Shown here: in pieces, positions 1 through 64,000 of the stretch
Numbering within the stretch: position 1 is the stretch's first letter
Layout of the letters: each line of letters begins with the position of its first letter
Assembly (NCBI GenBank): GCA_003635185.1
Contig: PYJA01000021.1
Coordinates: 1-64,000 of the forward strand
Source of the DNA: Candidatus Poribacteria bacterium
GTDB taxonomy: Bacteria; Poribacteria; WGA-4E; WGA-3G
Reading direction: 5' to 3'
DNA: 64,000 nucleotides
Notes under the pieces: generated by a model
What the model was told of the DNA's origin: nothing
Database searches by the model: none
What the model saw: only the letters and a program-made list of their open reading frames with translations
Position numbers and translations under genes: made by a program

Positions 1-85
1 AGGGAATTAACTAACAATCCCAAGCATTTATGCTTCAAATCAACGGTATGAATGCCATTAAGGCATTCCCTGGGTCCAAAAACGT

Positions 86-115
86 TTGACATTCGGAGAT
101 TTTTTGTGGTATACT
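86..115 (+). promoter_or_regulatory. Sigma-70-like promoter before mini-TnpB
   Basis: A perfect TTGACA (86-91) lies 18 bases from TATACT (110-115). It could drive the small TnpB-derived gene and the RNA-like region after it. Confidence 0.55.
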
Positions 116-195
116 TATAGGACTGACTCCGTGACGGATTTGTTAGGTCCGTCACACCACTAACAATGGGAGTCAGAAACCCAGAGGAGTCAGAT

Positions 196-435
196 ATGTC
201 CTTCAAAACCCATAAAATCGCATTAGCGCCAACATTTAGAGAAAGACGCTGGTTTGCTTCTCAATTTACAGAGGCATCGCAATACTTTGCATCGTCAAAG
301 ACCTGCAGCCGTTGTGGGTATAAAAAGAGAGACCTAACACTATCGGAAAGAACGTATCATTGCAGTCAATGTGATGTTTCTATAGATAGAGATGTCAACG
401 CTGCAATAAACTTGAGAACCCTCGCTGTCGGATAG
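196..435 (+). pseudogene. Internally deleted TnpB (IS200/IS605 OrfB)
   Basis: The 79-residue product joins the N-terminal start of TnpB (KTHKIALAPTFRERRWFASQ) directly to the C-terminal zinc ribbon and last RuvC motif: CSRCG, CSQC and DRDVNAAIN. The middle of about 300 residues, which holds the first RuvC Asp and the Glu of an active TnpB nuclease, is missing, so nuclease activity is not expected. The start at 196 is chosen because GAGGAGT lies just upstream. The reading frame is still open across the junction, which suggests either a recent clean deletion or retention of a zinc-ribbon protein. It is probably a relic of a mobile element. A regulatory role would be speculation. Confidence 0.7.
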
Positions 436-570
436 ACAGAGAGCCTAAACGCCTGTGGAGTTTGTGTGAGACACCAAGCAAGTTCAGGAAGGGTGCAATA
501 GACGGTGAAGCAGGAATCACATAGGAGGGTTGTGTGTTTCAAAGAAGCACACGGCTTTAGCCGTAGTGAG
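436..570 (+). ncRNA. Possible omega-RNA/right-end region of IS605 element
   Basis: This stretch follows the tnpB stop without any reading frame. It ends with a hairpin (CGGCT 552-556, AGCCG 559-563, with outer CAC 548-550 and GTG 566-568). In IS200/IS605 elements the guide RNA for TnpB comes from the 3' end of tnpB into the right end, with the guide lying beyond the element. Here the guide would fall at the start of the DUF151 gene. This is assigned by position and hairpin only. Confidence 0.35.
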
Positions 571-589
571 TATCACAAGGAGAAATAAC

Positions 590-1084
590 ATGGTAGAAGT
601 TAAGATTGAATTTCTGTTCTTTGATCAAAACGCAGGCGCACCGGTTGTCGTCTTAAAAGAAAAAGAAGCCGAATCTAAACGGATATTGTTAATATGGATA
701 GGCGAAGCAGAGGCATCGGCTATAGAGTACCGTTTGAAAAAGGTTGCGCTGCCACGCCCGATGACACATGACCTGCTGAAGAACGTTATTGACACGATTT
801 CTGGTGAGGTAATTTCTATCTGTATCAGTGCGGTTGAAAAACAAACCTTTTTTGCCCAAGTAAAACTTGAAGTGAACGGGCAAGAATACGATATAGATTC
901 GCGACCGAGTGATGCCCTCGCCCTTGCTATCCGATGTGAAGTGCCGATCTATGTTGAGGAGAAAGTCATTGAAGAAAACGGTTTCCTTGAGGCGGAGGTG
1001 AAAAAAGAGAAACCGATACGACGCGATGCTAAAGATGTTTTAGAAAACCTGGATGAAGAGATTATAAAAAATTATACGGTTTAG
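590..1084 (+). CDS. Bifunctional nuclease family protein (DUF151/BFN)
   Basis: The 164-residue protein matches the DUF151 family, recognised by the stretch RPMTHDLLKNVIDTISGEV and by SRPSDALALAIRCEVPIYV, which is the family hallmark. Family members in plants and bacteria have been linked to DNase/RNase activity, but the physiological substrate is poorly defined. The start at 590 is supported by AAGGAGA at 577-583. A longer frame from 530 would run through the IS right end and is not preferred. The C-terminus carries a charged extension beyond the core. The gene stands alone, with the IS605 remnant immediately upstream and the methyltransferase island downstream. Confidence 0.85.
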   Translation: MVEVKIEFLFFDQNAGAPVVVLKEKEAESKRILLIWIGEAEASAIEYRLKKVALPRPMTHDLLKNVIDTISGEVISICISAVEKQTFFAQVKLEVNGQEYDIDSRPSDALALAIRCEVPIYVEEKVIEENGFLEAEVKKEKPIRRDAKDVLENLDEEIIKNYTV

Positions 1085-1175
1085 CCAGCAATCTGTAAAA
1101 CGAAAGATTGATTGTGCTAAAACACGTCCAGGTAACTTTTGCTCTGAACTCCATTCAATATGGGAATATAGCCCC

Positions 1176-2081
1176 ATGGAAAACGCATTTAGCAAAAACT
1201 ATTTTGTGCTCCATGATAGTTGCACAACAGCTTTGGATACCAGCAACTTTGTCTCAAAGATAGACCTATCCTTTCTTGATCCGCCTTTCAATCAAGACAA
1301 AGCATACAATCAATGGGATGATAACCTGCCGCCTGAAGAGTATTGGGAATGGATGCAAGAGGTATGTTCAAAAATCTATGCCTTAACTTCCGATGGTGGT
1401 GCTATCTATTTCATGCAACGCGAAAAAAATACAGAATTCGTTTTGCAATGCTTACGCGATAGTGGGTGGACTTTTCAAAATCTGATTGTTTGGAAAAAGA
1501 AAACCTCTGCAGTTCCAGGGATGAAGCGATTTGGAAAACACTATCAAATAATTGGGTTTGCAACAAAAGGCAAAACACCACGCGTTTTCAATCGTCTACG
1601 TATTGATCCGCCACTGCCCGCAGATTACAAGTATACGCGCGAAAACGGTATGTTCGTTACCGATGTCTGGGATGATATTCGCGAGTTAACATCAGGCTAT
1701 TTTGCAGGCGATGAAGCACTGCGCGACGCAGAGGGAAATCGCTTACACAAACAGCAAACTCCTATCCAACTCCTTCTTCGGATTATCCTCTCTTCCACAA
1801 ATCCCGGTGATGTCGTCCTTGATCCGTTTGCAGGTTCTGGGACAACATTGGTAGTGTCAGAGCAATTGGCACGAAAATCGATAGGCATTGAACTTGACGC
1901 ATTCAACATAGAACTTATTCAAAACAGACTTGCAGAACAGAGAGAATCAGATGATGTCTCGCGCTTTTTCAAGGATTACGCGTGTACTCAGGATTTGGAT
2001 GTGATTTGGGGGAAAGAACAATCCGAGTTAATAAAGTCAATTACCTCTAATCAGAGAACCTTTTTTGAAGCAAATATATAA
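1176..2081 (+). CDS. DNA methyltransferase, DPPF type (probable N6-adenine)
   Basis: This 301-residue SAM-dependent DNA amino-methyltransferase has catalytic motif IV, DPPF (35-38), near the N-terminus and the SAM-binding motif DPFAGSG (216-222) near the C-terminus, which is the beta-class order of the N6_N4_Mtase family. DPP(F/Y) is usually seen in adenine-N6 enzymes. The spacer contains GFATKGKTPRVFNR, typical of the family. No target-recognition domain stands out. It is the first of four adjacent + strand genes for methyl transfer or removal and is followed after about 10 bases by the next. No restriction enzyme gene is visible nearby, so it may be an orphan methylase or part of a non-classical system. 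Confidence 0.85.
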   Translation: MENAFSKNYFVLHDSCTTALDTSNFVSKIDLSFLDPPFNQDKAYNQWDDNLPPEEYWEWMQEVCSKIYALTSDGGAIYFMQREKNTEFVLQCLRDSGWTFQNLIVWKKKTSAVPGMKRFGKHYQIIGFATKGKTPRVFNRLRIDPPLPADYKYTRENGMFVTDVWDDIRELTSGYFAGDEALRDAEGNRLHKQQTPIQLLLRIILSSTNPGDVVLDPFAGSGTTLVVSEQLARKSIGIELDAFNIELIQNRLAEQRESDDVSRFFKDYACTQDLDVIWGKEQSELIKSITSNQRTFFEANI

Positions 2082-2091
2082 ATAGAATTTT

Positions 2092-3249
2092 GTGGCGACA
2101 ATGCAATTAGCTTTTGATTTTCACCAACCTAAAAGTTTTTTGGCTTCTGTACCTACGGAAGCGGACGAATTTTGGACAGCAAAACAACGTGCTGGTCACT
2201 CTATCCACGAGATTTCATATCGTGCCTGTTACAAACCGCAATTACCAGCATATTTTATTGAAAAGTTTTGCGAACCAGAATCTGTCGTTTACGATCCGTT
2301 TATGGGGCGCGGAACAACGCTAATAGAGGCGCAGCTTCACGGACATAGGGCGATTGGCAATGATATAAATCCTCTGTCAATAATCCTTACATCTCCCCGT
2401 CTCAATCCGCCTACGTTACTGGATATTGAAAAGAGATTATCTGATGTTGACCTATCAAATGGCATTGAAATTGATCATGATCTCTTAGTCTTTTTCCACG
2501 AAGGGACACTCAGGGAAATTTACGGATGGAGAACCTATTTCCAACAGGAACAACTCGATACGGTTGATGCATGGTTACAGATGGTAGCGTGTAGCCGTCT
2601 CACAGGACATTCTACCGGTTTCTTCTCTGTTTTCACTCTTCCACCAAATCTTGCAGCCTCGGTTACTTCCCAAAAGAAAATTAATGAAAAACGGAATCAG
2701 TCACCAGAATACCGAAATACAAAGGAGTTAATACACCGCAAATCTAAGCAGTTGTTACGCCACAGTCTTCCTAATCATTTTTGGCGAAACGATGCTGTCC
2801 TATTCACCGAATCTGCAGAAAACACACCCCAAATCGCGGACGAATCGGTTGATTTAGTTGTCACCTCCCCTCCCTTTCTTGATACTGTTGACTATGAGCA
2901 AGACAACTGGTTACGGATGTGGTTTTGTGATATAGAAATTGAAGCAGGTAAAATCTGGCAAATAAAATCGCTGGAGGATTGGGTTTCTCGGATGACAGAT
3001 GTTTTTGTGGAACTGCATCGGATATTAAAACGAACAGGCAGAATCGCTTTTGAGGTAGGAGAGGTTCGGAAGGGTGCGGTCTTGTTAGAAAATGCCGTTG
3101 CCAAAGCAGCTCTGGATGCTGGATTTGTGCCTGAAAAATTGATGATAAACGCGCAGCACTTTACGAAAACGGCAAATTGTTGGGGCGTTTCCAATAACAG
3201 CAAAGGCACAAACAGCAACCGTATTGTTATTTTAAAGAAAAATGCGTAA
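2092..3249 (+). CDS. DNA methyltransferase, SPPF type (probable N4-cytosine)
   Basis: This 385-residue enzyme has SAM motif DPFMGRG (68-74) first and catalytic SPPF (259-262) later, the reverse of its two neighbours. The SPP(F/Y) form is usual for cytosine-N4 methylases. The region between the motifs (about 100-250) is long and could hold target recognition. The motif FEVGEVRKG follows in the C-terminal half, as in related enzymes. The reading frame begins with GTG at 2092, and ATG at 2101 is an equally possible start. It lies close behind the first methyltransferase and is probably co-transcribed with it. Its specificity cannot be read from the sequence. Confidence 0.82.
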   Translation: MATMQLAFDFHQPKSFLASVPTEADEFWTAKQRAGHSIHEISYRACYKPQLPAYFIEKFCEPESVVYDPFMGRGTTLIEAQLHGHRAIGNDINPLSIILTSPRLNPPTLLDIEKRLSDVDLSNGIEIDHDLLVFFHEGTLREIYGWRTYFQQEQLDTVDAWLQMVACSRLTGHSTGFFSVFTLPPNLAASVTSQKKINEKRNQSPEYRNTKELIHRKSKQLLRHSLPNHFWRNDAVLFTESAENTPQIADESVDLVVTSPPFLDTVDYEQDNWLRMWFCDIEIEAGKIWQIKSLEDWVSRMTDVFVELHRILKRTGRIAFEVGEVRKGAVLLENAVAKAALDAGFVPEKLMINAQHFTKTANCWGVSNNSKGTNSNRIVILKKNA

Positions 3250-3289
3250 TCATAGTAAATTATAAAATATATTGACACATCTTCTGTCC

Positions 3290-3338
3290 GAGCGATCTCC
3301 TAATCGCGATGGACAATAATATGTTGACGAAGCAGTAG
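3290..3338. repeat. 49-bp dispersed repeat, copy 1
   Basis: This stretch begins GAGCGATCTCC and ends GAAGCAGTAG. It closely matches 42143-42191, with only a few substitutions. It lies between two methyltransferase genes and has no coding potential. Confidence 0.7.
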
Positions 3339-3375
3339 AGTAAATTTCCGCGTTGAGCACAAGGGAGACTTCAGG

Positions 3376-4353
3376 ATGGATAAAATAAAAGAGACTTTTG
3401 ACTTTGCGAAACGTCAGATTTCAATTTCAAATTGCTATGATGCGAACGTGGACGTTGTCCTGTTTGATGGAGATTGTCATGAACTACTAACACAGATTCC
3501 ATCAAACTCGCTGGACTTGGTTATCACCTCTCCACCATACAACGTAGGCAAAAAATATGAGAAAAAAATGTCCTTGCAGGCATATCTTAAAAATCAGGAA
3601 CCTGTAATAGTCGAACTCGTTCGGGTGCTTGCCGACACCGGAAACCTTTGCTGGCAGGTAGGCAATTATGTTGAGAAGGGCGAGGTCTTTCCGCTTGATA
3701 TTTATTTTTATGAAATTTTTAAACGGTTCGGCTTAAAATTGCGGAATAGGATCATCTGGCGATTTAATCACGGTTTGCACTGCAAAAATCGGTTTTCGGG
3801 ACGCTACGAAGTTATCTTATGGTTTTCCAAAAGCGATGAATACATTTTCAATCTTGATCCGGTACGTGTTCCATCTAAATACCCAGGTAAACGCCATTTC
3901 AAAGGGCCAAAACGTGGTCAACTTTCAGGAAATCCGCTTGGCAAAAACCCATCTGATATTTGGGATATAGTCACACATGACTGGGAAGATGGCGTATGGG
4001 ATATTCCAAACGTGAAAGCGAACCATCCAGAAAAAACCGAACATCCGTGCCAGTTTCCTGTGGAATTAGTGCAGCGATGCGTGTTGGCACTCACGCAGCC
4101 CGAGGGAGTCGTTTTTGACCCGTATTGTGGTGTTGGCTCGACGATTATCGCTGCCTTGCAGCATGACCGCAAAGCAATTGCCGCAGAACTTGATTCAAAC
4201 TATATTACGATTACGCGTGAACGGATACAGAAGTTTGCAGATGGGGAATTGCCGCTACGCCCGCTCGGTAAACCGATCCACGAACCGACAGGGAAAGAAC
4301 GTGTGGCGCAGCTGCCTCTGGAATGGAATAGGGAACCGCAATTATTGCTATAG
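3376..4353 (+). CDS. DNA methyltransferase, SPPY type (probable N4-cytosine)
   Basis: This 325-residue beta-class DNA methyltransferase has catalytic TSPPY (51-55) and SAM-binding DPYCGVGS (248-255). The text around the first motif, DLVITSPPYNVGKKYE, is classic for type II N4-cytosine or N6-adenine methylases. The serine at the first position favours N4-cytosine. The start has AAGGGAG at 3360-3366. The stretch WDIPNVKANHPEKTEHPCQFP before the SAM motif is the usual WD.P..K...HP.P.P region of this group. Third of the four-gene methylation set. About 190 bases with no gene separate it from the AlkB fusion. Confidence 0.88.
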   Translation: MDKIKETFDFAKRQISISNCYDANVDVVLFDGDCHELLTQIPSNSLDLVITSPPYNVGKKYEKKMSLQAYLKNQEPVIVELVRVLADTGNLCWQVGNYVEKGEVFPLDIYFYEIFKRFGLKLRNRIIWRFNHGLHCKNRFSGRYEVILWFSKSDEYIFNLDPVRVPSKYPGKRHFKGPKRGQLSGNPLGKNPSDIWDIVTHDWEDGVWDIPNVKANHPEKTEHPCQFPVELVQRCVLALTQPEGVVFDPYCGVGSTIIAALQHDRKAIAAELDSNYITITRERIQKFADGELPLRPLGKPIHEPTGKERVAQLPLEWNREPQLLL

Positions 4354-4543
4354 TATCAATGTAGGAGTCCATATCGGTTACAATTATTCAATTGACAACA
4401 AACAACTCTTGCTTGAATTTTGGGAACAAGAGGCAGTAAAATTAAAATATCTATACATTTCAATAAACCTAAAACAGACAAAAAAGGCCTCTACACTATT
4501 TGTCAATTGACAGTCCAACGATTATACTGAAGGGACTCAAAAC

Positions 4544-6139
4544 ATGTTCTATATACACTGCTATGATGATAATTACTACAGCCCCAGCGATAACCTCCGA
4601 GAATTATTAAAGACGCAGATTGTTCAACCATTTAGAGACGCGAAGCCGGACGTAGTACGACTGTATCATCGACGACCAAACCCTGATTACAATACAATTA
4701 ATTCTCTCCAAGAGAATATTTTGGAAAGAGGAAGTACCAACTTTGATATTCAATCCGTTGATGAGCATTTTGGGGTTTTTTCTCCAAGAGAGAAAGTGCT
4801 ATTTTACTGTGCCGATTACATGTCTATGCACCTTACTGGTAGTTACCACATATATAGCAAATATATAATGCGACAGAAACATATATCAGAATGTAACCAC
4901 ATAATTTTTGTTGACTATGGTTGTGGTCCTTTAACTTCAGGTATTGCGTTCTGGAATGCGCTGAGTAAACCGAATATCACTTATATAGGTATTGATATAG
5001 CAAAAAGCATGCTTAATCAAGCATCAGAAATCAATAGAAATAGTCCTATTGGTAATAGTATTCCATATTTCAAGAATATCACTTTAAGTCAAAATTACGA
5101 AATAGTTCCCGAGTTACTAAGTGCTATACAGAGGGATACTCCTTCCGATACAGTGATTGTATTAAACTTCTGCTATGTCCTGGCACCAATAACATTCATT
5201 GGTGACATCCAAAATCTTATTGATTCGATTCACAGTGCAGTACAAGTTTCTAATAATAAAATATGCATGTTATATCAAAATCCTTCAAAGTTAGCGAATG
5301 CACATATACATTGGTCGAAACTTCAAAATGAAGTGTTGAATTATAGTTATTTTCCCATACAAAATTTTGTAACACAGGGGGAAGATGTTAGTTATAGATA
5401 TGAAGTCTTAATGACGGGTAGAATGAGTCAAGTGATTGATGTCAGATATGATATACAATTGGTAGTATTTTTAGGGAGTCAAGACATGGATGCAACACAA
5501 TTACCATTACTGCCAGATAATAAGCAAACTCCTCAGCCAAAACCCAATGAAAAAAAAGAGGTGTTGATCAAGGGGATACCAGGACTGCGGTATATAGAAA
5601 ACTATATCACAGAGGATGAACAGGATCAGTTATTAGCACATGTGGACAAAGAAGGACTTTGGTTAAAAGACTTAAAGAGGCGCGTTCAGCATTACGGTTT
5701 TAAGTATAACTACAAAGCACGCAAGGTGGATATGAGCATGCGTGTAGGTGAGTTGCCAAAATGGCTGAAAGATCTCAGCGTAAAATTGTATCAAGAGGGT
5801 TACATGCCAAAAATTGCGGATCAGGTGATCGTCAATGAATACGAACCTGGACAAGGAATTTCTGCACATATTGATTGTGAACCCTGTTTTCAAGATACAA
5901 TAACCTCCTTGAGTTTAGGCTCCAGTTGTGTTATGGAATTCACAAACAAATTCGACAAAAACGAAAAGGTTCCGCTTTGGTTAGATCCAGGAAGTCTTAT
6001 CGTCCTGAGTGATGAAGCAAGATATAGTTGGTTACATGCGATCCCTCCCAGACAAAAAGATAAGTTAGATGGTCGTGAGGAGCACAGGTCCAGAAAGCGG
6101 AGGGTATCGCTTACATTTAGAAAAGTGATCATAGGTTAA
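4544..6139 (+). CDS. SAM methyltransferase fused to AlkB-like 2OG-Fe(II) dioxygenase
   Basis: The 531-residue protein has two recognisable parts. Residues about 90-280 look like a class I SAM methyltransferase, with motif I DYGCG (124-128) and GIDIAKSMLNQA as the acidic-loop strand. No NPPY or SPPY motif is evident there. Residues about 345-531 are an AlkB-like oxygenase with iron ligands H442 and D444 (HID), distal H498, and R520/R526 in RRVSLTFR, which bind 2-oxoglutarate. The fold around NEYEPGQGISAHID is that of ALKBH8/AlkB proteins. ALKBH8 also joins an AlkB and a methyltransferase, but in the opposite order. AlkB enzymes remove N-methyl groups oxidatively from DNA or RNA. Placement after three DNA methylases suggests DNA as substrate, but RNA is possible. 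Start has GAAGGGA upstream. Confidence 0.8.
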   Translation: MFYIHCYDDNYYSPSDNLRELLKTQIVQPFRDAKPDVVRLYHRRPNPDYNTINSLQENILERGSTNFDIQSVDEHFGVFSPREKVLFYCADYMSMHLTGSYHIYSKYIMRQKHISECNHIIFVDYGCGPLTSGIAFWNALSKPNITYIGIDIAKSMLNQASEINRNSPIGNSIPYFKNITLSQNYEIVPELLSAIQRDTPSDTVIVLNFCYVLAPITFIGDIQNLIDSIHSAVQVSNNKICMLYQNPSKLANAHIHWSKLQNEVLNYSYFPIQNFVTQGEDVSYRYEVLMTGRMSQVIDVRYDIQLVVFLGSQDMDATQLPLLPDNKQTPQPKPNEKKEVLIKGIPGLRYIENYITEDEQDQLLAHVDKEGLWLKDLKRRVQHYGFKYNYKARKVDMSMRVGELPKWLKDLSVKLYQEGYMPKIADQVIVNEYEPGQGISAHIDCEPCFQDTITSLSLGSSCVMEFTNKFDKNEKVPLWLDPGSLIVLSDEARYSWLHAIPPRQKDKLDGREEHRSRKRRVSLTFRKVIIG

Positions 6140-6293
6140 TGTATTTGTGGCTGGGTTGCACACAAGCGAAACCTAACACTATTGTGTTCAAAATAACCAC
6201 CTGGACAGAGATATTAATAACAAACTTTCTATAGAGGAGACATCAGCGGTAGTTTCAAATCACAACTATCAGAATCAACAAGGAGAATCATTT

Positions 6294-7484
6294 ATGAAAA
6301 CAACTGACATAAAAGCAACGGCAACAAAATATATTATTAACACTTACGGTGACAGAAGTCTTGCATTCGTTAAGGGTGAAGGCCCCTATCTATGGGATGC
6401 AGAAGGCAAAAAATATCTCGATTTTTTAGGAGGGTTAGCAGTCAACGGGTTAGGACATGCGCATCCCAAAGTTGTCGCCGCAATTCGTGAGCAAGCAGGC
6501 AATCTGCTGCACACCTCTAACCTCTACTACATACAACCACAGGCAGAATTAGCAAAACTACTGATTGAAAATTCGGATTTGGACCAGTGTTTCTTCTGTA
6601 ATAGTGGTGCTGAGGCGAATGAAGCAGCGATTAAAATAGCGCGAAAATTTGCCAAAGACAGTGGAAGAACAGATGCGTATGAAATCATCACAATGGATAA
6701 TTCGTTTCACGGACGGACAATGGCAACGATTACTGCCACAGCACAGACGAAATACCACGTCGGGTTTGAACCAATGCTTGAGGGCTTTAAATATGTTCCA
6801 TTTGACGATCTTGATGCAACCGAAGCAGCTATCAGTGAAAAAACCTGTGCTATTTTAGTTGAGCCGATTCAGTCCGAAGGCGGCGTGAATATTCCAAGCG
6901 ATGGATACCTACAAGGATTACGAGAACTTTGCGACAAGCATAATCTGCTCCTTATTTTTGACGAAGTACAAACAGCGATGGGTAGATTAGGGACATTTTT
7001 TGGCTATCAAAGCTACGGTGTTGTGCCAGATGTGATTACAATGGCAAAGGCTCTCGGTAGTGGTGTTCCAATCGGTGCGATGTTGGCAAAACAACACGTA
7101 GCTGAAAGTTTTGTCCCCGGTACTCATGCAGCGACATTCGGTGGTAATTTCTTATCCAGTGCTGCAGCAGTTGCAACGATAGAAACTATCCTTGAAGAAA
7201 ATCTCGCGGTAAATGCCGTTAAAATGGGGAACTACCTTGCAGGTGGACTTATGGAACTCAAGGGCGAGTATCCAATCAAAGAAGTCCGTGGCAAAGGTTT
7301 GTTACGGGGACTTGTGATGGAAGAGGATGCTAAACCGCTTGCAGCCAAATGTATAGAAAACGGGTTAGTCACGATCTGCACCAACGATTATGTCCTCCGA
7401 TTTTTGCCGCCGCTCAATATCAATGCCAATCATGTTGAAGAAGCGGTAAATATCGTTGAAAAATCGATGTCAGAGGTCTTCTAA
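6294..7484 (+). CDS. argD: Acetylornithine/N-succinyl-DAP aminotransferase
   Basis: This class III PLP aminotransferase (396 residues, normal length) transfers the amino group from glutamate in arginine biosynthesis, and often also in lysine biosynthesis. Visible features are FLGGLAVNGLGHAHP, CNSGAEANEAAIKIAR, IFDEVQTAMGR and the PLP lysine K252 in MAKALGSG. The ribosome site is AAGGAGA. The next gene's ATG directly follows its stop, so the lipoprotein and ispE are probably in the same transcript. No other arginine genes lie nearby. Confidence 0.93.
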   Translation: MKTTDIKATATKYIINTYGDRSLAFVKGEGPYLWDAEGKKYLDFLGGLAVNGLGHAHPKVVAAIREQAGNLLHTSNLYYIQPQAELAKLLIENSDLDQCFFCNSGAEANEAAIKIARKFAKDSGRTDAYEIITMDNSFHGRTMATITATAQTKYHVGFEPMLEGFKYVPFDDLDATEAAISEKTCAILVEPIQSEGGVNIPSDGYLQGLRELCDKHNLLLIFDEVQTAMGRLGTFFGYQSYGVVPDVITMAKALGSGVPIGAMLAKQHVAESFVPGTHAATFGGNFLSSAAAVATIETILEENLAVNAVKMGNYLAGGLMELKGEYPIKEVRGKGLLRGLVMEEDAKPLAAKCIENGLVTICTNDYVLRFLPPLNINANHVEEAVNIVEKSMSEVF

Positions 7485-8342
7485 ATGAGAAATCGTCTTA
7501 TTACCAGTTTTCCTCTGTTCCTCTTAGTGTTGATAACAATTATCGGTTGTAGCGTTAAAACCTCTGACATTAACCCGCTGCCTGTAGAAATATCACAATT
7601 TGCTCCACATTTAGAAACGCTCCAAGAGAGATACGACCTAACCGATTCCTTAAAAACTACCAAAATGATGGTCACGATTCAGGAAGCAGATCGCAAACCT
7701 GAAGAACTCCGCGAATTACTATGGTATAAGAAATCTGAGGATGGCGGTGAACTTCTACATATTCAAGCCTTAGGGGCGTTCAATGATACAAAAGGGATTG
7801 CAATTGCAAACCGAGATCAATTCCTACTTGTTTTACCTGATGAACGAGAGGGATATTCAGGTGAGTTATCTGACGGTATCTTGCAAAAAATCTTCGGTAT
7901 TGACCTACGTGTTTCTGATGTGCTCAGTGCTATCTTTGCAAATCCGTTTCTTGACGGACGCACCGAAAAGTTAAAAATCACGAATTCTGGGCAGAAGTTT
8001 GTCGTTACCCGCCCCGGTGTTGAAGCGGGACACACAGAGACTATCACGCTTCTTGTAAAAGAAGGTGAGCCGCGTGTGACAGAGTGGCATATCAATGACA
8101 AAGACAAGGTGTTGCAACAAAGTGTCGTTTTTGAAGATTATCGTGAAGTTGATGGCATCCTAAGACCTCACAAGGTTGAAATAAAACGGCCGCTTGAAAA
8201 AACGCGCGTTGTTGTGAAAATGACAAAAGTCCAACTGAACGTTGAAATTCCGGACAGTAAATTTGATTTTGAACCGTTTCTGACTGAAGGTATGAAAATT
8301 ATGCCGTTTTCGGAACTTGAGGAGACAGATGTCCCCGAATGA
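7485..8342 (+). CDS. Lipoprotein, LolA/LppX-like, unknown function
   Basis: The N-terminus is a lipoprotein signal ending IIGC with the acylated cysteine at residue 22. The mature 260 residues look like a beta-rich carrier fold of the LolA/outer-membrane lipoprotein-sorting type, with alternating strands such as GGELLHIQALGAF, KFVVTRPGVEAG and a late DSKFDFEP motif. The last is typical for proteins of this fold. No catalytic residues are evident. The gene starts at the base after the argD stop and its end overlaps the ispE start by four bases, so translation is likely coupled. The precise family is not certain. Confidence 0.6.
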   Translation: MRNRLITSFPLFLLVLITIIGCSVKTSDINPLPVEISQFAPHLETLQERYDLTDSLKTTKMMVTIQEADRKPEELRELLWYKKSEDGGELLHIQALGAFNDTKGIAIANRDQFLLVLPDEREGYSGELSDGILQKIFGIDLRVSDVLSAIFANPFLDGRTEKLKITNSGQKFVVTRPGVEAGHTETITLLVKEGEPRVTEWHINDKDKVLQQSVVFEDYREVDGILRPHKVEIKRPLEKTRVVVKMTKVQLNVEIPDSKFDFEPFLTEGMKIMPFSELEETDVPE

Positions 8343-9226
8343 ACAAAGCCAAAACGTTACGGGTTCGCGCCCATGCCAAGATCAACCTTTATCTGGACGT
8401 TGTCGGCAAACGGGAAGATGGATATCACAACCTTGAAACCGTTTTTCATTCAATCGGTTTACATGATGAGGTGCTTCTTCGTGAACGCTCAAAGATGGGG
8501 ATTACAGTTCATTGTGACCATCCCGATGTCCCATCCGATTCCCGAAACCTCGCCTATCGTGCGGCGCAATCTCTAAGCGATGTCGTTGATGGATTTGGGG
8601 GACTGGAGATACAGATTCGCAAACGGATTCCCGTAGCAGCTGGATTAGCAGGCGGCAGTGCAAATGCAGCTGCCGTTCTTCACGGTGTAAATGAACTGTA
8701 TAAATTAGGGTTGTCAGAAAATGCACTCATGGAAATCGGCGCGCAATTAGGGGCAGATGTGCCATTCTGCTTGCATGGCGGCGCAGCTTTCGGCACCGGT
8801 ATAGGGGAGATTTTAACCCCATTACCCGCGTTATCTGAGGTCCCACTTGTTCTTATCAATACAGGTACCGCCATTTCAACTGCCGATATTTTCAAAAATT
8901 TAGATATTATCTTGACAAAGCGGAAAAATGAAAGTATAATTATAAAGACTTGTGTGGAGAAGAGTGATTTAGTCGGCATAGGAAAAAATTTGTACAACCT
9001 TCTTGAAGTACCAGCTTTTTTCAAACATCCCGAATTAGCTGTGCTAAAAACGCAGTTGTCTACACAGACGGGGTGCTACGGTGCACTCATGTCGGGAAGT
9101 GGAGCTACGTTGTTTGCTTTCATGGAAAACATCACGGCAGCGCAGCAGTGCGAATCATTCTTCAAAAACAGCGTCAGTTTTTGCACAACTACAGTAACTA
9201 ATTCTGTTGGTGTGCGTATTCAATAA
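8339..9226 (+). CDS. ispE: 4-diphosphocytidyl-2-C-methyl-D-erythritol kinase
   Basis: This GHMP-family kinase of 295 residues carries out the ATP-dependent fourth step of the MEP isoprenoid pathway. Evidence is the N-terminal AHAKINLYLDVVGKREDGYH, the ATP loop PVAAGLAGGSANAAA, and GCYGALMSGSGATLFA near the end. It overlaps the preceding lipoprotein gene by ATGA. tRNA-Gln and rplY follow, and pth lies a few genes on, an arrangement like the common ispE-L25-pth neighbourhood. The polyprenyl synthase that would use its pathway's product is at 23.4 kb. Confidence 0.95.
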   Translation: MNKAKTLRVRAHAKINLYLDVVGKREDGYHNLETVFHSIGLHDEVLLRERSKMGITVHCDHPDVPSDSRNLAYRAAQSLSDVVDGFGGLEIQIRKRIPVAAGLAGGSANAAAVLHGVNELYKLGLSENALMEIGAQLGADVPFCLHGGAAFGTGIGEILTPLPALSEVPLVLINTGTAISTADIFKNLDIILTKRKNESIIIKTCVEKSDLVGIGKNLYNLLEVPAFFKHPELAVLKTQLSTQTGCYGALMSGSGATLFAFMENITAAQQCESFFKNSVSFCTTTVTNSVGVRIQ

Positions 9227-9230
9227 TTGA

Positions 9231-9302
9231 AGGGCGGTGGCCAAGCGGTAAGGCACAGGTCTTTGGAACCTGCATGCGTAGGTTCGAATCCTACCCGCCC
9301 TG
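9231..9302 (+). tRNA. tRNA-Gln (UUG)
   Basis: A full cloverleaf can be folded. The acceptor stem pairs 9231-9237 with 9295-9301, the anticodon stem pairs CAGGT (9256-9260) with ACCTG (9268-9272) with TTG at 9263-9265, and the T arm is GTAGG/CCTAC around TTCGAAT. CCA is not encoded. It lies between ispE and rplY, starting four bases after the ispE stop. Confidence 0.95.
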
Positions 9303-9334
9303 TTTTATTTATAGAAAAAGGTTTAGAAGAGCAA

Positions 9335-10060
9335 ATGCAGCAAGCAAAATTAGATGTTCAACAACGTAGCAGTTTCGGCAAGAAAAACGCAAAAGCAATT
9401 AGACGAGCAGGTGATGTGCCTGCCGTACTATATGGACGCAAACAGGATGCCGTTGCCCTGCAAATCAATGAGCGGGCTTTTAAACAATTCCTTAGAACTT
9501 ATGGTGAAAACGTTATCGTTAATATGGAAATCACCGAAGGCAATCCTGAACCTGCCATTATCAAAGAAATTCAACGGGATCCAGTTGAAAAGCGGGTTTT
9601 GCTCCATGCAGATTTCATTCGGATCTCTTTAGATGAACCGGTGACATCAACTGTCCCGATAGTTTTAGTAGGAACACCTGCTGGGGTACAGGAAGGTGGT
9701 GTAATTGAATTTCCACTCCGTGCCCTAACACTTAATTGTCTGCCCGCACTGATGCCAAATGAAATTACTGTAGACGTGACTAACTTAGAGATAGGCGACA
9801 TCATCTATGTCCAAAACATAGAACTCGCTGATGAAATTGAAGTATTAGATGACCTTCAACGAGTAATAGTCTCTGTCAGTCAACCGCGTGTCCAAATTGA
9901 AGAAGTTGAGGAACCTGAAGAAGGTGAGGAAGGCGAAGAAGGTGAAGAAGGCGAAGAAGGTGCCGCTGAAGAGAGCGATGCTGAAGAAGGTACCGCTGAA
10001 GAACGCACCGAACCAGAGGTAATTTCACGTAGACGTCGTAATGACGAAGATACGGAATAA
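9335..10060 (+). CDS. rplY: Ribosomal protein bL25 (Ctc type)
   Basis: This 241-residue long form of L25 (N-terminal 5S rRNA-binding domain plus a C-terminal beta domain, as in TL5/Ctc) binds 5S rRNA in the large subunit. The sequence RSSFGKKNAKAIRRAGDVPAVLYG and the C-domain stretch VPIVLVGTPAGVQEGGVIE are diagnostic. The start at 9335 is chosen because the longer frame would run through tRNA-Gln. The tail from about residue 195 is very acidic, with repeated EEGEEGEEGEEG, and ends in a basic patch SRRRRN. Acidic tails occur in other L25 proteins, but this one is long. Confidence 0.92.
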   Translation: MQQAKLDVQQRSSFGKKNAKAIRRAGDVPAVLYGRKQDAVALQINERAFKQFLRTYGENVIVNMEITEGNPEPAIIKEIQRDPVEKRVLLHADFIRISLDEPVTSTVPIVLVGTPAGVQEGGVIEFPLRALTLNCLPALMPNEITVDVTNLEIGDIIYVQNIELADEIEVLDDLQRVIVSVSQPRVQIEEVEEPEEGEEGEEGEEGEEGAAEESDAEEGTAEERTEPEVISRRRRNDEDTE

Positions 10061-10255
10061 TGATAAATTGAGTTTATGCAGTTCTATGCTCAAGCCTTGT
10101 AGTTTACTAATTCGTCTGTAATCACATATTTACAATTGGTTCAGATGTAAGACGGTTTAGAAGAGTCCGTTAATCTTCATATCATTATTGGTTAAACCGT
10201 TCAAAATTAATTTGATCTTTTTGAAATCGAAAAACAATATAAAGGATTTTTTATT

Positions 10256-10909
10256 TTGACTAAAAGTATTAATGGAAAAATTATCGTATTAATTTCAGCA
10301 CTGGTATTGATTGGTGTACAGAATGTTTGTTTTGGTCAGGCCGCTGTTGAGGCAAGTAATAACGATACAAAACATAAGCATGATGGTTTCTATTTTCACC
10401 TTGCTCCAGGGTTTGGAGGAACAGCAATTGGTGAAGTAGATGAAAGGGACGAACTTATCATCAGTGGTGGGTCAAGTAATACAAAAATTGGCATCGGATA
10501 TGCGCTTGTCGAGAATTTGATTGTGAGTCTTGATATTTTTGGCAGTGTCCTGGTGGATCCAGAAGTAGAAATTAATGGACAAGAGCTCGGTGAAGCAGAT
10601 GCTGAATTAACAATCGCAAATGTAGGGCTTGGTATGACGTATTACCTTATGCCTTCAAATTTTTATTTATCCGGTTCAATCGGTCTCGCTACAGGTGAGC
10701 TAGAAACCGATTTTGGGACTTTTGATACGGATTTAGGTTATGGCATAAATTTTGCGCTCGGTAAGGAGTGGTGGGTAAGTGATAATTGGGGACTTGGTGT
10801 GGCAACTCATTTGTATTACTCTAGTCTTCCTGACGAAAATTCAATAGGAGAGGTGTCATATCTCAATACTGCAAGTATTGGAATTCTTTTCAGCGCAACG
10901 TTTAATTAG
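10256..10909 (+). CDS. Outer-membrane beta-barrel protein
   Basis: The 217-residue protein has a signal peptide (about 1-29, ending VCFGQA) and then alternating amphipathic strands rich in Gly and aromatic residues, for example NVGLGMTYYLMPSNFYLSGSIGLATG, and a terminal strand NTASIGILFSATFN ending in Phe-Asn. This is the pattern of an 8-stranded barrel of the OmpA/OmpW or opacity type. It has a TTG start with AAAGGAT upstream. A nearby ATG is out of frame. Function is unknown. It stands between rplY and a cell-wall amidase. Confidence 0.65.
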   Translation: MTKSINGKIIVLISALVLIGVQNVCFGQAAVEASNNDTKHKHDGFYFHLAPGFGGTAIGEVDERDELIISGGSSNTKIGIGYALVENLIVSLDIFGSVLVDPEVEINGQELGEADAELTIANVGLGMTYYLMPSNFYLSGSIGLATGELETDFGTFDTDLGYGINFALGKEWWVSDNWGLGVATHLYYSSLPDENSIGEVSYLNTASIGILFSATFN

Positions 10910-10954
10910 GAGTAAATAAGGAATAACGTTTGAGGAGGGAAAATTCGGTTTGAT

Positions 10955-12094
10955 ATGTGGTTACGCACACTTGATACGTTATTCTTTTTACTGTTCATTG
11001 TCATATTAGTCTTTACGACGCACGGTATTGCGCAAGCACCCACCGTGCGTTTTGTTGATGGTGAAAGTAAAACTCTCACGGATGTAGAATCCACACTTCA
11101 TCAAGGAATAATTTACCTCCCTGTTGAAACACTCAAAACCGTCTTTGATCCAGAGATGACGCACCCATACCATCATCCCAAAAAACAACTTACCTTGAAA
11201 ACGAAGGGCAAGGAACTCCGATTACAGATGGGAGAGACCACAGTCAATATTGATTCTGAAAAAGAGCCCTTCATCCTCAATTCACCCCCACGCGTCCTTC
11301 AAGGGCAACCTATGTTGCCTATTGAATTTTTTCAAAAGGTCCTACCACGTCTTGATGACGTTGCGGTACTATACAACCGTACCCTTCAACGGGTTCGGAT
11401 AATGCCGAAAACTGTATGGGCACCCGAAACAACTGATGACACTCACGAGTGGGTCATCATAATTGACCCCGGCCATGGAGGCAAAGACGACCTCGGTTGT
11501 AAAAGTCAAAATGGGGTTATTGAAAAGGATGTCGTTCTGGCTGTTGGAAAAGAGATCCAAAGACTCGGCAATCAACAGGGACTTTCAATCCGTCTGACCC
11601 GCGACCAAGATGTCAAAAAATCGCGGATTCAACGTGTCCAAACCACCAACCGGAATCAAGGACAATTGTTCCTTAGCCTACATTGCAACGCTTCGTTTTC
11701 TCCTAATCACAAAGGAATGCGTCTTTACATCAATAACCCAAACGGGCAACTCCGATTTAAAGCTGCTCCAATACCGGTTTTTGGAAAAAAACGTCTCAAT
11801 ATTCTTACCCAAGCCAATTTTTTAAAGCAGAGCCAGGATTTTGCATCTGTCCTTCAGAAAGAATTGAATTTTTTGGCAGAAGACCCAATTGTTATCTCCG
11901 AATTTCCGATAATCATCTTAGCAGATGTCTACATGCCAGCAGTTCTGTTAGAACTCGGCTACCTATCAAATGTAGATGATGCGACTCGACTCTCTAACCC
12001 GAACCACATCGTCCAGGTAGCGGAGACCATTGTCCGCGCCATTCAGATTTATTCTGTGTCTGTTAATCAATCAGCCAATCCAAATGGACTCTAA
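10955..12094 (+). CDS. N-acetylmuramoyl-L-alanine amidase (Amidase_3)
   Basis: This secreted zinc amidase splits the bond between MurNAc and the stem peptide in peptidoglycan. A signal peptide (1-27) is followed by a domain resembling the copper-amine-oxidase N-like module (about 30-150, FVDGESKTLTDVESTLHQG) and then the catalytic Amidase_3 domain. Zinc ligands are likely H in IDPGHGGKD, the Glu in NGVIEKDVVLAV and H in LSLHCNAS. The catalytic Glu lies in LLELGYLSN. Length is 379. GAGGAGGG lies 15 bases before the ATG, further than usual. The GerMN gene follows by about 97 bases, and these two may be linked in envelope function. Confidence 0.88.
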   Translation: MWLRTLDTLFFLLFIVILVFTTHGIAQAPTVRFVDGESKTLTDVESTLHQGIIYLPVETLKTVFDPEMTHPYHHPKKQLTLKTKGKELRLQMGETTVNIDSEKEPFILNSPPRVLQGQPMLPIEFFQKVLPRLDDVAVLYNRTLQRVRIMPKTVWAPETTDDTHEWVIIIDPGHGGKDDLGCKSQNGVIEKDVVLAVGKEIQRLGNQQGLSIRLTRDQDVKKSRIQRVQTTNRNQGQLFLSLHCNASFSPNHKGMRLYINNPNGQLRFKAAPIPVFGKKRLNILTQANFLKQSQDFASVLQKELNFLAEDPIVISEFPIIILADVYMPAVLLELGYLSNVDDATRLSNPNHIVQVAETIVRAIQIYSVSVNQSANPNGL

Positions 12095-12191
12095 GAAATA
12101 TCCTAACCAACTGATACGCATTTTCTTGTAAGTCATATCTCATTTTCTAACAGTAGGAACAGAGGGAAAAGTAATCTATTGGAGCAAAACC

Positions 12192-12779
12192 GTGCAGTAT
12201 TTCCGAAAAATTGTCCACTCAAGACTCTTTGTGATATGGGGTATTACTTTAGTTACCATCATAATTTGCCTTGCTGTTACACTTGTGCTAATTTCCCATG
12301 CAAAGCGAATAAGGATTGTAGATGCTCCGCCGAAGTTGCCCACCACAGCGAATCCCACAGATATCGTGCCAGCACCACAACAGATAAACATATTTCTATT
12401 AAACCCAACATCGTTGGAAATTGCGCCTGTTAAAGCCGAACTTAGTCTCTATCCAGAACCAACCAAACGTTTGAAGCAGATAGTTTCAGCACTTATTCAA
12501 GAAGCACCCCCGGACTACAGAAATCCTATACCGAGGGGAACGTTACTTAACGAAGTCTATGTAGATAGTCAAAAGACCGCATATTTGGATTTTTCACATC
12601 ATCTTGCAGACGGACATATCGGCGGAACAACAGCTGAATTGTTAACCGTTACTGCCATTCTTAAAACTGTCTTTGACGCTTTTCCCAACGAAATAAAACA
12701 TGTTCAGATTCTAATTGATGGTAGAGAGAAGGAGACTCTCGCTGGACATCTAAACCTATCTCAACCCTTGCGGTTTTAA
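12192..12779 (+). CDS. GerMN-domain protein, membrane anchored
   Basis: The 195-residue protein has one N-terminal membrane segment (about 16-36) and a GerMN domain, recognised from NIFLLNPTSLEIAPV, the middle ALIQEAPPDYRNPIPRGTLL, and KTAYLDFSHHL. GerMN domains occur in the Bacillus germination protein GerM and in envelope proteins such as those near cell-wall amidases in many non-sporulating bacteria. The gene starts with GTG preceded by GGAG at 12181-12184. Position directly after an amidase gene supports a role in the cell wall. Confidence 0.78.
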   Translation: MQYFRKIVHSRLFVIWGITLVTIIICLAVTLVLISHAKRIRIVDAPPKLPTTANPTDIVPAPQQINIFLLNPTSLEIAPVKAELSLYPEPTKRLKQIVSALIQEAPPDYRNPIPRGTLLNEVYVDSQKTAYLDFSHHLADGHIGGTTAELLTVTAILKTVFDAFPNEIKHVQILIDGREKETLAGHLNLSQPLRF

Positions 12780-12804
12780 GGTGGCATAACCCCCTCATTG
12801 AATC

Positions 12805-13419
12805 ATGGAATGTCAGAACCGTCCAGATAAAACTGTAAAACTTATTGTCGGCCTCGGTAATCCTGGGATGCGCTATGAGCAGACTAAACACAATATCGGT
12901 TTTCGGGTGATTGATGCAATCTATGACAAAACGCTATCAGCACAGAACACCGGAAGTGTCTCTACGAAGCGCGTAACTTCTATTTGTAAATCGCTGATAA
13001 TACCTGTTACATTGCACGATTCACCTATCATCCTTGCCAAACCCATGACATACATGAACAATAGCGGTTTCGCTGTTACTGCCCTTGTCAATCGGTTTGA
13101 GGTGCCCCTTACGGATCTCTGTATCATCTACGATGATATTCACTTGGACATCGGGACAATTCGGATACGGCAAAAGGGGAGTGACGGCGGGCAGAAAGGT
13201 ATGCAATCTATTATTTATCACCTCGGTACAACTGAATTTCCACGTTTACGGATCGGTATTGGTGAACCTGTCGGAGGTTTAACAGATTACGTCCTCTCTG
13301 AATTTTCAGGTGAAGAAAAAACTGAGATAGGGCATACCGTTGAACGCGCAGTTGAAGCGGTAGAAACTTTTGTCCAAAATGGTGTTCTAACAGCAATGAA
13401 TCGGTTCAATGGCCGCTAA
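12805..13419 (+). CDS. pth: Peptidyl-tRNA hydrolase
   Basis: It frees tRNA from peptidyl-tRNA lost by the ribosome. The family signatures are all present: LIVGLGNPGMRYEQTKHNIGF with catalytic His29 and Asn19, LAKPMTYMNNSG, and DDIHLDIGTIRIRQKGSDGGQKG. It is 204 residues with a slightly extended N-terminus (start at 12805; later starts are not clearly better). The insertion around VTSICKSLIIPVTLHDS makes the region before the second motif longer than in E. coli. Confidence 0.94.
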   Translation: MECQNRPDKTVKLIVGLGNPGMRYEQTKHNIGFRVIDAIYDKTLSAQNTGSVSTKRVTSICKSLIIPVTLHDSPIILAKPMTYMNNSGFAVTALVNRFEVPLTDLCIIYDDIHLDIGTIRIRQKGSDGGQKGMQSIIYHLGTTEFPRLRIGIGEPVGGLTDYVLSEFSGEEKTEIGHTVERAVEAVETFVQNGVLTAMNRFNGR

Positions 13420-13438
13420 ATAGAAAAGAGGTTATGAA

Positions 13439-14548
13439 ATGGATAAGAAATATCGTATACAGAACGTTGAAAATATACCGAGTCCCGCACTTGTTGTCTA
13501 TCTCCCATTGGTTCAACAGAATATAGAGCACGCTATCGCTACTGTGGACGGTGATGTCTCAAAACTCAGACCGCATGCGAAAACTCACAAAACAGCAGAA
13601 ATAATCCAGATGGAACGGGAGGCGGGTATCCTCAAGCATAAATGTGCCACATTGCGAGAGGCAGAAATGCTCGCGCAAAACGGAATAGAGGATATTTTAA
13701 TCGCCTACCAAATGGTAGGTCCTAATATCAACCGCTTTCTTTCACTACAGCAACGGTATCCAAATGCAGATTTCAAAGTCCTCGTTGACCATCAAGAAGC
13801 AGTAACTGCCCTCTCTACAGCAGCGGATAAGCTTGGGGTGCGCGTTAAAGTCATGCTGGACTTGGATGTAGGCATGCAGCGAACGGGTGTGCCTGTTGGT
13901 GAGACTGCTGTGGAGATTTACGAATCTATTGACCAATCAGATAGTTTACAAGCGTGGGGCTTGCATGTATATGATGGACATATCCACGACAAAGATTTAA
14001 CGGCACGCAGAACCGCTTGCAGTCAAAGTCTTGCACAAGTTGAGAAGATGCAAGACATGCTTTCTGCTAAAGGACTTGCCGTGCCGTTGGTTGTGATGGG
14101 TGGCACACCGACATTTCCTATCTATGCTAAAACGCCGGGGGTAGAAGCATCTCCAGGCACTTTTGTTTTTCATGATTACGGGTACACTACGCATTATCCT
14201 GACCTCGGCTTTACACCCGCAGCACTCCTACTCAGCCGCGTCATTAGCATACCTACCCCGAACCGAATCACACTTGATTTAGGGCACAAAGCAATTGCAG
14301 CCGATCCTGACGGTGTGCGCGGAATTATCCTAAATATTGATAATGCTGAAGTGGACAAACAACACGAAGAACATTGGGCAGTCAATATCCCTGGAGACAC
14401 ACCGGTACAAATCGGGCAAGAGGTTTACGTCTGTCCGACACATATCTGTCCATGTGTTGCGTTGCATCCGTTTTACTATATGATTGATGCCGATGGGTAT
14501 TGTCAGGGAACGTGGGAGGTCACCGCGCGAAATAGAAGTGTATCGTGA
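13439..14548 (+). CDS. D-serine dehydratase / D-threonine aldolase-like PLP enzyme
   Basis: This fold-III PLP protein (369 residues) has an alanine-racemase-like barrel with the PLP lysine in LRPHAKTHK (K48) and a C-terminal metal domain. The metal motif is H335-x-C337 in PTHICPC. Eukaryotic-type D-serine dehydratases use His and Cys for zinc, whereas D-threonine aldolases use His and Asp, so I lean to dehydratase activity. The substrate is still uncertain. AAGAGGT precedes the ATG. It may be co-transcribed with pth, whose stop is 20 bases upstream. Confidence 0.8.
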   Translation: MDKKYRIQNVENIPSPALVVYLPLVQQNIEHAIATVDGDVSKLRPHAKTHKTAEIIQMEREAGILKHKCATLREAEMLAQNGIEDILIAYQMVGPNINRFLSLQQRYPNADFKVLVDHQEAVTALSTAADKLGVRVKVMLDLDVGMQRTGVPVGETAVEIYESIDQSDSLQAWGLHVYDGHIHDKDLTARRTACSQSLAQVEKMQDMLSAKGLAVPLVVMGGTPTFPIYAKTPGVEASPGTFVFHDYGYTTHYPDLGFTPAALLLSRVISIPTPNRITLDLGHKAIAADPDGVRGIILNIDNAEVDKQHEEHWAVNIPGDTPVQIGQEVYVCPTHICPCVALHPFYYMIDADGYCQGTWEVTARNRSVS

Positions 14549-14867
14549 GGTGCTATAGTGAATCTGAAATTATCTGAACACTGATGTAGCACAAACTGTT
14601 AGTTTGTGCATATCAGTGCGCAAACTGGAAGTTTACGCTACATCAGTGTCTCATTAATTATAGGTTTTACTATAATTTTCATCTGGAGTAAAGATATTTT
14701 GTCCGTTAAGATTTCGTTTGGCTTTACTTCAACCTGCAGCAATCACATTGGATATCCTCTTGCACTAATTATCAATTTTTGGTAAAATACGCATACCAAA
14801 TCAGATATCATTTAAGATTCGGAAGTAACACAACTTACACAAAAGACATTAATTATCGGAGGAAATA
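14549..14867. other. Intergenic region with one REP-like repeat
   Basis: No gene is visible. The first third holds the palindromic repeat at 14581-14646. The remainder is AT-rich, and the strong ribosome site GGAGGAAATA of the next gene is at its right end. Confidence 0.6.
14581..14646. repeat. REP-like palindrome, copy A
   Basis: The outer arms CTGATGTAGC and GCTACATCAG pair perfectly. Inside are two smaller hairpins built on ACAAACT/AGTTTGT and CAAACT/AGTTT. Related copies lie at 23131-23184, 26147-26203, 37830-37870 and (half) 49546-49572. Confidence 0.75.
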
Positions 14868-15770
14868 ATGGCTGAAACCGTTTTTGTGGGAGATCACGAA
14901 GTTGCATTTCCAGGACCGCATCTCGGTGTGCTGCGGGACTGCAATGCTGTGGTGGATTCGGCAGAAGGCTTGCATCAACAGATAGCAGAGGATGGGTACT
15001 TACTGGTTCGCGGTTTGATTGACAAGGACAAGGTAATCGCAGCGCGGCGCGCTATCCTTGAATATGCCGAAGGCAATGGAAAAGATGAAGTTTTTAAGCC
15101 GGGAACTGAAATGATGGAGGCTATCGCCGGTCCGGGCAGTCCAGGGCGAACTATGGGCGCACCTGCTGTTACACATCATCCCGATGTGCTGTCCGTTTTG
15201 GAGGGTGATGAACTCTTTACCTTTTTCCGAAACTTCTTTGGTGGCGATACCCGTACGTTTGATTACAAATGGCTTCGGTTTGTCCGTCCTGATGGTTGGT
15301 CGGGCCCCCATTTTGATTTCGTCTATATGGGTAGAGGCTCACAGCAGTTGCATACCTGCTGGATTCCTTTTGGGGATGTGCCTGCAACGATGGGAACACT
15401 CACTGTACTTGTTGGATCGCACAGTCTGGATAGTTTTGCACGTATTCGCGATACTTACGGCAAAACTGATGTGGATAAAGATGGCACACCAGGGCATTTT
15501 GGACGCGACCCGATGGCAATCAGTGAAAAATACGGCGGGGAATGGCAGACAGCAGACTTTGAGATGGGCGATATGATTGTTTTTACTATGCACACGATGC
15601 ACACCTCTACCAAAAATCTTTCGGATCGGTGGCGCATCAGTTGTGACATACGGTTCCAGCCCGCGGAACACCCGATTGATGAACGGTGGGTCGGTAAAAA
15701 TCCGATTTCACACACGGGAAGTCAGAAGATTTCTTTTGAGGAAGCGAAGAAACAGTGGGGATTAGAATAG
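14868..15770 (+). CDS. Phytanoyl-CoA dioxygenase (PhyH) family protein
   Basis: This 300-residue Fe(II)/2-oxoglutarate oxygenase of the PhyH family has an N-terminal DGYLLVRGLIDKDKV (the usual opening strand) and iron ligands H and D in GPHFDFVY. The distal His lies in the TMHTMHTSTKNLSDRWRISCD region, with the Arg for 2-oxoglutarate in DRWR. PhyH proteins are much expanded in Poribacteria and their substrates are mostly unknown. The gene has the ribosome site GGAGGAAATA and stands alone. Confidence 0.88.
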   Translation: MAETVFVGDHEVAFPGPHLGVLRDCNAVVDSAEGLHQQIAEDGYLLVRGLIDKDKVIAARRAILEYAEGNGKDEVFKPGTEMMEAIAGPGSPGRTMGAPAVTHHPDVLSVLEGDELFTFFRNFFGGDTRTFDYKWLRFVRPDGWSGPHFDFVYMGRGSQQLHTCWIPFGDVPATMGTLTVLVGSHSLDSFARIRDTYGKTDVDKDGTPGHFGRDPMAISEKYGGEWQTADFEMGDMIVFTMHTMHTSTKNLSDRWRISCDIRFQPAEHPIDERWVGKNPISHTGSQKISFEEAKKQWGLE

Positions 15771-15841
15771 AGAAGTAGGATACTTTCAACGATAGGCGCG
15801 GTAACAAATCGTGCCTATCAAGCATTTTCACCTTTTCTACT

Positions 15842-16300
15842 TCAAAACCACTCTTTTTCGCCAATGACGTAAGTCTGTTCAAATTCTTCATCAGACTTTA
15901 CCAAGTATAGGATCCCCTCAATAATCCCTATTACAAATACTATGTAATTTGGGATGAATAGAAACGCCCATGTTATCAAAAATCCGGCGGTATTAATTGC
16001 TAATAAAATAATACCCGCTTTGATGTAACCAAGATAGAATTTGTGGATACCGAATGCTCCCAAGAAAATTGCAAGGAGTCCTGCAAGTATTTTGTCCTTT
16101 TCACCTAAAGTAGACTCCCCAACGGTTATGTAAATTTCCTTGGCTTGATGGTCTTCGGTAGCAAAATCCACGGACATACCGCGAGTCGGGTGACGCTCAC
16201 TTTTCCAATCCGCGCCACTAAAATTGTATCGTTCGCCATCATCTCCAGAAATCGCACCAGAGTTGGACTGGATAGAAAAATCGAGAATTTTCCCTTTCAT
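15842..16300 (-). CDS. TM2-domain membrane protein with cold-shock-like N-terminus
   Basis: The 152-residue protein has two parts. The first 65 residues (KGKILDFSIQSNSGAISGDDGERYNFSGADW) read like a small OB/cold-shock beta barrel. Residues about 75-140 form a TM2 domain with the motif LGAFGIHKFYLGYIKAG between two or three membrane helices. TM2 domains are of unknown biochemical function. The fusion with a nucleic-acid-type OB fold is seen in some bacterial TM2 proteins. The ATG at 16300 is preferred over a TTG six bases upstream because AAGG lies about 11 bases before it. The palindrome array at 16445-16506 lies upstream of this gene. Confidence 0.72.
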   Translation of the reverse strand: MKGKILDFSIQSNSGAISGDDGERYNFSGADWKSERHPTRGMSVDFATEDHQAKEIYITVGESTLGEKDKILAGLLAIFLGAFGIHKFYLGYIKAGIILLAINTAGFLITWAFLFIPNYIVFVIGIIEGILYLVKSDEEFEQTYVIGEKEWF

Positions 16301-16444
16301 TAGCAAATTTACCTTGAATGCGTTGTAAAAATTTATCGCCGGGGCAAAGCGGAGATATTTCTGACTATGTCTCCATCATCAATATAGATATCAGTGTATC
16401 AAGTCCCACAAAAAATGTCAAATTTATTTTTCGTTGCAGGATAT

Positions 16445-16506
16445 ATGTATACTTTTTCGCAATTTGTATACATATCCAGGCTGATATGTATAATTTGTAT
16501 ACATAT
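16445..16506. repeat. 62-bp palindrome array flanking fic, copy 1
   Basis: This matches 17675-17736 at 60 of 62 positions in the same orientation. It consists of alternating inverted half-sites of the type ATGTATAC/GTATACAT. It lies 145 bases upstream of the TM2 gene start and 49 bases beyond the 3' end of fic. Confidence 0.85.
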
Positions 16507-16554
16507 ACGTATGGATATGTAACTCCACTTCACTTCCAAGTTTTCACCAGAAAT

Positions 16555-17649
16555 TCACTCTGATAATAATTCCACAAGTTCTTTATTGATGTAATAGTAC
16601 TCCCGTCCCATCTTTACTCGCTTAAGCAGTCCAAGTGCTGCGATTTCATTCAAGTACCTTGTAGCTGTAATGCGACTACACCCCAGTTCTCTCTCAACGA
16701 TACTAATTTTGCAGTAGGACCACTTGAAAAGTAGATCGACAAACCCTTCGCGTTCAACGGCTTTCGTTCTGCCTTGTGCTTTTATCGTAACGTTACCGAT
16801 AAGACGATTAATTGCCTCTATTTTGTCTGCGGTGTCTCGCGAAGTCTGTTCCACGGCTTTCAAGATGTAGAGAATCCACTGTTGCCAACTTCCGTTTTCC
16901 GTGACTTCACGAAGATATTGATAATACTCATCTCGATTTTGAATAAGAAAACGGCTGAGGTAAAGTATTGGTACATCAAGCAGTCCTTGGTATACCAAAT
17001 AAAGAATGTTGAGTATACGTCCAGTTCGTCCGTTGCCATCCATGAACGGGTGTATTGCCTCAAACTGGTAGTGCATTACAGCCATTTTGACAAGCGGTTC
17101 AAATCCATCTGTTTTATCATTAATAAATCGCTCAAGGTTCGTTAACAATCTGATAAGATTTCTGTATCCGGTTGGAGGTCTGTAAATGAGTTGTTGTGTT
17201 GCTCGGTTTTCAATCACTACTGGCCCACTACGCACTTTCATTTTTTGGTCAAAAATACGCGAGCATATTTGTTCAAAGAGTTGTATATCCAGAGTTGAGC
17301 CTTCTCGGATGCTCCTGGCACCTTCCCACAATGCCTCGCGGTAGTGTAGTACTTCTTTGGTGTTGGAGTCAACCTGGTTTCTGTCAGATGCCATCGCTCT
17401 ATACAGATCATCGTTCGTTGTAACGATGTTTTCGATTTCCGAACTCCTACGTGCTTCCTGAAGCGGTAACGTGTTTATCAGAACCGCTTCGTTTGGTAGC
17501 GTCTTCACCAAGGCATTCGCCTTAGAAAGCTCGGCCATTGCCGATATGCACGCTTTAAGTATGTCACGCGATTCAATATCTGCGGCCGGCGGCAGTTCAG
17601 GAAGATCGTTCCATGGAATATTTGGATCAAATTGCCTCATTGTTCTCAT
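16555..17649 (-). CDS. Fic-family AMPylase with C-terminal winged helix
   Basis: The protein has 364 residues. The catalytic motif HPFMDGNGRTGR starts at H200, the complete HPFx(D/E)GNGR form of an active AMP transferase. An N-terminal inhibitory helix carries S69-x-x-x-E73-N74, matching the (S/T)xxxE(G/N) motif of self-inhibited Fic enzymes. The last 60 residues (ISIVERELGCSRITATRYLN, then VKMGREYYYINKELVELL) form a winged helix of the ArsR/DeoR type, which suggests DNA binding and autoregulation. The target protein is unknown. The 62-bp palindrome array stands 26 bases upstream of the start. GGTGGAG precedes the ATG at 17649, and an ATG at 17640 is possible too. Confidence 0.88.
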   Translation of the reverse strand: MRTMRQFDPNIPWNDLPELPPAADIESRDILKACISAMAELSKANALVKTLPNEAVLINTLPLQEARRSSEIENIVTTNDDLYRAMASDRNQVDSNTKEVLHYREALWEGARSIREGSTLDIQLFEQICSRIFDQKMKVRSGPVVIENRATQQLIYRPPTGYRNLIRLLTNLERFINDKTDGFEPLVKMAVMHYQFEAIHPFMDGNGRTGRILNILYLVYQGLLDVPILYLSRFLIQNRDEYYQYLREVTENGSWQQWILYILKAVEQTSRDTADKIEAINRLIGNVTIKAQGRTKAVEREGFVDLLFKWSYCKISIVERELGCSRITATRYLNEIAALGLLKRVKMGREYYYINKELVELLSE

Positions 17650-17674
17650 ACTCCACCGCTTTTAACAACCGGAC

Positions 17675-17736
17675 ATGTATACTTTTTCGCAATTTGTATA
17701 CATATCCAGGTGGATATGTATAATTTGTATACATAT
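17675..17736. promoter_or_regulatory. 62-bp palindrome array upstream of fic, copy 2
   Basis: The array contains ATGTATAC-13 nt-GTATACAT, then TATACATATCC-AGGT-GGATATGTATA (a perfect 11-base inverted repeat) and a further GTATACATAT half-site. Position next to the fic start and the winged helix in Fic make it a likely operator. This is inferred, not shown. Confidence 0.6.
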
Positions 17737-17746
17737 TGATTGATCA

Positions 17747-18922
17747 TCAACCAAACAAAGCTCGCCGAATCTGTCGCACCGCCTGACGAATCCGATCCTC
17801 ATTTTCTACCAGCGCAATTCGGATATACCCCTCACCGTTGTGTCCAAATCCGGCACCCGGCGAGACACAAACCTCTGCCTCATTCAGGAGTTTCATTGAA
17901 AAGTCCATAGAATTGAGGTGTTTCCATGTATCAGGGATTGGTGCCCACACGAACATTGAGGCTTGCGGTTTTGGCACTTTCCAACCGATTCGATTTAATC
18001 CATCAACAAGTACATCACGGCGTTTACAATAAACATCTGCATTTTCCATAACCACATCTTCAGGTGTACGCAGTGCCATAATCGCAGCAATCTGAATCGG
18101 CGGAAAAATGCCGTAATCGTAATATCCTTTAATTCGGGCGAGTGCTTCAATGATGTCGCGGTTACCAGCGGCGAACCCACATCGCCATCCTGCCATGTTA
18201 TACGATTTGGACAGCGATATAAATTCAACACCAACGTCTTTCGCGCCTTTTGCCTGCAGAAAACTCGGTGCCTTATATCCGTCGAAAACGATATCTGCAT
18301 AAGCTAAATCGTGGATTACCAGCATATCCTGTTGTTTAGCAAATTGGACGACCTCTTCAAAGAAATCTAACTCTACGACTGCGCCAGTCGGATTGTGCGG
18401 AAAACTTAATATCAACACCTTCGGCCTCGGCCATATATCCCGCGTGATTTCTGCAAGGGAGGGAACAAAATCGTTTTCCTCAGAGAGCGGAATACTTACG
18501 ACGCTTCCGCCTGCAAGCACAACGCTATACATGTGAATAGGGAAAGTTGGGTTCGGTACCATTGCCAAATCACCATCATCAAGCAAGGCTAAAGCCAGAT
18601 GTCCAAGCCCCTCTTTTGTTCCGATGACAGCAATCGCTTCTTCATTCGGGTCAATGTCTACACCGAATCGGCGTTCATAGTGCCAGCTAACTTCCCTTCG
18701 CAGATTGTATATGCCGCGAGATGCGGAATAACGGTGGTTTCGGAGTTCTTGTGCTGCTTCCGTTAGCTTATCAATAATGGGTTGTGGAGTCGGTTGATTC
18801 GGATTCCCCATCCCCAAATCAATGATATCTATTCCCTGTTGCCGCCGTTCATGCGTCAACTGTTTGAGTTTGCCGAACATGTATGGCGGTAGTCGGTTTA
18901 ATCGTTTTGAATGTATAATCAT
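17747..18922 (-). CDS. AlaC-like alanine aminotransferase (class I/II)
   Basis: The 391-residue fold-I PLP aminotransferase is close in sequence pattern to E. coli AlaC and to LL-DAP aminotransferases: DIIDLGMGNPNQPTPQPIIDKL, RYSASRGIYNLRREVS, FPHNPTGAVVE, and the PLP lysine in SLSKSYNMAGWRCGFAAGN. Glutamate-pyruvate transamination is the most likely reaction, and LL-DAP aminotransferase remains possible. It is the last of three minus-strand genes (unknown protein, sulfatase, aminotransferase) with an 18-base gap after the sulfatase. Confidence 0.85.
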   Translation of the reverse strand: MIIHSKRLNRLPPYMFGKLKQLTHERRQQGIDIIDLGMGNPNQPTPQPIIDKLTEAAQELRNHRYSASRGIYNLRREVSWHYERRFGVDIDPNEEAIAVIGTKEGLGHLALALLDDGDLAMVPNPTFPIHMYSVVLAGGSVVSIPLSEENDFVPSLAEITRDIWPRPKVLILSFPHNPTGAVVELDFFEEVVQFAKQQDMLVIHDLAYADIVFDGYKAPSFLQAKGAKDVGVEFISLSKSYNMAGWRCGFAAGNRDIIEALARIKGYYDYGIFPPIQIAAIMALRTPEDVVMENADVYCKRRDVLVDGLNRIGWKVPKPQASMFVWAPIPDTWKHLNSMDFSMKLLNEAEVCVSPGAGFGHNGEGYIRIALVENEDRIRQAVRQIRRALFG

Positions 18923-18940
18923 CTTTTGAGTCCTGATTTA

Positions 18941-20371
18941 TTATTTAATTTTACCATGTTCCCAATGTTCCTGCAAACGTTTCCCCCAATTTGATATAAT
19001 TCTTTGCGGACCTCGGTGAATAATTTGTTGTCTATTGAGTTGACTTTCTTGTGCAAGGAGTCTTTCTCGGCACCTCTTAATGATTTCCTGATATTCTGGA
19101 GCATCGACGAGGTTTTCCGTTTCCCACGGATCATTGTGTTTGTCAAATAATTGTGCAAGTCCAAGTTGCTCGGGATCTGGACCGGGTGGCACAAAATCCT
19201 CCACCGCTTTTGGTTTATATTCTGTAACGTATTTATATTGGTCAGTGACAATCGCGCGTCCCCAATAATTACTCTCTATGTAAGCATATTCCCGCCAAGC
19301 AACATCTTCTCCTTCAGCAAGAGGTCGGAGACTGGTCCCTTGTACATCTTCAGGAGGGTCAATGCCTGCGTAATCACAGATTGTAGGAAATAGGTCTACA
19401 CCAGAGACGAAATGCGTTTCGTCAAACCGATCTTTCTTAACAGAAACGTTTTCCCCTAAACATGCCATAATAAACGGAACCCGCACGCTTTCCTCATAAA
19501 GCGAAAATTTCTGAAACATCTGATGGCTTCCGCACGCTTCACCGTGGTCGGCACTAAAGAGGATTAACGTGTTATCATAGAAAGGCGTTTGCCGCAGCAG
19601 CGATAGCACTCTTCCAATCTCTGCGTCAACTTTTTCAATGAATCTATAATAATTCCACCTGAAATAACGCCACTGAAGTTCGTCCCAATCCCGAACAGCT
19701 TTTAGGATGCGTGCATGAATAAGTGCGTCATCAACCCGCCTACAGACGTGATGTAATATTGTTTCACGTTCATCATAGTCAAAGTTTTCAGGAAGTGGTG
19801 GCAATTCATCTTCTGTAAGAATTCCCTGCTCCACAGGATTTGGAATATGTTTTTCCTCATGGTTGTGTAGATATTCACACACATCATGCGGATCAACGTA
19901 ACCAATTTGCAGATAGAACGGCTCATTACCATCGTAATTCGTTAGGAAATCTGCTACCGCGTGTGTAGATGCTGAATCGTAATATGCAGCACCGCCTGCG
20001 CCTATATCGTGTCCTCCGTAATAAAGCACCTCAAAACTTTCGCGTACATTTCTGCCGGGAACATGCCATTTTCCACAATGGAATACCTTATAGCCACCAG
20101 ACCTAAGGATCTGCCCGATATCAGGAATTTTTGTGTGAAGTTGTCCACCGTTAAAAGGCACACCTGTCTCGGATGTATATAATCCTGTTGCCCAGCTTGA
20201 CCGTGCAGCAGCGCAGACAGGGTCAGTACAATACGATTTCTTAAAGGAGGTTCCATTTCGGTGGAGTAGGTCGATATTAGGCGTGTGGAGATACGGATTT
20301 CCGTAAGCCGATAGGGCATCCCAGGAATGCTGGTCAGTGTTAATGAAGAGAATATTGGGACGTTTGTTCAT
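18941..20371 (-). CDS. Sulfatase (type I, formylglycine)
   Basis: The 476-residue alkaline-phosphatase-superfamily sulfatase begins RPNILFINTDQHSWDAL, which includes the first metal ligand (D13). The formylglycine motif is C53-A-A-A-R57 followed by SSWATGLY, the Cys-type site that needs a formylglycine-generating enzyme. FSADHGEACGSH supplies the remaining metal ligands. There is no signal peptide, so it is probably cytoplasmic. The substrate (choline sulfate, sugar sulfate or other) cannot be told. It overlaps the preceding unknown gene by four bases. Confidence 0.9.
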   Translation of the reverse strand: MNKRPNILFINTDQHSWDALSAYGNPYLHTPNIDLLHRNGTSFKKSYCTDPVCAAARSSWATGLYTSETGVPFNGGQLHTKIPDIGQILRSGGYKVFHCGKWHVPGRNVRESFEVLYYGGHDIGAGGAAYYDSASTHAVADFLTNYDGNEPFYLQIGYVDPHDVCEYLHNHEEKHIPNPVEQGILTEDELPPLPENFDYDERETILHHVCRRVDDALIHARILKAVRDWDELQWRYFRWNYYRFIEKVDAEIGRVLSLLRQTPFYDNTLILFSADHGEACGSHQMFQKFSLYEESVRVPFIMACLGENVSVKKDRFDETHFVSGVDLFPTICDYAGIDPPEDVQGTSLRPLAEGEDVAWREYAYIESNYWGRAIVTDQYKYVTEYKPKAVEDFVPPGPDPEQLGLAQLFDKHNDPWETENLVDAPEYQEIIKRCRERLLAQESQLNRQQIIHRGPQRIISNWGKRLQEHWEHGKIK

Positions 20372-21171
20372 GAAGGGTCCCCCGTCTTCTCTTTAAGGAC
20401 TAACGTCTCAAAAGTACTGGAAACAATAACGATGTTCCCGTTTGCATCAACCCACCAATATGATGGCAAAACGCCTGTGCCATAAAGGTAATAACCATCA
20501 AGTGGGGTTGGGGAGTGGACTGAATCAAGAAAACCGAGTTTGTTTTTGGGTCTGAGTTGCTCAAGATCATCAAGCAAGGCGATATCTACATCATCACCTA
20601 ATGCTTTCAGCCTTTCAGCAAGTGCGGGAATCACGTCTAAAAGTGCCCAATTGCACGTCAATGGAAAGGAGTTGTTCACTGTTCCTGCCGTGATTTCTGC
20701 TCCATTAATGCCAAGTAGAATCTCTGCATATGAGGTAAGCCGTCCATCCCACTTCAGTGTGGAATATCTGTCATTACAACTATTTTGAGCATCAACCCGC
20801 CAACTACCATAAAGAGGACGGTAGCATTCATTCTGGCAATGGAATTGGAGACGTAAATCTTCACCACTCGTTGTATTTTGGTATTGGACATTATAGTTCC
20901 AAATATCATCGTTGCGCTTCTGGCGTTCAACAATAACTGTTCCAATACTTAGTACCCCTTTCTGATTACCCCTTCTTTTATAGCCTCGCCAGAAATTCGG
21001 CAAAATCTGATAAACATGCTTTTTAAAATCTTCAGTATCCGCGCTTACGCTGTCAGCAGCAGATTTGACTTCAGACTCATCAAGTAATTTGATCAATATC
21101 TGTGCAAAGTCAGGGTTTTGTGCACCATGATTATAGTCAAACGACCAATGTAGTGGGTTGCTATCGTCCAT
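20368..21171 (-). CDS. Protein of unknown function upstream of sulfatase
   Basis: The 267-residue protein is not recognised. It has no signal peptide or membrane segment. It shows a beta-rich middle (SIGTVIVERQKRNDDIWNYN) with several cysteines (about 115-150, CQNEC and NSCNDRYSTLKWDG) and a C-terminal half with DGYYLYGTGVLPSYWWVDANG. Its stop overlaps the sulfatase start (ATGA), so the two are translated together and probably act on related matters. No start further upstream is favoured. Confidence 0.6.
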   Translation of the reverse strand: MDDSNPLHWSFDYNHGAQNPDFAQILIKLLDESEVKSAADSVSADTEDFKKHVYQILPNFWRGYKRRGNQKGVLSIGTVIVERQKRNDDIWNYNVQYQNTTSGEDLRLQFHCQNECYRPLYGSWRVDAQNSCNDRYSTLKWDGRLTSYAEILLGINGAEITAGTVNNSFPLTCNWALLDVIPALAERLKALGDDVDIALLDDLEQLRPKNKLGFLDSVHSPTPLDGYYLYGTGVLPSYWWVDANGNIVIVSSTFETLVLKEKTGDPS

Positions 21172-21264
21172 GATTTTACGGGGTTTGGGTTTAAGTGATA
21201 AAGTGCTTGGGCAAGCGTTCTATGTAATGTTTTTAGTTTTGTGTTTTAGCATACTCCACATATT

Positions 21265-21957
21265 TTATTTATCCTCCTGAACAAATATCACCCCCTCAGG
21301 GACTTTGCCAGATGCGGCTTTATGAGCATATCGGGTTGTTTCCGGTAAGCGGTATCCTTTGCAACATGCCAATGTTAACATGCGTGCTGAATTAAGCGAA
21401 ATACGGTGCCCAATTGATACGTATACAACGCTAACGTTTGTACGTGTTCGGAGAACAGTCCCGATAATCTCGTCTTTGTCCAAAAGGTCTGTATAGGCAC
21501 CTTTTTCCTTGTTTGGTTCAGTGTATTGCCCACACAAACGAGACTTTGCACATCCAATTGTCGGTTTATCCAAAATTAACCCTAAGTGACATGCAAGTCC
21601 AAACCGTCTTGGATGAGCAATTCCTTGACCGTCTACTATTAATAAGTCTGGTTCTGTTTGTAAACGTGCGAAAGCCACCAGAAGTGGTGGTATTTCGCGA
21701 AATGATAAGTATCCCGGTATATACGGGAAATTGACACAACTTTCAGCAACCACACCGTCTACTACCTGTAAATCAGGAAAACTAAGGATAACAACAGACG
21801 CGAGCGCGATATCGTTTTTGAACCCAATATCTACACCAGCGACCGTCTTAATTGTCTCAAACCGATCTATCCGGACTATCTGCTTGCTCAACTCATTTTG
21901 GAGCTGCCGCGCTTGTTCAGTTGTGACATTCCATGAATGGAGGTCTTTATACTGCAT
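21265..21957 (-). CDS. nfi: Endonuclease V
   Basis: The 230-residue protein repairs deaminated DNA by cutting near deoxyinosine. The family signatures are AGVDIGFKNDIALASVVIL with the first metal Asp, YIPGYLSFREIPPLL, LLIVDGQGIAHPRRFGLACHLG with the second Asp, and GCAKSRLCG. Length is normal. It is a single gene with no close partner. The region upstream carries a MITE copy (22021-22139). Confidence 0.93.
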   Translation of the reverse strand: MQYKDLHSWNVTTEQARQLQNELSKQIVRIDRFETIKTVAGVDIGFKNDIALASVVILSFPDLQVVDGVVAESCVNFPYIPGYLSFREIPPLLVAFARLQTEPDLLIVDGQGIAHPRRFGLACHLGLILDKPTIGCAKSRLCGQYTEPNKEKGAYTDLLDKDEIIGTVLRTRTNVSVVYVSIGHRISLNSARMLTLACCKGYRLPETTRYAHKAASGKVPEGVIFVQEDK

Positions 21958-22020
21958 ATTGCTGCTCGTGCTGACTCCTCAAAAAATGTCACATCCATCT
22001 ACCTTAAGTTGTACAATATC

Positions 22021-22139
22021 AGAACTTACGCAATTTGACCAGAAAACAAGCAAATTTACCTAAAAATCCGTTATTTCATCACTTTTAACCTTCTAAATCC
22101 CCTTATCAAGAGGGCTTTAGGAGGAAATGCGTAAGTTCT
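22021..22139. mobile_element. MITE family 1, copy a (119 bp)
   Basis: The terminal inverted repeats are AGAACTTACGCA (22021-22032) and TGCGTAAGTTCT (22128-22139). The inside includes CCCCTTATCAAG. Related copies lie at 27518-27632 and 48049-48210. Confidence 0.75.
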
Positions 22140-22168
22140 AAATATATTATATGATAACGGGAACTGTG

Positions 22169-22324
22169 TCAGTTGTCAAGCATTTTTTGTGTTGCTTTTT
22201 CGATATCAGCGATTCGCGGTTTGGCGATATGTCGGACTCCTGCAAAAAAAGCGTTTAGGATTAAGTACCCAGCACCAATTCCCATCAAGGCACATAAAAA
22301 ACCAAGAAGTATTACGTTAAACAT
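22169..22324 (-). CDS. Small membrane protein, 51 residues
   Basis: The first 25 residues form one hydrophobic helix (FNVILLGFLCALMGIGAGYL), followed by a polar tail (IAKPRIADIEKATQKML). The start at 22324 is chosen because AGGAGAG lies seven bases before it. A longer frame from 22354 lacks such a site. The family is not recognised. It is placed downstream of a noncoding MITE-bearing region and could be a short membrane accessory protein. Confidence 0.4.
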   Translation of the reverse strand: MFNVILLGFLCALMGIGAGYLILNAFFAGVRHIAKPRIADIEKATQKMLDN

Positions 22325-22775
22325 CAAATTTCTCTCCTGCAACCTAAATTCCATCAGGTACTCTACATTAACATTTTAATGTATTTATCTACACCGATTT
22401 TCATTGATATTATATTTTAATTCCGTTACAAAACACTTTCACTGACATATTTGACCATTTTGGTAAAATGCATAATTGCTACGAAAGTGTTGCAATACAA
22501 AACGATATTTCTTTTGCCTGGTTTCAAATCTGTTGTGAATTTATACTGAGCAAAAATGATGCCATTTTGAAAATTACGGGTTCATTCTGCTATTTTTAAC
22601 GAAGCAAACTTGTGGATGATGTGGAGTTTTATGGGTATTAGGTGGGACACTATGTGGAAAGTTTATGGAAGTATGGTGAGACATTTTACCGAAGGGAAAT
22701 GGTGAAAAGGTGTGTCAAAATTGAGACATGCTTGTAGTAAATTACAGTAATACTCAATTAACGCGATTCATATAG

Positions 22776-22913
22776 GTATATACCACCCAGGGTTATTTAG
22801 TAGAACTATTGGACAAAAACCAACTCTATGTTCACCTCTCCGAAATTGAGGATGCAGATTTTGAGGTGAGTGCAGAAGATAAGGCGTTGAATAGGATGTT
22901 CTATGGAGAATAA
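22776..22913 (+). pseudogene. Possible C-terminal gene fragment
   Basis: The frame reads without stop for 45 codons to a TAA, with an acidic composition like a real protein (LSEIEDADFEVSAEDKALNR). It has no start codon or ribosome site and a stop directly upstream. The family is unknown. It could equally be chance. Confidence 0.25.
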
Positions 22914-23130
22914 CCTAAGTGGTTGACTCGGTAAGTTTTTGTGCTTTGAAATCTCTAAATACACCCCCCCTTTATCCCCCCGCAAGCGAGGGGAAGGGAC
23001 TTTTGGATCTATTAGGTCCGTTCTTCATATAATAAACGTTTAGCGAGTAAACCACTAAGTTGCCACGGACAAGATTTCAGACATGCAGACACCATTTTTA
23101 ATAGAGAAGGGCTCATTATTCACCAAAATT

Positions 23131-23184
23131 TGTAGCGTAAACTTTTAGTTTGCGCATGTATAGGCACAAACTGGAAGTTTATGG
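23131..23184. repeat. REP-like palindrome, copy B
   Basis: It reads TGTAGCGTAAACTTTTAG followed by GCACAAACTGGAAGTTTATG, the same two-hairpin plan as copy A, with a less perfect outer stem. Confidence 0.65.
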
Positions 23185-23366
23185 GACAGGTTTCCGTTGT
23201 GTGTGCAATCTGCGTTTCTCCGCGATTCAGATAAAAAAGGGTGACAAAAACTTTACACACCCTATCCGCGCAAAAAACTTGATTTTTACCACACAATATG
23301 GTATACTTTAATAACTGATACATGCAATTATAGGAGAACCGACTGGAAGTAGAAGTAAGGAGACCC

Positions 23367-24431
23367 ATGCCAAAACCCGGGCGTGAACCAGCACAAACAA
23401 AAGACCTCGTCACCGCATATCTCAAGGAAGTCAAAACCAAAGTAGATGCATGTATCTTTGACTTTCTTCCCACCACCCATAAGCATCAGGATGTCCATCA
23501 ATTATACCAAATGATGTTAGATTATCCGCGACGTGCGGGCAAAGGATTGAGACCTGCGCTCTGCTTGCTGATCTGTGAGGTATTCGGTGGAGATGCAGAA
23601 CGTGCTGTTAATACTGCTGCAGCACTTGAACTGCTGCAGAATTGGCTGCTTATTCACGATGACATTGAAGATGGTTCTGAACTTCGACGTGGTGAACCGT
23701 GTCTACACCAAAAGCATGGAATCCCGATGGCTATCAATGTAGGAGACGCACTGCACTGTAAAATGTGGGAGATGCTTCACCGAAACACTGATATCCTCGG
23801 ACATGAACTCGCCTTCCAGATACTATCCGAATTTATACAACTGAGCAATCAAGTCGTTGAAGGGCAACACATTGAATTGAGCTGGGTCCACAATAATCAA
23901 TGGAATCTTAACGAAAACGATTATTGGACTATGTGTATTCAGAAAACTGCGTGGTACACTTGCATCACACCGTGTCGCGTAGGGGCAATCATCGGCGGCG
24001 CAAGTGCCGAAGAAACCGATGTCTTTATTGAAATCGGAAAATCTCTGGGAGTTGCATTCCAAATTCAGGACGATGTTCTCAATTTAATTGGCGATGTCGG
24101 TAGATATGGCAAAGAAATTGCTGGAGACATTAGTGAAGGCAAACGTACACTTGTGCTTATTCATCTCTTCAATTCATGCACGCCATCAGAGGCGCAAAAC
24201 GTAATTGACATCATGGCACGACCACGAACTGAAAAAACGGAAGCAGAGGTGCAAAGTGTCCTGCAATTGATGCAAAAATACAACTCTATTCAATATGCAC
24301 AAGAGTGCTCTAATACACTATTAAAAGAAGCAGTAGAAAAGTTTAATCAGAATTTTGCCCACCTTCCAGATAGTAGGGCAAAGCATCTATTTTTATCCCT
24401 AATTCACTTTTTCGTTGAACGCGAATATTAG
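23367..24431 (+). CDS. Polyprenyl diphosphate synthase (GGPP/FPP type)
   Basis: The 354-residue all-trans prenyl synthase joins isopentenyl diphosphate to an allylic diphosphate. The first Asp-rich motif is D98-D-I-E-D102 followed by GSELRRGEPCLHQKHG. The second is FQIQDDVLNLIGD. RRAGKGLRP (55-63) supplies the diphosphate-binding residues. It uses the products of the MEP pathway (ispE at 8.3 kb). Chain length is not certain: the residues before the first motif, LLIH, have no bulky stopper. A LacD-like aldolase follows by 18 bases. Confidence 0.9.
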   Translation: MPKPGREPAQTKDLVTAYLKEVKTKVDACIFDFLPTTHKHQDVHQLYQMMLDYPRRAGKGLRPALCLLICEVFGGDAERAVNTAAALELLQNWLLIHDDIEDGSELRRGEPCLHQKHGIPMAINVGDALHCKMWEMLHRNTDILGHELAFQILSEFIQLSNQVVEGQHIELSWVHNNQWNLNENDYWTMCIQKTAWYTCITPCRVGAIIGGASAEETDVFIEIGKSLGVAFQIQDDVLNLIGDVGRYGKEIAGDISEGKRTLVLIHLFNSCTPSEAQNVIDIMARPRTEKTEAEVQSVLQLMQKYNSIQYAQECSNTLLKEAVEKFNQNFAHLPDSRAKHLFLSLIHFFVEREY

Positions 24432-24449
24432 TAAGGAGAACACATTTTA

Positions 24450-25523
24450 ATGGCTAACACTGGTATTTCATCTGGCAAATTGAGAGGACTCATGAAACTC
24501 GCCGATGCAAGCGGCAAGTTTAAAATGATGGCGATTGACCAACGCGGTTCTATGGTAACCAAACTTGCAGAAGTCCTTGGCACCGACAAGACGAATGTCC
24601 AATATTCTGATGTCGCATCACTCAAAACCTTAATTACACGAATTCTTGCGCCAAATTCTACCGCAGTTTTGACTGACCCTATCTACGGACACCCATTTTC
24701 AATTACGGAGATTCCACGGGATGTGGCACTACTTCTTGCCTATGAAGAATCTGGCTACGTAAGTGAAGGTGTCAGTGAAAATGAGCGTCTTTCTAATCCT
24801 ATTGAAAATTGGACTATTGAAAAAGCGCAACGCGCCGGCGCAGACGCTATCAAACTACTCGCTTATTATCATCCCGATGCTTCTGAAGCAACTTTGCAGC
24901 ATCAGCAAGCCTTTGTCCGTCATGTTGGAGATGAATGTGAAAAACATGACCTGCCGTTTCTTCTCGAACTCGTAAGTTATGCCCTTGAAGGTACAACGAA
25001 AAGCGTTGCGTTTGCAAAACAGAAACCGGACTTGGTCATCCGTAGCGTCCAAGAATTTACTGTCCCATCCTATAAAGTTGATATTCTAAAATTAGAATTT
25101 CCAGCAGATCTAAAATATACGACTGAATACCAAGATCGTGCATTTTATGCAGGTGAATCTGCTTACGACTTGAGTGAAGTTAAAAATGTCTGTCAGAAAT
25201 TAGATGAAACGTCAACGTTACCATGGGTCATTTTGAGTGCTGGTGTAGATATTGAGGAATTCATTGAAAACGTTCAACTCGCCACTGCAGCAGGCGCGAG
25301 CGGGTTTTTGTGTGGACGTGCTATCTGGAAAGATGCTGTTGATTTTTATCCTGACATCAGCGCAGTTACACAGTTCCTCGAAAATGATGCAACAACCAAT
25401 TTCCATAATGCAAATGCAGCCGCAGAAAACGCGTTACCGTGGTTTGAGCATCGCCACTTTGGAGGTGTTGAGAACATCCATCTTGCCAAACAATCTGAAA
25501 ATTGGTTCCAAGACTACCAGTAA
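24450..25523 (+). CDS. Tagatose 1,6-diphosphate aldolase-like (LacD family)
   Basis: The 357-residue protein is a class I (Schiff base) aldolase of the LacD family, recognised by LRGLMKLADASGKFKMMAIDQRGS near the start, LLYAYEESGY-like segments, ADAIKLLAYYHPD, and KVDILKLEFP, in which the lysine is likely to form the Schiff base. Many phyla carry this gene apart from lactose genes, so the true sugar phosphate is not certain. The ribosome site AAGGAGA precedes it and the preceding prenyl synthase stop is near, so co-transcription is likely but the functional link is unclear. Confidence 0.85.
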   Translation: MANTGISSGKLRGLMKLADASGKFKMMAIDQRGSMVTKLAEVLGTDKTNVQYSDVASLKTLITRILAPNSTAVLTDPIYGHPFSITEIPRDVALLLAYEESGYVSEGVSENERLSNPIENWTIEKAQRAGADAIKLLAYYHPDASEATLQHQQAFVRHVGDECEKHDLPFLLELVSYALEGTTKSVAFAKQKPDLVIRSVQEFTVPSYKVDILKLEFPADLKYTTEYQDRAFYAGESAYDLSEVKNVCQKLDETSTLPWVILSAGVDIEEFIENVQLATAAGASGFLCGRAIWKDAVDFYPDISAVTQFLENDATTNFHNANAAAENALPWFEHRHFGGVENIHLAKQSENWFQDYQ

Positions 25524-25544
25524 CGGACAGACAACGGATTTATC

Positions 25545-26045
25545 CTACTGGAGCACATTTTCAATTTTATCGAGAATTTTGCGCGCTATATCAAGGGTGA
25601 TCTCATCGGAAACTTGCCCGCCGATTTCGGCGACAAGGACAACAACAGTGTCCCGAACGAAAAGCCAATTTGCACCCGCTTGCCACACTGAGTCTCCAAG
25701 TGTAACCTGATCTGTGGATACTGGTTGATAAATAGATTCGTGTCCACCGAATTTTGAGATGGTTCGCGGAGATAATCGAGCTCGGCCTTCATCAGCTGCG
25801 GTGTACGCTTCATCAGCGGATTGAAAAAACCAATAATTTAGCACAACTTGCGAGGCAGGCGCATTATTCAACCACCACCGATCACGCCAACCGAATTGCG
25901 CAATTGGCTTGGCAGGCGCAGTCGGAGAATAGAGTTCTTGAGTGGAACTCAAACGTGCCGAATACGCTGATAAATCTGTTACAGTTAATCGAATTGATTC
26001 CAGTGTAATATTCATAATAAACATGATAACATGTCCACAGCACAA
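25545..26045 (-). CDS. Hypothetical protein, 166 residues or shorter
   Basis: The gene converges with the aldolase gene. The frame is open from 26045. An internal ATG at 26015 gives a 156-residue form starting MNITLESIRLTVTD. Neither has a good ribosome site. There is no signal peptide or membrane helix. Features include PIAQFGWRDRWWLNNAP and IGGQVSDEITLDIARKILDKI at the end. The family is unknown, and the periodic pattern of strands and helices suggests a compact alpha/beta domain. Confidence 0.5.
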   Translation of the reverse strand: MCCGHVIMFIMNITLESIRLTVTDLSAYSARLSSTQELYSPTAPAKPIAQFGWRDRWWLNNAPASQVVLNYWFFQSADEAYTAADEGRARLSPRTISKFGGHESIYQPVSTDQVTLGDSVWQAGANWLFVRDTVVVLVAEIGGQVSDEITLDIARKILDKIENVLQ

Positions 26046-26146
26046 TTTCTAATTAAAAACGCAAATTTATTAAACATTTTTTACCTAAAAAACAACTAAC
26101 GATTTAAGTTTTTACGTATTCTGTTAAATTAATCTAAGTTGCCACA

Positions 26147-26203
26147 TGTAGCACAATCTGTTAGATTGTGCCTGTGAGAACGCAAACTCACAGTTTGCGC
26201 TAC
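26147..26203. repeat. REP-like palindrome, copy C
   Basis: TGTAGCACAATCTGTTAGAT begins two hairpins, closed on the right by CAGTTTGCGCTACG. It is placed between the hypothetical gene and lptF. Confidence 0.7.
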
Positions 26204-26309
26204 GGAATCTTGTGAAAAATGGATCATTCTCTATAAAAAACGGTGTTTGCAAGTCTAAAATCTTATAGATGGCAATTTGAGTTAAATTACGTCAATCTAA
26301 ACAAAAAAT

Positions 26310-27494
26310 ATGAAAATTCTTTCACGTTATTGTCTTAAAGAGTTCATTCCACCCTTTTTAATTACACTTGTCTGTTTCACTTGTATTATACTTTTTGATG
26401 AACTTTTTCGACTTGTTAAGCTTTTCGTTAAAAAAGGAGTAAGCCCGCTTTATCTAATTGAATCGCTGTTGTATGTGATGCCCGCAACGGTTATTCTGTC
26501 AATTCCGATGGCGGCGTTAGTTGCAATCCTGCTGGCATTAGGCCGCCTCTCCACAGATTCAGAAATTATGGCAATGCGGGCGCACGGAGTCGGTTTCCAT
26601 CAACTTATGGTACCTCTCTTGATTGTAACAGTCTTTTTAAGTGTAATTGACTTAGCGTTGATGGAATATGTGCTGCCGAAAGCCACTCTTGCTTCTGTCT
26701 CACTCAAACGCGACATCCAAAGACACAATCCTGCCCTCATTTTGGAAGAAGACACCGTTATGAAAGAGCTGGAGAGTGAAGGTAAACTTTGGATGTACGA
26801 ATCCACGGATCCAAAAACAGAACGACTGCAGAATGTAAGAATCTGGGATGAAATTTTGCCGGGACAACCGCGTTTCACCCTTGCACAATCTGCCCGTCTC
26901 GGCTTTGAAGATGGCAATGCCAAGTTGACGCTTTACGATGGACACACCTATGAGCCTTTAACGGACGGTTCCGAAGGGTTCAGAATTACCAAATTTCAGG
27001 AACAGCAACTCGCTCTCGACTTTAAAAAAGACCTACAACGCGGCGAATATAAGACACAACATCCGCAAACAATGCGCGTTGGAGAACTTAAGACACACAT
27101 CGAAAAATTGGAAGTTGCTCAGAGACCAGATAAAATATCTGAATACACTACCAATAGGATTCGTTATGCTAAGGTGGAATATCATAAAAAATTTGCTATT
27201 CCCTTTGCCTGCTTAGCATTTGGTATAATCGGCATTCCCCTCGGATTTATAGTGCAAAAGAACGGAAGAATGATTGGATTTGGTATCGGATTAGCCATAA
27301 TATTGTTATATTATCTGCTACTGCAGATTGGGCAAAGTAGTGGCCTAAGCGGTAAATTACACCCCGCCTTGGCAATGTGGTTTCCAAACCTTGTTGTTGG
27401 AATGCTCGGAATAGCACTTATTACAAGGATGTTTAGCGAAGGTAAACTAAACGCATGGCGAAATAAAGAGAGAAGTCCCGCTGGTTGTCAATAG
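26310..27494 (+). CDS. lptF: LptF/LptG (YjgP/YjgQ) permease, LptF-like
   Basis: This is one of the two integral membrane subunits of the LPS exporter that passes LPS from the inner membrane to the LptA/C bridge. It has six membrane helices in the normal layout: three near the N-terminus (FIPPFLITLVCFTCIILFDE on), a large periplasmic beta domain at 130-290, and three near the C-terminus (FAIPFACLAFGIIGIPLGF onward). The start MKILSRYCLKEFIPPF is typical. Length is 394. LptG follows, with a MITE copy between them. The presence of LptF and LptG fits a diderm with an LPS-type outer membrane. Confidence 0.88.
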   Translation: MKILSRYCLKEFIPPFLITLVCFTCIILFDELFRLVKLFVKKGVSPLYLIESLLYVMPATVILSIPMAALVAILLALGRLSTDSEIMAMRAHGVGFHQLMVPLLIVTVFLSVIDLALMEYVLPKATLASVSLKRDIQRHNPALILEEDTVMKELESEGKLWMYESTDPKTERLQNVRIWDEILPGQPRFTLAQSARLGFEDGNAKLTLYDGHTYEPLTDGSEGFRITKFQEQQLALDFKKDLQRGEYKTQHPQTMRVGELKTHIEKLEVAQRPDKISEYTTNRIRYAKVEYHKKFAIPFACLAFGIIGIPLGFIVQKNGRMIGFGIGLAIILLYYLLLQIGQSSGLSGKLHPALAMWFPNLVVGMLGIALITRMFSEGKLNAWRNKERSPAGCQ

Positions 27495-27517
27495 AAAAGC
27501 AGAATCTTAACGAGCAG

Positions 27518-27632
27518 GACTTACGCAATAAGTCCGAAAGTCCCCTTGATAAGGGGGATTTAGGGGGTTAAATACCTAAAATAACGACTTTTTAACCCCC
27601 TGCCCCCCTTATCAAGGGGGAGCGCGTAAGTC
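27518..27632. mobile_element. MITE family 1, copy b (115 bp)
   Basis: The ends are GACTTACGC (27518-27526) and GCGTAAGTC (27624-27632). An inner inverted repeat pairs CCCCTTGATAAGGGGG with CCCCCTTATCAAGGGG. The element lies between lptF and lptG. Confidence 0.8.
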
Positions 27633-27658
27633 ATGAACGAGTAAAATAGGGAAATCAC

Positions 27659-28720
27659 TTGAACATTTTAGACCGGTACCTTATAAAAGAATACCTCAAA
27701 GCCTTTCTTATAGGTTTTTTCTTTTTTAGCGCGCTTGTTGTTGTCGTTCGTTTATTAGATAAGGACATCAAAAAATTTGAGGAGGGTATCACTTATCTCA
27801 CCGCAGTGAAAATTATCCTATACCAAGCACCACGGCGGATAATGGAGATTGTACCGGTATCAGGTTTTGTCGCTACCTTTTTCGTTCTTGGGCGGATGAT
27901 TCGGAATAACGAATTTGTTGCAATGAAAGCGGGGGGAATGAGTGTCTACCGAATTCTTACACCTATTCTTATTGTAACACTCGTTATTTGCGCGTTTTTT
28001 GCACTTTTTTATGACCGTATTGCATCTCCTGCTTACCATGAAGCGAACCTTTTACAAAAAAAAATAGGACCTAGCTACGGTAGACACCTCGTCTTTAAAA
28101 GTAAAGGTAATCGTATCTTTTATTCGCATCGAATCAATTTAAAAAAGAAAGAAATTCGTAATTTGACGATTTGGGAATCGAATGAGGTGGGACAACTTGA
28201 GCGAACAATTTATGCAAAGGCAGCAACGTGGACACCGACACATTGGGAACTCACCGATGGACACATTCGTCAATTCAAAAATGAAGCGGAAGTCAGTTAT
28301 GAAACTTTTGATGAGAAGTCTATAGAACGCTACGAAGACCCTGCACGTTTTATCGGCAGCGACAAAGACCCAAAGGCAATGACGATTAAGGAACTTAAAG
28401 AGCAGATTGCCTATAAAAAAGAAGCAGGGCAGATTTCACGGATAGAACAAGTAAAATTGCATCACAAAACGGCGTATCCGTTTGCAGCTGTTGTTGTTGT
28501 TCTGTTAGGCGCGCCGATTGCAATCCGTTTCGGAAAAGCTGGCTTTTTTGCTGGATTAGTCATTGCTTTCTTCCTTGTTTTTATCTATTGGGCGCTCTCT
28601 TTTGCTACGCTTGAAGGACTCAGTGAGAACGGCAAACTCCATCCGTTTTTAGCGTGTTGGGGAGCAAACATTCTATACGGTATTGTCGGCAGTATCCTAA
28701 TATGGCGCACGCCAAAGTAA
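27659..28720 (+). CDS. lptG: LptF/LptG permease, LptG-like
   Basis: This is the second membrane subunit of the LPS export complex, 353 residues, with TTG as start codon (27659) giving MNILDRYLIKEYLKAFLIGF, the usual opening of LptG. Three helices, a periplasmic beta domain (about 120-270) and three further helices (YPFAAVVVVLLGAPIAIRFG, FAGLVIAFFLVFIYWALS, and the last) are visible. It pairs with lptF upstream. The noncoding MITE between them lies inside what is usually a tight operon. Confidence 0.88.
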   Translation: MNILDRYLIKEYLKAFLIGFFFFSALVVVVRLLDKDIKKFEEGITYLTAVKIILYQAPRRIMEIVPVSGFVATFFVLGRMIRNNEFVAMKAGGMSVYRILTPILIVTLVICAFFALFYDRIASPAYHEANLLQKKIGPSYGRHLVFKSKGNRIFYSHRINLKKKEIRNLTIWESNEVGQLERTIYAKAATWTPTHWELTDGHIRQFKNEAEVSYETFDEKSIERYEDPARFIGSDKDPKAMTIKELKEQIAYKKEAGQISRIEQVKLHHKTAYPFAAVVVVLLGAPIAIRFGKAGFFAGLVIAFFLVFIYWALSFATLEGLSENGKLHPFLACWGANILYGIVGSILIWRTPK

Positions 28721-28803
28721 AGATTTAAAGGCAGAGCTATGGAAAAATAATCTACGCGCGGTCAGCTCCGATTTAAGTTTTTCCCATAGTTTCAACATCT
28801 ATC

Positions 28804-29376
28804 ATGATTTCCCAAAAACTCGGTAATTTCTTCTTCAAAATCCGTAGTTTTACCCCGATTCCATTTATCCTCGCGTTGCTCTATTTCGCGAAACCCGCAT
28901 GGTATACCACACTAATAGGTATCCTATCAATCGCTATAGGCGAATTTCTTCGAATGTGGGCAGTCGGATATGCGGGCGGTACTACACGTGCCACATCTCT
29001 CGGCGCCGCTCGTGACCTCGTCACAACAGGCCCCTATAGTTATGTCCGCAACCCGCTTTATCTCGGCAACTTCTTGCTCAGCTTCGGAATCTGCATTGTT
29101 GCCAATGTCCTTTGGTTAATACCTGTTCTGGTAGTTGGATATTTTATTCAGTATCTTCCCATCATCGCTGTAGAAGAGACATATCTATTGGAATCATGTG
29201 GGTCCATCTATCAGGTATATCAGGAACAGGTGCCGCGCTTCTTCCCCCAGTTTATCCCCTATTCCTCCCCATCGGCACACGATTTTTCTTGGGCACGCGC
29301 TATTAAAAGTGAAAAACGCACTTGGACTGCAATTATTTGTGTTATCGGATTAATTTTTGCAAGAGGACTTGTTTAA
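28804..29376 (+). CDS. Isoprenylcysteine carboxyl methyltransferase-like membrane protein
   Basis: The 190-residue protein has about five membrane helices and the ICMT/PEMT signature: LVTTGPYSYVRNPLYLGNFL, followed by a hydrophobic stretch and EETYLLESCG near the C-terminal SAM site. Bacterial homologues methylate unknown lipids or proteins. It is 83 bases downstream of lptG on the same strand. It has no close partner. Confidence 0.8.
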   Translation: MISQKLGNFFFKIRSFTPIPFILALLYFAKPAWYTTLIGILSIAIGEFLRMWAVGYAGGTTRATSLGAARDLVTTGPYSYVRNPLYLGNFLLSFGICIVANVLWLIPVLVVGYFIQYLPIIAVEETYLLESCGSIYQVYQEQVPRFFPQFIPYSSPSAHDFSWARAIKSEKRTWTAIICVIGLIFARGLV

Positions 29377-29607
29377 TTATACTTTTACAAGATACATTGG
29401 CAGCTAATTTCATTATACCAAGAACTCAAAATTTTCCTTGACAAAAATGCGTTGAAGACATATCATTTCAAAAAGTTTAGTAAGCACGTTTGAAAGTTAA
29501 TCCGCTTGTAATTGTGAAATCTGTGAACAATTCCTCTTATACCAAATCTACCGTCCGAAAATGGGACAAATCCGGTTAATTTGATATTAATTTCCGAATA
29601 AAGAACA

Positions 29608-30771
29608 ATGGCAAACACATTAACCCAACGAATTCAAACTCGTGCTTATGAACTTGGGTTTGAACTTGTCGGGATTACTCCTGCCGAACAGAGCCAAACC
29701 ATTCAACGTTATCAGCAATGGATTGAAAGCGGATATGCTGGTAAGATGGACTACCTTGAAAGACACCTACCCCTCAAGGAAGATACGCGAAGACTCCTTG
29801 AAGAAGCTAAATCTATTATTAGTCTCGCGATGAACTATTATACGCTGGATACACCTAAACCGTTAGCAGAAGATCCCAGTCGTGGACAAATATCTCGCTA
29901 CGCGTGGGGTGACGACTACCATGATATTATCCGAGAACGTCTTCTACTACTTGTAGAATTTATCAAAGACACTGCTGAAACTGATCTTAAAAGTCGTGTT
30001 TTCGTGGACTCTGGGCCAATTTTGGAAAGGGAATATGCTCAAAAAGCCAAACTCGGTTGGATAGGGAAAAACACGAATCTGATTAATTGGCGTTCAGGGT
30101 CATGGTACTTCCTGGCAGAGGTGCTTGTGAGCATTGAGTTGGAATATGAAACGCAAACGCTTCGTGGCAGTTGCGGCACCTGCACAAAATGCATTGAGGC
30201 ATGTCCAACAGATGCGATTATTGAACCGAATTTGCTTGACTCTCGGCTATGCATCTCCTATTTGACAATTGAATTAAAAGATAGTATTCCGAAAGAACTC
30301 CGTCCCCAAATCGGAAACCTGATTTTTGGGTGTGACATCTGTCAAGAGGTTTGCCCCTGGAACAGCAAAGCAATACCAACAGCTGAACCTGCGTTTCAAC
30401 CACGCGATGGAAACCTCGCCCCTGAGCTGCTAAGCCTTATCAGCATGACACAAACCGAATTTAGCAAAAAGTTCAAAGGAAGCCCCATCAAACGCGCGAA
30501 GCGCAGAGGATTCTTACGAAATGTTATCGTTGCTATCGGCAATTGGCGGTCACGTGCTGCTGTGCCTGCTCTCCAAAAGGCATTAACTGACGAGGAACCC
30601 TTAATCCGCGGACATGCAGCCTGGGCATTAGGACAGATCGGCGGGAAAACTGCTAAACACACATTGGAAACTCAATTAACGTGTGAAAGCGATTCAGAAG
30701 TAATCTCCGAAATTCAGGAAGCACTGCAAGTGATTGCGGGTGAGGATGAAAACCCTTATGTGTCAATTTAG
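29608..30771 (+). CDS. queG: Epoxyqueuosine reductase
   Basis: This cobalamin- and iron-sulfur-dependent enzyme performs the last step of queuosine synthesis in tRNA. The 387-residue protein has two ferredoxin-like motifs: CGTCTKCIEACP and GCDICQEVCPWNSKA. The N-terminal half, including AYELGFELVGITPAEQ, SGYAGKMDYLERH and FVDSGPILEREYAQKAKLGWIGKNTNLI, is the conserved QueG core. The C-terminus adds HEAT-like repeats (RSRAAVPALQKALTDEEP). The ribosome site is weak. Confidence 0.94.
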   Translation: MANTLTQRIQTRAYELGFELVGITPAEQSQTIQRYQQWIESGYAGKMDYLERHLPLKEDTRRLLEEAKSIISLAMNYYTLDTPKPLAEDPSRGQISRYAWGDDYHDIIRERLLLLVEFIKDTAETDLKSRVFVDSGPILEREYAQKAKLGWIGKNTNLINWRSGSWYFLAEVLVSIELEYETQTLRGSCGTCTKCIEACPTDAIIEPNLLDSRLCISYLTIELKDSIPKELRPQIGNLIFGCDICQEVCPWNSKAIPTAEPAFQPRDGNLAPELLSLISMTQTEFSKKFKGSPIKRAKRRGFLRNVIVAIGNWRSRAAVPALQKALTDEEPLIRGHAAWALGQIGGKTAKHTLETQLTCESDSEVISEIQEALQVIAGEDENPYVSI

Positions 30772-30792
30772 TATCCTTTTCTCCTGTCAGAA

Positions 30793-31863
30793 TCACGGAT
30801 GAGCGCGGATTTCTATGAATTTCTGAATAGCATCAACCAACTTTCCAGCGCCAAACCGCACTACATCCGTTGCAGGCAAACCAGTTTCTGCTTCCGCTGC
30901 AACGATTGCTTGATACGCTTGTTTTTCAGACAGGTCAAAACAATTGAGCGCTAATCCGATCACCTTTGCTGGCTTTATAGGTGCAGTTAACATCTCATAC
31001 TGCGCGATCATCTCAGATAAAGATGGTAACGGCACTGTATACCGCGCGACCTCTTTCCGCGAGGGTTGATGACAAAATATCATTGCATCAGGCATGCTGC
31101 CATGGAGTAGGCTCAATGTCACACCGGAATATCCCGGATGCACCAAAGATCCTTGTCCTTCAACGATGAGAAGGTCGTGATTTTTCGCGCCTTCAAGTAC
31201 AATGTGTTCAGCAGCACCGGCGGTGAAGTCAGAGACAACAGCGTCAATCGCAATACCCCACCCCCATACCATAATACCGTTCTGCCCTGTCGGACAAAAT
31301 TCAGCATTGAGTTTCCGTGCCCTTGCAGAATTTGTAATCTCTATGCCAGATAACATTTTCCCAACGCGGCAATCTGAACCGACAGTGAGAATAACAGTCG
31401 CATCTACATCTGCAGCTTTACATGTTGCCACAGGTAAATTATCTGGTGGTTTCCTTGCATCCCATAGCACTACATTATGTGCCTCTGCCAACTCCGTCAG
31501 TTCAGCATTCTCACTCAGAAAGTGGTGGAGCCCGCTCATGATATGTAATCCGCTTTTGATCGCTTCATGTAGAATCCCACGCCATGCCTCAGGCAATTCA
31601 CCACCGGGTGGGGCTATACCGATAGCCAACATTGTCGGTTCAAGCTGCATTGCCTCAGCAAGATCGCGAACAACCGGAATCCCTTTGCCAATTTCAATTA
31701 TTTCACTGACATCTTTTCCCGATTTTGTACTATCAATGACTGCAACAACGTTATCAGGAAGGTAACGCACCAAAACAGTTGCAGTCTTCGATTCAAGAAC
31801 GCCGAACGATCCTTCAGCAAGAATAGCGATTTTATGTGATTTGGGGTGTAATTGTTCATTCAT
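30793..31863 (-). CDS. DUF1611 family protein (DgcN-like)
   Basis: The 356-residue protein belongs to DUF1611. It has an N-terminal Rossmann-like part (KIAILAEGSFGVLESKTATVL) and a C-terminal P-loop-like part with VGSDCRVGKMLSG and a second motif LLIVEGQGSLVHPGYSG. One member, DgcN, is a D-glutamate N-acetyltransferase that starts D-glutamate degradation beside the epimerase DgcA. No DgcA gene is seen here, so this function is not certain. It converges with queG. Confidence 0.8.
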   Translation of the reverse strand: MNEQLHPKSHKIAILAEGSFGVLESKTATVLVRYLPDNVVAVIDSTKSGKDVSEIIEIGKGIPVVRDLAEAMQLEPTMLAIGIAPPGGELPEAWRGILHEAIKSGLHIMSGLHHFLSENAELTELAEAHNVVLWDARKPPDNLPVATCKAADVDATVILTVGSDCRVGKMLSGIEITNSARARKLNAEFCPTGQNGIMVWGWGIAIDAVVSDFTAGAAEHIVLEGAKNHDLLIVEGQGSLVHPGYSGVTLSLLHGSMPDAMIFCHQPSRKEVARYTVPLPSLSEMIAQYEMLTAPIKPAKVIGLALNCFDLSEKQAYQAIVAAEAETGLPATDVVRFGAGKLVDAIQKFIEIRAHP

Positions 31864-31965
31864 TTATCAATAAAATATCACAAATTGAGAGTAATTTCAA
31901 GGGAGATATAAAAGAACAAAAACACTCTCTTGACTCCACAAATCCATTATGTTAAAATTCCGAAA

Positions 31966-32436
31966 ATGACAATTGAGAAACCTTATCCAGAAATTACCTT
32001 TGAACGGATGCAACAAAAAGACCTTGAACAGGTGATGGCGATAGAAAAGGAAGCCTTCCCCGATCCCTGGTCTAAATCATTTTTTAAACAGGAACTTCGG
32101 AAAAGAAAAACGTACATACATTTATATATCGCGCGGTTAAATAATAAAGTCGTCGGATATATTGTTTTTTACCTCTTCCGGGGTGAAGGACACATCATGA
32201 ATATTGCCGTAGCCGCTGAATATAGGCGCTGTGGTGTGGCAAAATATCTACTCGCGTCAGCCTTAGAGGTCGTTCGAAAAAATGCGGGGGAGGAAGTATT
32301 TCTTGAAGTTTCTGTCAATAATACTGCAGCACAAGAACTTTACAAGCAATTTGGATTTGAAGTTGACGGTATCCGCAAAAGATACTATAGCAACGGTGAA
32401 GATGCGTACGTCTTGCGAAAAGAGGTGCAACGTTAA
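31966..32436 (+). CDS. rimI: Ribosomal-protein-alanine N-acetyltransferase
   Basis: This GNAT-fold acetyltransferase acts on the N-terminal alanine of S18. It has the acetyl-CoA site IMNIAVAAEYRRCGVAKYLL and the late motif LYKQFGFEVDGIRKRYYSNGEDAYVL, both typical for RimI. I prefer the ATG at 31966. A TTG at 31930 is in frame but neither has a clear ribosome site. It usually sits next to tsaB/tsaD, which are not in this window. The gene stands between a DUF1611 gene (divergent) and the isochorismatase-like hydrolase. Confidence 0.85.
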   Translation: MTIEKPYPEITFERMQQKDLEQVMAIEKEAFPDPWSKSFFKQELRKRKTYIHLYIARLNNKVVGYIVFYLFRGEGHIMNIAVAAEYRRCGVAKYLLASALEVVRKNAGEEVFLEVSVNNTAAQELYKQFGFEVDGIRKRYYSNGEDAYVLRKEVQR

Positions 32437-32498
32437 TCTTCGCAAACTTTGTCAAGACACTCAAGGTCATAAAACTTTCTACAAAAGAGGTATTAATT

Positions 32499-33290
32499 AT
32501 GAAGTTTGATATAGCACGTTCTGCTTTTTCCGCCTCACCTTCCGAAGAGACGCTTTCGCTTTCAATACGAAGACAAGAAGCCCGTACTGCTGGTAGGAAC
32601 GGCTGGCGAATCATTGAGGAGGAGGTCAATTGGCAGGCAGCTGAAACCGCTATTATTGTCGTTGACATGTGGAATAAACATTGGTCCTGGGGAGCAACTG
32701 AACGCGTCAACATTATGGCACCGAGAATGAATATTGTTCTACAGCGTGCAAGGCAGCAAGGTGTCCAGATAATCCACGCACCTTCTGATACCATGGATTT
32801 CTATAAGGACCATCCCGCACGTACCGCTATACTTGAGATTCCGAAGGCAGAACCTCCACAGGAACGGGAAATGCCCGATCCACCTCAACCTGTAGACGCA
32901 TCCGATGGTGGGTCAGACACAGGTGAGACACACATGTATGGCGCTTGGCATCGTCAACATCCAGCCATTGAAATTGATAACACGGATGCTATTAGTGACA
33001 ACGGACACGAGGTGTACAACCTACTCGCGCACAAAGGAATTCAGAACATTATTATTATGGGCGTGCATACCAATATGTGTGTACTGGGGCGTTCTTTTGC
33101 CATTAAACAGATGGTACGATGGGGATTCAATGTTGTGTTAGTTCGCGATTTAACTGATGCAATGTATAATCCTTTCAAACCTCCCTATGTGAGCCATGAA
33201 GAAGGCACGCAGTTAGTTGTTGAATATATTGAAAAATTCTGGTGTCCTTCAATTTTGAGCGGTGATCTAACTACTCCTGAACCGGAATAG
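32499..33290 (+). CDS. Isochorismatase-like cysteine hydrolase
   Basis: The 263-residue protein belongs to the isochorismatase/nicotinamidase family of small cysteine hydrolases. It has the catalytic Asp in AIIVVDMWNKHW and the nucleophile Cys in IIIMGVHTNMCVLGR. The insertion of about 50 residues between the first two blocks (PKAEPPQEREMPDPPQ) is longer than in nicotinamidase. Substrate is unknown. The ribosome site is AAAGAGGT. Confidence 0.83.
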   Translation: MKFDIARSAFSASPSEETLSLSIRRQEARTAGRNGWRIIEEEVNWQAAETAIIVVDMWNKHWSWGATERVNIMAPRMNIVLQRARQQGVQIIHAPSDTMDFYKDHPARTAILEIPKAEPPQEREMPDPPQPVDASDGGSDTGETHMYGAWHRQHPAIEIDNTDAISDNGHEVYNLLAHKGIQNIIIMGVHTNMCVLGRSFAIKQMVRWGFNVVLVRDLTDAMYNPFKPPYVSHEEGTQLVVEYIEKFWCPSILSGDLTTPEPE

Positions 33291-33444
33291 TGCCTAATTT
33301 CTATAGTGAACTTTAAAATTATTGGGACACTTTAGACATTATAACGTTTTAATTGTCCGTAGTTTTTGGTCTCTCATAAAATCTAAAGTTTGTCCGTCGG
33401 GTAGAGCGATAGCGAAACCTGACAGACGATATAAACTTTCGGTA

Positions 33445-35043
33445 TTATTTTTCGGATGTTGCCGATGAAGGCCGTTCCTGGACCACAGGGATCACGTAAC
33501 TACGGACCCTCACATCTCCTTCTGTTTCTGATTCAACGCGGGGTGTTGGATTCTCACGATGATCGAAGACTACATAGTAACCTTCTATCGCTTGTTCTAA
33601 TTTGAGATATGCCCGGAGCTGCTGTTTACCTGCTTGATAACGTTTTTCGCCTTCCCATATCTTTGTTTCCACAATATATTTTCGTCCATTGTGAAAAATG
33701 ACGAGATCCATTCTACCACGCCCTGTTTGCACTTCAAGATACATGGCACCGCGTACAATTCTGACGAACTGGTCAAGATAGGTGTAAAGGAGGTCCTGTC
33801 CGACGAATTCTTGTGGTGTGTCTGGCACTTGGAGTATCCGAAAACCGACGCGGGCGGTAAAATCACGGAAATTATCAAGAAGTCGTCCTAAATCGATATA
33901 TCCTGAGGGAGTAAGGTAATCCTTAAAATCGATGTCTTCCGGAAAATAATCGTGTTCAAGTCCATTAAATAGCGGTCTAAATGTCAGCAAGATGCACTGC
34001 TGATAAATTGGGTTGACAATCTCACATAGGTTCCCTGTGCCTTTTGTGATGACACCATAAATAGCAAGTTCATTCATGACATCATCGTAGGGATTGAAGG
34101 GCACCCCGCCCTCATAAGCAGCGATCTTCATGAGGATGCTTCTAAAGCGCGGTTCTCTACGGACATTGGTAATCAGATGCTGAATGTTGACATTCCCTTC
34201 TTGAACGATTTTTGCATGTGCCGTTAGAAAATGTTCCAAGCGAATCGTTTCAGTTTTCGGGATATCTGATTCCTCTGTAAGAATCTGTGCAAACCGATTA
34301 ACAAGAAAGGGTTGCCCGCCTGTCTGTCTATGCAACATTTCAATTACTTTTGGGTTGAAAGTTTGTCCAGTTTCTTCGGTATATTGGGACAAGAGTTCGT
34401 GCACCTGCTCAAGTGTAAAGTTAGGTAGACTGAAGTCATCTTGGATATTGAACGGGGAGATGGATCTGTCGTAGTTTAGCTGCGCAATGCTCTTGACACC
34501 GACGATGCCAACGCTATACGGGCAATGGAGCTCATCAGAGAGATAGATATGACGGAGTGCATTAAGAAAACCACTGACAGCCTCTCGGGGTATACCATCA
34601 AACTCGTCTATGATGAGAAGTACTTTCCGGTTTTTCAGAAATCTCTCAAATTTATTAAAGAACCTTCTCATGGAGAAAGCGTTAGTGAGTTTGGTGTCAT
34701 CTAAAAAATCTATCAATGCCTTGGATGGAACGTTGTCCTGTCGTTGAAAAGTATTCTCAATTTCCTCACGAAGATCTTCATAGAAACTACTGTAAAAATC
34801 TGACAAAGAGAGGTCAGCATACGTATCAAAATTCAATTGGATAAAGAAGTAGTCTGGAGTTTCCGTTACCAAGGTGTTAAGTGCGCTTTTAAAAAAAGTG
34901 GTTTTGCCAGTCTGTCGTGGTGCGAAGAGTACAATATAACGCCCCTCTTTGATGCGATTGATGAAATCAGCGGTCTCTTCTGATCGTGAGACGACATAAT
35001 TCTTCTGTGGATTGACGGGCCCCCGGGTTTCAAAATATCTCAT
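33445..35043 (-). CDS. AAA-like ATPase fused to PD-(D/E)xK nuclease-like domain
   Basis: The 532-residue protein starts with an AAA-like NTPase: Walker A APRQTGKTTF (41-50), Walker B VLLIIDEFDGIP (about 136-147), and sensor-like YSVGIVGVKSIAQLNYDRS. The C-terminal part holds a PD-(D/E)xK motif RMDLVIFHNGRKYIVETKIW. Such proteins (AAA-ATPase-like with PDDEXK_9) are multiplied in some phyla, but their role is unknown. A near copy is at 46349-47953. It lies 81 bases after the Bax1 gene on the same strand, so it may be in one transcript. GCAGGAGAG precedes the start. Confidence 0.85.
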   Translation of the reverse strand: MRYFETRGPVNPQKNYVVSRSEETADFINRIKEGRYIVLFAPRQTGKTTFFKSALNTLVTETPDYFFIQLNFDTYADLSLSDFYSSFYEDLREEIENTFQRQDNVPSKALIDFLDDTKLTNAFSMRRFFNKFERFLKNRKVLLIIDEFDGIPREAVSGFLNALRHIYLSDELHCPYSVGIVGVKSIAQLNYDRSISPFNIQDDFSLPNFTLEQVHELLSQYTEETGQTFNPKVIEMLHRQTGGQPFLVNRFAQILTEESDIPKTETIRLEHFLTAHAKIVQEGNVNIQHLITNVRREPRFRSILMKIAAYEGGVPFNPYDDVMNELAIYGVITKGTGNLCEIVNPIYQQCILLTFRPLFNGLEHDYFPEDIDFKDYLTPSGYIDLGRLLDNFRDFTARVGFRILQVPDTPQEFVGQDLLYTYLDQFVRIVRGAMYLEVQTGRGRMDLVIFHNGRKYIVETKIWEGEKRYQAGKQQLRAYLKLEQAIEGYYVVFDHRENPTPRVESETEGDVRVRSYVIPVVQERPSSATSEK

Positions 35044-35124
35044 TTTCTCTCCTGCTCATCGGCATTTCTTGCAACCATTGTACCAAATCCAACAGTGTAA
35101 ATCAAGGTTGAATTCGTTGTCTGC

Positions 35125-36372
35125 TTAAGGGTCAATGTCAACAAGTGAATTCAGAATAGGGAGCAATGCCCCCATTGTTGGCACATCACGGAACGTAAAA
35201 CCGAACTTTGAGAAATACGCGGATGCTTCCAATGCCTCTGTGATTATCGGTTTTTTCTCCAATTCCTTTGAAACACCAAGGATAAGGCGAGTATCGGTCT
35301 GTTCGGCAAGTGTGTTGAGACGCGCAAGCAGATGCCCTTGGTGCCACGGATGGAATAACTCAATTGCCACTTCCACACCGCTGGTATGAATCAATTGATA
35401 ATCTGGAAAACAGTAGAAATCTCCCGGTAAAGGTAGAAACTGGCTACCTGGATGAATCTGCCAATCATCTGTTTTGTTGTGGAGCATCTCCTGAAAGAGT
35501 TGAATATCTTCAGGAATATAGGCAAGAAATTGTTGTGCAATCGGTTTTATCCCACACGATTCATTGAGATATAACCGAGAACGTCTTTTATTTCGAAACT
35601 GAACCTCCGCCGTGAGTTCCCATTTCGGTTGATGCAACACGGCGACAAAAAAGTTCGCCAGATTCATGCCGTATCGCTTCGTTTTGTAAAATAGGTTGAG
35701 CGGTCCGTCTACTGTAATCTGAAACAGATCCTCGTTTTCTATTCTCTCTTTCCGAATTGTGGAGAGGAGTTGGTTAAATCTTAGATATTTGAACAGCTGA
35801 CGCAGTTCGGCTGTCATGGAATCGGTGAGATTTAAAGTGAGGGAATTACAATGCAAGAGCAAGCCTTGTACCTGTGCAGTGTTGTAACGATGCAGTAGAT
35901 GCTCAGCAGAAAGTGTTTTGAAAGACAAAATTGGCTGACAACTTGGCAGATCTGCATAGAGTCTATCCCTTAACGCTGTTCCCTCGGGTTGTCCTTCGTT
36001 TCGGACTATCTGTTCGACTTTTTGCTGGTAGTCCGCATAATCCAAAAACTGTTCTTGTGAAAGCAGGCGGCTTGTTTCTGTGAAAAGTTTTTGCCGAAAC
36101 GCAATCAGTTCTTCGTTAGGTGCAGTGTCAAACTCGGTTCTATCTAATAGCAGTTTTTCAAGTCCACGCTTGACTAAAGGTGTGCCTGGTGTGCTATCCA
36201 TAACATGTTTACTCGCCTCTAATAATGTTGATCGTGCTTTGTCTGGTGATTCTTCAAAGACAGAAATTAATTGTTCGGCAATTGCCAACAATTGGCTATC
36301 AGTAGGTTTTACAAATTGAGGATAGATCTGTCCGTTCTGAATTTTGTATCGGAGTAGGTCTTTGGTAAGCAT
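35125..36372 (-). CDS. Bax1-type nuclease (DUF790), XPB partner
   Basis: The 415-residue protein is a DUF790 member, the family of archaeal Bax1, a nuclease that binds XPB helicase. Evidence includes the opening MLTKDLLRYKIQNGQIYPQF, a helical N-terminal half with many conserved Leu, and the nuclease-like end PDYQLIHTSGVEVAIELFHP followed by HQGHLLARLNTL. In the relatives I know, the last motif carries a Lys where this one shows Arg, which may alter the catalytic site. It lies 53 bases after the XPB-like helicase gene, confirming the pairing. AAGG is six bases before the start. Confidence 0.78.
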   Translation of the reverse strand: MLTKDLLRYKIQNGQIYPQFVKPTDSQLLAIAEQLISVFEESPDKARSTLLEASKHVMDSTPGTPLVKRGLEKLLLDRTEFDTAPNEELIAFRQKLFTETSRLLSQEQFLDYADYQQKVEQIVRNEGQPEGTALRDRLYADLPSCQPILSFKTLSAEHLLHRYNTAQVQGLLLHCNSLTLNLTDSMTAELRQLFKYLRFNQLLSTIRKERIENEDLFQITVDGPLNLFYKTKRYGMNLANFFVAVLHQPKWELTAEVQFRNKRRSRLYLNESCGIKPIAQQFLAYIPEDIQLFQEMLHNKTDDWQIHPGSQFLPLPGDFYCFPDYQLIHTSGVEVAIELFHPWHQGHLLARLNTLAEQTDTRLILGVSKELEKKPIITEALEASAYFSKFGFTFRDVPTMGALLPILNSLVDIDP

Positions 36373-36425
36373 AGCCTTCTAATTCTATACTGTAGGAGGG
36401 GTTTTCAACCCCGATAATGTATCTG

Positions 36426-37802
36426 CTACCTTGTTTGGTATGCGTGGTGTTGTCTTCGCCGTTTGTTAACAAACTGTTCGCTGGTCTGTTTAGAGATAAG
36501 CTCGTAAAGCACCGCTTGTTTGCCCTCACGTTTACGGAGGATACGCCCTAACCGCTGCACATGCTCACGGACACTGCCGCTCCCTGAAACAATAATGGCG
36601 ACATTCGCTTCCGGCACGTCTACGCCCTCATTCAGCACTTTGGAGGTGACAAGGATAGAAAATGTGCCATCGCGAAATCCGTTCAAAAAGGCGTTCCGCT
36701 CTTTCAGTTTTGTTTGATGCGTTAGCACCGGCAGAAAAAAACGCGTGCCTATCTGATATGCCGTGTCATTATCTTGTGTAAAAATGAGGATTCTATCACC
36801 ACGATGCCGTTGAATCAGTTTCCACACCCACTCCTGTTTTGCGGCGGAGGCGAAACTGAGCTGCTTCTGTGTGAGATACGCTTTGAAAGCAGTCCGTCCC
36901 GCTTCGGATTGTGAGGATTTCCATAGAAACGTTTGCCATCCGCGAGGCGTTCCCATATTGATTTTTGCTTGTTTCAGAAAGTTCAAATAGGTGCGGCGCG
37001 CTTCTTCATATTGAACCCGTTCCGTGTCTTCCATATCAACTGCAATTGTAACGACACGATATTCGGAGAGCGTTTTCCCAGAAAGTTCCTGTACCTGCGC
37101 TTCATAACAACATTCACCGACAAGCGCATAAAGTCTGCTCTCTTTTCCATCAACGCGCTCGGGTGTAGCTGTCAACCCTAAACGGAAAGGTGCAATACTA
37201 CTGATTGCCGCGTATTGATATTGGTCGCCCGGTAGGTGGTGGCATTCGTCAAAAATGGCAAACCCGAACCGATTCCCGTAGTGCGGTGCATGCATGACTG
37301 CGGACTGATACGTTGTCACGGTGAGGTCTTGTAATTCGTGTTGTCCACCGCCATAAAGCCCTACTTCCTCTCCAAAATGTTCTTTTAGCACTTCGTACCA
37401 TTGGTGCATCAAATCAATTGTCGGCACATGCACAAGCGTTGGGCGCTGCGTATCCGCGATAAGTAGAACCGCGATGAAGGTTTTACCTGCACCTGTCGGC
37501 AGGCTAATAACGCCACGTTTGTTGTTAGCATGCCATGCGTCAATTGCTTCAGATTGATACGGATAGGGTGATACGTTTTTTTGATTGGTAAAAGGTTTAG
37601 CAGTGAATTGTCGTGCTGTATCCGTGTATGGGATGTTGTGTGCGCGCAGCTGCGAGACAATATGGCGGTAACGGTAGGCAGGCGCACGGAAAGTCAAGGT
37701 GCGCTCATCCCAGCGGATGTTTGGTAACTGCGATTGGAGTGCCTCTGGGACGTTCTGTAGGATAAGGGTGCCTTTGTCAAAGTCTATTTTGAGTGAAGCC
37801 AT
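36426..37802 (-). CDS. XPB-like DEAD/DEAH-box helicase
   Basis: The 458-residue superfamily 2 helicase has Walker A LPTGAGKTFIAVLLI, DECHHL, LTATPERVDGKE, and the final QRLGRILRKR arginine finger motif. An N-terminal domain (ASLKIDFDKGTLILQNVPEA) resembles the damage-recognition domain of bacterial and archaeal XPB. The start at 37802 is preferred over 37868, since the 22-residue N-terminal extension covers a REP-like repeat. With Bax1 next to it, the likely task is DNA unwinding and cutting in repair. The substrate and system in bacteria are not established. Confidence 0.86.
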   Translation of the reverse strand: MASLKIDFDKGTLILQNVPEALQSQLPNIRWDERTLTFRAPAYRYRHIVSQLRAHNIPYTDTARQFTAKPFTNQKNVSPYPYQSEAIDAWHANNKRGVISLPTGAGKTFIAVLLIADTQRPTLVHVPTIDLMHQWYEVLKEHFGEEVGLYGGGQHELQDLTVTTYQSAVMHAPHYGNRFGFAIFDECHHLPGDQYQYAAISSIAPFRLGLTATPERVDGKESRLYALVGECCYEAQVQELSGKTLSEYRVVTIAVDMEDTERVQYEEARRTYLNFLKQAKINMGTPRGWQTFLWKSSQSEAGRTAFKAYLTQKQLSFASAAKQEWVWKLIQRHRGDRILIFTQDNDTAYQIGTRFFLPVLTHQTKLKERNAFLNGFRDGTFSILVTSKVLNEGVDVPEANVAIIVSGSGSVREHVQRLGRILRKREGKQAVLYELISKQTSEQFVNKRRRQHHAYQTR

Positions 37803-37829
37803 GATACTGTTCTCTTTGCCCGCCAAATC

Positions 37830-37870
37830 TGTAGCATAAACTTTTAGGTTGTGCATACATAAACGCAAAC
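37830..37870. repeat. REP-like palindrome, copy D (decayed)
   Basis: It reads TGTAGCATAAACTTTTAGGT, then GCAAACTAAAT, a weaker form of the family. It lies directly before the XPB gene start. Confidence 0.55.
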
Positions 37871-37883
37871 TAAATAAGTATTT

Positions 37884-38023
37884 CGGTATTTTGGCGAGGT
37901 TCGGAAGAAATCAACGGTATGAATGCCTGTTGGCATTCCCCGCCTCGCCAGCAGAGATAGACACCTGCTGCTGGTGAGGTTTCCTAACCTCACCAAAATA
38001 CCGATTTATTTTTTAAACTTCAT
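37884..38023. mobile_element. MITE family 2, with nested IS605-like hairpin
   Basis: CGGTATTTTGGCGAGGTT (37884-37901) is an inverted copy (one mismatch) of 37986-38003. The right side extends to TTTATTTTTTAA and CTTCAT (to 38023), like the element at 58014-58128. Inside, 37908-37940 repeats the IS605 left-end hairpin of 37-70 (shared AAATCAACGGTATGAATGCC). Confidence 0.65.
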
Positions 38024-38160
38024 AATTATATCACACTTTCCGTTAAGATAATAGAAATTTGTTAACGCTGGTATGTTCAGTTTTGTACATGCATGTGTGT
38101 TGTCTGAATCTCGGAAAATGCGGATGGGGTGGGAAGGTCCGCTTCTTTGAAGGGATAAAC

Positions 38161-38198
38161 AAAGATGGGTCGAGGTTCGGAAACCTCGACCCATCTTT
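38161..38198 (-). terminator. Terminator-like hairpin after the beta-helix gene
   Basis: A 17-base stem of AAAGATGGGTCGAGGTT (38161-38177) and its perfect complement (38182-38198) surround CGGA. The minus-strand gene ends 28 bases upstream. The tail has few T residues, so a repeat-derived hairpin is an alternative. Confidence 0.5.
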
Positions 38199-38225
38199 GA
38201 ATGTCTGAGACGCAAAGGTATGATC

Positions 38226-41200
38226 CTATTTCCGTATCAACATCTTCCGTGTAGCACTGAAATCCCCTGCGGTGAGGGTGTAAAAATAGACACCACTCGC
38301 CACAGACTCCCCAACATCATTTTTGCCATCCCAATGTGCAGCACGGTTGCGGTCATGATACTTGCCGACTGCTTGATGTCCTAATGCAAGTGTTCTCACT
38401 AACTTCCCATCTGCAGCATAGATGTGCAATGTCACATCTGCAGGTTTTGCTAACTGATACGGGATCCACGTTTCAGGATTGAACGGATTTGGATAGTTCG
38501 CAAGCAGTGCAGTCTTTTGCGGTGTGTGGACTGCCAATAACCGTTTGAGGTTAGCAATCCCTTCGCGGAAGACAGCAGAACCGTCATCTGCAACCTGTGC
38601 TTGCTGGACCCATGCCTGAACAGTGCCAGCGTCTATATTCGCGGACATGAAAACACCTGCAGGCGCAGAAGCCCCCGTAAATTCCCCGAAGTGGCTGGCA
38701 ACGGTGACGAGATCCAAAATATTGATAACGCCATCACCGTTGACATCTACACGCGGGTTAGCCCGGAAATCACTTTGTCCGAAGTAGCGTGATACCAGCA
38801 CCAGATCCAGTATATTCACCTGACCATCTTCGTTCACATCCCAAGCAGGTGCCTCCGCTAAAGTAACACTTTCGGCCTCCTCCGGATATTCGTAGGGTCC
38901 AATATCAACAGTTTCACCGACAGGTCTTGCCTCGCCACTATAATCATCTGCGGGTGCGAATTCGTTTGTGCCAGCATCTATCACAATATCGGGATTCTCC
39001 AGCCGATAGTTCTGACCTTCAAGGTCTATAAGCACCGTTTTCGCGACAATGTTATCACTAGCGTTCGTAGCAAAGAGTTCCCAGATATCTAATTCAATTC
39101 CGAACGCATTCCCCGCTTGATTCACAAAGGTTTTGAGAATGTTGTTGTGAAAGAGGTTATGGGTAATAGGTAGATCGTGGTTGTCCGCTATGAAGATAGC
39201 GGTATGCCCACCAGAGAAGATATTATTGTGAAAACGACACCCCGGTGAATTCACCCAGACAGTGGGTGCTTCCGACGCAGCAGTATCCCGCACGTCTGTA
39301 GCGAGTTCGGTAGAAGACGACAGAAAGAGATTGTTGAAGAAATGTGTGACTTGACGTGTGATAACCGCATCGCCAATCACACCGAGACCGCGCTCACCAT
39401 AGAGATCGCTGGGTTGCGTCGCTGTGTTGTTGACGAATATATTGTTGCTAACCACAACCGTGTTCGTGGAATTCTTTTCTGCTCCTACTCCTATTTGAAA
39501 TCCACCACTTCCCTCCCCAGAATTTCCAACAAATAGATTGTGTGTAATATTACCGGAGACACTATTTTCAATGAAAAATCCGGCACCGTTATCATGTTCG
39601 ACCGAATTATTTATGAATTTATTGTAGGCTATATTCCCAATGACAACCACATTATAACCAGAAACCTTGAACCCCCTCCGCTTATTTTCAGCAAAGGTAT
39701 TATGAGTGATGTTGCCAGTAAAATTATTGCCGTGAAGATTTAATTCGAGCCCAACAAAACCGTTTTTACTAAAAGTATTGTGGCTGATGTTGCCAGTGAA
39801 AGGGGCAGAAACCTGGACCCCAGACCACCCATTATTCGTGACGATATTATGGGTAAAGTCACCCCGAAATTCACCATGGAGCCAGATTCCATGACCCTTA
39901 TTGTCAGTAAATGAATTGTTGCTAACTGTGGCATTCAATGTTCCCCTAATTCTCACACCTGAAGTACTAGACGCATTCCTACCTTGAGATCCATTATTAG
40001 AAAAAGTGTTGTGTGTAATATCGCTGGATGAATTGCCTTCAATATGGAGTCCAGCTACATCAATCCTTGTATTCCAAATATCAACAGTTGCGTTACCACT
40101 GAAAGTGTTGTGTGTCGCAGAGACGCTCGTATTCGACCAGATGCCGTTATGAGTATTGTTGCTGATCGTGCTGTTTGCAAGCACCAGCGGGATATTCGTG
40201 GCAATACCGTTTTGTGTATTGTTATGGACAATACAGGATAAAATATTATTCGGTTTCGTAACCGTGTTGGTGTGGTCCCAGATGTCTATGCCCCCAGCAT
40301 ATTCGGTGCGGTTCATGTTTCGGATGGTCACATTTTGGATGGTGATACCGCCTACGTTAACGCCACTGAGAATCGGCACAGTTGAGGGGCCAAGATGATG
40401 TGCGTCAATGATACACGCTGTTGCGCCCGATGTCCCAGACAAAATCATATTGTTCCGTAGTTTGATAGGAAAAACTTCGCGCTCCAGTTGCGGTTTCAAC
40501 GGATCTGCGTTGTAGGTGCCAGGACGGATATGCACCTGCCACGGATCCGGTAGATTCGTTCTTTCGCTGATCAAAAGCGCGAAGGTAATTGTCTTATACG
40601 GTTTATCCGAAGACCCTCTGCCAGAAACAGCATTGACACCGTTAACAGCGTCCACATAGATCTGGGAGTGGATGGGTGAAGGCCCTATAGTTGTTTGTAC
40701 TGTCGTAACTGAATCCGCTGGGGGAAACACTGCCGTATAGGTTGTCCCTTTTTCAAACCCGAAAAATCCAGACCAGCCGCCCCAGATCTCATAAACAGCA
40801 ACTAACAAGGTATTCTCACCTTGTTTCAAGGTGATAGGAAATGATTCTTGGTAACCAGCAGTTCCACCCCCAATAGGATTACTATGCACCAAAGTGCCGT
40901 TGAGCCAGACCTTGATCGTATCATCACTCCCGACGTACATTGTTGTTGCTTGTTCGGATGGTGACTCTAAAGCAATGTACCCGTAAGCGACATGATAATC
41001 GACATCGCCGAATGCAAGTCCGATCGCGTTCACCAGATCATTCATGTTATTCCCGCCCGTCGGCGCGATTTTTCCGGGGGTCCACCTTTTGTTCCCAACA
41101 ATGTCGCCAATGCTTGCCCCTTCGGTGGCAATAGCAGTTTCTGTCACGCTACCATTGCTTGCTGCTGCTAAAAAATCTATGCCACTTCGTACGCCATCTT

Positions 41201-42005
41201 CATCACCTGTGGGTACAATCGTCCATAACCAGGGCCCCTCTATTTTCGGACCCGCTTGTGCTTGGCGCGCAAGTTCTGTTGCATCTGTTGTTGCGCGGAA
41301 ATAATCAAAAGTAGCAGTTAAACCTCCCGGTGCTTCGCCTTGGCAGATGCCAGTGAAGATACCGACTTCCAACGGTCCTTGAAGCGCAACAGTTGTCTCG
41401 CCTGAAAAAACCCACTCACCTTGGGCATCCGGTTTATACCATGCTGTGTAGGTGTCGCCATCCCGATTAAGACGTAGTTGAATTGGAATGTTTCCGCCTG
41501 GTGGATTGTAACCGAATGCATTAAGGTGATGATATTCACGTTGCTGAAATTGGAGATGCGCTGTATTCGGTTGATGACCGAAAGCACCCTCAGCATCTTG
41601 CCCCCACATTTTCAATGTCACCCATTCGTTCTGTGCCGGTGATTTTATGACTAAGCCAGCAACTGCACATACGTCTTTATGATCAAAAACCAGAGACGTT
41701 TCAACAGAAAATTTTTCTTGATCTGTAACCTGATAGAACCTTCTGGTGTAATCGGCATCCCAAAGATTCTGATAGAATGCTCCTTCAACAACCAGGTTGC
41801 CATCGCTTAGCATGTAAGAACCTTCATTTCCATCCTGAACGTGCCAAAATGTATTCTGAACTTCCCAAAACGATTTGAGGTTCTGACCGCTACCGTCAAA
41901 TTCATCGCTTTGTAACCCTTGTGCGTTTTGGACGCACGGGGTTGCAACTACAAGTAGCATAGCTGCAAGCAGCATTATAATTGGTTTGTGAGATGTTGTT
42001 TTCAT
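38226..42005 (-). CDS. Secreted beta-helix protein with dockerin and sorting domain
   Basis: The 1259-residue protein starts with a signal peptide (about 1-30). In order: a lectin-like DUF1349 domain (about 35-245), a domain with VGSDDTIKVWLNGTLVHSN that resembles the PA14-like family (about 250-430), a DUF1565/right-handed beta-helix region (about 445-1000) of NosD-like repeats with many SNNTHNGI and ITHNTFS units, a dockerin pair (DVNEDGQVNILDLVLVSRYF, then DVNGDGVINILDLVTVASHF) and a C-terminal FlgD/T9SS-like sorting domain (NYPNPFNPETWIPY, GVYFYTLTAG). The last two point to cellulosome-like attachment or cell-surface sorting. It probably binds or cuts polysaccharide. It is near-free of catalytic signatures. 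AAAGGAG precedes the ATG. Confidence 0.88.
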   Translation of the reverse strand: MKTTSHKPIIMLLAAMLLVVATPCVQNAQGLQSDEFDGSGQNLKSFWEVQNTFWHVQDGNEGSYMLSDGNLVVEGAFYQNLWDADYTRRFYQVTDQEKFSVETSLVFDHKDVCAVAGLVIKSPAQNEWVTLKMWGQDAEGAFGHQPNTAHLQFQQREYHHLNAFGYNPPGGNIPIQLRLNRDGDTYTAWYKPDAQGEWVFSGETTVALQGPLEVGIFTGICQGEAPGGLTATFDYFRATTDATELARQAQAGPKIEGPWLWTIVPTGDEDGVRSGIDFLAAASNGSVTETAIATEGASIGDIVGNKRWTPGKIAPTGGNNMNDLVNAIGLAFGDVDYHVAYGYIALESPSEQATTMYVGSDDTIKVWLNGTLVHSNPIGGGTAGYQESFPITLKQGENTLLVAVYEIWGGWSGFFGFEKGTTYTAVFPPADSVTTVQTTIGPSPIHSQIYVDAVNGVNAVSGRGSSDKPYKTITFALLISERTNLPDPWQVHIRPGTYNADPLKPQLEREVFPIKLRNNMILSGTSGATACIIDAHHLGPSTVPILSGVNVGGITIQNVTIRNMNRTEYAGGIDIWDHTNTVTKPNNILSCIVHNNTQNGIATNIPLVLANSTISNNTHNGIWSNTSVSATHNTFSGNATVDIWNTRIDVAGLHIEGNSSSDITHNTFSNNGSQGRNASSTSGVRIRGTLNATVSNNSFTDNKGHGIWLHGEFRGDFTHNIVTNNGWSGVQVSAPFTGNISHNTFSKNGFVGLELNLHGNNFTGNITHNTFAENKRRGFKVSGYNVVVIGNIAYNKFINNSVEHDNGAGFFIENSVSGNITHNLFVGNSGEGSGGFQIGVGAEKNSTNTVVVSNNIFVNNTATQPSDLYGERGLGVIGDAVITRQVTHFFNNLFLSSSTELATDVRDTAASEAPTVWVNSPGCRFHNNIFSGGHTAIFIADNHDLPITHNLFHNNILKTFVNQAGNAFGIELDIWELFATNASDNIVAKTVLIDLEGQNYRLENPDIVIDAGTNEFAPADDYSGEARPVGETVDIGPYEYPEEAESVTLAEAPAWDVNEDGQVNILDLVLVSRYFGQSDFRANPRVDVNGDGVINILDLVTVASHFGEFTGASAPAGVFMSANIDAGTVQAWVQQAQVADDGSAVFREGIANLKRLLAVHTPQKTALLANYPNPFNPETWIPYQLAKPADVTLHIYAADGKLVRTLALGHQAVGKYHDRNRAAHWDGKNDVGESVASGVYFYTLTAGDFSATRKMLIRK

Positions 42006-42142
42006 AGCAAATAAACTCCTTTATGGTTATTAAGCTTAATTTGTGTGCTTCACAGTGTAGTGCTTAGTCAAGTGTTAATTGATGGTTCTTGAATGTAGTC
42101 GGGAATCGGAGTTCCCTCCTACAAGAAGGGACATTTCAGTAG

Positions 42143-42191
42143 GAGCGATCTCCGAATCGCGACAGACAATAATATGTTGACAAAGCAGTAG
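42143..42191. repeat. 49-bp dispersed repeat, copy 2
   Basis: It matches 3290-3338 with few changes. It begins GAGCGATCTCCGAATCGCGA and ends AAAGCAGTAG. Confidence 0.7.
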
Positions 42192-42293
42192 TTTGTTATC
42201 AAAAAACGATAATGCTTAGACTATTTTACAAAAAATTTGCAATTAATGCAATAATTTCATCTTATAGTGAAACCCATATTACCTGAATATTGG

Positions 42294-42355
42294 CAAGGTT
42301 AGGAAACCTCACAGGATACCCCTTGCTGGCGAGGTTAGGAAACCTCATCAGCAGC
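42294..42355. repeat. Fragments of MITE family 2
   Basis: AGGTTAGGAAACCTC occurs twice here, with GGCGAGGTT in the second. The same core lies at 37884-38003 and 58064-58110. Confidence 0.5.
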
Positions 42356-42576
42356 ACTTAGTTTGCGGGACAACATACCCCTTCGGTAAAAAAATTTGAC
42401 TTCTACCTTTAGATAAGGTATAATATATTAGAAATTAATTTTATATCAAAAATGTTATGTTCATGCAATTTTTCTGTCCCCATCATCATTCAGTCCATTC
42501 CTGAGTAGGGCGGATTAGAATGGTGTGATGGTTATCCCATATATCATAGTGGACACAACGCAAGGCGACTTGCTTG

Positions 42577-42631
42577 AATCCCAGTAAACTAACCGCTCTT
42601 CTCAATGCCGATCTATCGGTGTGTTGGGATT
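42577..42631 (+). promoter_or_regulatory. Possible structured leader of his genes
   Basis: AATCCCA (42577-42583) can pair with TGGGATT (42625-42631), enclosing the hairpin CCGAT-CT-ATCGG (42608-42619). It lies about 95 bases before hisZ. No T-box sequence (AGGGTGG) was seen. A role in regulation is only inferred. Confidence 0.3.
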
Positions 42632-42724
42632 AGAGAGTTTTGTTTATTGGGTTTTTTGTTATGCCATACGGGTAAAAACGGATAAGAAATCCGTTCACAT
42701 TTTACTTTATAGGAGAGACGCATA

Positions 42725-44173
42725 ATGGAAAAGTTTACGAAACCCGCCGGAACGAACGATTTTCTGCCTGAACAGATGGTTCAACGGAACTTTGTTGAAA
42801 ATATCGTCCGTGAGACCTTTGAAAGTTACGGATATGCACAGATTCAGACACCGCTGTTTGAATCCTTTGCACTCTTATCCGCACAATCCGGCGAAGAGAT
42901 ACGTCATAAAATGTTTACGTTTGTCGGCCCAGATCGCGTAGATTATGCGCTGAGACCCGAACTAACTGCCCCAGTTTGCCGCCTCATTGCCAATGGAGAT
43001 CTAAAACATCTCCCTTATCCCTATAAACTTTACTATATCGGACAATGTGTGCGTCAGGAACCGAAAACAGACAATCCGAATATTCGCCGTGAATTTCGAC
43101 AGGCAGGCGTTGAACTGATTGGGCCTGCATCGGCGCTTGCAGATGCGGAGCTGATTGCTATTCCTGTTCGAATCCTTGAGAAACTCAATATCTCGGAAAC
43201 CAAATTAAAAATCGGCCATACGGGTGTATTTCGTGAGATTTTTAAACAGATTGCCCTTGATCCAAAAGATCAGAGTGAAGTGATATTGGATATTGATCAT
43301 CTTTCTCGACTACGCTCAGAAAGCAAACTTTTGGAGATAGAAACGCTCCGTGAGGAACTGAATATGTTGCGGCGTTTACAGGGAGTTGATTATCAAGGTG
43401 ACCACAAAATAGAAATTGCCGCAGTTCAAGCGTTAACAGAAAGCACTGCTGGCACTTGGATAGAGAAGTTACCAATGATTGCTGAGGAAACCTATAAAGC
43501 GAGATGGCATCGATATTTTGATATTTCTGAAGAGGTCGCGCAGCGTTGTATTGATGTTTCAAAAATAAGCGGTGATATAGATATAATCCTGGCAACGTGG
43601 GAAATGAGTCTTGTTGGTGGAACTGCTCAGGGTGTTCGTCAAGATTTGATCACACTACGGTCATACTTGGAAAACTACGAAATTACTGACTTTGACATCA
43701 ATTTGGGGATTACGCGCGGATTTGATTTCTATACCGGGATGGTTTTCCAGATTGTATTGTCGAAAAAAAACTTACCGATCTGCGGTGGTGGAAGATACGA
43801 TAGATTGATCGAAAACTTTGGCGGACCATCGCTTCCAGGGGCAGGTTTTGCGTTCCAATTTGATTCGCTCGTGGAGGCGTTTGTTGAAACGCAGCGCGAA
43901 CCTATTCAAGCGAATAAGCATTACTTTATTGCAGCAACATCCGATGATCTTATCCCTAAAGCACAACGTTTCGCGGAGGCATTAAGACGTTCAAGTAAAA
44001 CTGTGGAGATAGATTTGATGGGACAAAACCTTCAAGAACAACATGACTATGCTGTTAAAGCGAACTACGATTATGTGATTAACTTAGTTCAAGATCAACC
44101 GATACAACGGATTGATTTAAAAACTGGAAACACAGAGGTGGTTACCCTCAAAGACCTTGAAAAATGGTTATAG
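42725..44173 (+). CDS. hisZ: ATP phosphoribosyltransferase regulatory subunit, HisRS-like
   Basis: The 482-residue protein looks like histidyl-tRNA synthetase. Motif 2 is CVRQEPKTDNPNIRREFRQAGVELIG and the HisA-like motif is ITRGFDFYTGMVFQ. The class II motif 3 in HisRS (GxERxx) is replaced by GFAFQFDSL, so it lacks the ATP arginine and cannot be a normal synthetase. HisG beside it supports HisZ. Unusually it keeps an anticodon-binding-like C-terminal domain (about 395-482). The start has AGGAGAG. It is the first gene of hisZ-hisG-hisS. Confidence 0.85.
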   Translation: MEKFTKPAGTNDFLPEQMVQRNFVENIVRETFESYGYAQIQTPLFESFALLSAQSGEEIRHKMFTFVGPDRVDYALRPELTAPVCRLIANGDLKHLPYPYKLYYIGQCVRQEPKTDNPNIRREFRQAGVELIGPASALADAELIAIPVRILEKLNISETKLKIGHTGVFREIFKQIALDPKDQSEVILDIDHLSRLRSESKLLEIETLREELNMLRRLQGVDYQGDHKIEIAAVQALTESTAGTWIEKLPMIAEETYKARWHRYFDISEEVAQRCIDVSKISGDIDIILATWEMSLVGGTAQGVRQDLITLRSYLENYEITDFDINLGITRGFDFYTGMVFQIVLSKKNLPICGGGRYDRLIENFGGPSLPGAGFAFQFDSLVEAFVETQREPIQANKHYFIAATSDDLIPKAQRFAEALRRSSKTVEIDLMGQNLQEQHDYAVKANYDYVINLVQDQPIQRIDLKTGNTEVVTLKDLEKWL

Positions 44174-44222
44174 ATGGATACCGAAAAGGACACCGGACTT
44201 TTAGAATTGAGGTAAACAAATT

Positions 44223-44993
44223 ATGCAAGCAGAAAGGATATTAAATCTACTTTTACCGAAAGGCACGATACAGTCTGAAACGCTTGAAACGTTTCAGCGT
44301 GCAGGCTACGAAATCAACGGCTACAAGTCTACCGACCGGTCCTATCGTGCTACTTTTCACAACAATAGCGAGTTTCAGATAAAGATTTCTCGTCCCCAAG
44401 AGATACCGGTCTATGTTGGAATGGATGATTTTTACGATCTGGGAATTACTGGGCAAGATTGGGTGGAGGAAACTGATGCGGATGTGGAGGAGATTTTGCC
44501 GTTGGAATATGGATACGTTAGTATAGTTCTGGCAGTTCGCGAAGAACGGGAGGACATCAACACATTTACAGATTTGGTAAACCTCGCGGATAGAAACATC
44601 CGTATCTCCACGGAATATTTGAACATCGCTGAAAAATATATCCTTGAAAAGACTGAAAACCGTGTCGCACCAGCTATCTTAACCCCATGGAAAAGGTTAA
44701 ACACCCTCGGCACTTACCAGTCCCCTATTACGCTTATGCTCTCTTTCGGGGCAACAGAGGGAAAACCGCCTGAAGAAGCTGATGCTATCATTGACAATTG
44801 TAGCTCAGCACGGACGCTCAAGGCAAACCATCTGAAAATAATTGAAGTGCTACGAGAATCTGAATCTACGCTGATTGCAAACCCGAAATCGCTTAAGGAT
44901 CCATGGAAACGTGAAAAGATTGATGAACTGAAGCAGACCTTAGAGAAAGGGTTGCGGAGACGGAGAAGTCAAGCACTTCCCGGACACATTTAA
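44223..44993 (+). CDS. hisG: ATP phosphoribosyltransferase, catalytic subunit
   Basis: HisG joins ATP and PRPP in the first step of histidine synthesis. The short form (256 residues, no C-terminal regulatory domain) is the type that works with HisZ. Recognisable are LLPKGTIQSETLETFQRAGYE at the start and YDLGITGQDWVEETDADVEE. The stretch ATEGKPPEEADAIIDNCSSARTLK is the PRPP-binding region, in which the family's usual GSVE.AP is replaced. The gene lies 49 bases after hisZ and 10 bases before hisS. Confidence 0.82.
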   Translation: MQAERILNLLLPKGTIQSETLETFQRAGYEINGYKSTDRSYRATFHNNSEFQIKISRPQEIPVYVGMDDFYDLGITGQDWVEETDADVEEILPLEYGYVSIVLAVREEREDINTFTDLVNLADRNIRISTEYLNIAEKYILEKTENRVAPAILTPWKRLNTLGTYQSPITLMLSFGATEGKPPEEADAIIDNCSSARTLKANHLKIIEVLRESESTLIANPKSLKDPWKREKIDELKQTLEKGLRRRRSQALPGHI

Positions 44994-45003
44994 GGAGTAA
45001 ATT

Positions 45004-46386
45004 ATGGCAACTTTTATTAAACCGCGCGTCCCTCGCGGTATGCGTGACATTTTACCTGAACAGATGATTCGTAGGCAATATGTTATAGATGTTATTCGCG
45101 ACGTATTTGAAGAATTTGGATTTGAACCGTTACAGACTCCCGCGATGGAATTATCCGAAGTGCTTACCGGAAAATATGGACCAGATGCAGAAAAACTGAT
45201 TTATCAGGCAGGACACACAGGGGGTAAGGAGGATATTTCGCTTCGTTACGATCTTTCTGTGCCGCTTTGCCGAGTTGTAGCGATGTATCCACAACTACCG
45301 AAACCTTTTAAACGCTACCAAATTGACCCTGTGTGGCGTGCAGAACGTCCACAAAAGGGACGTTATCGCCAATTTTTTCAGTGTGATGCAGATACCGTTG
45401 GCAGCGATAGCATGTTAGCGGACGCGGAAAATGTCAATCTTATTTATCAAGTGTTGTCTCGCCTCGGATTCAAGCAATTTGAGATTAAAATCAACGATAG
45501 AAAACTGATTACGGGGATAGGGCAATTTTCAGGTGTTCCTACAGCACAACTGGGTGGACTCTATCGTTCTATTGATAAATTGGATAAGATCGGGTTAGAC
45601 GGTGTTACCGCAGAATTACGTGAAAATGAGATACCGGAAGATGTTATTAAAAAATTGCTCACACTACTGCAAATTGAAGGTGATTCTACAACGGTGCTAA
45701 ATGAAATGCAGGAACAACTTGGTGATTTAGAAATTGCCCGTGAAGGGACTGCTGAATTGAAGGAATTGATTGGCTATCTCACTACGCTTGGTGTTCCAGA
45801 AGAATGTTATAAGGTGAACGTGGCTATGGTGCGCGGATTGGAATACTATACGGGACCGATTTATGAAACGGTCATTGAAGAACCGAAGATCGGTAGTATC
45901 ACAGGTGGTGGTCGATATGATGAACTCATCGGGAGTTTTAGCAAACAGAGTTTTCCCGCAACAGGTACGAGCTTTGGTATTGAACGGATTATTGATGTTA
46001 TGGAAGAATTTGATATGTTTCCGTCTACTGTGGGGAAAACGGTAACGCAGGTCCTAATGACTTTTTTTGATGACGAGTTGATGAAAGAATCGCTTAAATT
46101 GGCTACGCAGCTACGTCAAGGTGGTATTCGAACAGAGGTCTATTTTCGTCCTACTAAACTCAGCACACAGATGAAATATGCCGATACGAAAGGAATCCCT
46201 TACGCTGTTATCCTCGGATCGGATGAGTTGGCTGCAGGTAATGCTGCTGTTCGGGATTTGGCAAGTAGAGAACAGGAAAATGTGCCGTTAGATAAAGTTG
46301 TTGAACGGATTAAGCAATTGATTAAAACATCAGAAGGGAGGCAACATTCTAAACAGATGAAGGTTGTTCTTGTATCACAGGAATAA
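45004..46386 (+). CDS. hisS: Histidyl-tRNA synthetase
   Basis: The 460-residue class II synthetase has all three motifs: VPRGMRDILPEQMI, YQIDPVWRAERPQKGRYRQF, and GGGRYDELIGSF with TGTSFGIERI containing the motif 3 Arg. The HisA peptide is RGLEYYTGPIYET. The anticodon domain ends near residue 440, and the last 20 residues (SEGRQHSKQMKVVLVSQE) come from the overlap with the minus-strand ATPase gene ending at 46349, so the tail is probably not ancestral. It belongs with hisZ and hisG. Confidence 0.94.
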   Translation: MATFIKPRVPRGMRDILPEQMIRRQYVIDVIRDVFEEFGFEPLQTPAMELSEVLTGKYGPDAEKLIYQAGHTGGKEDISLRYDLSVPLCRVVAMYPQLPKPFKRYQIDPVWRAERPQKGRYRQFFQCDADTVGSDSMLADAENVNLIYQVLSRLGFKQFEIKINDRKLITGIGQFSGVPTAQLGGLYRSIDKLDKIGLDGVTAELRENEIPEDVIKKLLTLLQIEGDSTTVLNEMQEQLGDLEIAREGTAELKELIGYLTTLGVPEECYKVNVAMVRGLEYYTGPIYETVIEEPKIGSITGGGRYDELIGSFSKQSFPATGTSFGIERIIDVMEEFDMFPSTVGKTVTQVLMTFFDDELMKESLKLATQLRQGGIRTEVYFRPTKLSTQMKYADTKGIPYAVILGSDELAAGNAAVRDLASREQENVPLDKVVERIKQLIKTSEGRQHSKQMKVVLVSQE

Positions 46387-47953
46387 CGTAGCTACGAATA
46401 GTAAAACCGTCCAATGTCTCTGTTTCTGCGCGAGCTTCAGGATTTGCGCGATGATCAAACACAACGTAATATCCTTCCACAGCACCTTCCGATTTGAGGT
46501 ACGCAGCGAGCTGCCGTTTGCCAGACTGATAACGACGTTCGCTTTCCCAAATCTTAGTTTCAACGATATATTTCTGTGTGTTGTGCAGGATAAGCAAGTC
46601 TATCCTACCACGTCCGGTTTGGACTTCAAGATACATTGTCCCGCGCACGATTCGAACAAACTGATCGAGGTAAGCGTAGAGGAGGTATTGTCCGACAAAC
46701 TCTTTCGGGGTATCTGGCACGTGTAAAATTTTAAATCCTACACGGGCAATAAAATCCTGAAAATTATCAAGCAGTGGTTCCATTTCAATTTTACCATCAG
46801 ACGTGAGGTAATCTGAAAATTCGGTATCCGAATTTTCGGGAAAATAATCCCCCTCAAGTCCGTTAATAAGGGGTTGGAATGCTTGAATAATGCAATGCTG
46901 ATAAATTGGATTGACTATTTTACACATACCATCGGTGCCTTTTGCAATAACACCATAAGTTGTGAGTTGATTCATAAGATCGTTACGTTGGTTGTACTGC
47001 ATGCCTTTGTCGTAAGAAACAATTTTCATGAGTAAACTTTCAAAACGAGGGTCTCTACGGATATTCGTAAGTAAATGTCTAATATTAACGTTGTCTTCCC
47101 CAAGTAGTAATGTTAGTCCGTTAGCAAAATGTGCCATCGTAATCGTTTCAGTTTTGGGAATATCCAATTCCTCAGTAAGAATTTGTGCGAATCGGTTCAC
47201 AAGGAACGGTTGACCAGCAGTCTGTTTATGGAGTGCTTCAATTACTTCAGGTGAAAAGGGTTGTCCGGTTTCATCTGTATACTGTGCAAATAATTCTTGT
47301 ACCTGTTGGTGAGTAAAGTTCGACAAATGAAACTCGTCTTGGATATTGAATGGAGAAACGGACCTGTCGTAGTTAAGTTGTGCTACGCTTTTGACTCCGA
47401 TGATGCCGACACTATAAGGACAACGCGTCTCATGGGACAAATAGATATTGCGAAGTGAATGCAGAAAATCGCTTAAAACAAGTTGCGGGATTCCATCAAA
47501 TTCATCTATAATTACAACGACTTTTTGGTCGTTATATTGATTATGCAAAGCACTTGAAAACTGTTGAAAAAAATCCATCATTGAAATGTGATTTGTGATC
47601 TTAGCGTTTTCAAGGAATTGTGTGAGTACGCCAGAAGGGGCATGTGCGCGTTTTTCAAAAACTTGTTCAATTTCTTTACGAACCCTTTTGCAGAAATCTT
47701 CGTAAAAATCAGAGGGGGAAAGGTTTTTATACGCTTCAAAATTGAGTTGAATCGGGAAATAGATTGACGACTCAGTCACGAGTGTGTCAAGTGCCATTCG
47801 GAAAAAAGTTGTCTTGCCAGTCTGCCGTGGCGCAAAGAGAACGATGTACCGTCCCTCTTCAACCCGTGCAAGAAAATCGGAAATCTCCTTGCTTCGAGAA
47901 ACAACATAATGTCGGTTTGGATAGACACGACCCTGAGTCCAAAAACGTCTCAT
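46349..47953 (-). CDS. AAA-like ATPase fused to PD-(D/E)xK domain, paralogue 2
   Basis: The 534-residue protein is a close copy of the one at 33445-35043. It has Walker A APRQTGKTTFFR, Walker B VVVIIDEFDGIPQ, YSVGIIGVKSVAQLNYDRS, and C-terminal RIDLLILHNTQKYIVETKIW. Conserved catalytic residues suggest function is kept. It converges on hisS with a 38-base overlap of the two 3' ends. It has the ribosome site GAGGTG. It stands apart from the XPB-Bax1 genes. Confidence 0.85.
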   Translation of the reverse strand: MRRFWTQGRVYPNRHYVVSRSKEISDFLARVEEGRYIVLFAPRQTGKTTFFRMALDTLVTESSIYFPIQLNFEAYKNLSPSDFYEDFCKRVRKEIEQVFEKRAHAPSGVLTQFLENAKITNHISMMDFFQQFSSALHNQYNDQKVVVIIDEFDGIPQLVLSDFLHSLRNIYLSHETRCPYSVGIIGVKSVAQLNYDRSVSPFNIQDEFHLSNFTHQQVQELFAQYTDETGQPFSPEVIEALHKQTAGQPFLVNRFAQILTEELDIPKTETITMAHFANGLTLLLGEDNVNIRHLLTNIRRDPRFESLLMKIVSYDKGMQYNQRNDLMNQLTTYGVIAKGTDGMCKIVNPIYQHCIIQAFQPLINGLEGDYFPENSDTEFSDYLTSDGKIEMEPLLDNFQDFIARVGFKILHVPDTPKEFVGQYLLYAYLDQFVRIVRGTMYLEVQTGRGRIDLLILHNTQKYIVETKIWESERRYQSGKRQLAAYLKSEGAVEGYYVVFDHRANPEARAETETLDGFTIRSYVIPVIQEQPSSV

Positions 47954-48048
47954 ATTTCACCTCGTTTCGTAAAATCTTCAATGGTTTATTGTATCACATC
48001 ATTTCCTAAAAATCTATAGTTAATTTTCAAAACGTAATCAATTGTCCC

Positions 48049-48210
48049 AGGACTTACGCATTTTCTCTTAAAGTCCCCCTTGATAAGGGGGATTGAGGGG
48101 GCGGGCCCCCATAGCGATAGCGTATGGGGAGATAAAAAGACGAAAAACACTGAAATACTGGACTATTTAACCCCCCTGCCCCCCTTATCAAGGGGGAATG
48201 CGTAAGTCCT
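48049..48210. mobile_element. MITE family 1, copy c (162 bp)
   Basis: The ends AGGACTTACGCAT (48049-48061) and ATGCGTAAGTCCT (48198-48210) are perfect inverted copies. Inside are CCCCCTTGATAAGGGGG and its complement plus an extra segment with GGGGGCGGGCCCCC. Confidence 0.85.
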
Positions 48211-48286
48211 GTGTACAACTGCAAACCAGAGACAGCATAACAACTATATTTTGTCCAAATAATATCAGAAATAAAGGGAGAAAAAG

Positions 48287-49459
48287 ATGATGAAATTCAA
48301 CAAACGTTCACGGATCCTTTGGAGTATTTTTACACTCGGTTTGATTGTTCAGGTGTTGCAACTGACAATCATTGGGTGTAGCCATACTTCGCCATACTAT
48401 CACCCTGATATACCTACCAGCGCAAAACAGAATATTGTAACGGAGAATACGCTCCATTACCGTATCTTGCTACTTGGAGACGGCGGGCAACCGAAACAGG
48501 ATGAACCTGTACTAAAAACGCTCAAAGCATGGGCGCAAAAAACACCAGAGAAGACCAGCATCGTTTTTTTAGGCGACAACATGTATCCTGATGGGATGAC
48601 AGAACAAAGACAGCACGAAGCGTCTATGAGACTCGGCCCACAAATAGAGGTTGTTCAATCTACGAATACACACGGTCTATTTATTCCCGGTAACCATGAT
48701 TGGACAAATGGCAAAAAGGAAGGGTATCGGGCACTTCTTGCCCAAGAAAAATATATCAATAATGCACTATCACACTCACCAAAATTCTTACCGCAGGGCG
48801 GCTCCCCGGGGCCGGTTGTGTTGGAACTGCCAAAGTCAACACCTATTGTGCGGATAATTGTGCTTGATACGCAGTGGTGGTTACATCAACACGAAAAACC
48901 GAAAAAATCTACAGAGAAAATTATAGCAGAACTCAAAGCCGCATTGGATACCGAATTACCTGTTATCGTTGTTGGACACCACCCTTTGCAAAGTTACGGA
49001 ATACACGGCGGTTTCTATGATTGGAAGTCGCACCTTTTTCCCGCCAGAATTGCGAAAAAATGGCTTTGGGTGCCGGTGCCAATCGTCGGTTCTCTCTACC
49101 CATTGGTGCGATGGCATCTGGTAAGGTCTGATCAAGACCTCAACGGTGCACGCAACAAAAATATGGTATCACAGCTTAATGCTGCTTTCTCAACCGCAAA
49201 AAAGACACCTCTTTTGATATACGCCTCTGGACATGAACATTCTCTACAAGTTTTAAAAGGAGATGTTACAGATTACTTACTCGTAAGTGGGCTTGCCTCA
49301 AGTGAAAAGGCGACAGAGGTTAGCCATGGGGATAATACGTTGTTTGCGCACCAACACACCGGGTTTATGGTAGTAGATTTTCTTACAAACGGAAAGGTTT
49401 TGCTACGAGTGGTTGAACCTGGAAGCAAAGAGGTATTGTTTCATCATTGGTTAAAATGA
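48287..49459 (+). CDS. Calcineurin-like metallophosphoesterase lipoprotein
   Basis: The 390-residue protein has a lipoprotein-type signal (cysteine 31 after LTIIG) and the metallophosphatase motifs LLLGDGGQ, FLGDNMYPDGM, GNHDWTNG, VVGHHPL and SGHEHSLQV, which make up the full two-metal site. It is thus an envelope phosphoesterase of the purple-acid-phosphatase-like class. The substrate is unknown. AAAGGGAG precedes the start (ATG ATG). Confidence 0.87.
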   Translation: MMKFNKRSRILWSIFTLGLIVQVLQLTIIGCSHTSPYYHPDIPTSAKQNIVTENTLHYRILLLGDGGQPKQDEPVLKTLKAWAQKTPEKTSIVFLGDNMYPDGMTEQRQHEASMRLGPQIEVVQSTNTHGLFIPGNHDWTNGKKEGYRALLAQEKYINNALSHSPKFLPQGGSPGPVVLELPKSTPIVRIIVLDTQWWLHQHEKPKKSTEKIIAELKAALDTELPVIVVGHHPLQSYGIHGGFYDWKSHLFPARIAKKWLWVPVPIVGSLYPLVRWHLVRSDQDLNGARNKNMVSQLNAAFSTAKKTPLLIYASGHEHSLQVLKGDVTDYLLVSGLASSEKATEVSHGDNTLFAHQHTGFMVVDFLTNGKVLLRVVEPGSKEVLFHHWLK

Positions 49460-49545
49460 TGGATTCTCATGGAAGGATAAGGTCTTATTTGTTATACCAT
49501 TCTATTAATTTTCTTTTATCACCTGTTGTTAGAATGGAGCGGAAT

Positions 49546-49572
49546 GCGACACAAACTGGAAGTTTATGCTAC
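49546..49572. repeat. REP-like half copy E
   Basis: CGACACAAACTGGAAGTTTA is followed by TGCTAC, the right arm of the REP family with no left arm. Confidence 0.5.
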
Positions 49573-49612
49573 TAAAAAGAGACGTTCTATGTTAGAAATG
49601 GTATTGTAACTT

Positions 49613-49894
49613 TTACTCTGCTTTATCGTCTTGACGAGCATATTTCAGGAATTCCATCTCCTTCAGGTGTGGTTCAACATCATCTAATTGTAAACGAATA
49701 TCAGTTAAATCATCAGAAACCTGCTTCAAATCTGTTTGGACCTGTTGATATGCCATTTTGGCTCTGTTGGAACTATAACCTCTTTTCCTAAGTAGTTGAG
49801 TAGTAATCAGTTTCACAGCAATGAGGACTGTAAAGGTTACGCTCACTGCTACAATTACCGTAAGTGTCGCAACAAAAAGTACGAATTTAGGCAT
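49613..49894 (-). CDS. Small coiled-coil membrane protein 1
   Basis: The 93-residue protein has one N-terminal membrane helix (FVLFVATLTVIVAVSVTFTV) and a helical tail with heptad character (YQQVQTDLKQVSDDLTDIRL). It has the ribosome site AGGAGA and starts 11 bases after the stop of the next gene upstream, so the two make a pair. The layout resembles small stress proteins such as PspB, but no family is claimed. Confidence 0.6.
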   Translation of the reverse strand: MPKFVLFVATLTVIVAVSVTFTVLIAVKLITTQLLRKRGYSSNRAKMAYQQVQTDLKQVSDDLTDIRLQLDDVEPHLKEMEFLKYARQDDKAE

Positions 49895-49905
49895 TACTTT
49901 CTCCT

Positions 49906-50142
49906 CTACTCAGCGATACCTTTCGCTATTTGGATAAGTTCTTGTAAATGTTTTTTCACGGCATCAACTTCGTTCCGCATTTCGGTTACTTGTTGCTGTA
50001 GCACCTCTATCTCACGTTGTGATGCTCCTTGTTGAAGTCCACGCTTCTTTTCGGCGTATGATGTGCCCATTGAGACACAACCAAGCACCGTTACTGTAAA
50101 ACAGCCACACACGATCAATGCTACGACTATGAATGTCATTTC
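49906..50142 (-). CDS. Small coiled-coil membrane protein 2
   Basis: The protein has one membrane helix (TFIVVALIVCGCFTVTVLGC) and a coiled coil (REIEVLQQQVTEMRNEVDAV). The start at 50142 (78 residues) is preferred because ATGGAG lies 11 bases before it. A longer form from 50157 or 50262 is possible. It is probably co-transcribed with the following 93-residue protein and looks like a paired partner. Function is unknown. Confidence 0.58.
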   Translation of the reverse strand, partial: EMTFIVVALIVCGCFTVTVLGCVSMGTSYAEKKRGLQQGASQREIEVLQQQVTEMRNEVDAVKKHLQELIQIAKGIAE

Positions 50143-50420
50143 AAAGTTCTCCATATCTATTGTGTTATTGGATATTAGAGTGTGTTCAATCCTAAAAGGA
50201 TAGTTAAATTTGAAAATTAGAAGTATTAAGTCTAATTTACTGAAATACTTGAAAGGCGTCAATTGCTTTTTCTAAAAACCGAGAACAAAGACATATTCCA
50301 CCAATGAATAGCAGTTTGGAAGAAGGGTAAATTCTATTAAACTTTTTAGATAATGTAAAGTCTAAAAGCAAAATATGAACTATACTTGACAAATAGCTGC
50401 TGAGAGATTGAGGCGAAAAT

Positions 50421-51194
50421 ATGCTTACACAAAAACAGAAGTTAGAATTCTATGAAAACGGTTATATTAAAGTTCCGGGTGTTGTGCCGAAGTTGATGAT
50501 AGATGCCGCCCGTAAGATGATCAATCATTCTATCGGTGCAGTAGGACTGCACGAAGGCGATTTAGAAAAGTTTCGGGCGCAATCATATTGCAATGAAATC
50601 CGAAACGCCCCGCAGATTGTAGATATTTTCAATAAAACGCCTATCCATAACATTGCTGAATTGTTGTTAGGTGAAGGCAACGTGCAAGTCCCAGGTTCAG
50701 CACAGATAGCACTTCGGTTTCCGATGCCATTGGATCGCGATGCAAAAGAACCTGGTGGACATCTGGATGGGTTAGGCAGTGGAACAAACGGTATGGCAAA
50801 AGGCGTTTATCGGCGCGGTTTTACAGCATTAGCAGTCGTTTATTTGGCAGATGTGCCAGAGCCGTATAGTGGGAATTTCACGGTATGGCCCAAATCGCAC
50901 AGTTTCTTCGCGGATTACTTTAAAAAGGAGGGGCATGAAATTCTTGCAAACGGCATGCCGCGCCCAGAACTTCCTGAAGGACCAACACAGGTTGTTGGAA
51001 AGGCAGGAGATGTGGTTTTAACACATCACCAGATTGTCCACTCCGCAGCACCGAATGCATCCGCAGACATCCGTTACGCAGTAATTTTCCGTTTGCGGCA
51101 TGTCGACTGTGAGAAAAACGGTTACGACGGTTACACCGACATTTGGCGTGAATGGCCAGGTATACAAGAAGCGATAGAAAATGGTAATGCCTAA
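50421..51194 (+). CDS. Phytanoyl-CoA dioxygenase (PhyH) family protein, second
   Basis: This 257-residue Fe(II)/2-oxoglutarate enzyme has the opening FYENGYIKVPGVVPKLMID, iron ligands in GGHLDGL, a distal His in THHQIVHSAAPN, and Arg in ADIRYAVIFRL. It differs much from the one at 14868, so the substrates probably differ. A terminator-like hairpin (51198-51225) follows. GAGGCG is near the start. Confidence 0.85.
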   Translation: MLTQKQKLEFYENGYIKVPGVVPKLMIDAARKMINHSIGAVGLHEGDLEKFRAQSYCNEIRNAPQIVDIFNKTPIHNIAELLLGEGNVQVPGSAQIALRFPMPLDRDAKEPGGHLDGLGSGTNGMAKGVYRRGFTALAVVYLADVPEPYSGNFTVWPKSHSFFADYFKKEGHEILANGMPRPELPEGPTQVVGKAGDVVLTHHQIVHSAAPNASADIRYAVIFRLRHVDCEKNGYDGYTDIWREWPGIQEAIENGNA

Positions 51195-51197
51195 AAG

Positions 51198-51235
51198 AAC
51201 GGGCGATTTAATTGAATCACCCGTTTAGTTTTATT
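51198..51235. terminator. Bidirectional terminator
   Basis: AACGGGCGATT (51198-51208) pairs with AATCACCCGTT (51215-51225) with one mismatch, followed by TTAGTTTTAT on + and by CTTTTAGG on minus. It lies between convergent genes. Confidence 0.7.
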
Positions 51236-52052
51236 TCTTGCTCTTGATTTCTGCCCATGTGATGCTCAATTTGTCAATTGGTTCAACAGCAAATGGATCC
51301 CCAGGCGCTTTAGCAAGACGTTCAACTTCCTCTGCAGAAATTGCTCGGTGGAACATTAGAAACTCATCCATCAACCCATTGAAAGTCCATTGGGGATTCC
51401 TTGCACCATCAAACGCAGTGGCTTCTGAGCCAGTTCCGATAAATCCGTAACGTGTTATCGCTTTTCCAATCATTTTGTTATTTGTATCTGTGGGCACCTC
51501 CACATCCAATTCACCATCAACGTATATCCGTTTCATTTCAGCATCAAAGGTTGCCACAATATGATGCCATTCATCATCAGCAACATCAGTTTTACTCCAC
51601 CAATCCCTTATAGGACAACAAACATCAAAGGCAACAAAGGTTGTGGCAGCGTTTCCACCTACATCATCACCTACAGCAAAACGGAAGAATTCACTTCGAT
51701 CCCAAGAGGCAATCAGACCTCTTTGTGCAGTCTTAACCCATACCGCAAGCGTCAGTTCCGGAAATAGGTCGGTATAATGGTGATTTCGCACCGAAATATA
51801 ATTGGCTGCGCCCCCTGGGAATTCCATACATTCGTTAACTTTACCTTCCACAATCTTGAGATTGCCGCGTACTAAACCGTGGTTTTCATTTTCTGACCCA
51901 TCCAAGACCTCCCCTTTTTCAAGGGTGTCCTCGTCAAAACTATAATAAATGACCAGGTCTTTTGCGCTGATTCCCTGCGCGTGGGCAATCAACGCTGGCA
52001 CTGTTAGAATTAGTGTTAACGTTAAAAGTTTAAAAATAAGAGAGTTTTTCAT
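51231..52052 (-). CDS. Secreted LamG-domain protein
   Basis: The 273-residue protein has a signal peptide (about 1-26, ending IAHAQG) and a LamG/concanavalin-like domain: VIYYSFDEDTLEKGEVLDGS, TLAVWVKTAQRGLIASWDR, WHHIVATFDAEMKRIYVDGE, and the closing MDEFLMFHRAISAEEVERL. It is therefore a sugar- or glycan-binding surface protein. The start has AAAGGAG nine bases upstream. No enzymatic domain is present. Confidence 0.88.
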   Translation of the reverse strand: MKNSLIFKLLTLTLILTVPALIAHAQGISAKDLVIYYSFDEDTLEKGEVLDGSENENHGLVRGNLKIVEGKVNECMEFPGGAANYISVRNHHYTDLFPELTLAVWVKTAQRGLIASWDRSEFFRFAVGDDVGGNAATTFVAFDVCCPIRDWWSKTDVADDEWHHIVATFDAEMKRIYVDGELDVEVPTDTNNKMIGKAITRYGFIGTGSEATAFDGARNPQWTFNGLMDEFLMFHRAISAEEVERLAKAPGDPFAVEPIDKLSITWAEIKSKK

Positions 52053-52107
52053 TTATAAGACTCCTTTATAGTAGGCGCGTTAAAAGCACGTCCGTTATAG
52101 TTGTTTA

Positions 52108-52557
52108 CTATAGTTTGGACAGTTTTAAGTTTTTTTAGTGACAAAAAGCAGAAAAGAGGGGCCCTTTTCAGAATAGATTTTTTTTGAAAGGGGCTTAGAA
52201 TGCCCCCCTTTCCCACTTAGAAACTATGTTATCAGAATATCAACCGGTTTTCAAGTATAAAATGAACTTCAATCATTTTCGCACTTATGTGAAAGGTTTG
52301 ATAAGGACTCCGCATCGTGGCACAATGACACAAATATATTTATCTACAAAACCTGAAACAACCTATTGGTCATTGCCGAAGTTTCTGGATTGTTCCAAAT
52401 GGTGTGTTGACGAACTCACATCGGTTTTGACGATTCTGTCAAAAATAATAGACCAGGACAGTGATTTCCAACAAAATTCAGAGAGACAAGAGGGCGGACA
52501 AGCCATATTTAACACTTGTTTGGAAGTCCTGAAAGGATAAAATTGTCCAACTATAGT
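52108..52557. mobile_element. Decayed insertion sequence, 450 bp, with inverted ends
   Basis: The left end, starting ACTATAGTTTGGACA (52108-52122), is an imperfect inverted copy of the right end TTGTCCAACTATAGT (52543-52557). Inside is a 104-codon reading frame (52226-52540) that looks like a transposase start. Most of the transposase is gone. The region 52053-52678 has nothing else. Confidence 0.55.
52226..52540 (+). pseudogene. Transposase N-terminal fragment
   Basis: The 104-residue product contains FNHFRTYVKGLIRTPHRGTM and YWSLPKFLDCSKW. These patterns remind me of the N-terminus of DDE transposases, but I cannot name the family with confidence. No DDE residues remain. The frame ends within the right end repeat of the surrounding 450-bp element. 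No good ribosome site is seen. Confidence 0.4.
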
Positions 52558-52678
52558 ACTAACAGTATACCACATTTTAGTTTGGACTATCAAGTAAAAT
52601 GTAGATGTATACTGGATTTGTAGCACTTTTTAAAATATTTTTGTTAGCCCAAAACTACTTGTTGCGAAGATATTTTGC

Positions 52679-53758
52679 TTAAGCACCACGATTCAACGGA
52701 TGTTCACGATTCGCTATCGGAAAAGGGACGCGCCCACCTGTGAGTTGAGATTCATAGGCACCTAAAATCATTTCCAATGCAGCAACAGCATCTTCAGCAG
52801 CGGAGATCGGTTTCCGATCATTCTCAATCGCATCAATCAGGTCGAGAATAGCGAGTTCATTGCCCTTTGAGAAAGGGGTATCGTCTAAATCAATCGCTTC
52901 CCATTCCTGTTCAGGATTTGAAGGCACTAATACAGGATAAGGATATACCATAAGACGATTAGCAACATCGCCACGGAGCGAGAAAGTGCCTTCACTGCCA
53001 ACAATTTCCATGCCGTATCTGCCAGAACCTGCTTGATCCTTACGTGATTGGAAGAAACCGGAGACACCACTCTCAAAAGCGAAATAACTATTAATGCAAT
53101 CACCAGCAACCGGTCCAACGGGTTCAGTCGGTTCGTGGTCATCGCCATAAGCGACTTCTTTTCCATCTTTGGTAACATGAGATTGCATCCATGCAACATC
53201 ACCAACGAAGAAACGCATCATATTAAATGTATGTGTGCCGAGGACAATCATATCCTCACCGCCGCCACGTCTGTCCTGCTTACCACTGGCATAAATGGCT
53301 TGGACGGTGCCGATCTTGCCATCATCAAGCATCTGTTTGATGGCATGCGTGGCAGGAAGGTAAACCGCTTGATGCGCTACAGCCACCTTTAATCCATGTT
53401 TTTTCGCTGTCTCAACAATTATATCGCCATCTGCAAGTGTACTCGTCATCGGTTTCTCACAATAGACGCTACATCCTGCTTCAAGACAAGCAGTTACCAT
53501 AGCAACATGTTCCGATGTCCAGCGTGGACAGACGCTCACAATGTCAAGTGTTTCTTTTTCTAACATGTCACGATAATCGGCGTAACTACGTAACGCCTTT
53601 GATTCTTCGACTGCTTTTGCCCTACCCGCTTCCTCAGGGTCAGAGATAGCAATAAATTCTACATTTTCTATGTTTCTGTATGCAATATGCAACCCGTGTC
53701 CGAAGTTTCCGGCACCGGTATGTCCAATTGCTGCCGCACGATATGTCTTTTGACTCAT
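52679..53758 (-). CDS. Gfo/Idh/MocA-family oxidoreductase
   Basis: The 359-residue NAD(P)-dependent dehydrogenase has an N-terminal Rossmann fold (AAAIGHTGAGNFGHGLHIAY), EAGCSVYCEKPMTST with the typical EKP motif, and a C-terminal alpha/beta domain (FQSRKDQAGSGRYGMEIVGS). Substrates in this family are sugars or inositols, and this one is not known. It is the last of four minus-strand genes with small gaps. AGAGGA precedes the start. Confidence 0.87.
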   Translation of the reverse strand: MSQKTYRAAAIGHTGAGNFGHGLHIAYRNIENVEFIAISDPEEAGRAKAVEESKALRSYADYRDMLEKETLDIVSVCPRWTSEHVAMVTACLEAGCSVYCEKPMTSTLADGDIIVETAKKHGLKVAVAHQAVYLPATHAIKQMLDDGKIGTVQAIYASGKQDRRGGGEDMIVLGTHTFNMMRFFVGDVAWMQSHVTKDGKEVAYGDDHEPTEPVGPVAGDCINSYFAFESGVSGFFQSRKDQAGSGRYGMEIVGSEGTFSLRGDVANRLMVYPYPVLVPSNPEQEWEAIDLDDTPFSKGNELAILDLIDAIENDRKPISAAEDAVAALEMILGAYESQLTGGRVPFPIANREHPLNRGA

Positions 53759-53795
53759 AAAATAGTTCCTCTTTGATAGGATTATGTAACTGTGT

Positions 53796-55076
53796 CTACC
53801 AATTTATCAGAAAAATGAGAATCCCGAATATCGGGATTAAAGCGAGCAGGACTTTTACCTCAAGTAGACACTTTCTATAACGTTGAATGTGGGAATTTTC
53901 CTCCGTGGATCTATCTAAAAATTGGATCCTTCGCTCTATGGATGGGTGTGTATTGAAAATCTCAAGCATAAAACGAATTGGTTTCGGAAGTGCGCTGAGA
54001 AATCCGAGGCTTTCTAATGCGGATTTAAACGCTTCCCGATTGTTGGTAAGGTCAACAGCGTACAAATCTGCTTGATGTTCAAAACGTCGAGACAGATAAT
54101 TAAAGAAGACTTTAAAATAGAAGACAAAGAAGATGACCGAAATAATTGATGAAATAATTGAATATCCCGTGAGAAGCGACTTTAACGGGTTTCCTATTAA
54201 TTGGTAAAAAAGTATAGAACTTATCAAATAACCGAACACAAGGCAGCCAGAAATAAGGAGGTGTCTATGACGAATGTGTCCGATTTCATGAGCCACAATT
54301 GTCTCAATCTGTTCGTCTGTAAAATTGCGTAAGAGTGCATCTGTTATAAAGATTTTACGGTTGCGTGGGATTATGCCTGCGACAGCAGCGTTTGCTATCG
54401 CTAAGCCTCCTGTTTGACACACTGCGATATCTCGGTACTTTATTCCGCTTCGTTCCGTTAATTGCTGCAGTCTTTGCTTCAGGACGATATTTGTTAGCGG
54501 TTCTGTTTTCCACAAGAATTGCATCATTAAAGGTGCAATAATGAATGGAAGCACAAGCAGCGGAAGAAGGAGTCCCAAACCTACAAAAGGTTGAATCGTT
54601 TCAGGGAGCAAATGGGTAAAATCCAAAACCGCATTAATTACTAACAGTGGAATCAGTGGAAGGAGTAGCAATCTGAAATTGAAACTCAGTAATTCCCACC
54701 GTAGTTCGGTTCGTCTCTGCGGGACCTCCTGCATTACGAATCGGATACCGAGCAACCCGATGAAAAGCGGAATCAGAGAAAAAATCTCACGCGAATGATG
54801 GACACTTTCCAAAAAGACGAGATGTTTATTGATGAATCCTGGCAAGTTCATCTGGTACAGAATGTAAATGTATCCTACTAAACTCAAGATTTCAAAAACA
54901 ATCATTGGGCGTAAGGTGGTGAGCCGCTTTGTGAGATATGCAAGAAGTACTGGGACTGCCGTAAGTATACATATCCAAAAGGCAACTTGCGCGTTATTGA
55001 ATTGTTCTTCCGCTGGTACTTCATAGCGAATCAAAAAGATAAGCCCTGCAATTAAAACGAAGCTTGTATGTGCCAT
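53796..55076 (-). CDS. M48-family membrane metalloprotease
   Basis: The 426-residue protein has several N-terminal membrane helices, a peptidase domain with the zinc motif HEIGH in ETIVAHEIGHIRHRHLL, and a following ligand region EHQADLYAVD. This resembles HtpX/Ste24-like proteases, which remove damaged membrane proteins. The start lies nine bases after the stop of the lectin lipoprotein gene, with GAGGATA inside it. Confidence 0.85.
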   Translation of the reverse strand: MAHTSFVLIAGLIFLIRYEVPAEEQFNNAQVAFWICILTAVPVLLAYLTKRLTTLRPMIVFEILSLVGYIYILYQMNLPGFINKHLVFLESVHHSREIFSLIPLFIGLLGIRFVMQEVPQRRTELRWELLSFNFRLLLLPLIPLLVINAVLDFTHLLPETIQPFVGLGLLLPLLVLPFIIAPLMMQFLWKTEPLTNIVLKQRLQQLTERSGIKYRDIAVCQTGGLAIANAAVAGIIPRNRKIFITDALLRNFTDEQIETIVAHEIGHIRHRHLLISGCLVFGYLISSILFYQLIGNPLKSLLTGYSIISSIISVIFFVFYFKVFFNYLSRRFEHQADLYAVDLTNNREAFKSALESLGFLSALPKPIRFMLEIFNTHPSIERRIQFLDRSTEENSHIQRYRKCLLEVKVLLALIPIFGILIFLINW

Positions 55077-55085
55077 TATCCTCGG

Positions 55086-56429
55086 CTATTCCTTTTCAAG
55101 TATTGCTTGTCCAGTTGCACGCCAGAAGAGATCTCCGATTCCTACAGGATGCCATTCGCCTTCCACAAAAGACATCACAGCATAATCTTTTTCCTCAGCA
55201 GAAACGGAGTTATGAAACCTATTCGCAGGTCCCCAGTTCGTGTATGTGAGGGGTTGACCATCGCTCCACTTCCAATTGCTTTCTTCTTTGGTGTCGCTGA
55301 GACCGATCCAATAGAGATGAGTACCGAAAACCCCTTCCAACCACTTCTGTTCTGCTTCATCGTTTATGGCAACGAGATAGGCATCTTCAGAGGCAGCAAT
55401 GGCTTGTGCTTCGTCCCGACTAATGCACCGAATTCTTTTGTAGGCATGTCCATTTGCAGGGTTGATAACCCAATTAGGATCAGGTGTCATAAGCTCGGAT
55501 GGAGGCTGCGGAATATTTTGCTGTTCTTCATCTGTCCTATCAATCTTGGACATTTTGGGAACTTTGTCCATGTTGAGTTTCAGGACAATATCACACAATT
55601 CGCTCCGATTCACTTTAAACTCCTCAGATTCAGCACGTGCATCCTGATATCTTACTGTCAATGTATAGTATGCTGGAACACGATAGTCGTGCAGTGAAAA
55701 CATAAAATACCCTTTGGAATCTGTTTCTATTTCCCAAGTACCTTCGTTTTGTTTTTTGCCCGTCGATTCACGTCGATGTCTTGCGACAAGAACACGCGTA
55801 TTGACAAGCGGTTTCCCGCTTTTAAGGACTACACGCGCACGAATTTGGGTGTGAGGTCGAACGGCAACTTCTATGTTTTCAAAATGCGGATCCGGCTTTA
55901 TTTCAAATGCAAAGTACTTAGGATGAATCCCGTATGGATGATAGCGTAACGTTCCTATCTTGATTGAGATAAGCTGGTACTGGCGTATTTGTGTTTTTTT
56001 ATCTAACCATGATGTTAGCGCAAATTTGATTGGTCCGTATGGAAGATTAGAAAATTTGAAACGCCCGTTTTTATCTGTTACGGATTTTAAATGAGAAGGA
56101 TAATCCTGTATCCAAAATCCGTGTTCTAACTCGCCTTCTTTGGTCCTGGCTGGTTGACAAACTATAGCTAAACCTTTAACCGGCATCCCACCTTCGTCAA
56201 GGACTATCCCTGACATCTTCACACCAACTTCCTCGGTTGTACATCCGTAAAATGCTATAAAAAACAGTATGGCAAAACATAACAAAATTGCGCCACCTAT
56301 ATTTATATTTTGAGAGTTCCGCTTGGTAAAACTTGGAAATCTTTCAGGTGTGCGGACAGTTATCAACCCCTGTAGAAAAGTTACCGATCTCTGGCTAATT
56401 AGTTGCGTTATCAAATTTGATGGTTGCAT
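55086..56429 (-). CDS. Lipoprotein with Ig-like and C-type lectin domains, copy B
   Basis: The 447-residue protein has a late signal segment (ILLCFAILFFIAFYGC, Cys about 64), carboxypeptidase-regulatory-like domains (MSGIVLDEGGMPVKGLAIVC, then ARVVLKSGKPLVNTRVLVAR) and a C-terminal C-type lectin fold: YKRIRCISRDEAQAIAASED, YWIGLSDTKEESNWKWSDGQ, YTNWGPANRF. The ATG at 56429 is supported by AGGA nearby although it leaves an unusually long N-terminus before the signal. It pairs with the paralogue at 56467-57804. Confidence 0.78.
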   Translation of the reverse strand: MQPSNLITQLISQRSVTFLQGLITVRTPERFPSFTKRNSQNINIGGAILLCFAILFFIAFYGCTTEEVGVKMSGIVLDEGGMPVKGLAIVCQPARTKEGELEHGFWIQDYPSHLKSVTDKNGRFKFSNLPYGPIKFALTSWLDKKTQIRQYQLISIKIGTLRYHPYGIHPKYFAFEIKPDPHFENIEVAVRPHTQIRARVVLKSGKPLVNTRVLVARHRRESTGKKQNEGTWEIETDSKGYFMFSLHDYRVPAYYTLTVRYQDARAESEEFKVNRSELCDIVLKLNMDKVPKMSKIDRTDEEQQNIPQPPSELMTPDPNWVINPANGHAYKRIRCISRDEAQAIAASEDAYLVAINDEAEQKWLEGVFGTHLYWIGLSDTKEESNWKWSDGQPLTYTNWGPANRFHNSVSAEEKDYAVMSFVEGEWHPVGIGDLFWRATGQAILEKE

Positions 56430-56466
56430 CAGATATTCCTGTCAATTGAATATGCAATCCTGGTGG

Positions 56467-57804
56467 TCAATCTTTAATTTCAGTCGGTGTTTTAATCGGA
56501 AAATCCTCTTTTTCAAGAATCGCAGTGCGCGTGTCTCTATGAATAGATTCTTGATCTTTTATATCAACTGCATACCATCTTCCGAACATTCCTACAGCGA
56601 CATAATCTTTCTCATCAGTATTACTGTCATCGTGTTTATAAGATGCAGCCCAGTTTGTATAAATAAGCGGTTCACCACTGTGCCATTGCCATTGCCCTTC
56701 TTGTTCAACATCACTGAGTCCGATCCAAAACGGTCCTTGCCAAAAAACTGCTCTTATCCAATTATATTCTGCCTCATCATTAATTGCCACGAGGTAAGCC
56801 TCCTCTTGGACTGCTTTCGCAATTGCATCTTCTATACTCTCACATTGAACCCATTTGTAGGCGTGATTATTTAATGGGTTTACTATCCAAACTGCAGGAG
56901 GATTAAGCAGCTCATGTGCTTCATGACTTGACGACCTCCCTGACCAACTATATGTCCTAATTTCAGTTGTTGAATTTGAGTTTCCGCTAAGTTTAAGAAC
57001 TAAATCAACCTCGTGTTCATCCGCTTTGAACATAAAGGGCGCAGCTTTTGCAACAAGATTACGGTATTTGACTGCAAGGATATAGAAAAAATGTCCTTCG
57101 TTGTCCCCTAAATTATATTGAAAGTCCCCGTTGGAATCAGTCTTTATTTCATAGACACTAACCGATTCACCGCTTCCACTCAAATCGTTCTGCTTGAGAA
57201 ATGAGTATAGATTTGCATTACTTAGAGGAGAACCGTCGGCAAAAACAACGCGTGCACGAATTAACTTCTCTATTCTAATTTGTGGTCTCACTGTGATGAC
57301 AGCGTCTGTAATATTGTCCCCAATTTGAATAACAAACGCTATTCTCCTGCGGAATTCGTCTTTAAATGTCGGATAAAGACGCACACCTTCAATGTCCATT
57401 GATAGAATTTTAGTCCTATCTTTACGACGACTATTTGGCATATCTTCAGGTTCAACGCTGACATTTAATACGACTGACCCTTGATGCAGATTATTGAAGG
57501 TAAAACGCCCTTCTGCATCAGTCTGTTCGGTAAGTACTGGCGGAGTCATTCTGCTTCCTGATTTGCTGTAACTAAATCGTTGAATAGATACGAAGCTATC
57601 TACGACCGGATTCCCTGCTTCATCTATGATACGCCCAGAGAAGACTGTTTGTAGTTGGGCAATTCCTTTTTCTTTACTTTCTTTAGGTGCAACGTTTTCC
57701 TCATTTACACATCCTAAAAATATTAGAGAGAGAAAGAATGCGGCAACTATAAACAAAAATAGATTTTTTGGAAATATTCGCTGATAGATGCGGGTTCTAA
57801 ACAT
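56467..57804 (-). CDS. Lipoprotein with Ig-like and C-type lectin domains, copy A
   Basis: The 445-residue protein has a lipoprotein signal (LSLIFLGC) and regulatory-like repeats (FSGRIIDEAGNPVVDSFVSI and FNNLHQGSVVLNVSVE). It ends in a C-type lectin domain with YKWVQCESIEDAIAKAVQEE, FWIGLSDVEQEGQWQWHSGE and YTNWAASYKH. The start at 57804 is preferred over 57837 because AGAGGT precedes it. It is the first gene of a likely run with copy B, M48 protease and the oxidoreductase. It is probably a surface glycan- or protein-binding lipoprotein. Confidence 0.8.
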   Translation of the reverse strand: MFRTRIYQRIFPKNLFLFIVAAFFLSLIFLGCVNEENVAPKESKEKGIAQLQTVFSGRIIDEAGNPVVDSFVSIQRFSYSKSGSRMTPPVLTEQTDAEGRFTFNNLHQGSVVLNVSVEPEDMPNSRRKDRTKILSMDIEGVRLYPTFKDEFRRRIAFVIQIGDNITDAVITVRPQIRIEKLIRARVVFADGSPLSNANLYSFLKQNDLSGSGESVSVYEIKTDSNGDFQYNLGDNEGHFFYILAVKYRNLVAKAAPFMFKADEHEVDLVLKLSGNSNSTTEIRTYSWSGRSSSHEAHELLNPPAVWIVNPLNNHAYKWVQCESIEDAIAKAVQEEAYLVAINDEAEYNWIRAVFWQGPFWIGLSDVEQEGQWQWHSGEPLIYTNWAASYKHDDSNTDEKDYVAVGMFGRWYAVDIKDQESIHRDTRTAILEKEDFPIKTPTEIKD

Positions 57805-57876
57805 GGTTTTACCTCTTGAACGATTCTCTACAAGCATAAAAAAGGAATGCCATTTGCGTAGTCTTGTTGGAGCATC

Positions 57877-58264
57877 ATAGGTGTCAATTTAAGAAAATAT
57901 TTCTTGTTCTAAAAGCCCTTCTGAATAGGCATGACGATTGGAACTGTCCACATCTTAGTCCCGTAGGGACGATATGTCCAAAATATGTCGTTGGGAGACA
58001 CATATCGTCCCTAATGAAGATTAATTTTTTAATCGGGTAATTTTCCGTCCGCACAAGGAAGGTTTCCACCTATGCTGGCGAGGTTTCCTAACCTCGCCAA
58101 ATTACCCAATTTATTTTTTAATCTTCATACGGGACTAAAGACATATGGACATTTCATATCTATAAACATAGCGTCCCTACCAAATCAACGCCAAATGCGC
58201 TTTTGGCATTTGTCGGGACTGAAGACACTGCCACAATGGATTTACCCCTTAAATTGACACCTAT
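57877..58264. mobile_element. MITE-like element with 22-bp flanking repeats
   Basis: ATAGGTGTCAATTTAAG (57877-57893) and CTTAAATTGACACCTAT (58248-58264) are perfect inverted ends. The sequence GCGTAGTCTTGTTGG... occurs identically at 57856-57877 and 58266-58287, in direct order, which could be a target duplication or a repeat used for recombination. Confidence 0.7.
58014..58128. mobile_element. MITE family 2, copy nested in the larger element
   Basis: The ends ATGAAGATTAATTTTTTAA and the complement of TTTTTTAATCTTCAT are inverted, with GGGTAATTT and AAATTACCC inside. A GGCGAGGTT-AACCTCGCC hairpin lies near the right. It shares the right end with 37884-38023. Confidence 0.7.
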
Positions 58265-58301
58265 GGCGTAGTCTTGTTGGAGCATCAGCTAATCTGCGCT
58301 G

Positions 58302-58586
58302 CTACTCAAGCGCATCGGCATGTTCTGCAAATTTAAAGTCCAATTCCGTGATGCCATCCGCATCGTGTGTACTCATGTCAATTGTCACGCGGTTGTAGAC
58401 GTTGAACCATTCAGGATGATGGTTCATGGATTCCGCGATTAAGGCGAGTTGTGTCATGAAACCGAATGCCGAAACGAAGTTATCGAACTGAAATTCCTTA
58501 TGGAGTTTACCGTTTTCAACAGTCCAACCGTTCAGTTTCTCTAAGTTCCTCTGAATTTCAGAGTCTGTAAGTTTTTTTCGTGCCAT
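58302..58586 (-). CDS. Pterin-4a-carbinolamine dehydratase
   Basis: The 94-residue protein is of the PCD/PhhB family, which recycles tetrahydrobiopterin cofactor. Evidence is LEKLNGWTVENGKLHKEFQF, NHHPEWFNVYNRVTI and THDADGITELDFKFAEHAD. The start at 58586 is supported by GGAGGG eight bases upstream. No phenylalanine hydroxylase gene is next to it. Confidence 0.92.
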   Translation of the reverse strand: MARKKLTDSEIQRNLEKLNGWTVENGKLHKEFQFDNFVSAFGFMTQLALIAESMNHHPEWFNVYNRVTIDMSTHDADGITELDFKFAEHADALE

Positions 58587-58699
58587 TGAGTCCCTCCGCA
58601 AAATTTAAGTGGAATATTATGTCTGATTAGGTTAAAATTGTAGTGGAAATATAAGATAATATCAAGTAAAAACAGTTCTAATAGATAGAAGGAGAAAAA

Positions 58700-59926
58700 A
58701 TGGCACTTGCAACAACACTATATTTTCCAGAAGTCGGTCCCCAATGGGAAGACTGGATCCAAGTAATCAACGTAGGTACAGAAGAAACCCGTGTAACAGG
58801 CATAGCAAGACACGCAGCCAACGGCCAACCTACTTGGTCTGATGAAAAAGAGATTTCCCCATTTGAATGTTGGACACCGAACGTGGAGGCAATTAAACAG
58901 AATTCGTCAATGCAGCTTTCTGCTGATGAACCGATTGTAGCGGAACGACACATGCACAACAAAACAAATATTCTCGATTTTGTAGGTGCAGCGGAGGAAT
59001 ATGAAACAGTTGGTTTGCGTTTGTTCTTTCCAGAATTGGTGCCTGGCGCATTAGATTGGTTCCGATTTTTGAACGTTGGCGAGGCGGATGCGTTGGTAAA
59101 CATAATCGTCCGTAATCGACGCGGTGATATTGTCAGGCAACGCCACCATTCAATCAAACCACAATGCTGTTGGGATATTGCCGAGGGTTTGATGGGGAAT
59201 GTGCAAGGCACGCTTGAAGTACAAAGCACGCAACCGATCGTTGGTGAAAGACATCTGCATTATCAAGGCGGGAAAACGTGCGTTGGGCAATATGGACAAG
59301 TTATCTCTGATGCACCGAAAACTCTATACTTTCCAGAGGTTGGGCCAGCATGGCAGGACTGGGCAATTATTGTCAATGTTGGTAGAGAAAGGGGGGATGT
59401 TACGCTAATTGCACATGACGATGGAACTGGAAACCCGGTAACGACGATGGAACGCGAATTGGATCCTTTTGAGTGCTGGATTCCGAAAATGGAAGATATT
59501 AAAATCAAATCTTCCATTTTGATACGTAGTGATCAACCGATTGTGGCTGAACGACACATGCACAGTGGTACCGCTGTAATTGATTTGCCAGGTGCTTCCG
59601 AAGAAGGTGGACATGTTGGACTTCGCTTGTTCTTCCCTGAAGTTGCGAGTGGTGCAAGAGACTGGTTCCGTTTCCTAAATGTCGGAGAAGACGACGCATT
59701 GGTTAACATCATTGTCCGAAATAAAAGGGGTGATATTCGACGGCAAATCCATCGACGGATAAAACCGCGATGTTGTGCAGATGTTGACGAAGCCGCTATG
59801 GGGAACATCCGTGGTTCTGTTGAAGCGCAAAGTTCACAACCCATCGTTGGTGAAAGGCATCTGCATTACCAATCTGGACACAGAGGGGCAGTGGTTGGTG
59901 AATACGGTGTCGTTATTGGTGAATAA
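58700..59926 (+). CDS. Four-repeat beta protein (DUF5719-like)
   Basis: The 408-residue protein consists of two near-identical halves, each with two modules of about 100 residues (A, B, A, B). Units share YFPEVGP.W.DW, a strand pair, and PIVAERHMH or PIVGERHLHY. The B modules have a CC pair (QCCWDI and RCCADV). The pattern resembles DUF5719-type beta repeats, but here there is no signal peptide. The strong site AAGGAGA precedes the ATG. It is followed, only 3 bases on, by the probable selenoprotein and then the SDR gene, so the three probably work together, but its role is unknown. Confidence 0.6.
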   Translation: MALATTLYFPEVGPQWEDWIQVINVGTEETRVTGIARHAANGQPTWSDEKEISPFECWTPNVEAIKQNSSMQLSADEPIVAERHMHNKTNILDFVGAAEEYETVGLRLFFPELVPGALDWFRFLNVGEADALVNIIVRNRRGDIVRQRHHSIKPQCCWDIAEGLMGNVQGTLEVQSTQPIVGERHLHYQGGKTCVGQYGQVISDAPKTLYFPEVGPAWQDWAIIVNVGRERGDVTLIAHDDGTGNPVTTMERELDPFECWIPKMEDIKIKSSILIRSDQPIVAERHMHSGTAVIDLPGASEEGGHVGLRLFFPEVASGARDWFRFLNVGEDDALVNIIVRNKRGDIRRQIHRRIKPRCCADVDEAAMGNIRGSVEAQSSQPIVGERHLHYQSGHRGAVVGEYGVVIGE

Positions 59927-59929
59927 AAG

Positions 59930-60502
59930 ATGGCGTGGATTCAAACAGTAGAAGAAGCAGAAGCGGAAGGTATTGTAAAAGAGGAATATGACGCAGCGAT
60001 AGCACGAGCAGGTCGTCTTTACAATATCGTCAAGTTATTCAGTGTCCGCCCGAAAAGCATGCGGGCTTTTGTAGAACTCTACAAAGTAGTGATGCACGAC
60101 GACGAATCCCCTCTCAGTCGCATACAACGCGAGATGATTGCTACCGTCGTTTCAAAAGTGAATCAGTGCCACTACTGAATGGTCGCGCATGCAGATGAGT
60201 TGCGTGACCAACTCACAGATGAACATCTTGCGAAACACATTGTATCAGATTTCCGGACTGCTGATATTGACGAGGTAACAAAAGCTATCCTTGAATTCGC
60301 TGTCAAGGTGACCGAAGCAGCGCATACCGTCACATCAGCTGACCTTCAACATCTTCGTAACTACGGTTTGACTGATGAAGTTTTGTTCGCTATTGTAGAA
60401 GTCGTTGGATTTTTCAGTTATGTTAATCGGATAGCAGACGCATTCGGAATTGAATTAGACGATTTTTTAGAACAGAGGTGGACCTGTGAATCTGAACAAT
60501 AA
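59930..60502 (+). CDS. Probable selenoprotein, AhpD/carboxymuconolactone decarboxylase family (UGA read as Sec)
   Basis: The frame 59930-60175 continues in the same frame after UGA (60176-60178) to 60502. Reading UGA as one residue gives one 190-residue AhpD-like protein. The active site is normally CHYC: here it is C80-H81-Y82-U83 followed by MVAH with H87, so selenium would replace the resolving cysteine. The second part (EVTKAILEFAVKVTEAAHTV) completes the family fold. A stem-loop with TGAGTTG (60196-60202) and CAACTCA (60209-60215) is located inside the coding region as bacterial SECIS elements are. The pair with the SDR gene suggests redox work on a shared substrate. A stop mutation is the alternative. 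Confidence 0.75.
60181..60215 (+). promoter_or_regulatory. SECIS-like hairpin after in-frame UGA
   Basis: Two exclusive foldings exist. TGAGTTG (60196-60202) pairs with CAACTCA (60209-60215), loop CGTGAC with G second, 24 bases from the UGA. Alternatively GGTCGCGCA (60181-60189) pairs with TGCGTGACC (60201-60209), one G-U pair, loop of 11. The first fits the bacterial SECIS pattern of a short G-bearing loop at a moderate distance. Confidence 0.55.
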
Positions 60503-61232
60503 AATAGCAATTGTGACAGGGGCAGGACAAGGCATTGGGAAAGCGATTGCCCTCAGGCTTGCCAGCTCAGGTGCTAATGTTGCTATCATGGATTTAAACC
60601 TACCATCAGCAGAAGTTGTTGGCAAGGAGATAGAAAAACTTGATCGACGCGCACTTCCTATTCAAGCGGATGTTTCGCAGTCTACTGATGTTCACGCCGC
60701 TGTTGACAAAGTACTTGCCGAATTTGGACGTATTGATATTCTCGTCAATAATGCTGGGATTGCTGGAAGAACGCTGCCGCTAACTGATTTAGATGAATCA
60801 GATTGGGACGCAGTGATAGGTGTGAATCTGACAGGTGTTTTTCTCTGTTGTAAGGCGGTTATTGACACGATGATTGCACAGGATTACGGCAGAATAGTAA
60901 ATATCGCCTCAATTGCTGGCAAAGAGGGCAACCCGACTCTTATTCCGTATTCTGTGTCTAAGGCAGGGGTTATTTGTTTAACAAAGGCACTGGCAAAAGA
61001 GGTGACAGACTATAACATCCGTGTAAATGCGGTATCGCCTGCGGTCATTGAAACACCGATTTTGGAGGGCATGGCACAGTCGACGATTGACTATATGGTA
61101 AGTAAGATTCCATTGGGACGCGTTGGCAAACCGGAGGAGGTTGCTGCTGTCGTTAATTTTTTAGCGTCAGATGAAGCAAGTTTTGTGACGGGGCAGTGCT
61201 ACGATGTAAGCGGTGGTAGGGCTACGTATTGA
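60486..61232 (+). CDS. SDR-family oxidoreductase (FabG-like)
   Basis: The 248-residue short-chain dehydrogenase has the NAD(P) motif TGAGQGIGKAIALRLA, NNAG, catalytic Ser in NIASIAG, and YSVSK (Tyr and Lys). It starts with GTG, and its first 17 bases overlap the end of the preceding probable selenoprotein gene. AGAGG lies before it. It probably works with the upstream gene. The substrate is unknown. The last 16 codons recur in a remnant at 61755-61814. Confidence 0.9.
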   Translation: MNLNNKIAIVTGAGQGIGKAIALRLASSGANVAIMDLNLPSAEVVGKEIEKLDRRALPIQADVSQSTDVHAAVDKVLAEFGRIDILVNNAGIAGRTLPLTDLDESDWDAVIGVNLTGVFLCCKAVIDTMIAQDYGRIVNIASIAGKEGNPTLIPYSVSKAGVICLTKALAKEVTDYNIRVNAVSPAVIETPILEGMAQSTIDYMVSKIPLGRVGKPEEVAAVVNFLASDEASFVTGQCYDVSGGRATY

Positions 61233-61345
61233 ATTCACTATACTTTGAATATACTAATGAAATTACAATATAAAACAAGAGTCTACTTCATTTTCATTGA
61301 CACATGAAAACATTTATGATTTACTACACGTTAAGGAGACACAAG

Positions 61346-61750
61346 ATGAAAGTTGTTCTACTATTTACAATACTTTTCTGTGCAATCACTGTATCTGCCC
61401 AGGGCGAGTTAACATCTGATGATCTAAAACAGATCCGCTCAATTATTGAAGAGAAAGTTGACCTTGATAAAATACGCTTAATCGTCAATGATGAAATCAA
61501 AAAAGAAATTGCTAACTCTGAAGAGCGTATGAAAGAGTATATCGACATCAAAATTGAAAGTATAGAAAAACGTCTTATGACTTACAACTGGGTGATATAC
61601 GTACTAACACCTCTTATTGTGGCAGCGATAGGTATACCTACTGCAATTATGGCATGGCGCGGAATCAAAGAGAGCAATCAAGACAAACGCATTGAAGAAC
61701 TCACAAGAGAAATAGAAACACTGAAGCAACAACGGATCGTAAATCCGTAA
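61346..61750 (+). CDS. Coiled-coil protein with signal and C-terminal helix
   Basis: The 134-residue protein has a signal (MKVVLLFTILFCAITVSA), a charged coiled coil (KIRLIVNDEIKKEIANSEER), one membrane helix (NWVIYVLTPLIVAAIGIPTA) and a second short coil (RIEELTREIETLKQQR). The ATG at 61346 is preferred because AAGGAG precedes it. It is paralogous to the gene at 61881 on the other strand. Function is unknown. Confidence 0.7.
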   Translation: MKVVLLFTILFCAITVSAQGELTSDDLKQIRSIIEEKVDLDKIRLIVNDEIKKEIANSEERMKEYIDIKIESIEKRLMTYNWVIYVLTPLIVAAIGIPTAIMAWRGIKESNQDKRIEELTREIETLKQQRIVNP

Positions 61751-61754
61751 AGAT

Positions 61755-61814
61755 TAAAGCAAGTATGCAACAGGACAATGCTACGATGTGAGTGGTGATA
61801 GGGCTACCTATTAG
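61755..61814 (+). pseudogene. SDR gene 3' end remnant
   Basis: This stretch matches 61173-61232, the end of the SDR gene, with one base deleted and several substitutions. The last 15 codons read ATGQCYDVSGDRATY then TAG. There is no other part of the gene. Confidence 0.7.
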
Positions 61815-61880
61815 ACAGATTAAGAGAAAAAACTATACCAATAGGAAAGTGATATATCCCTGATAACTCGCTTAACAAAG

Positions 61881-62234
61881 TCATGAACTTACAATACGCT
61901 GCTGTTTCAGTGTTTGAATTTCCTGCGTGAGGTACTCTATTTTATTCTCTAATTCTTTATATTTTGAACTACGCCATGCAACAATGATTTGTGGAATTCC
62001 AACTATCGCGATTAAAGCAATGACCACGCCAAACAACATGTTTAATCGTTTTTCACCACTGTCAATCTTAATATTAATATACTCTTTCATACGCGTTTCG
62101 GATTCTGAAATCTCTTTCTTGATTTCATCTTTGATAATCAAGCGTATTTTGTCAAGGTCTGTCTGCGTTAAATCACCAAAGACAGGTACAGTAATTGCAC
62201 AAAAGAATATTGAGAAAAGTAGGACATTTTTCAT
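61881..62234 (-). CDS. Coiled-coil protein, paralogue in inverted orientation
   Basis: The 117-residue protein has a signal (MKNVLLFSIFFCAITVPVFG), a coiled coil (KIRLIIKDEIKKEISESETR), one helix (LFGVVIALIAIVGIPQIIVA) and the end ETLKQQR-like QTLKQQRIVSS. It matches the gene at 61346 in every part, including the last eight residues. The ATG at 62234 is chosen as the signal begins there. The pair converges with 130 bases between. Confidence 0.7.
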   Translation of the reverse strand: MKNVLLFSIFFCAITVPVFGDLTQTDLDKIRLIIKDEIKKEISESETRMKEYINIKIDSGEKRLNMLFGVVIALIAIVGIPQIIVAWRSSKYKELENKIEYLTQEIQTLKQQRIVSS

Positions 62235-62357
62235 AGATTGTTTCCTTGACGTATATTTAATCATATTTGTTTATGATTGTCAATGAAAATTCAGAACCAT
62301 GCCAATACAGAAAAAGGCGGGACAGAACCCCGCCCCTACAATGAAACAAAGTTACAA

Positions 62358-63746
62358 TCACTCCGCAATACAGTAGAGATACTTGCTTCCGCGCAAATAT
62401 AATTCCGAACCGACAATTGCAGGAGACGCATTGAAACTATCGTCAAGTCTATTTGTCACCAGAATTTCAAATTCAGGGCCGTGTTGAACGACAGCTACAG
62501 CACCGTTACGGCTTGCGACATAGACTCGGTCAGCAGCCCCAACGATTGAAGCGTAGATGCCAGATATGCCATTTAATCTCTGAGGTCCATAGTGCAGCGT
62601 GCCTGTTATTCTATCAATAGCTGAGATAAGATTATTACCTTTGAGGAAGTATATAATATCACGGTGCAGGAGTGGTGACGGCACATAAGGTGTGTCGCGG
62701 TTGTATTCCCAAGCAATAGCTTCCTCGGATCCGGTAATGTCGCCCATAGCGTTTGCAAGATTAACGGCTTGCAATGCAGCACCCCTGAAACCGCTGATTA
62801 GGTAAACTAATTCACCGGCAGCGACAGGTGAGGGAATAACATTTCCTGTCATACCACCACATTCCCACAAAACTTCACCGGTTTCTAAATCATAACTACG
62901 CGACCTATTTGTAGCAGGAACAATAACTTGTGCTTTTCCGTTATGTTCCACTATAATAGGCGATGTCCACGAGGTGCGTTCATCACGGTCCATTTTCCAT
63001 AGTTCATCGCCAGTTCGTTTATCAAGTGCAATGATAAAAGAAGGCCCCTCATGGTCTTGCAAGATAACAATCGTATTGCCGTGGATAATAGGACAGCTGC
63101 CTTCACCAAAGGTATTCCTTTTGTACATTTGCCCAATATCCTTTTCCCACTTGATGTTTCCTTTCATATCCAAACAGTAAAGTCCGCGAGAACCAAAATA
63201 TGCATAGATGTGTTCACCATCTGTTACAGGGGAATTGGAAGCAAAACTTGCAGTGTCGTGGATACCTTCATGTGGTTTCGTCTCTCGTAACGTTTTTTGC
63301 CACGCAATGCTGCCATCACTTCGGTTGAGCGCAAGCAGTTCAAACTTATACGGAGGATAGGTTCTGTTTCTGCCGCGTCTCCTTCCACGTCGGGATTCTT
63401 CGGGTGGATTCTCTGCTTCCGTGGTCTCAGTTTGCGTTTCGGGCATTTCACCTTTAATGGCTGTTTGAATAAAGATTTTATCTTCCCAGATAATTGGTGT
63501 AGCATGCCCCATTCCAGGAATAGGAACTTTCCATTTGATGTTTTCAGTTTCACTCCAGGTCGTTGGCGGATTTGCATTAACGGCGGCACCAGTTGTAATA
63601 GGGCCGCGCCAATGATGCCAATTTTTTTCAAAATTAGAGGTTTGTTCAGTCTTAGTTCCGTGATGATCAGCAGTCGTTTTTAAAGTAAACGTTGTGAACA
63701 CTGCTAAAGCACAGATACATATTGTCAAGAATGCGAATTTTTTCAT
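62358..63746 (-). CDS. PQQ-type beta-propeller protein (BamB-like)
   Basis: The 462-residue protein has a signal (MKKFAFLTICICALAVFTTF) and a beta-propeller with PQQ-enzyme-type repeats: WRGPITTGAAVNANPPTTWS, GDELWKMDRDERTSW, SYDLETGEVLWECGG, and the end ASPAIVGSELYLRGSKYLYCIAE. It is probably a secreted, non-enzymatic or quinoprotein-like protein. The start at 63746 is chosen because AAGGAATTAAG precedes it. The insertion TQTETTEAENPPEESRRGRR (about 110-130) is low complexity. A paralogue lies just upstream on the same strand. Confidence 0.85.
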   Translation of the reverse strand: MKKFAFLTICICALAVFTTFTLKTTADHHGTKTEQTSNFEKNWHHWRGPITTGAAVNANPPTTWSETENIKWKVPIPGMGHATPIIWEDKIFIQTAIKGEMPETQTETTEAENPPEESRRGRRRGRNRTYPPYKFELLALNRSDGSIAWQKTLRETKPHEGIHDTASFASNSPVTDGEHIYAYFGSRGLYCLDMKGNIKWEKDIGQMYKRNTFGEGSCPIIHGNTIVILQDHEGPSFIIALDKRTGDELWKMDRDERTSWTSPIIVEHNGKAQVIVPATNRSRSYDLETGEVLWECGGMTGNVIPSPVAAGELVYLISGFRGAALQAVNLANAMGDITGSEEAIAWEYNRDTPYVPSPLLHRDIIYFLKGNNLISAIDRITGTLHYGPQRLNGISGIYASIVGAADRVYVASRNGAVAVVQHGPEFEILVTNRLDDSFNASPAIVGSELYLRGSKYLYCIAE

Positions 63747-63790
63747 TATCTTAATTCCTTCTTTCTTAGTTGAGTAAGTTGCATAAGTGA

Positions 63791-64000
63791 TTATTCTGCT
63801 ATACAATATAGATGTTTAGTTCCTCGCAGATATAGTTCTGACCCGACAATTGCAGGTGATGCGTTGAAACTATCGTTAAGGTGATTCAGGGCAATTACTT
63901 CAAGTGCAGGCCCGTCTTTTAAAACAGCTACATTTCCGTCTCGCCCTGCAATATACACACGACCTGCCGCGCCCACAATAGATGCATATACATTGGATAC
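63791..64000 (-). CDS. PQQ-type beta-propeller protein, partial, upstream paralogue
   Basis: The 69 codons before the stop match the C-terminus of the downstream gene (ASIVGAAGRVYIAG, FNASPAIVGSELYLRGTKHL). The gene continues beyond the right edge of the window. The two are thus tandem copies. Confidence 0.8.
   Translation of the reverse strand, partial: VSNVYASIVGAAGRVYIAGRDGNVAVLKDGPALEVIALNHLNDSFNASPAIVGSELYLRGTKHLYCIAE

Follow-up and report, generated by a model that had tools for sequence, protein, structure and literature searches.

Positions 59930-60502 of the window, that is, of the whole 64,000-nucleotide stretch of DNA analysed here, very probably encode a selenocysteine (Sec)-containing AhpD-like oxidoreductase (CMD family, TIGR01926) of Candidatus Poribacteria bacterium, in which an in-frame UGA would be read as Sec. 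At the sequence level, the selenoprotein gene that an initial annotation had proposed here is supported by a UGA that is invariant among orthologues, by purifying selection, by a covarying hairpin, by a family profile match and by the Sec machinery of related genomes. For the source organism itself we infer the insertion of Sec and, likewise, the enzymatic reaction. The features discussed below are the following:

58700..59926, + strand: two-repeat protein, conserved, upstream; no Pfam/NCBIfam match; syntenic neighbour
59930..60502, + strand: predicted ahpD-like selenoprotein gene (TIGR01926/PF02627), 190 aa with Sec83; motif C80-H-Y-U83, His87
60176..60178, + strand: in-frame TGA, predicted to be read as selenocysteine; corresponds to the second Cys of CxxC in Cys homologues
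60196..60215, + strand: bacterial SECIS-type hairpin; 7-bp stem UGAGUUG/CAACUCA, 6-nt loop CGUGAC; compensatory change across phyla
60486..61232, + strand: SDR oxidoreductase, downstream; its GTG start at 60486 overlaps the 3′ end of the ahpD-like gene; syntenic neighbour

The ahpD-like gene and its in-frame UGA

Translation from the ATG at 59930 to the TAA at 60502 meets a single in-frame stop, the TGA at 60176-60178 (codon context ...VNQCHY[TGA]MVAHADELRDQL...), and on either side of this codon the frame is uninterrupted, as initially annotated. The predicted protein carries C-H-Y-U followed by His. The UGA had been placed at the second cysteine of the family motif with the histidine kept, which agrees with C80-H-Y-U83 and His87; when the site was compared with Cys homologues, a Cys stood there in both of the printed alignments (2pfx and 3c1l). 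The protein matches the TIGR01926 profile above its curated cut-off (E=2.6e-45, 154.4 bits against 81.8) and that of PF02627 (CMD) above its own (49.9 bits against 23), and the solved Cys homologues matched are PDB 2pfx, 3c1l, 2prr, 2oyo and 6k40. Other frames of the window that can be read through a TGA (4070-6139, 20002-21219, 7485-8576 and 15000-15707) were set aside, as they have neither a Pfam domain across the TGA nor a redox motif there.

AhpD-type enzymes reduce peroxides or disulfides via a CxxC + His site. In the mechanism we propose, SelB with Sec-tRNA(Sec) would bind the hairpin at 60196-60215 so that the UGA is read as Sec, and the C80-H-Y-U83 redox pair with His87 would replace the Cys-X-X-Cys-X3-His site of these enzymes. 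The selenol of Sec83, being more reactive, would attack the peroxide or disulfide, and Cys80 would then resolve the intermediate. By analogy with the family, the product is probably a thiol/selenol peroxidase or a disulfide-reducing enzyme.

Conservation of the UGA and of the hairpin

The source organism belongs to the genus of RHO1_bin_11. We searched 59 genomes of its family and obtained 35 full-length orthologues including that of the window. Exactly one TGA is present in all 35, none has a sense codon at the site, and in the 34 inspected codon by codon the TGA falls at the same codon every time; the comparison of close relatives suggested in the initial annotation returned UGA throughout. 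One match (G032), truncated where its contig ends, stops short of the UGA site and lies outside the full-length count, and a distant match with 32% identity (G035) is a Cys paralogue with CQYC. The median dN/dS is about 0.06 upstream of the UGA and about 0.11 downstream, indicating purifying selection on both sides. In a wider scan of GTDB genomes, which used N-terminal family motifs and no selection on the site itself, 59 loci were found, 55 of them with a readable site, from about ten phyla. The codon is TGA in 54 of these 55 and TGC (Cys) in one, from Bipolaricaulota, a proportion that does not represent Sec against Cys forms in the family at large, since the seeds were taken from the Sec-bearing group and there is overlap between the Poribacterial loci and the orthologue set. 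The TGA loci come from Poribacteria, Acidobacteriota, Planctomycetota, Gemmatimonadota, Latescibacterota, Marinimicrobia, Nitrospinota, Methylomirabilota, Bdellovibrionota and Myxococcota.

A hairpin with a G in its loop had been reported 18 bases after the UGA, and we located it at 60196-60215, starting 18 nt downstream of the codon, with arms at 60196-60202 (UGAGUUG) and 60209-60215 (CAACUCA) and the loop CGUGAC between them. It folds with -7.2 kcal/mol (z -2.44), and an equally good G-loop stem in an allowed place appeared in 151 of 5000 synonymous recodings (3%); from the window sequence alone the hairpin is only modestly unusual. An Rfam search of the window found no SECIS. A case built on a single sequence would be weak; it is the comparative evidence, conservation and covariation, that settles the matter. 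In a set of 26 sequences from several phyla, chosen from loci with a stem at the window's place, 96.7% of the stem cells are paired, compared with 26-45% when the partner is slid. The same set holds 45 double-change cells against 17.7 +- 3.1 in shuffles, none of 500 shuffles reaching that number, and its covariation score is 0.599 against 0.189 in shuffles. The Poribacterial set alone contains one covarying pair. The loop reads CG(G/T)Gxx in nearly all members of the sets compared, with the two Gs invariant, and the Leu codon TTG stands immediately 5′ of it in all 34 Poribacterial copies inspected. In more distant groups, for example Latescibacterota, the best stem lies at another place.

Selenocysteine machinery and alternative readings

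Among 41 near-complete genomes of the family, selB is present in all, selA in 39 and a tRNA-Sec with the UCA anticodon, adjoining selB, also in 39. The source genome has selD, which itself carries a TGA in its KCAGU motif. This SelD (contig C15:29458-30384 of the assembly, G000; L006:1483-2529) is a predicted selenoprotein, Sec-type SelD being a known kind. The initial annotation had deduced that the organism has selA, selB, selC and selD. For selD this holds in the source genome, while its assembly, 81.7% complete, yielded no selA, selB or selC; as a statement about the lineage the deduction stands, with selA, selB and selC in nearly all relatives. On inspection the best selB matches in the source genome were EF-Tu and other GTPases, the best selA match a different PLP enzyme and the best tRNA-Sec matches tRNA-Ser genes, and all of them were rejected. 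The closest relative is the sister genome G019. Contig C106 of the assembly follows its selB/selC region collinearly at 93% identity and breaks off within a transposase ORF, about 1 kb before the position where selC would be expected. This ORF is of the DDE type (C106:3-1067; L088), is truncated by the contig end and has dapB on one side and the expected position of selC/selB on the other; no matching DNA is present there in the sister. The neighbourhood of the sister's selA is wholly absent from the source assembly except for dispersed repeats. Those repeats (L074:8293-8453 and L074:10784-11093) have dozens of copies in the source genome, many matching on both strands, and are MITE-like.

That all three genes are missing from the organism's own assembly could mean that the species has recently lost them and that its ahpD-like gene is a relic, though working in relatives. 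We regard this as improbable: the assembly is 82% complete, C106 breaks off within a transposase ahead of selB/selC and the surroundings of selA are gone altogether; apart from the TGA that it retains, the selD frame is unbroken, and the ahpD frame is likewise intact, with 93% identity to that of the sister genome. A gap in the assembly is likelier than loss.

The TGA might instead be a true stop, leaving a pseudogene or two genes, one for 82 aa and one for 107 aa that would begin with the ATG at 60179, which follows the TGA immediately in the window. Such an ATG is found in only one of 34 copies, Ile, Thr or Val codons taking its place in the others, and purifying selection persists past an invariant TGA that is followed by a covarying hairpin, which makes this explanation very improbable; we rejected a chance stop or a pseudogene in view of the invariant TGA together with the selection on both sides. 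A frame open on both sides would equally be expected if UGA were reassigned in the lineage, or decoded by read-through as a different amino acid such as Trp. We consider this the least probable explanation and a scarcely credible one, as the site aligns to Cys and not to Trp, relatives carry SelA, SelB and a tRNA-Sec with the UCA anticodon, table 11 translates the neighbouring genes normally and the SECIS-type hairpin is conserved. We retain the reading of the UGA as Sec.

Gene neighbourhood and comparison with known selenoproteins

The grouping of the gene with an SDR dehydrogenase and a repeat protein, noted initially, was recovered both in the window, where the three genes are adjacent, and in nearly all close Poribacterial relatives, which preserve the order repeat protein - AhpD(Sec) - SDR. 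The repeat protein (408 aa, two similar halves) is encoded by a gene ending 3 nt upstream of the ahpD-like gene. In the window the 3′ end of the selenoprotein gene overlaps the start of the SDR gene, so translation of the SDR may be coupled to that of AhpD(Sec). This arrangement suggests that AhpD(Sec) and its neighbours may be functionally linked. It is conceivable, though we think it unlikely, that the three form a Poribacteria-specific redox operon acting jointly on one particular substrate, such as organic hydroperoxides encountered in the sponge host. Further along the window, two similar small membrane-type proteins that share the start K.VLLF.I.FCAITV are encoded next to each other on opposite strands (61304-61750, +, and 61881-62264, -).

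Poribacteria are uncultured, largely sponge-associated bacteria. Our results indicate that they use selenocysteine, with selA, selB and selC close to universal across the family that we searched, and a standard table-11 annotation would split the Poribacterial selenoprotein gene in two. Within the set of papers searched, and leaving aside two incidental hits, none names selenoproteins together with Poribacteria; one study of sponge symbionts noted SelA and SelB together in the majority of symbiont bins (PMC5649159).

The gene had been put forward as a probable new selenoprotein, a claim that does not hold for the family: CxxU AhpD-like selenoproteins of TIGR01926/PF02627 were described in 2005 from the Sargasso Sea (27 sequences; PMC1088965) and again in the 2008 GOS paper as AhpD-like 1/2, with 299 Sec and 902 Cys forms of AhpD-like 1 (PMC2398784), and a 2026 review places the CxxU AhpD-like selenoprotein under TIGR01926 (PMC13188914). 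With the family long known, the Poribacterial gene extends its distribution and context without introducing a new principle; the novelty lies in the orthologues from Poribacteria and in the gene order conserved among them. The Cys-form peroxidase-related enzymes of TIGR01926 listed above belong to the same family and have the same catalytic layout by sequence, with Cys at the second motif position (in the printed alignments of 2pfx and 3c1l) where the window protein would have Sec. NF041238 (AhpD_rel_CFYUT; hypothetical protein 1 of the Sargasso Sea set) shares with the window protein a related AhpD domain with CxxU, and at 79.7 bits against a cut-off of 175 the latter is not a member. The hairpin of the window fits the bacterial SECIS as described in PMC1088965, directly downstream and with a small G-containing apical loop. 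With the Sargasso Sea and GOS selenoproteins the window gene has TIGR01926, the CMD family, CxxU and a SECIS-type hairpin directly downstream in common, and it differs from them in its host lineage, Candidatus Poribacteria, and in its neighbourhood, with the repeat protein upstream and the SDR downstream.
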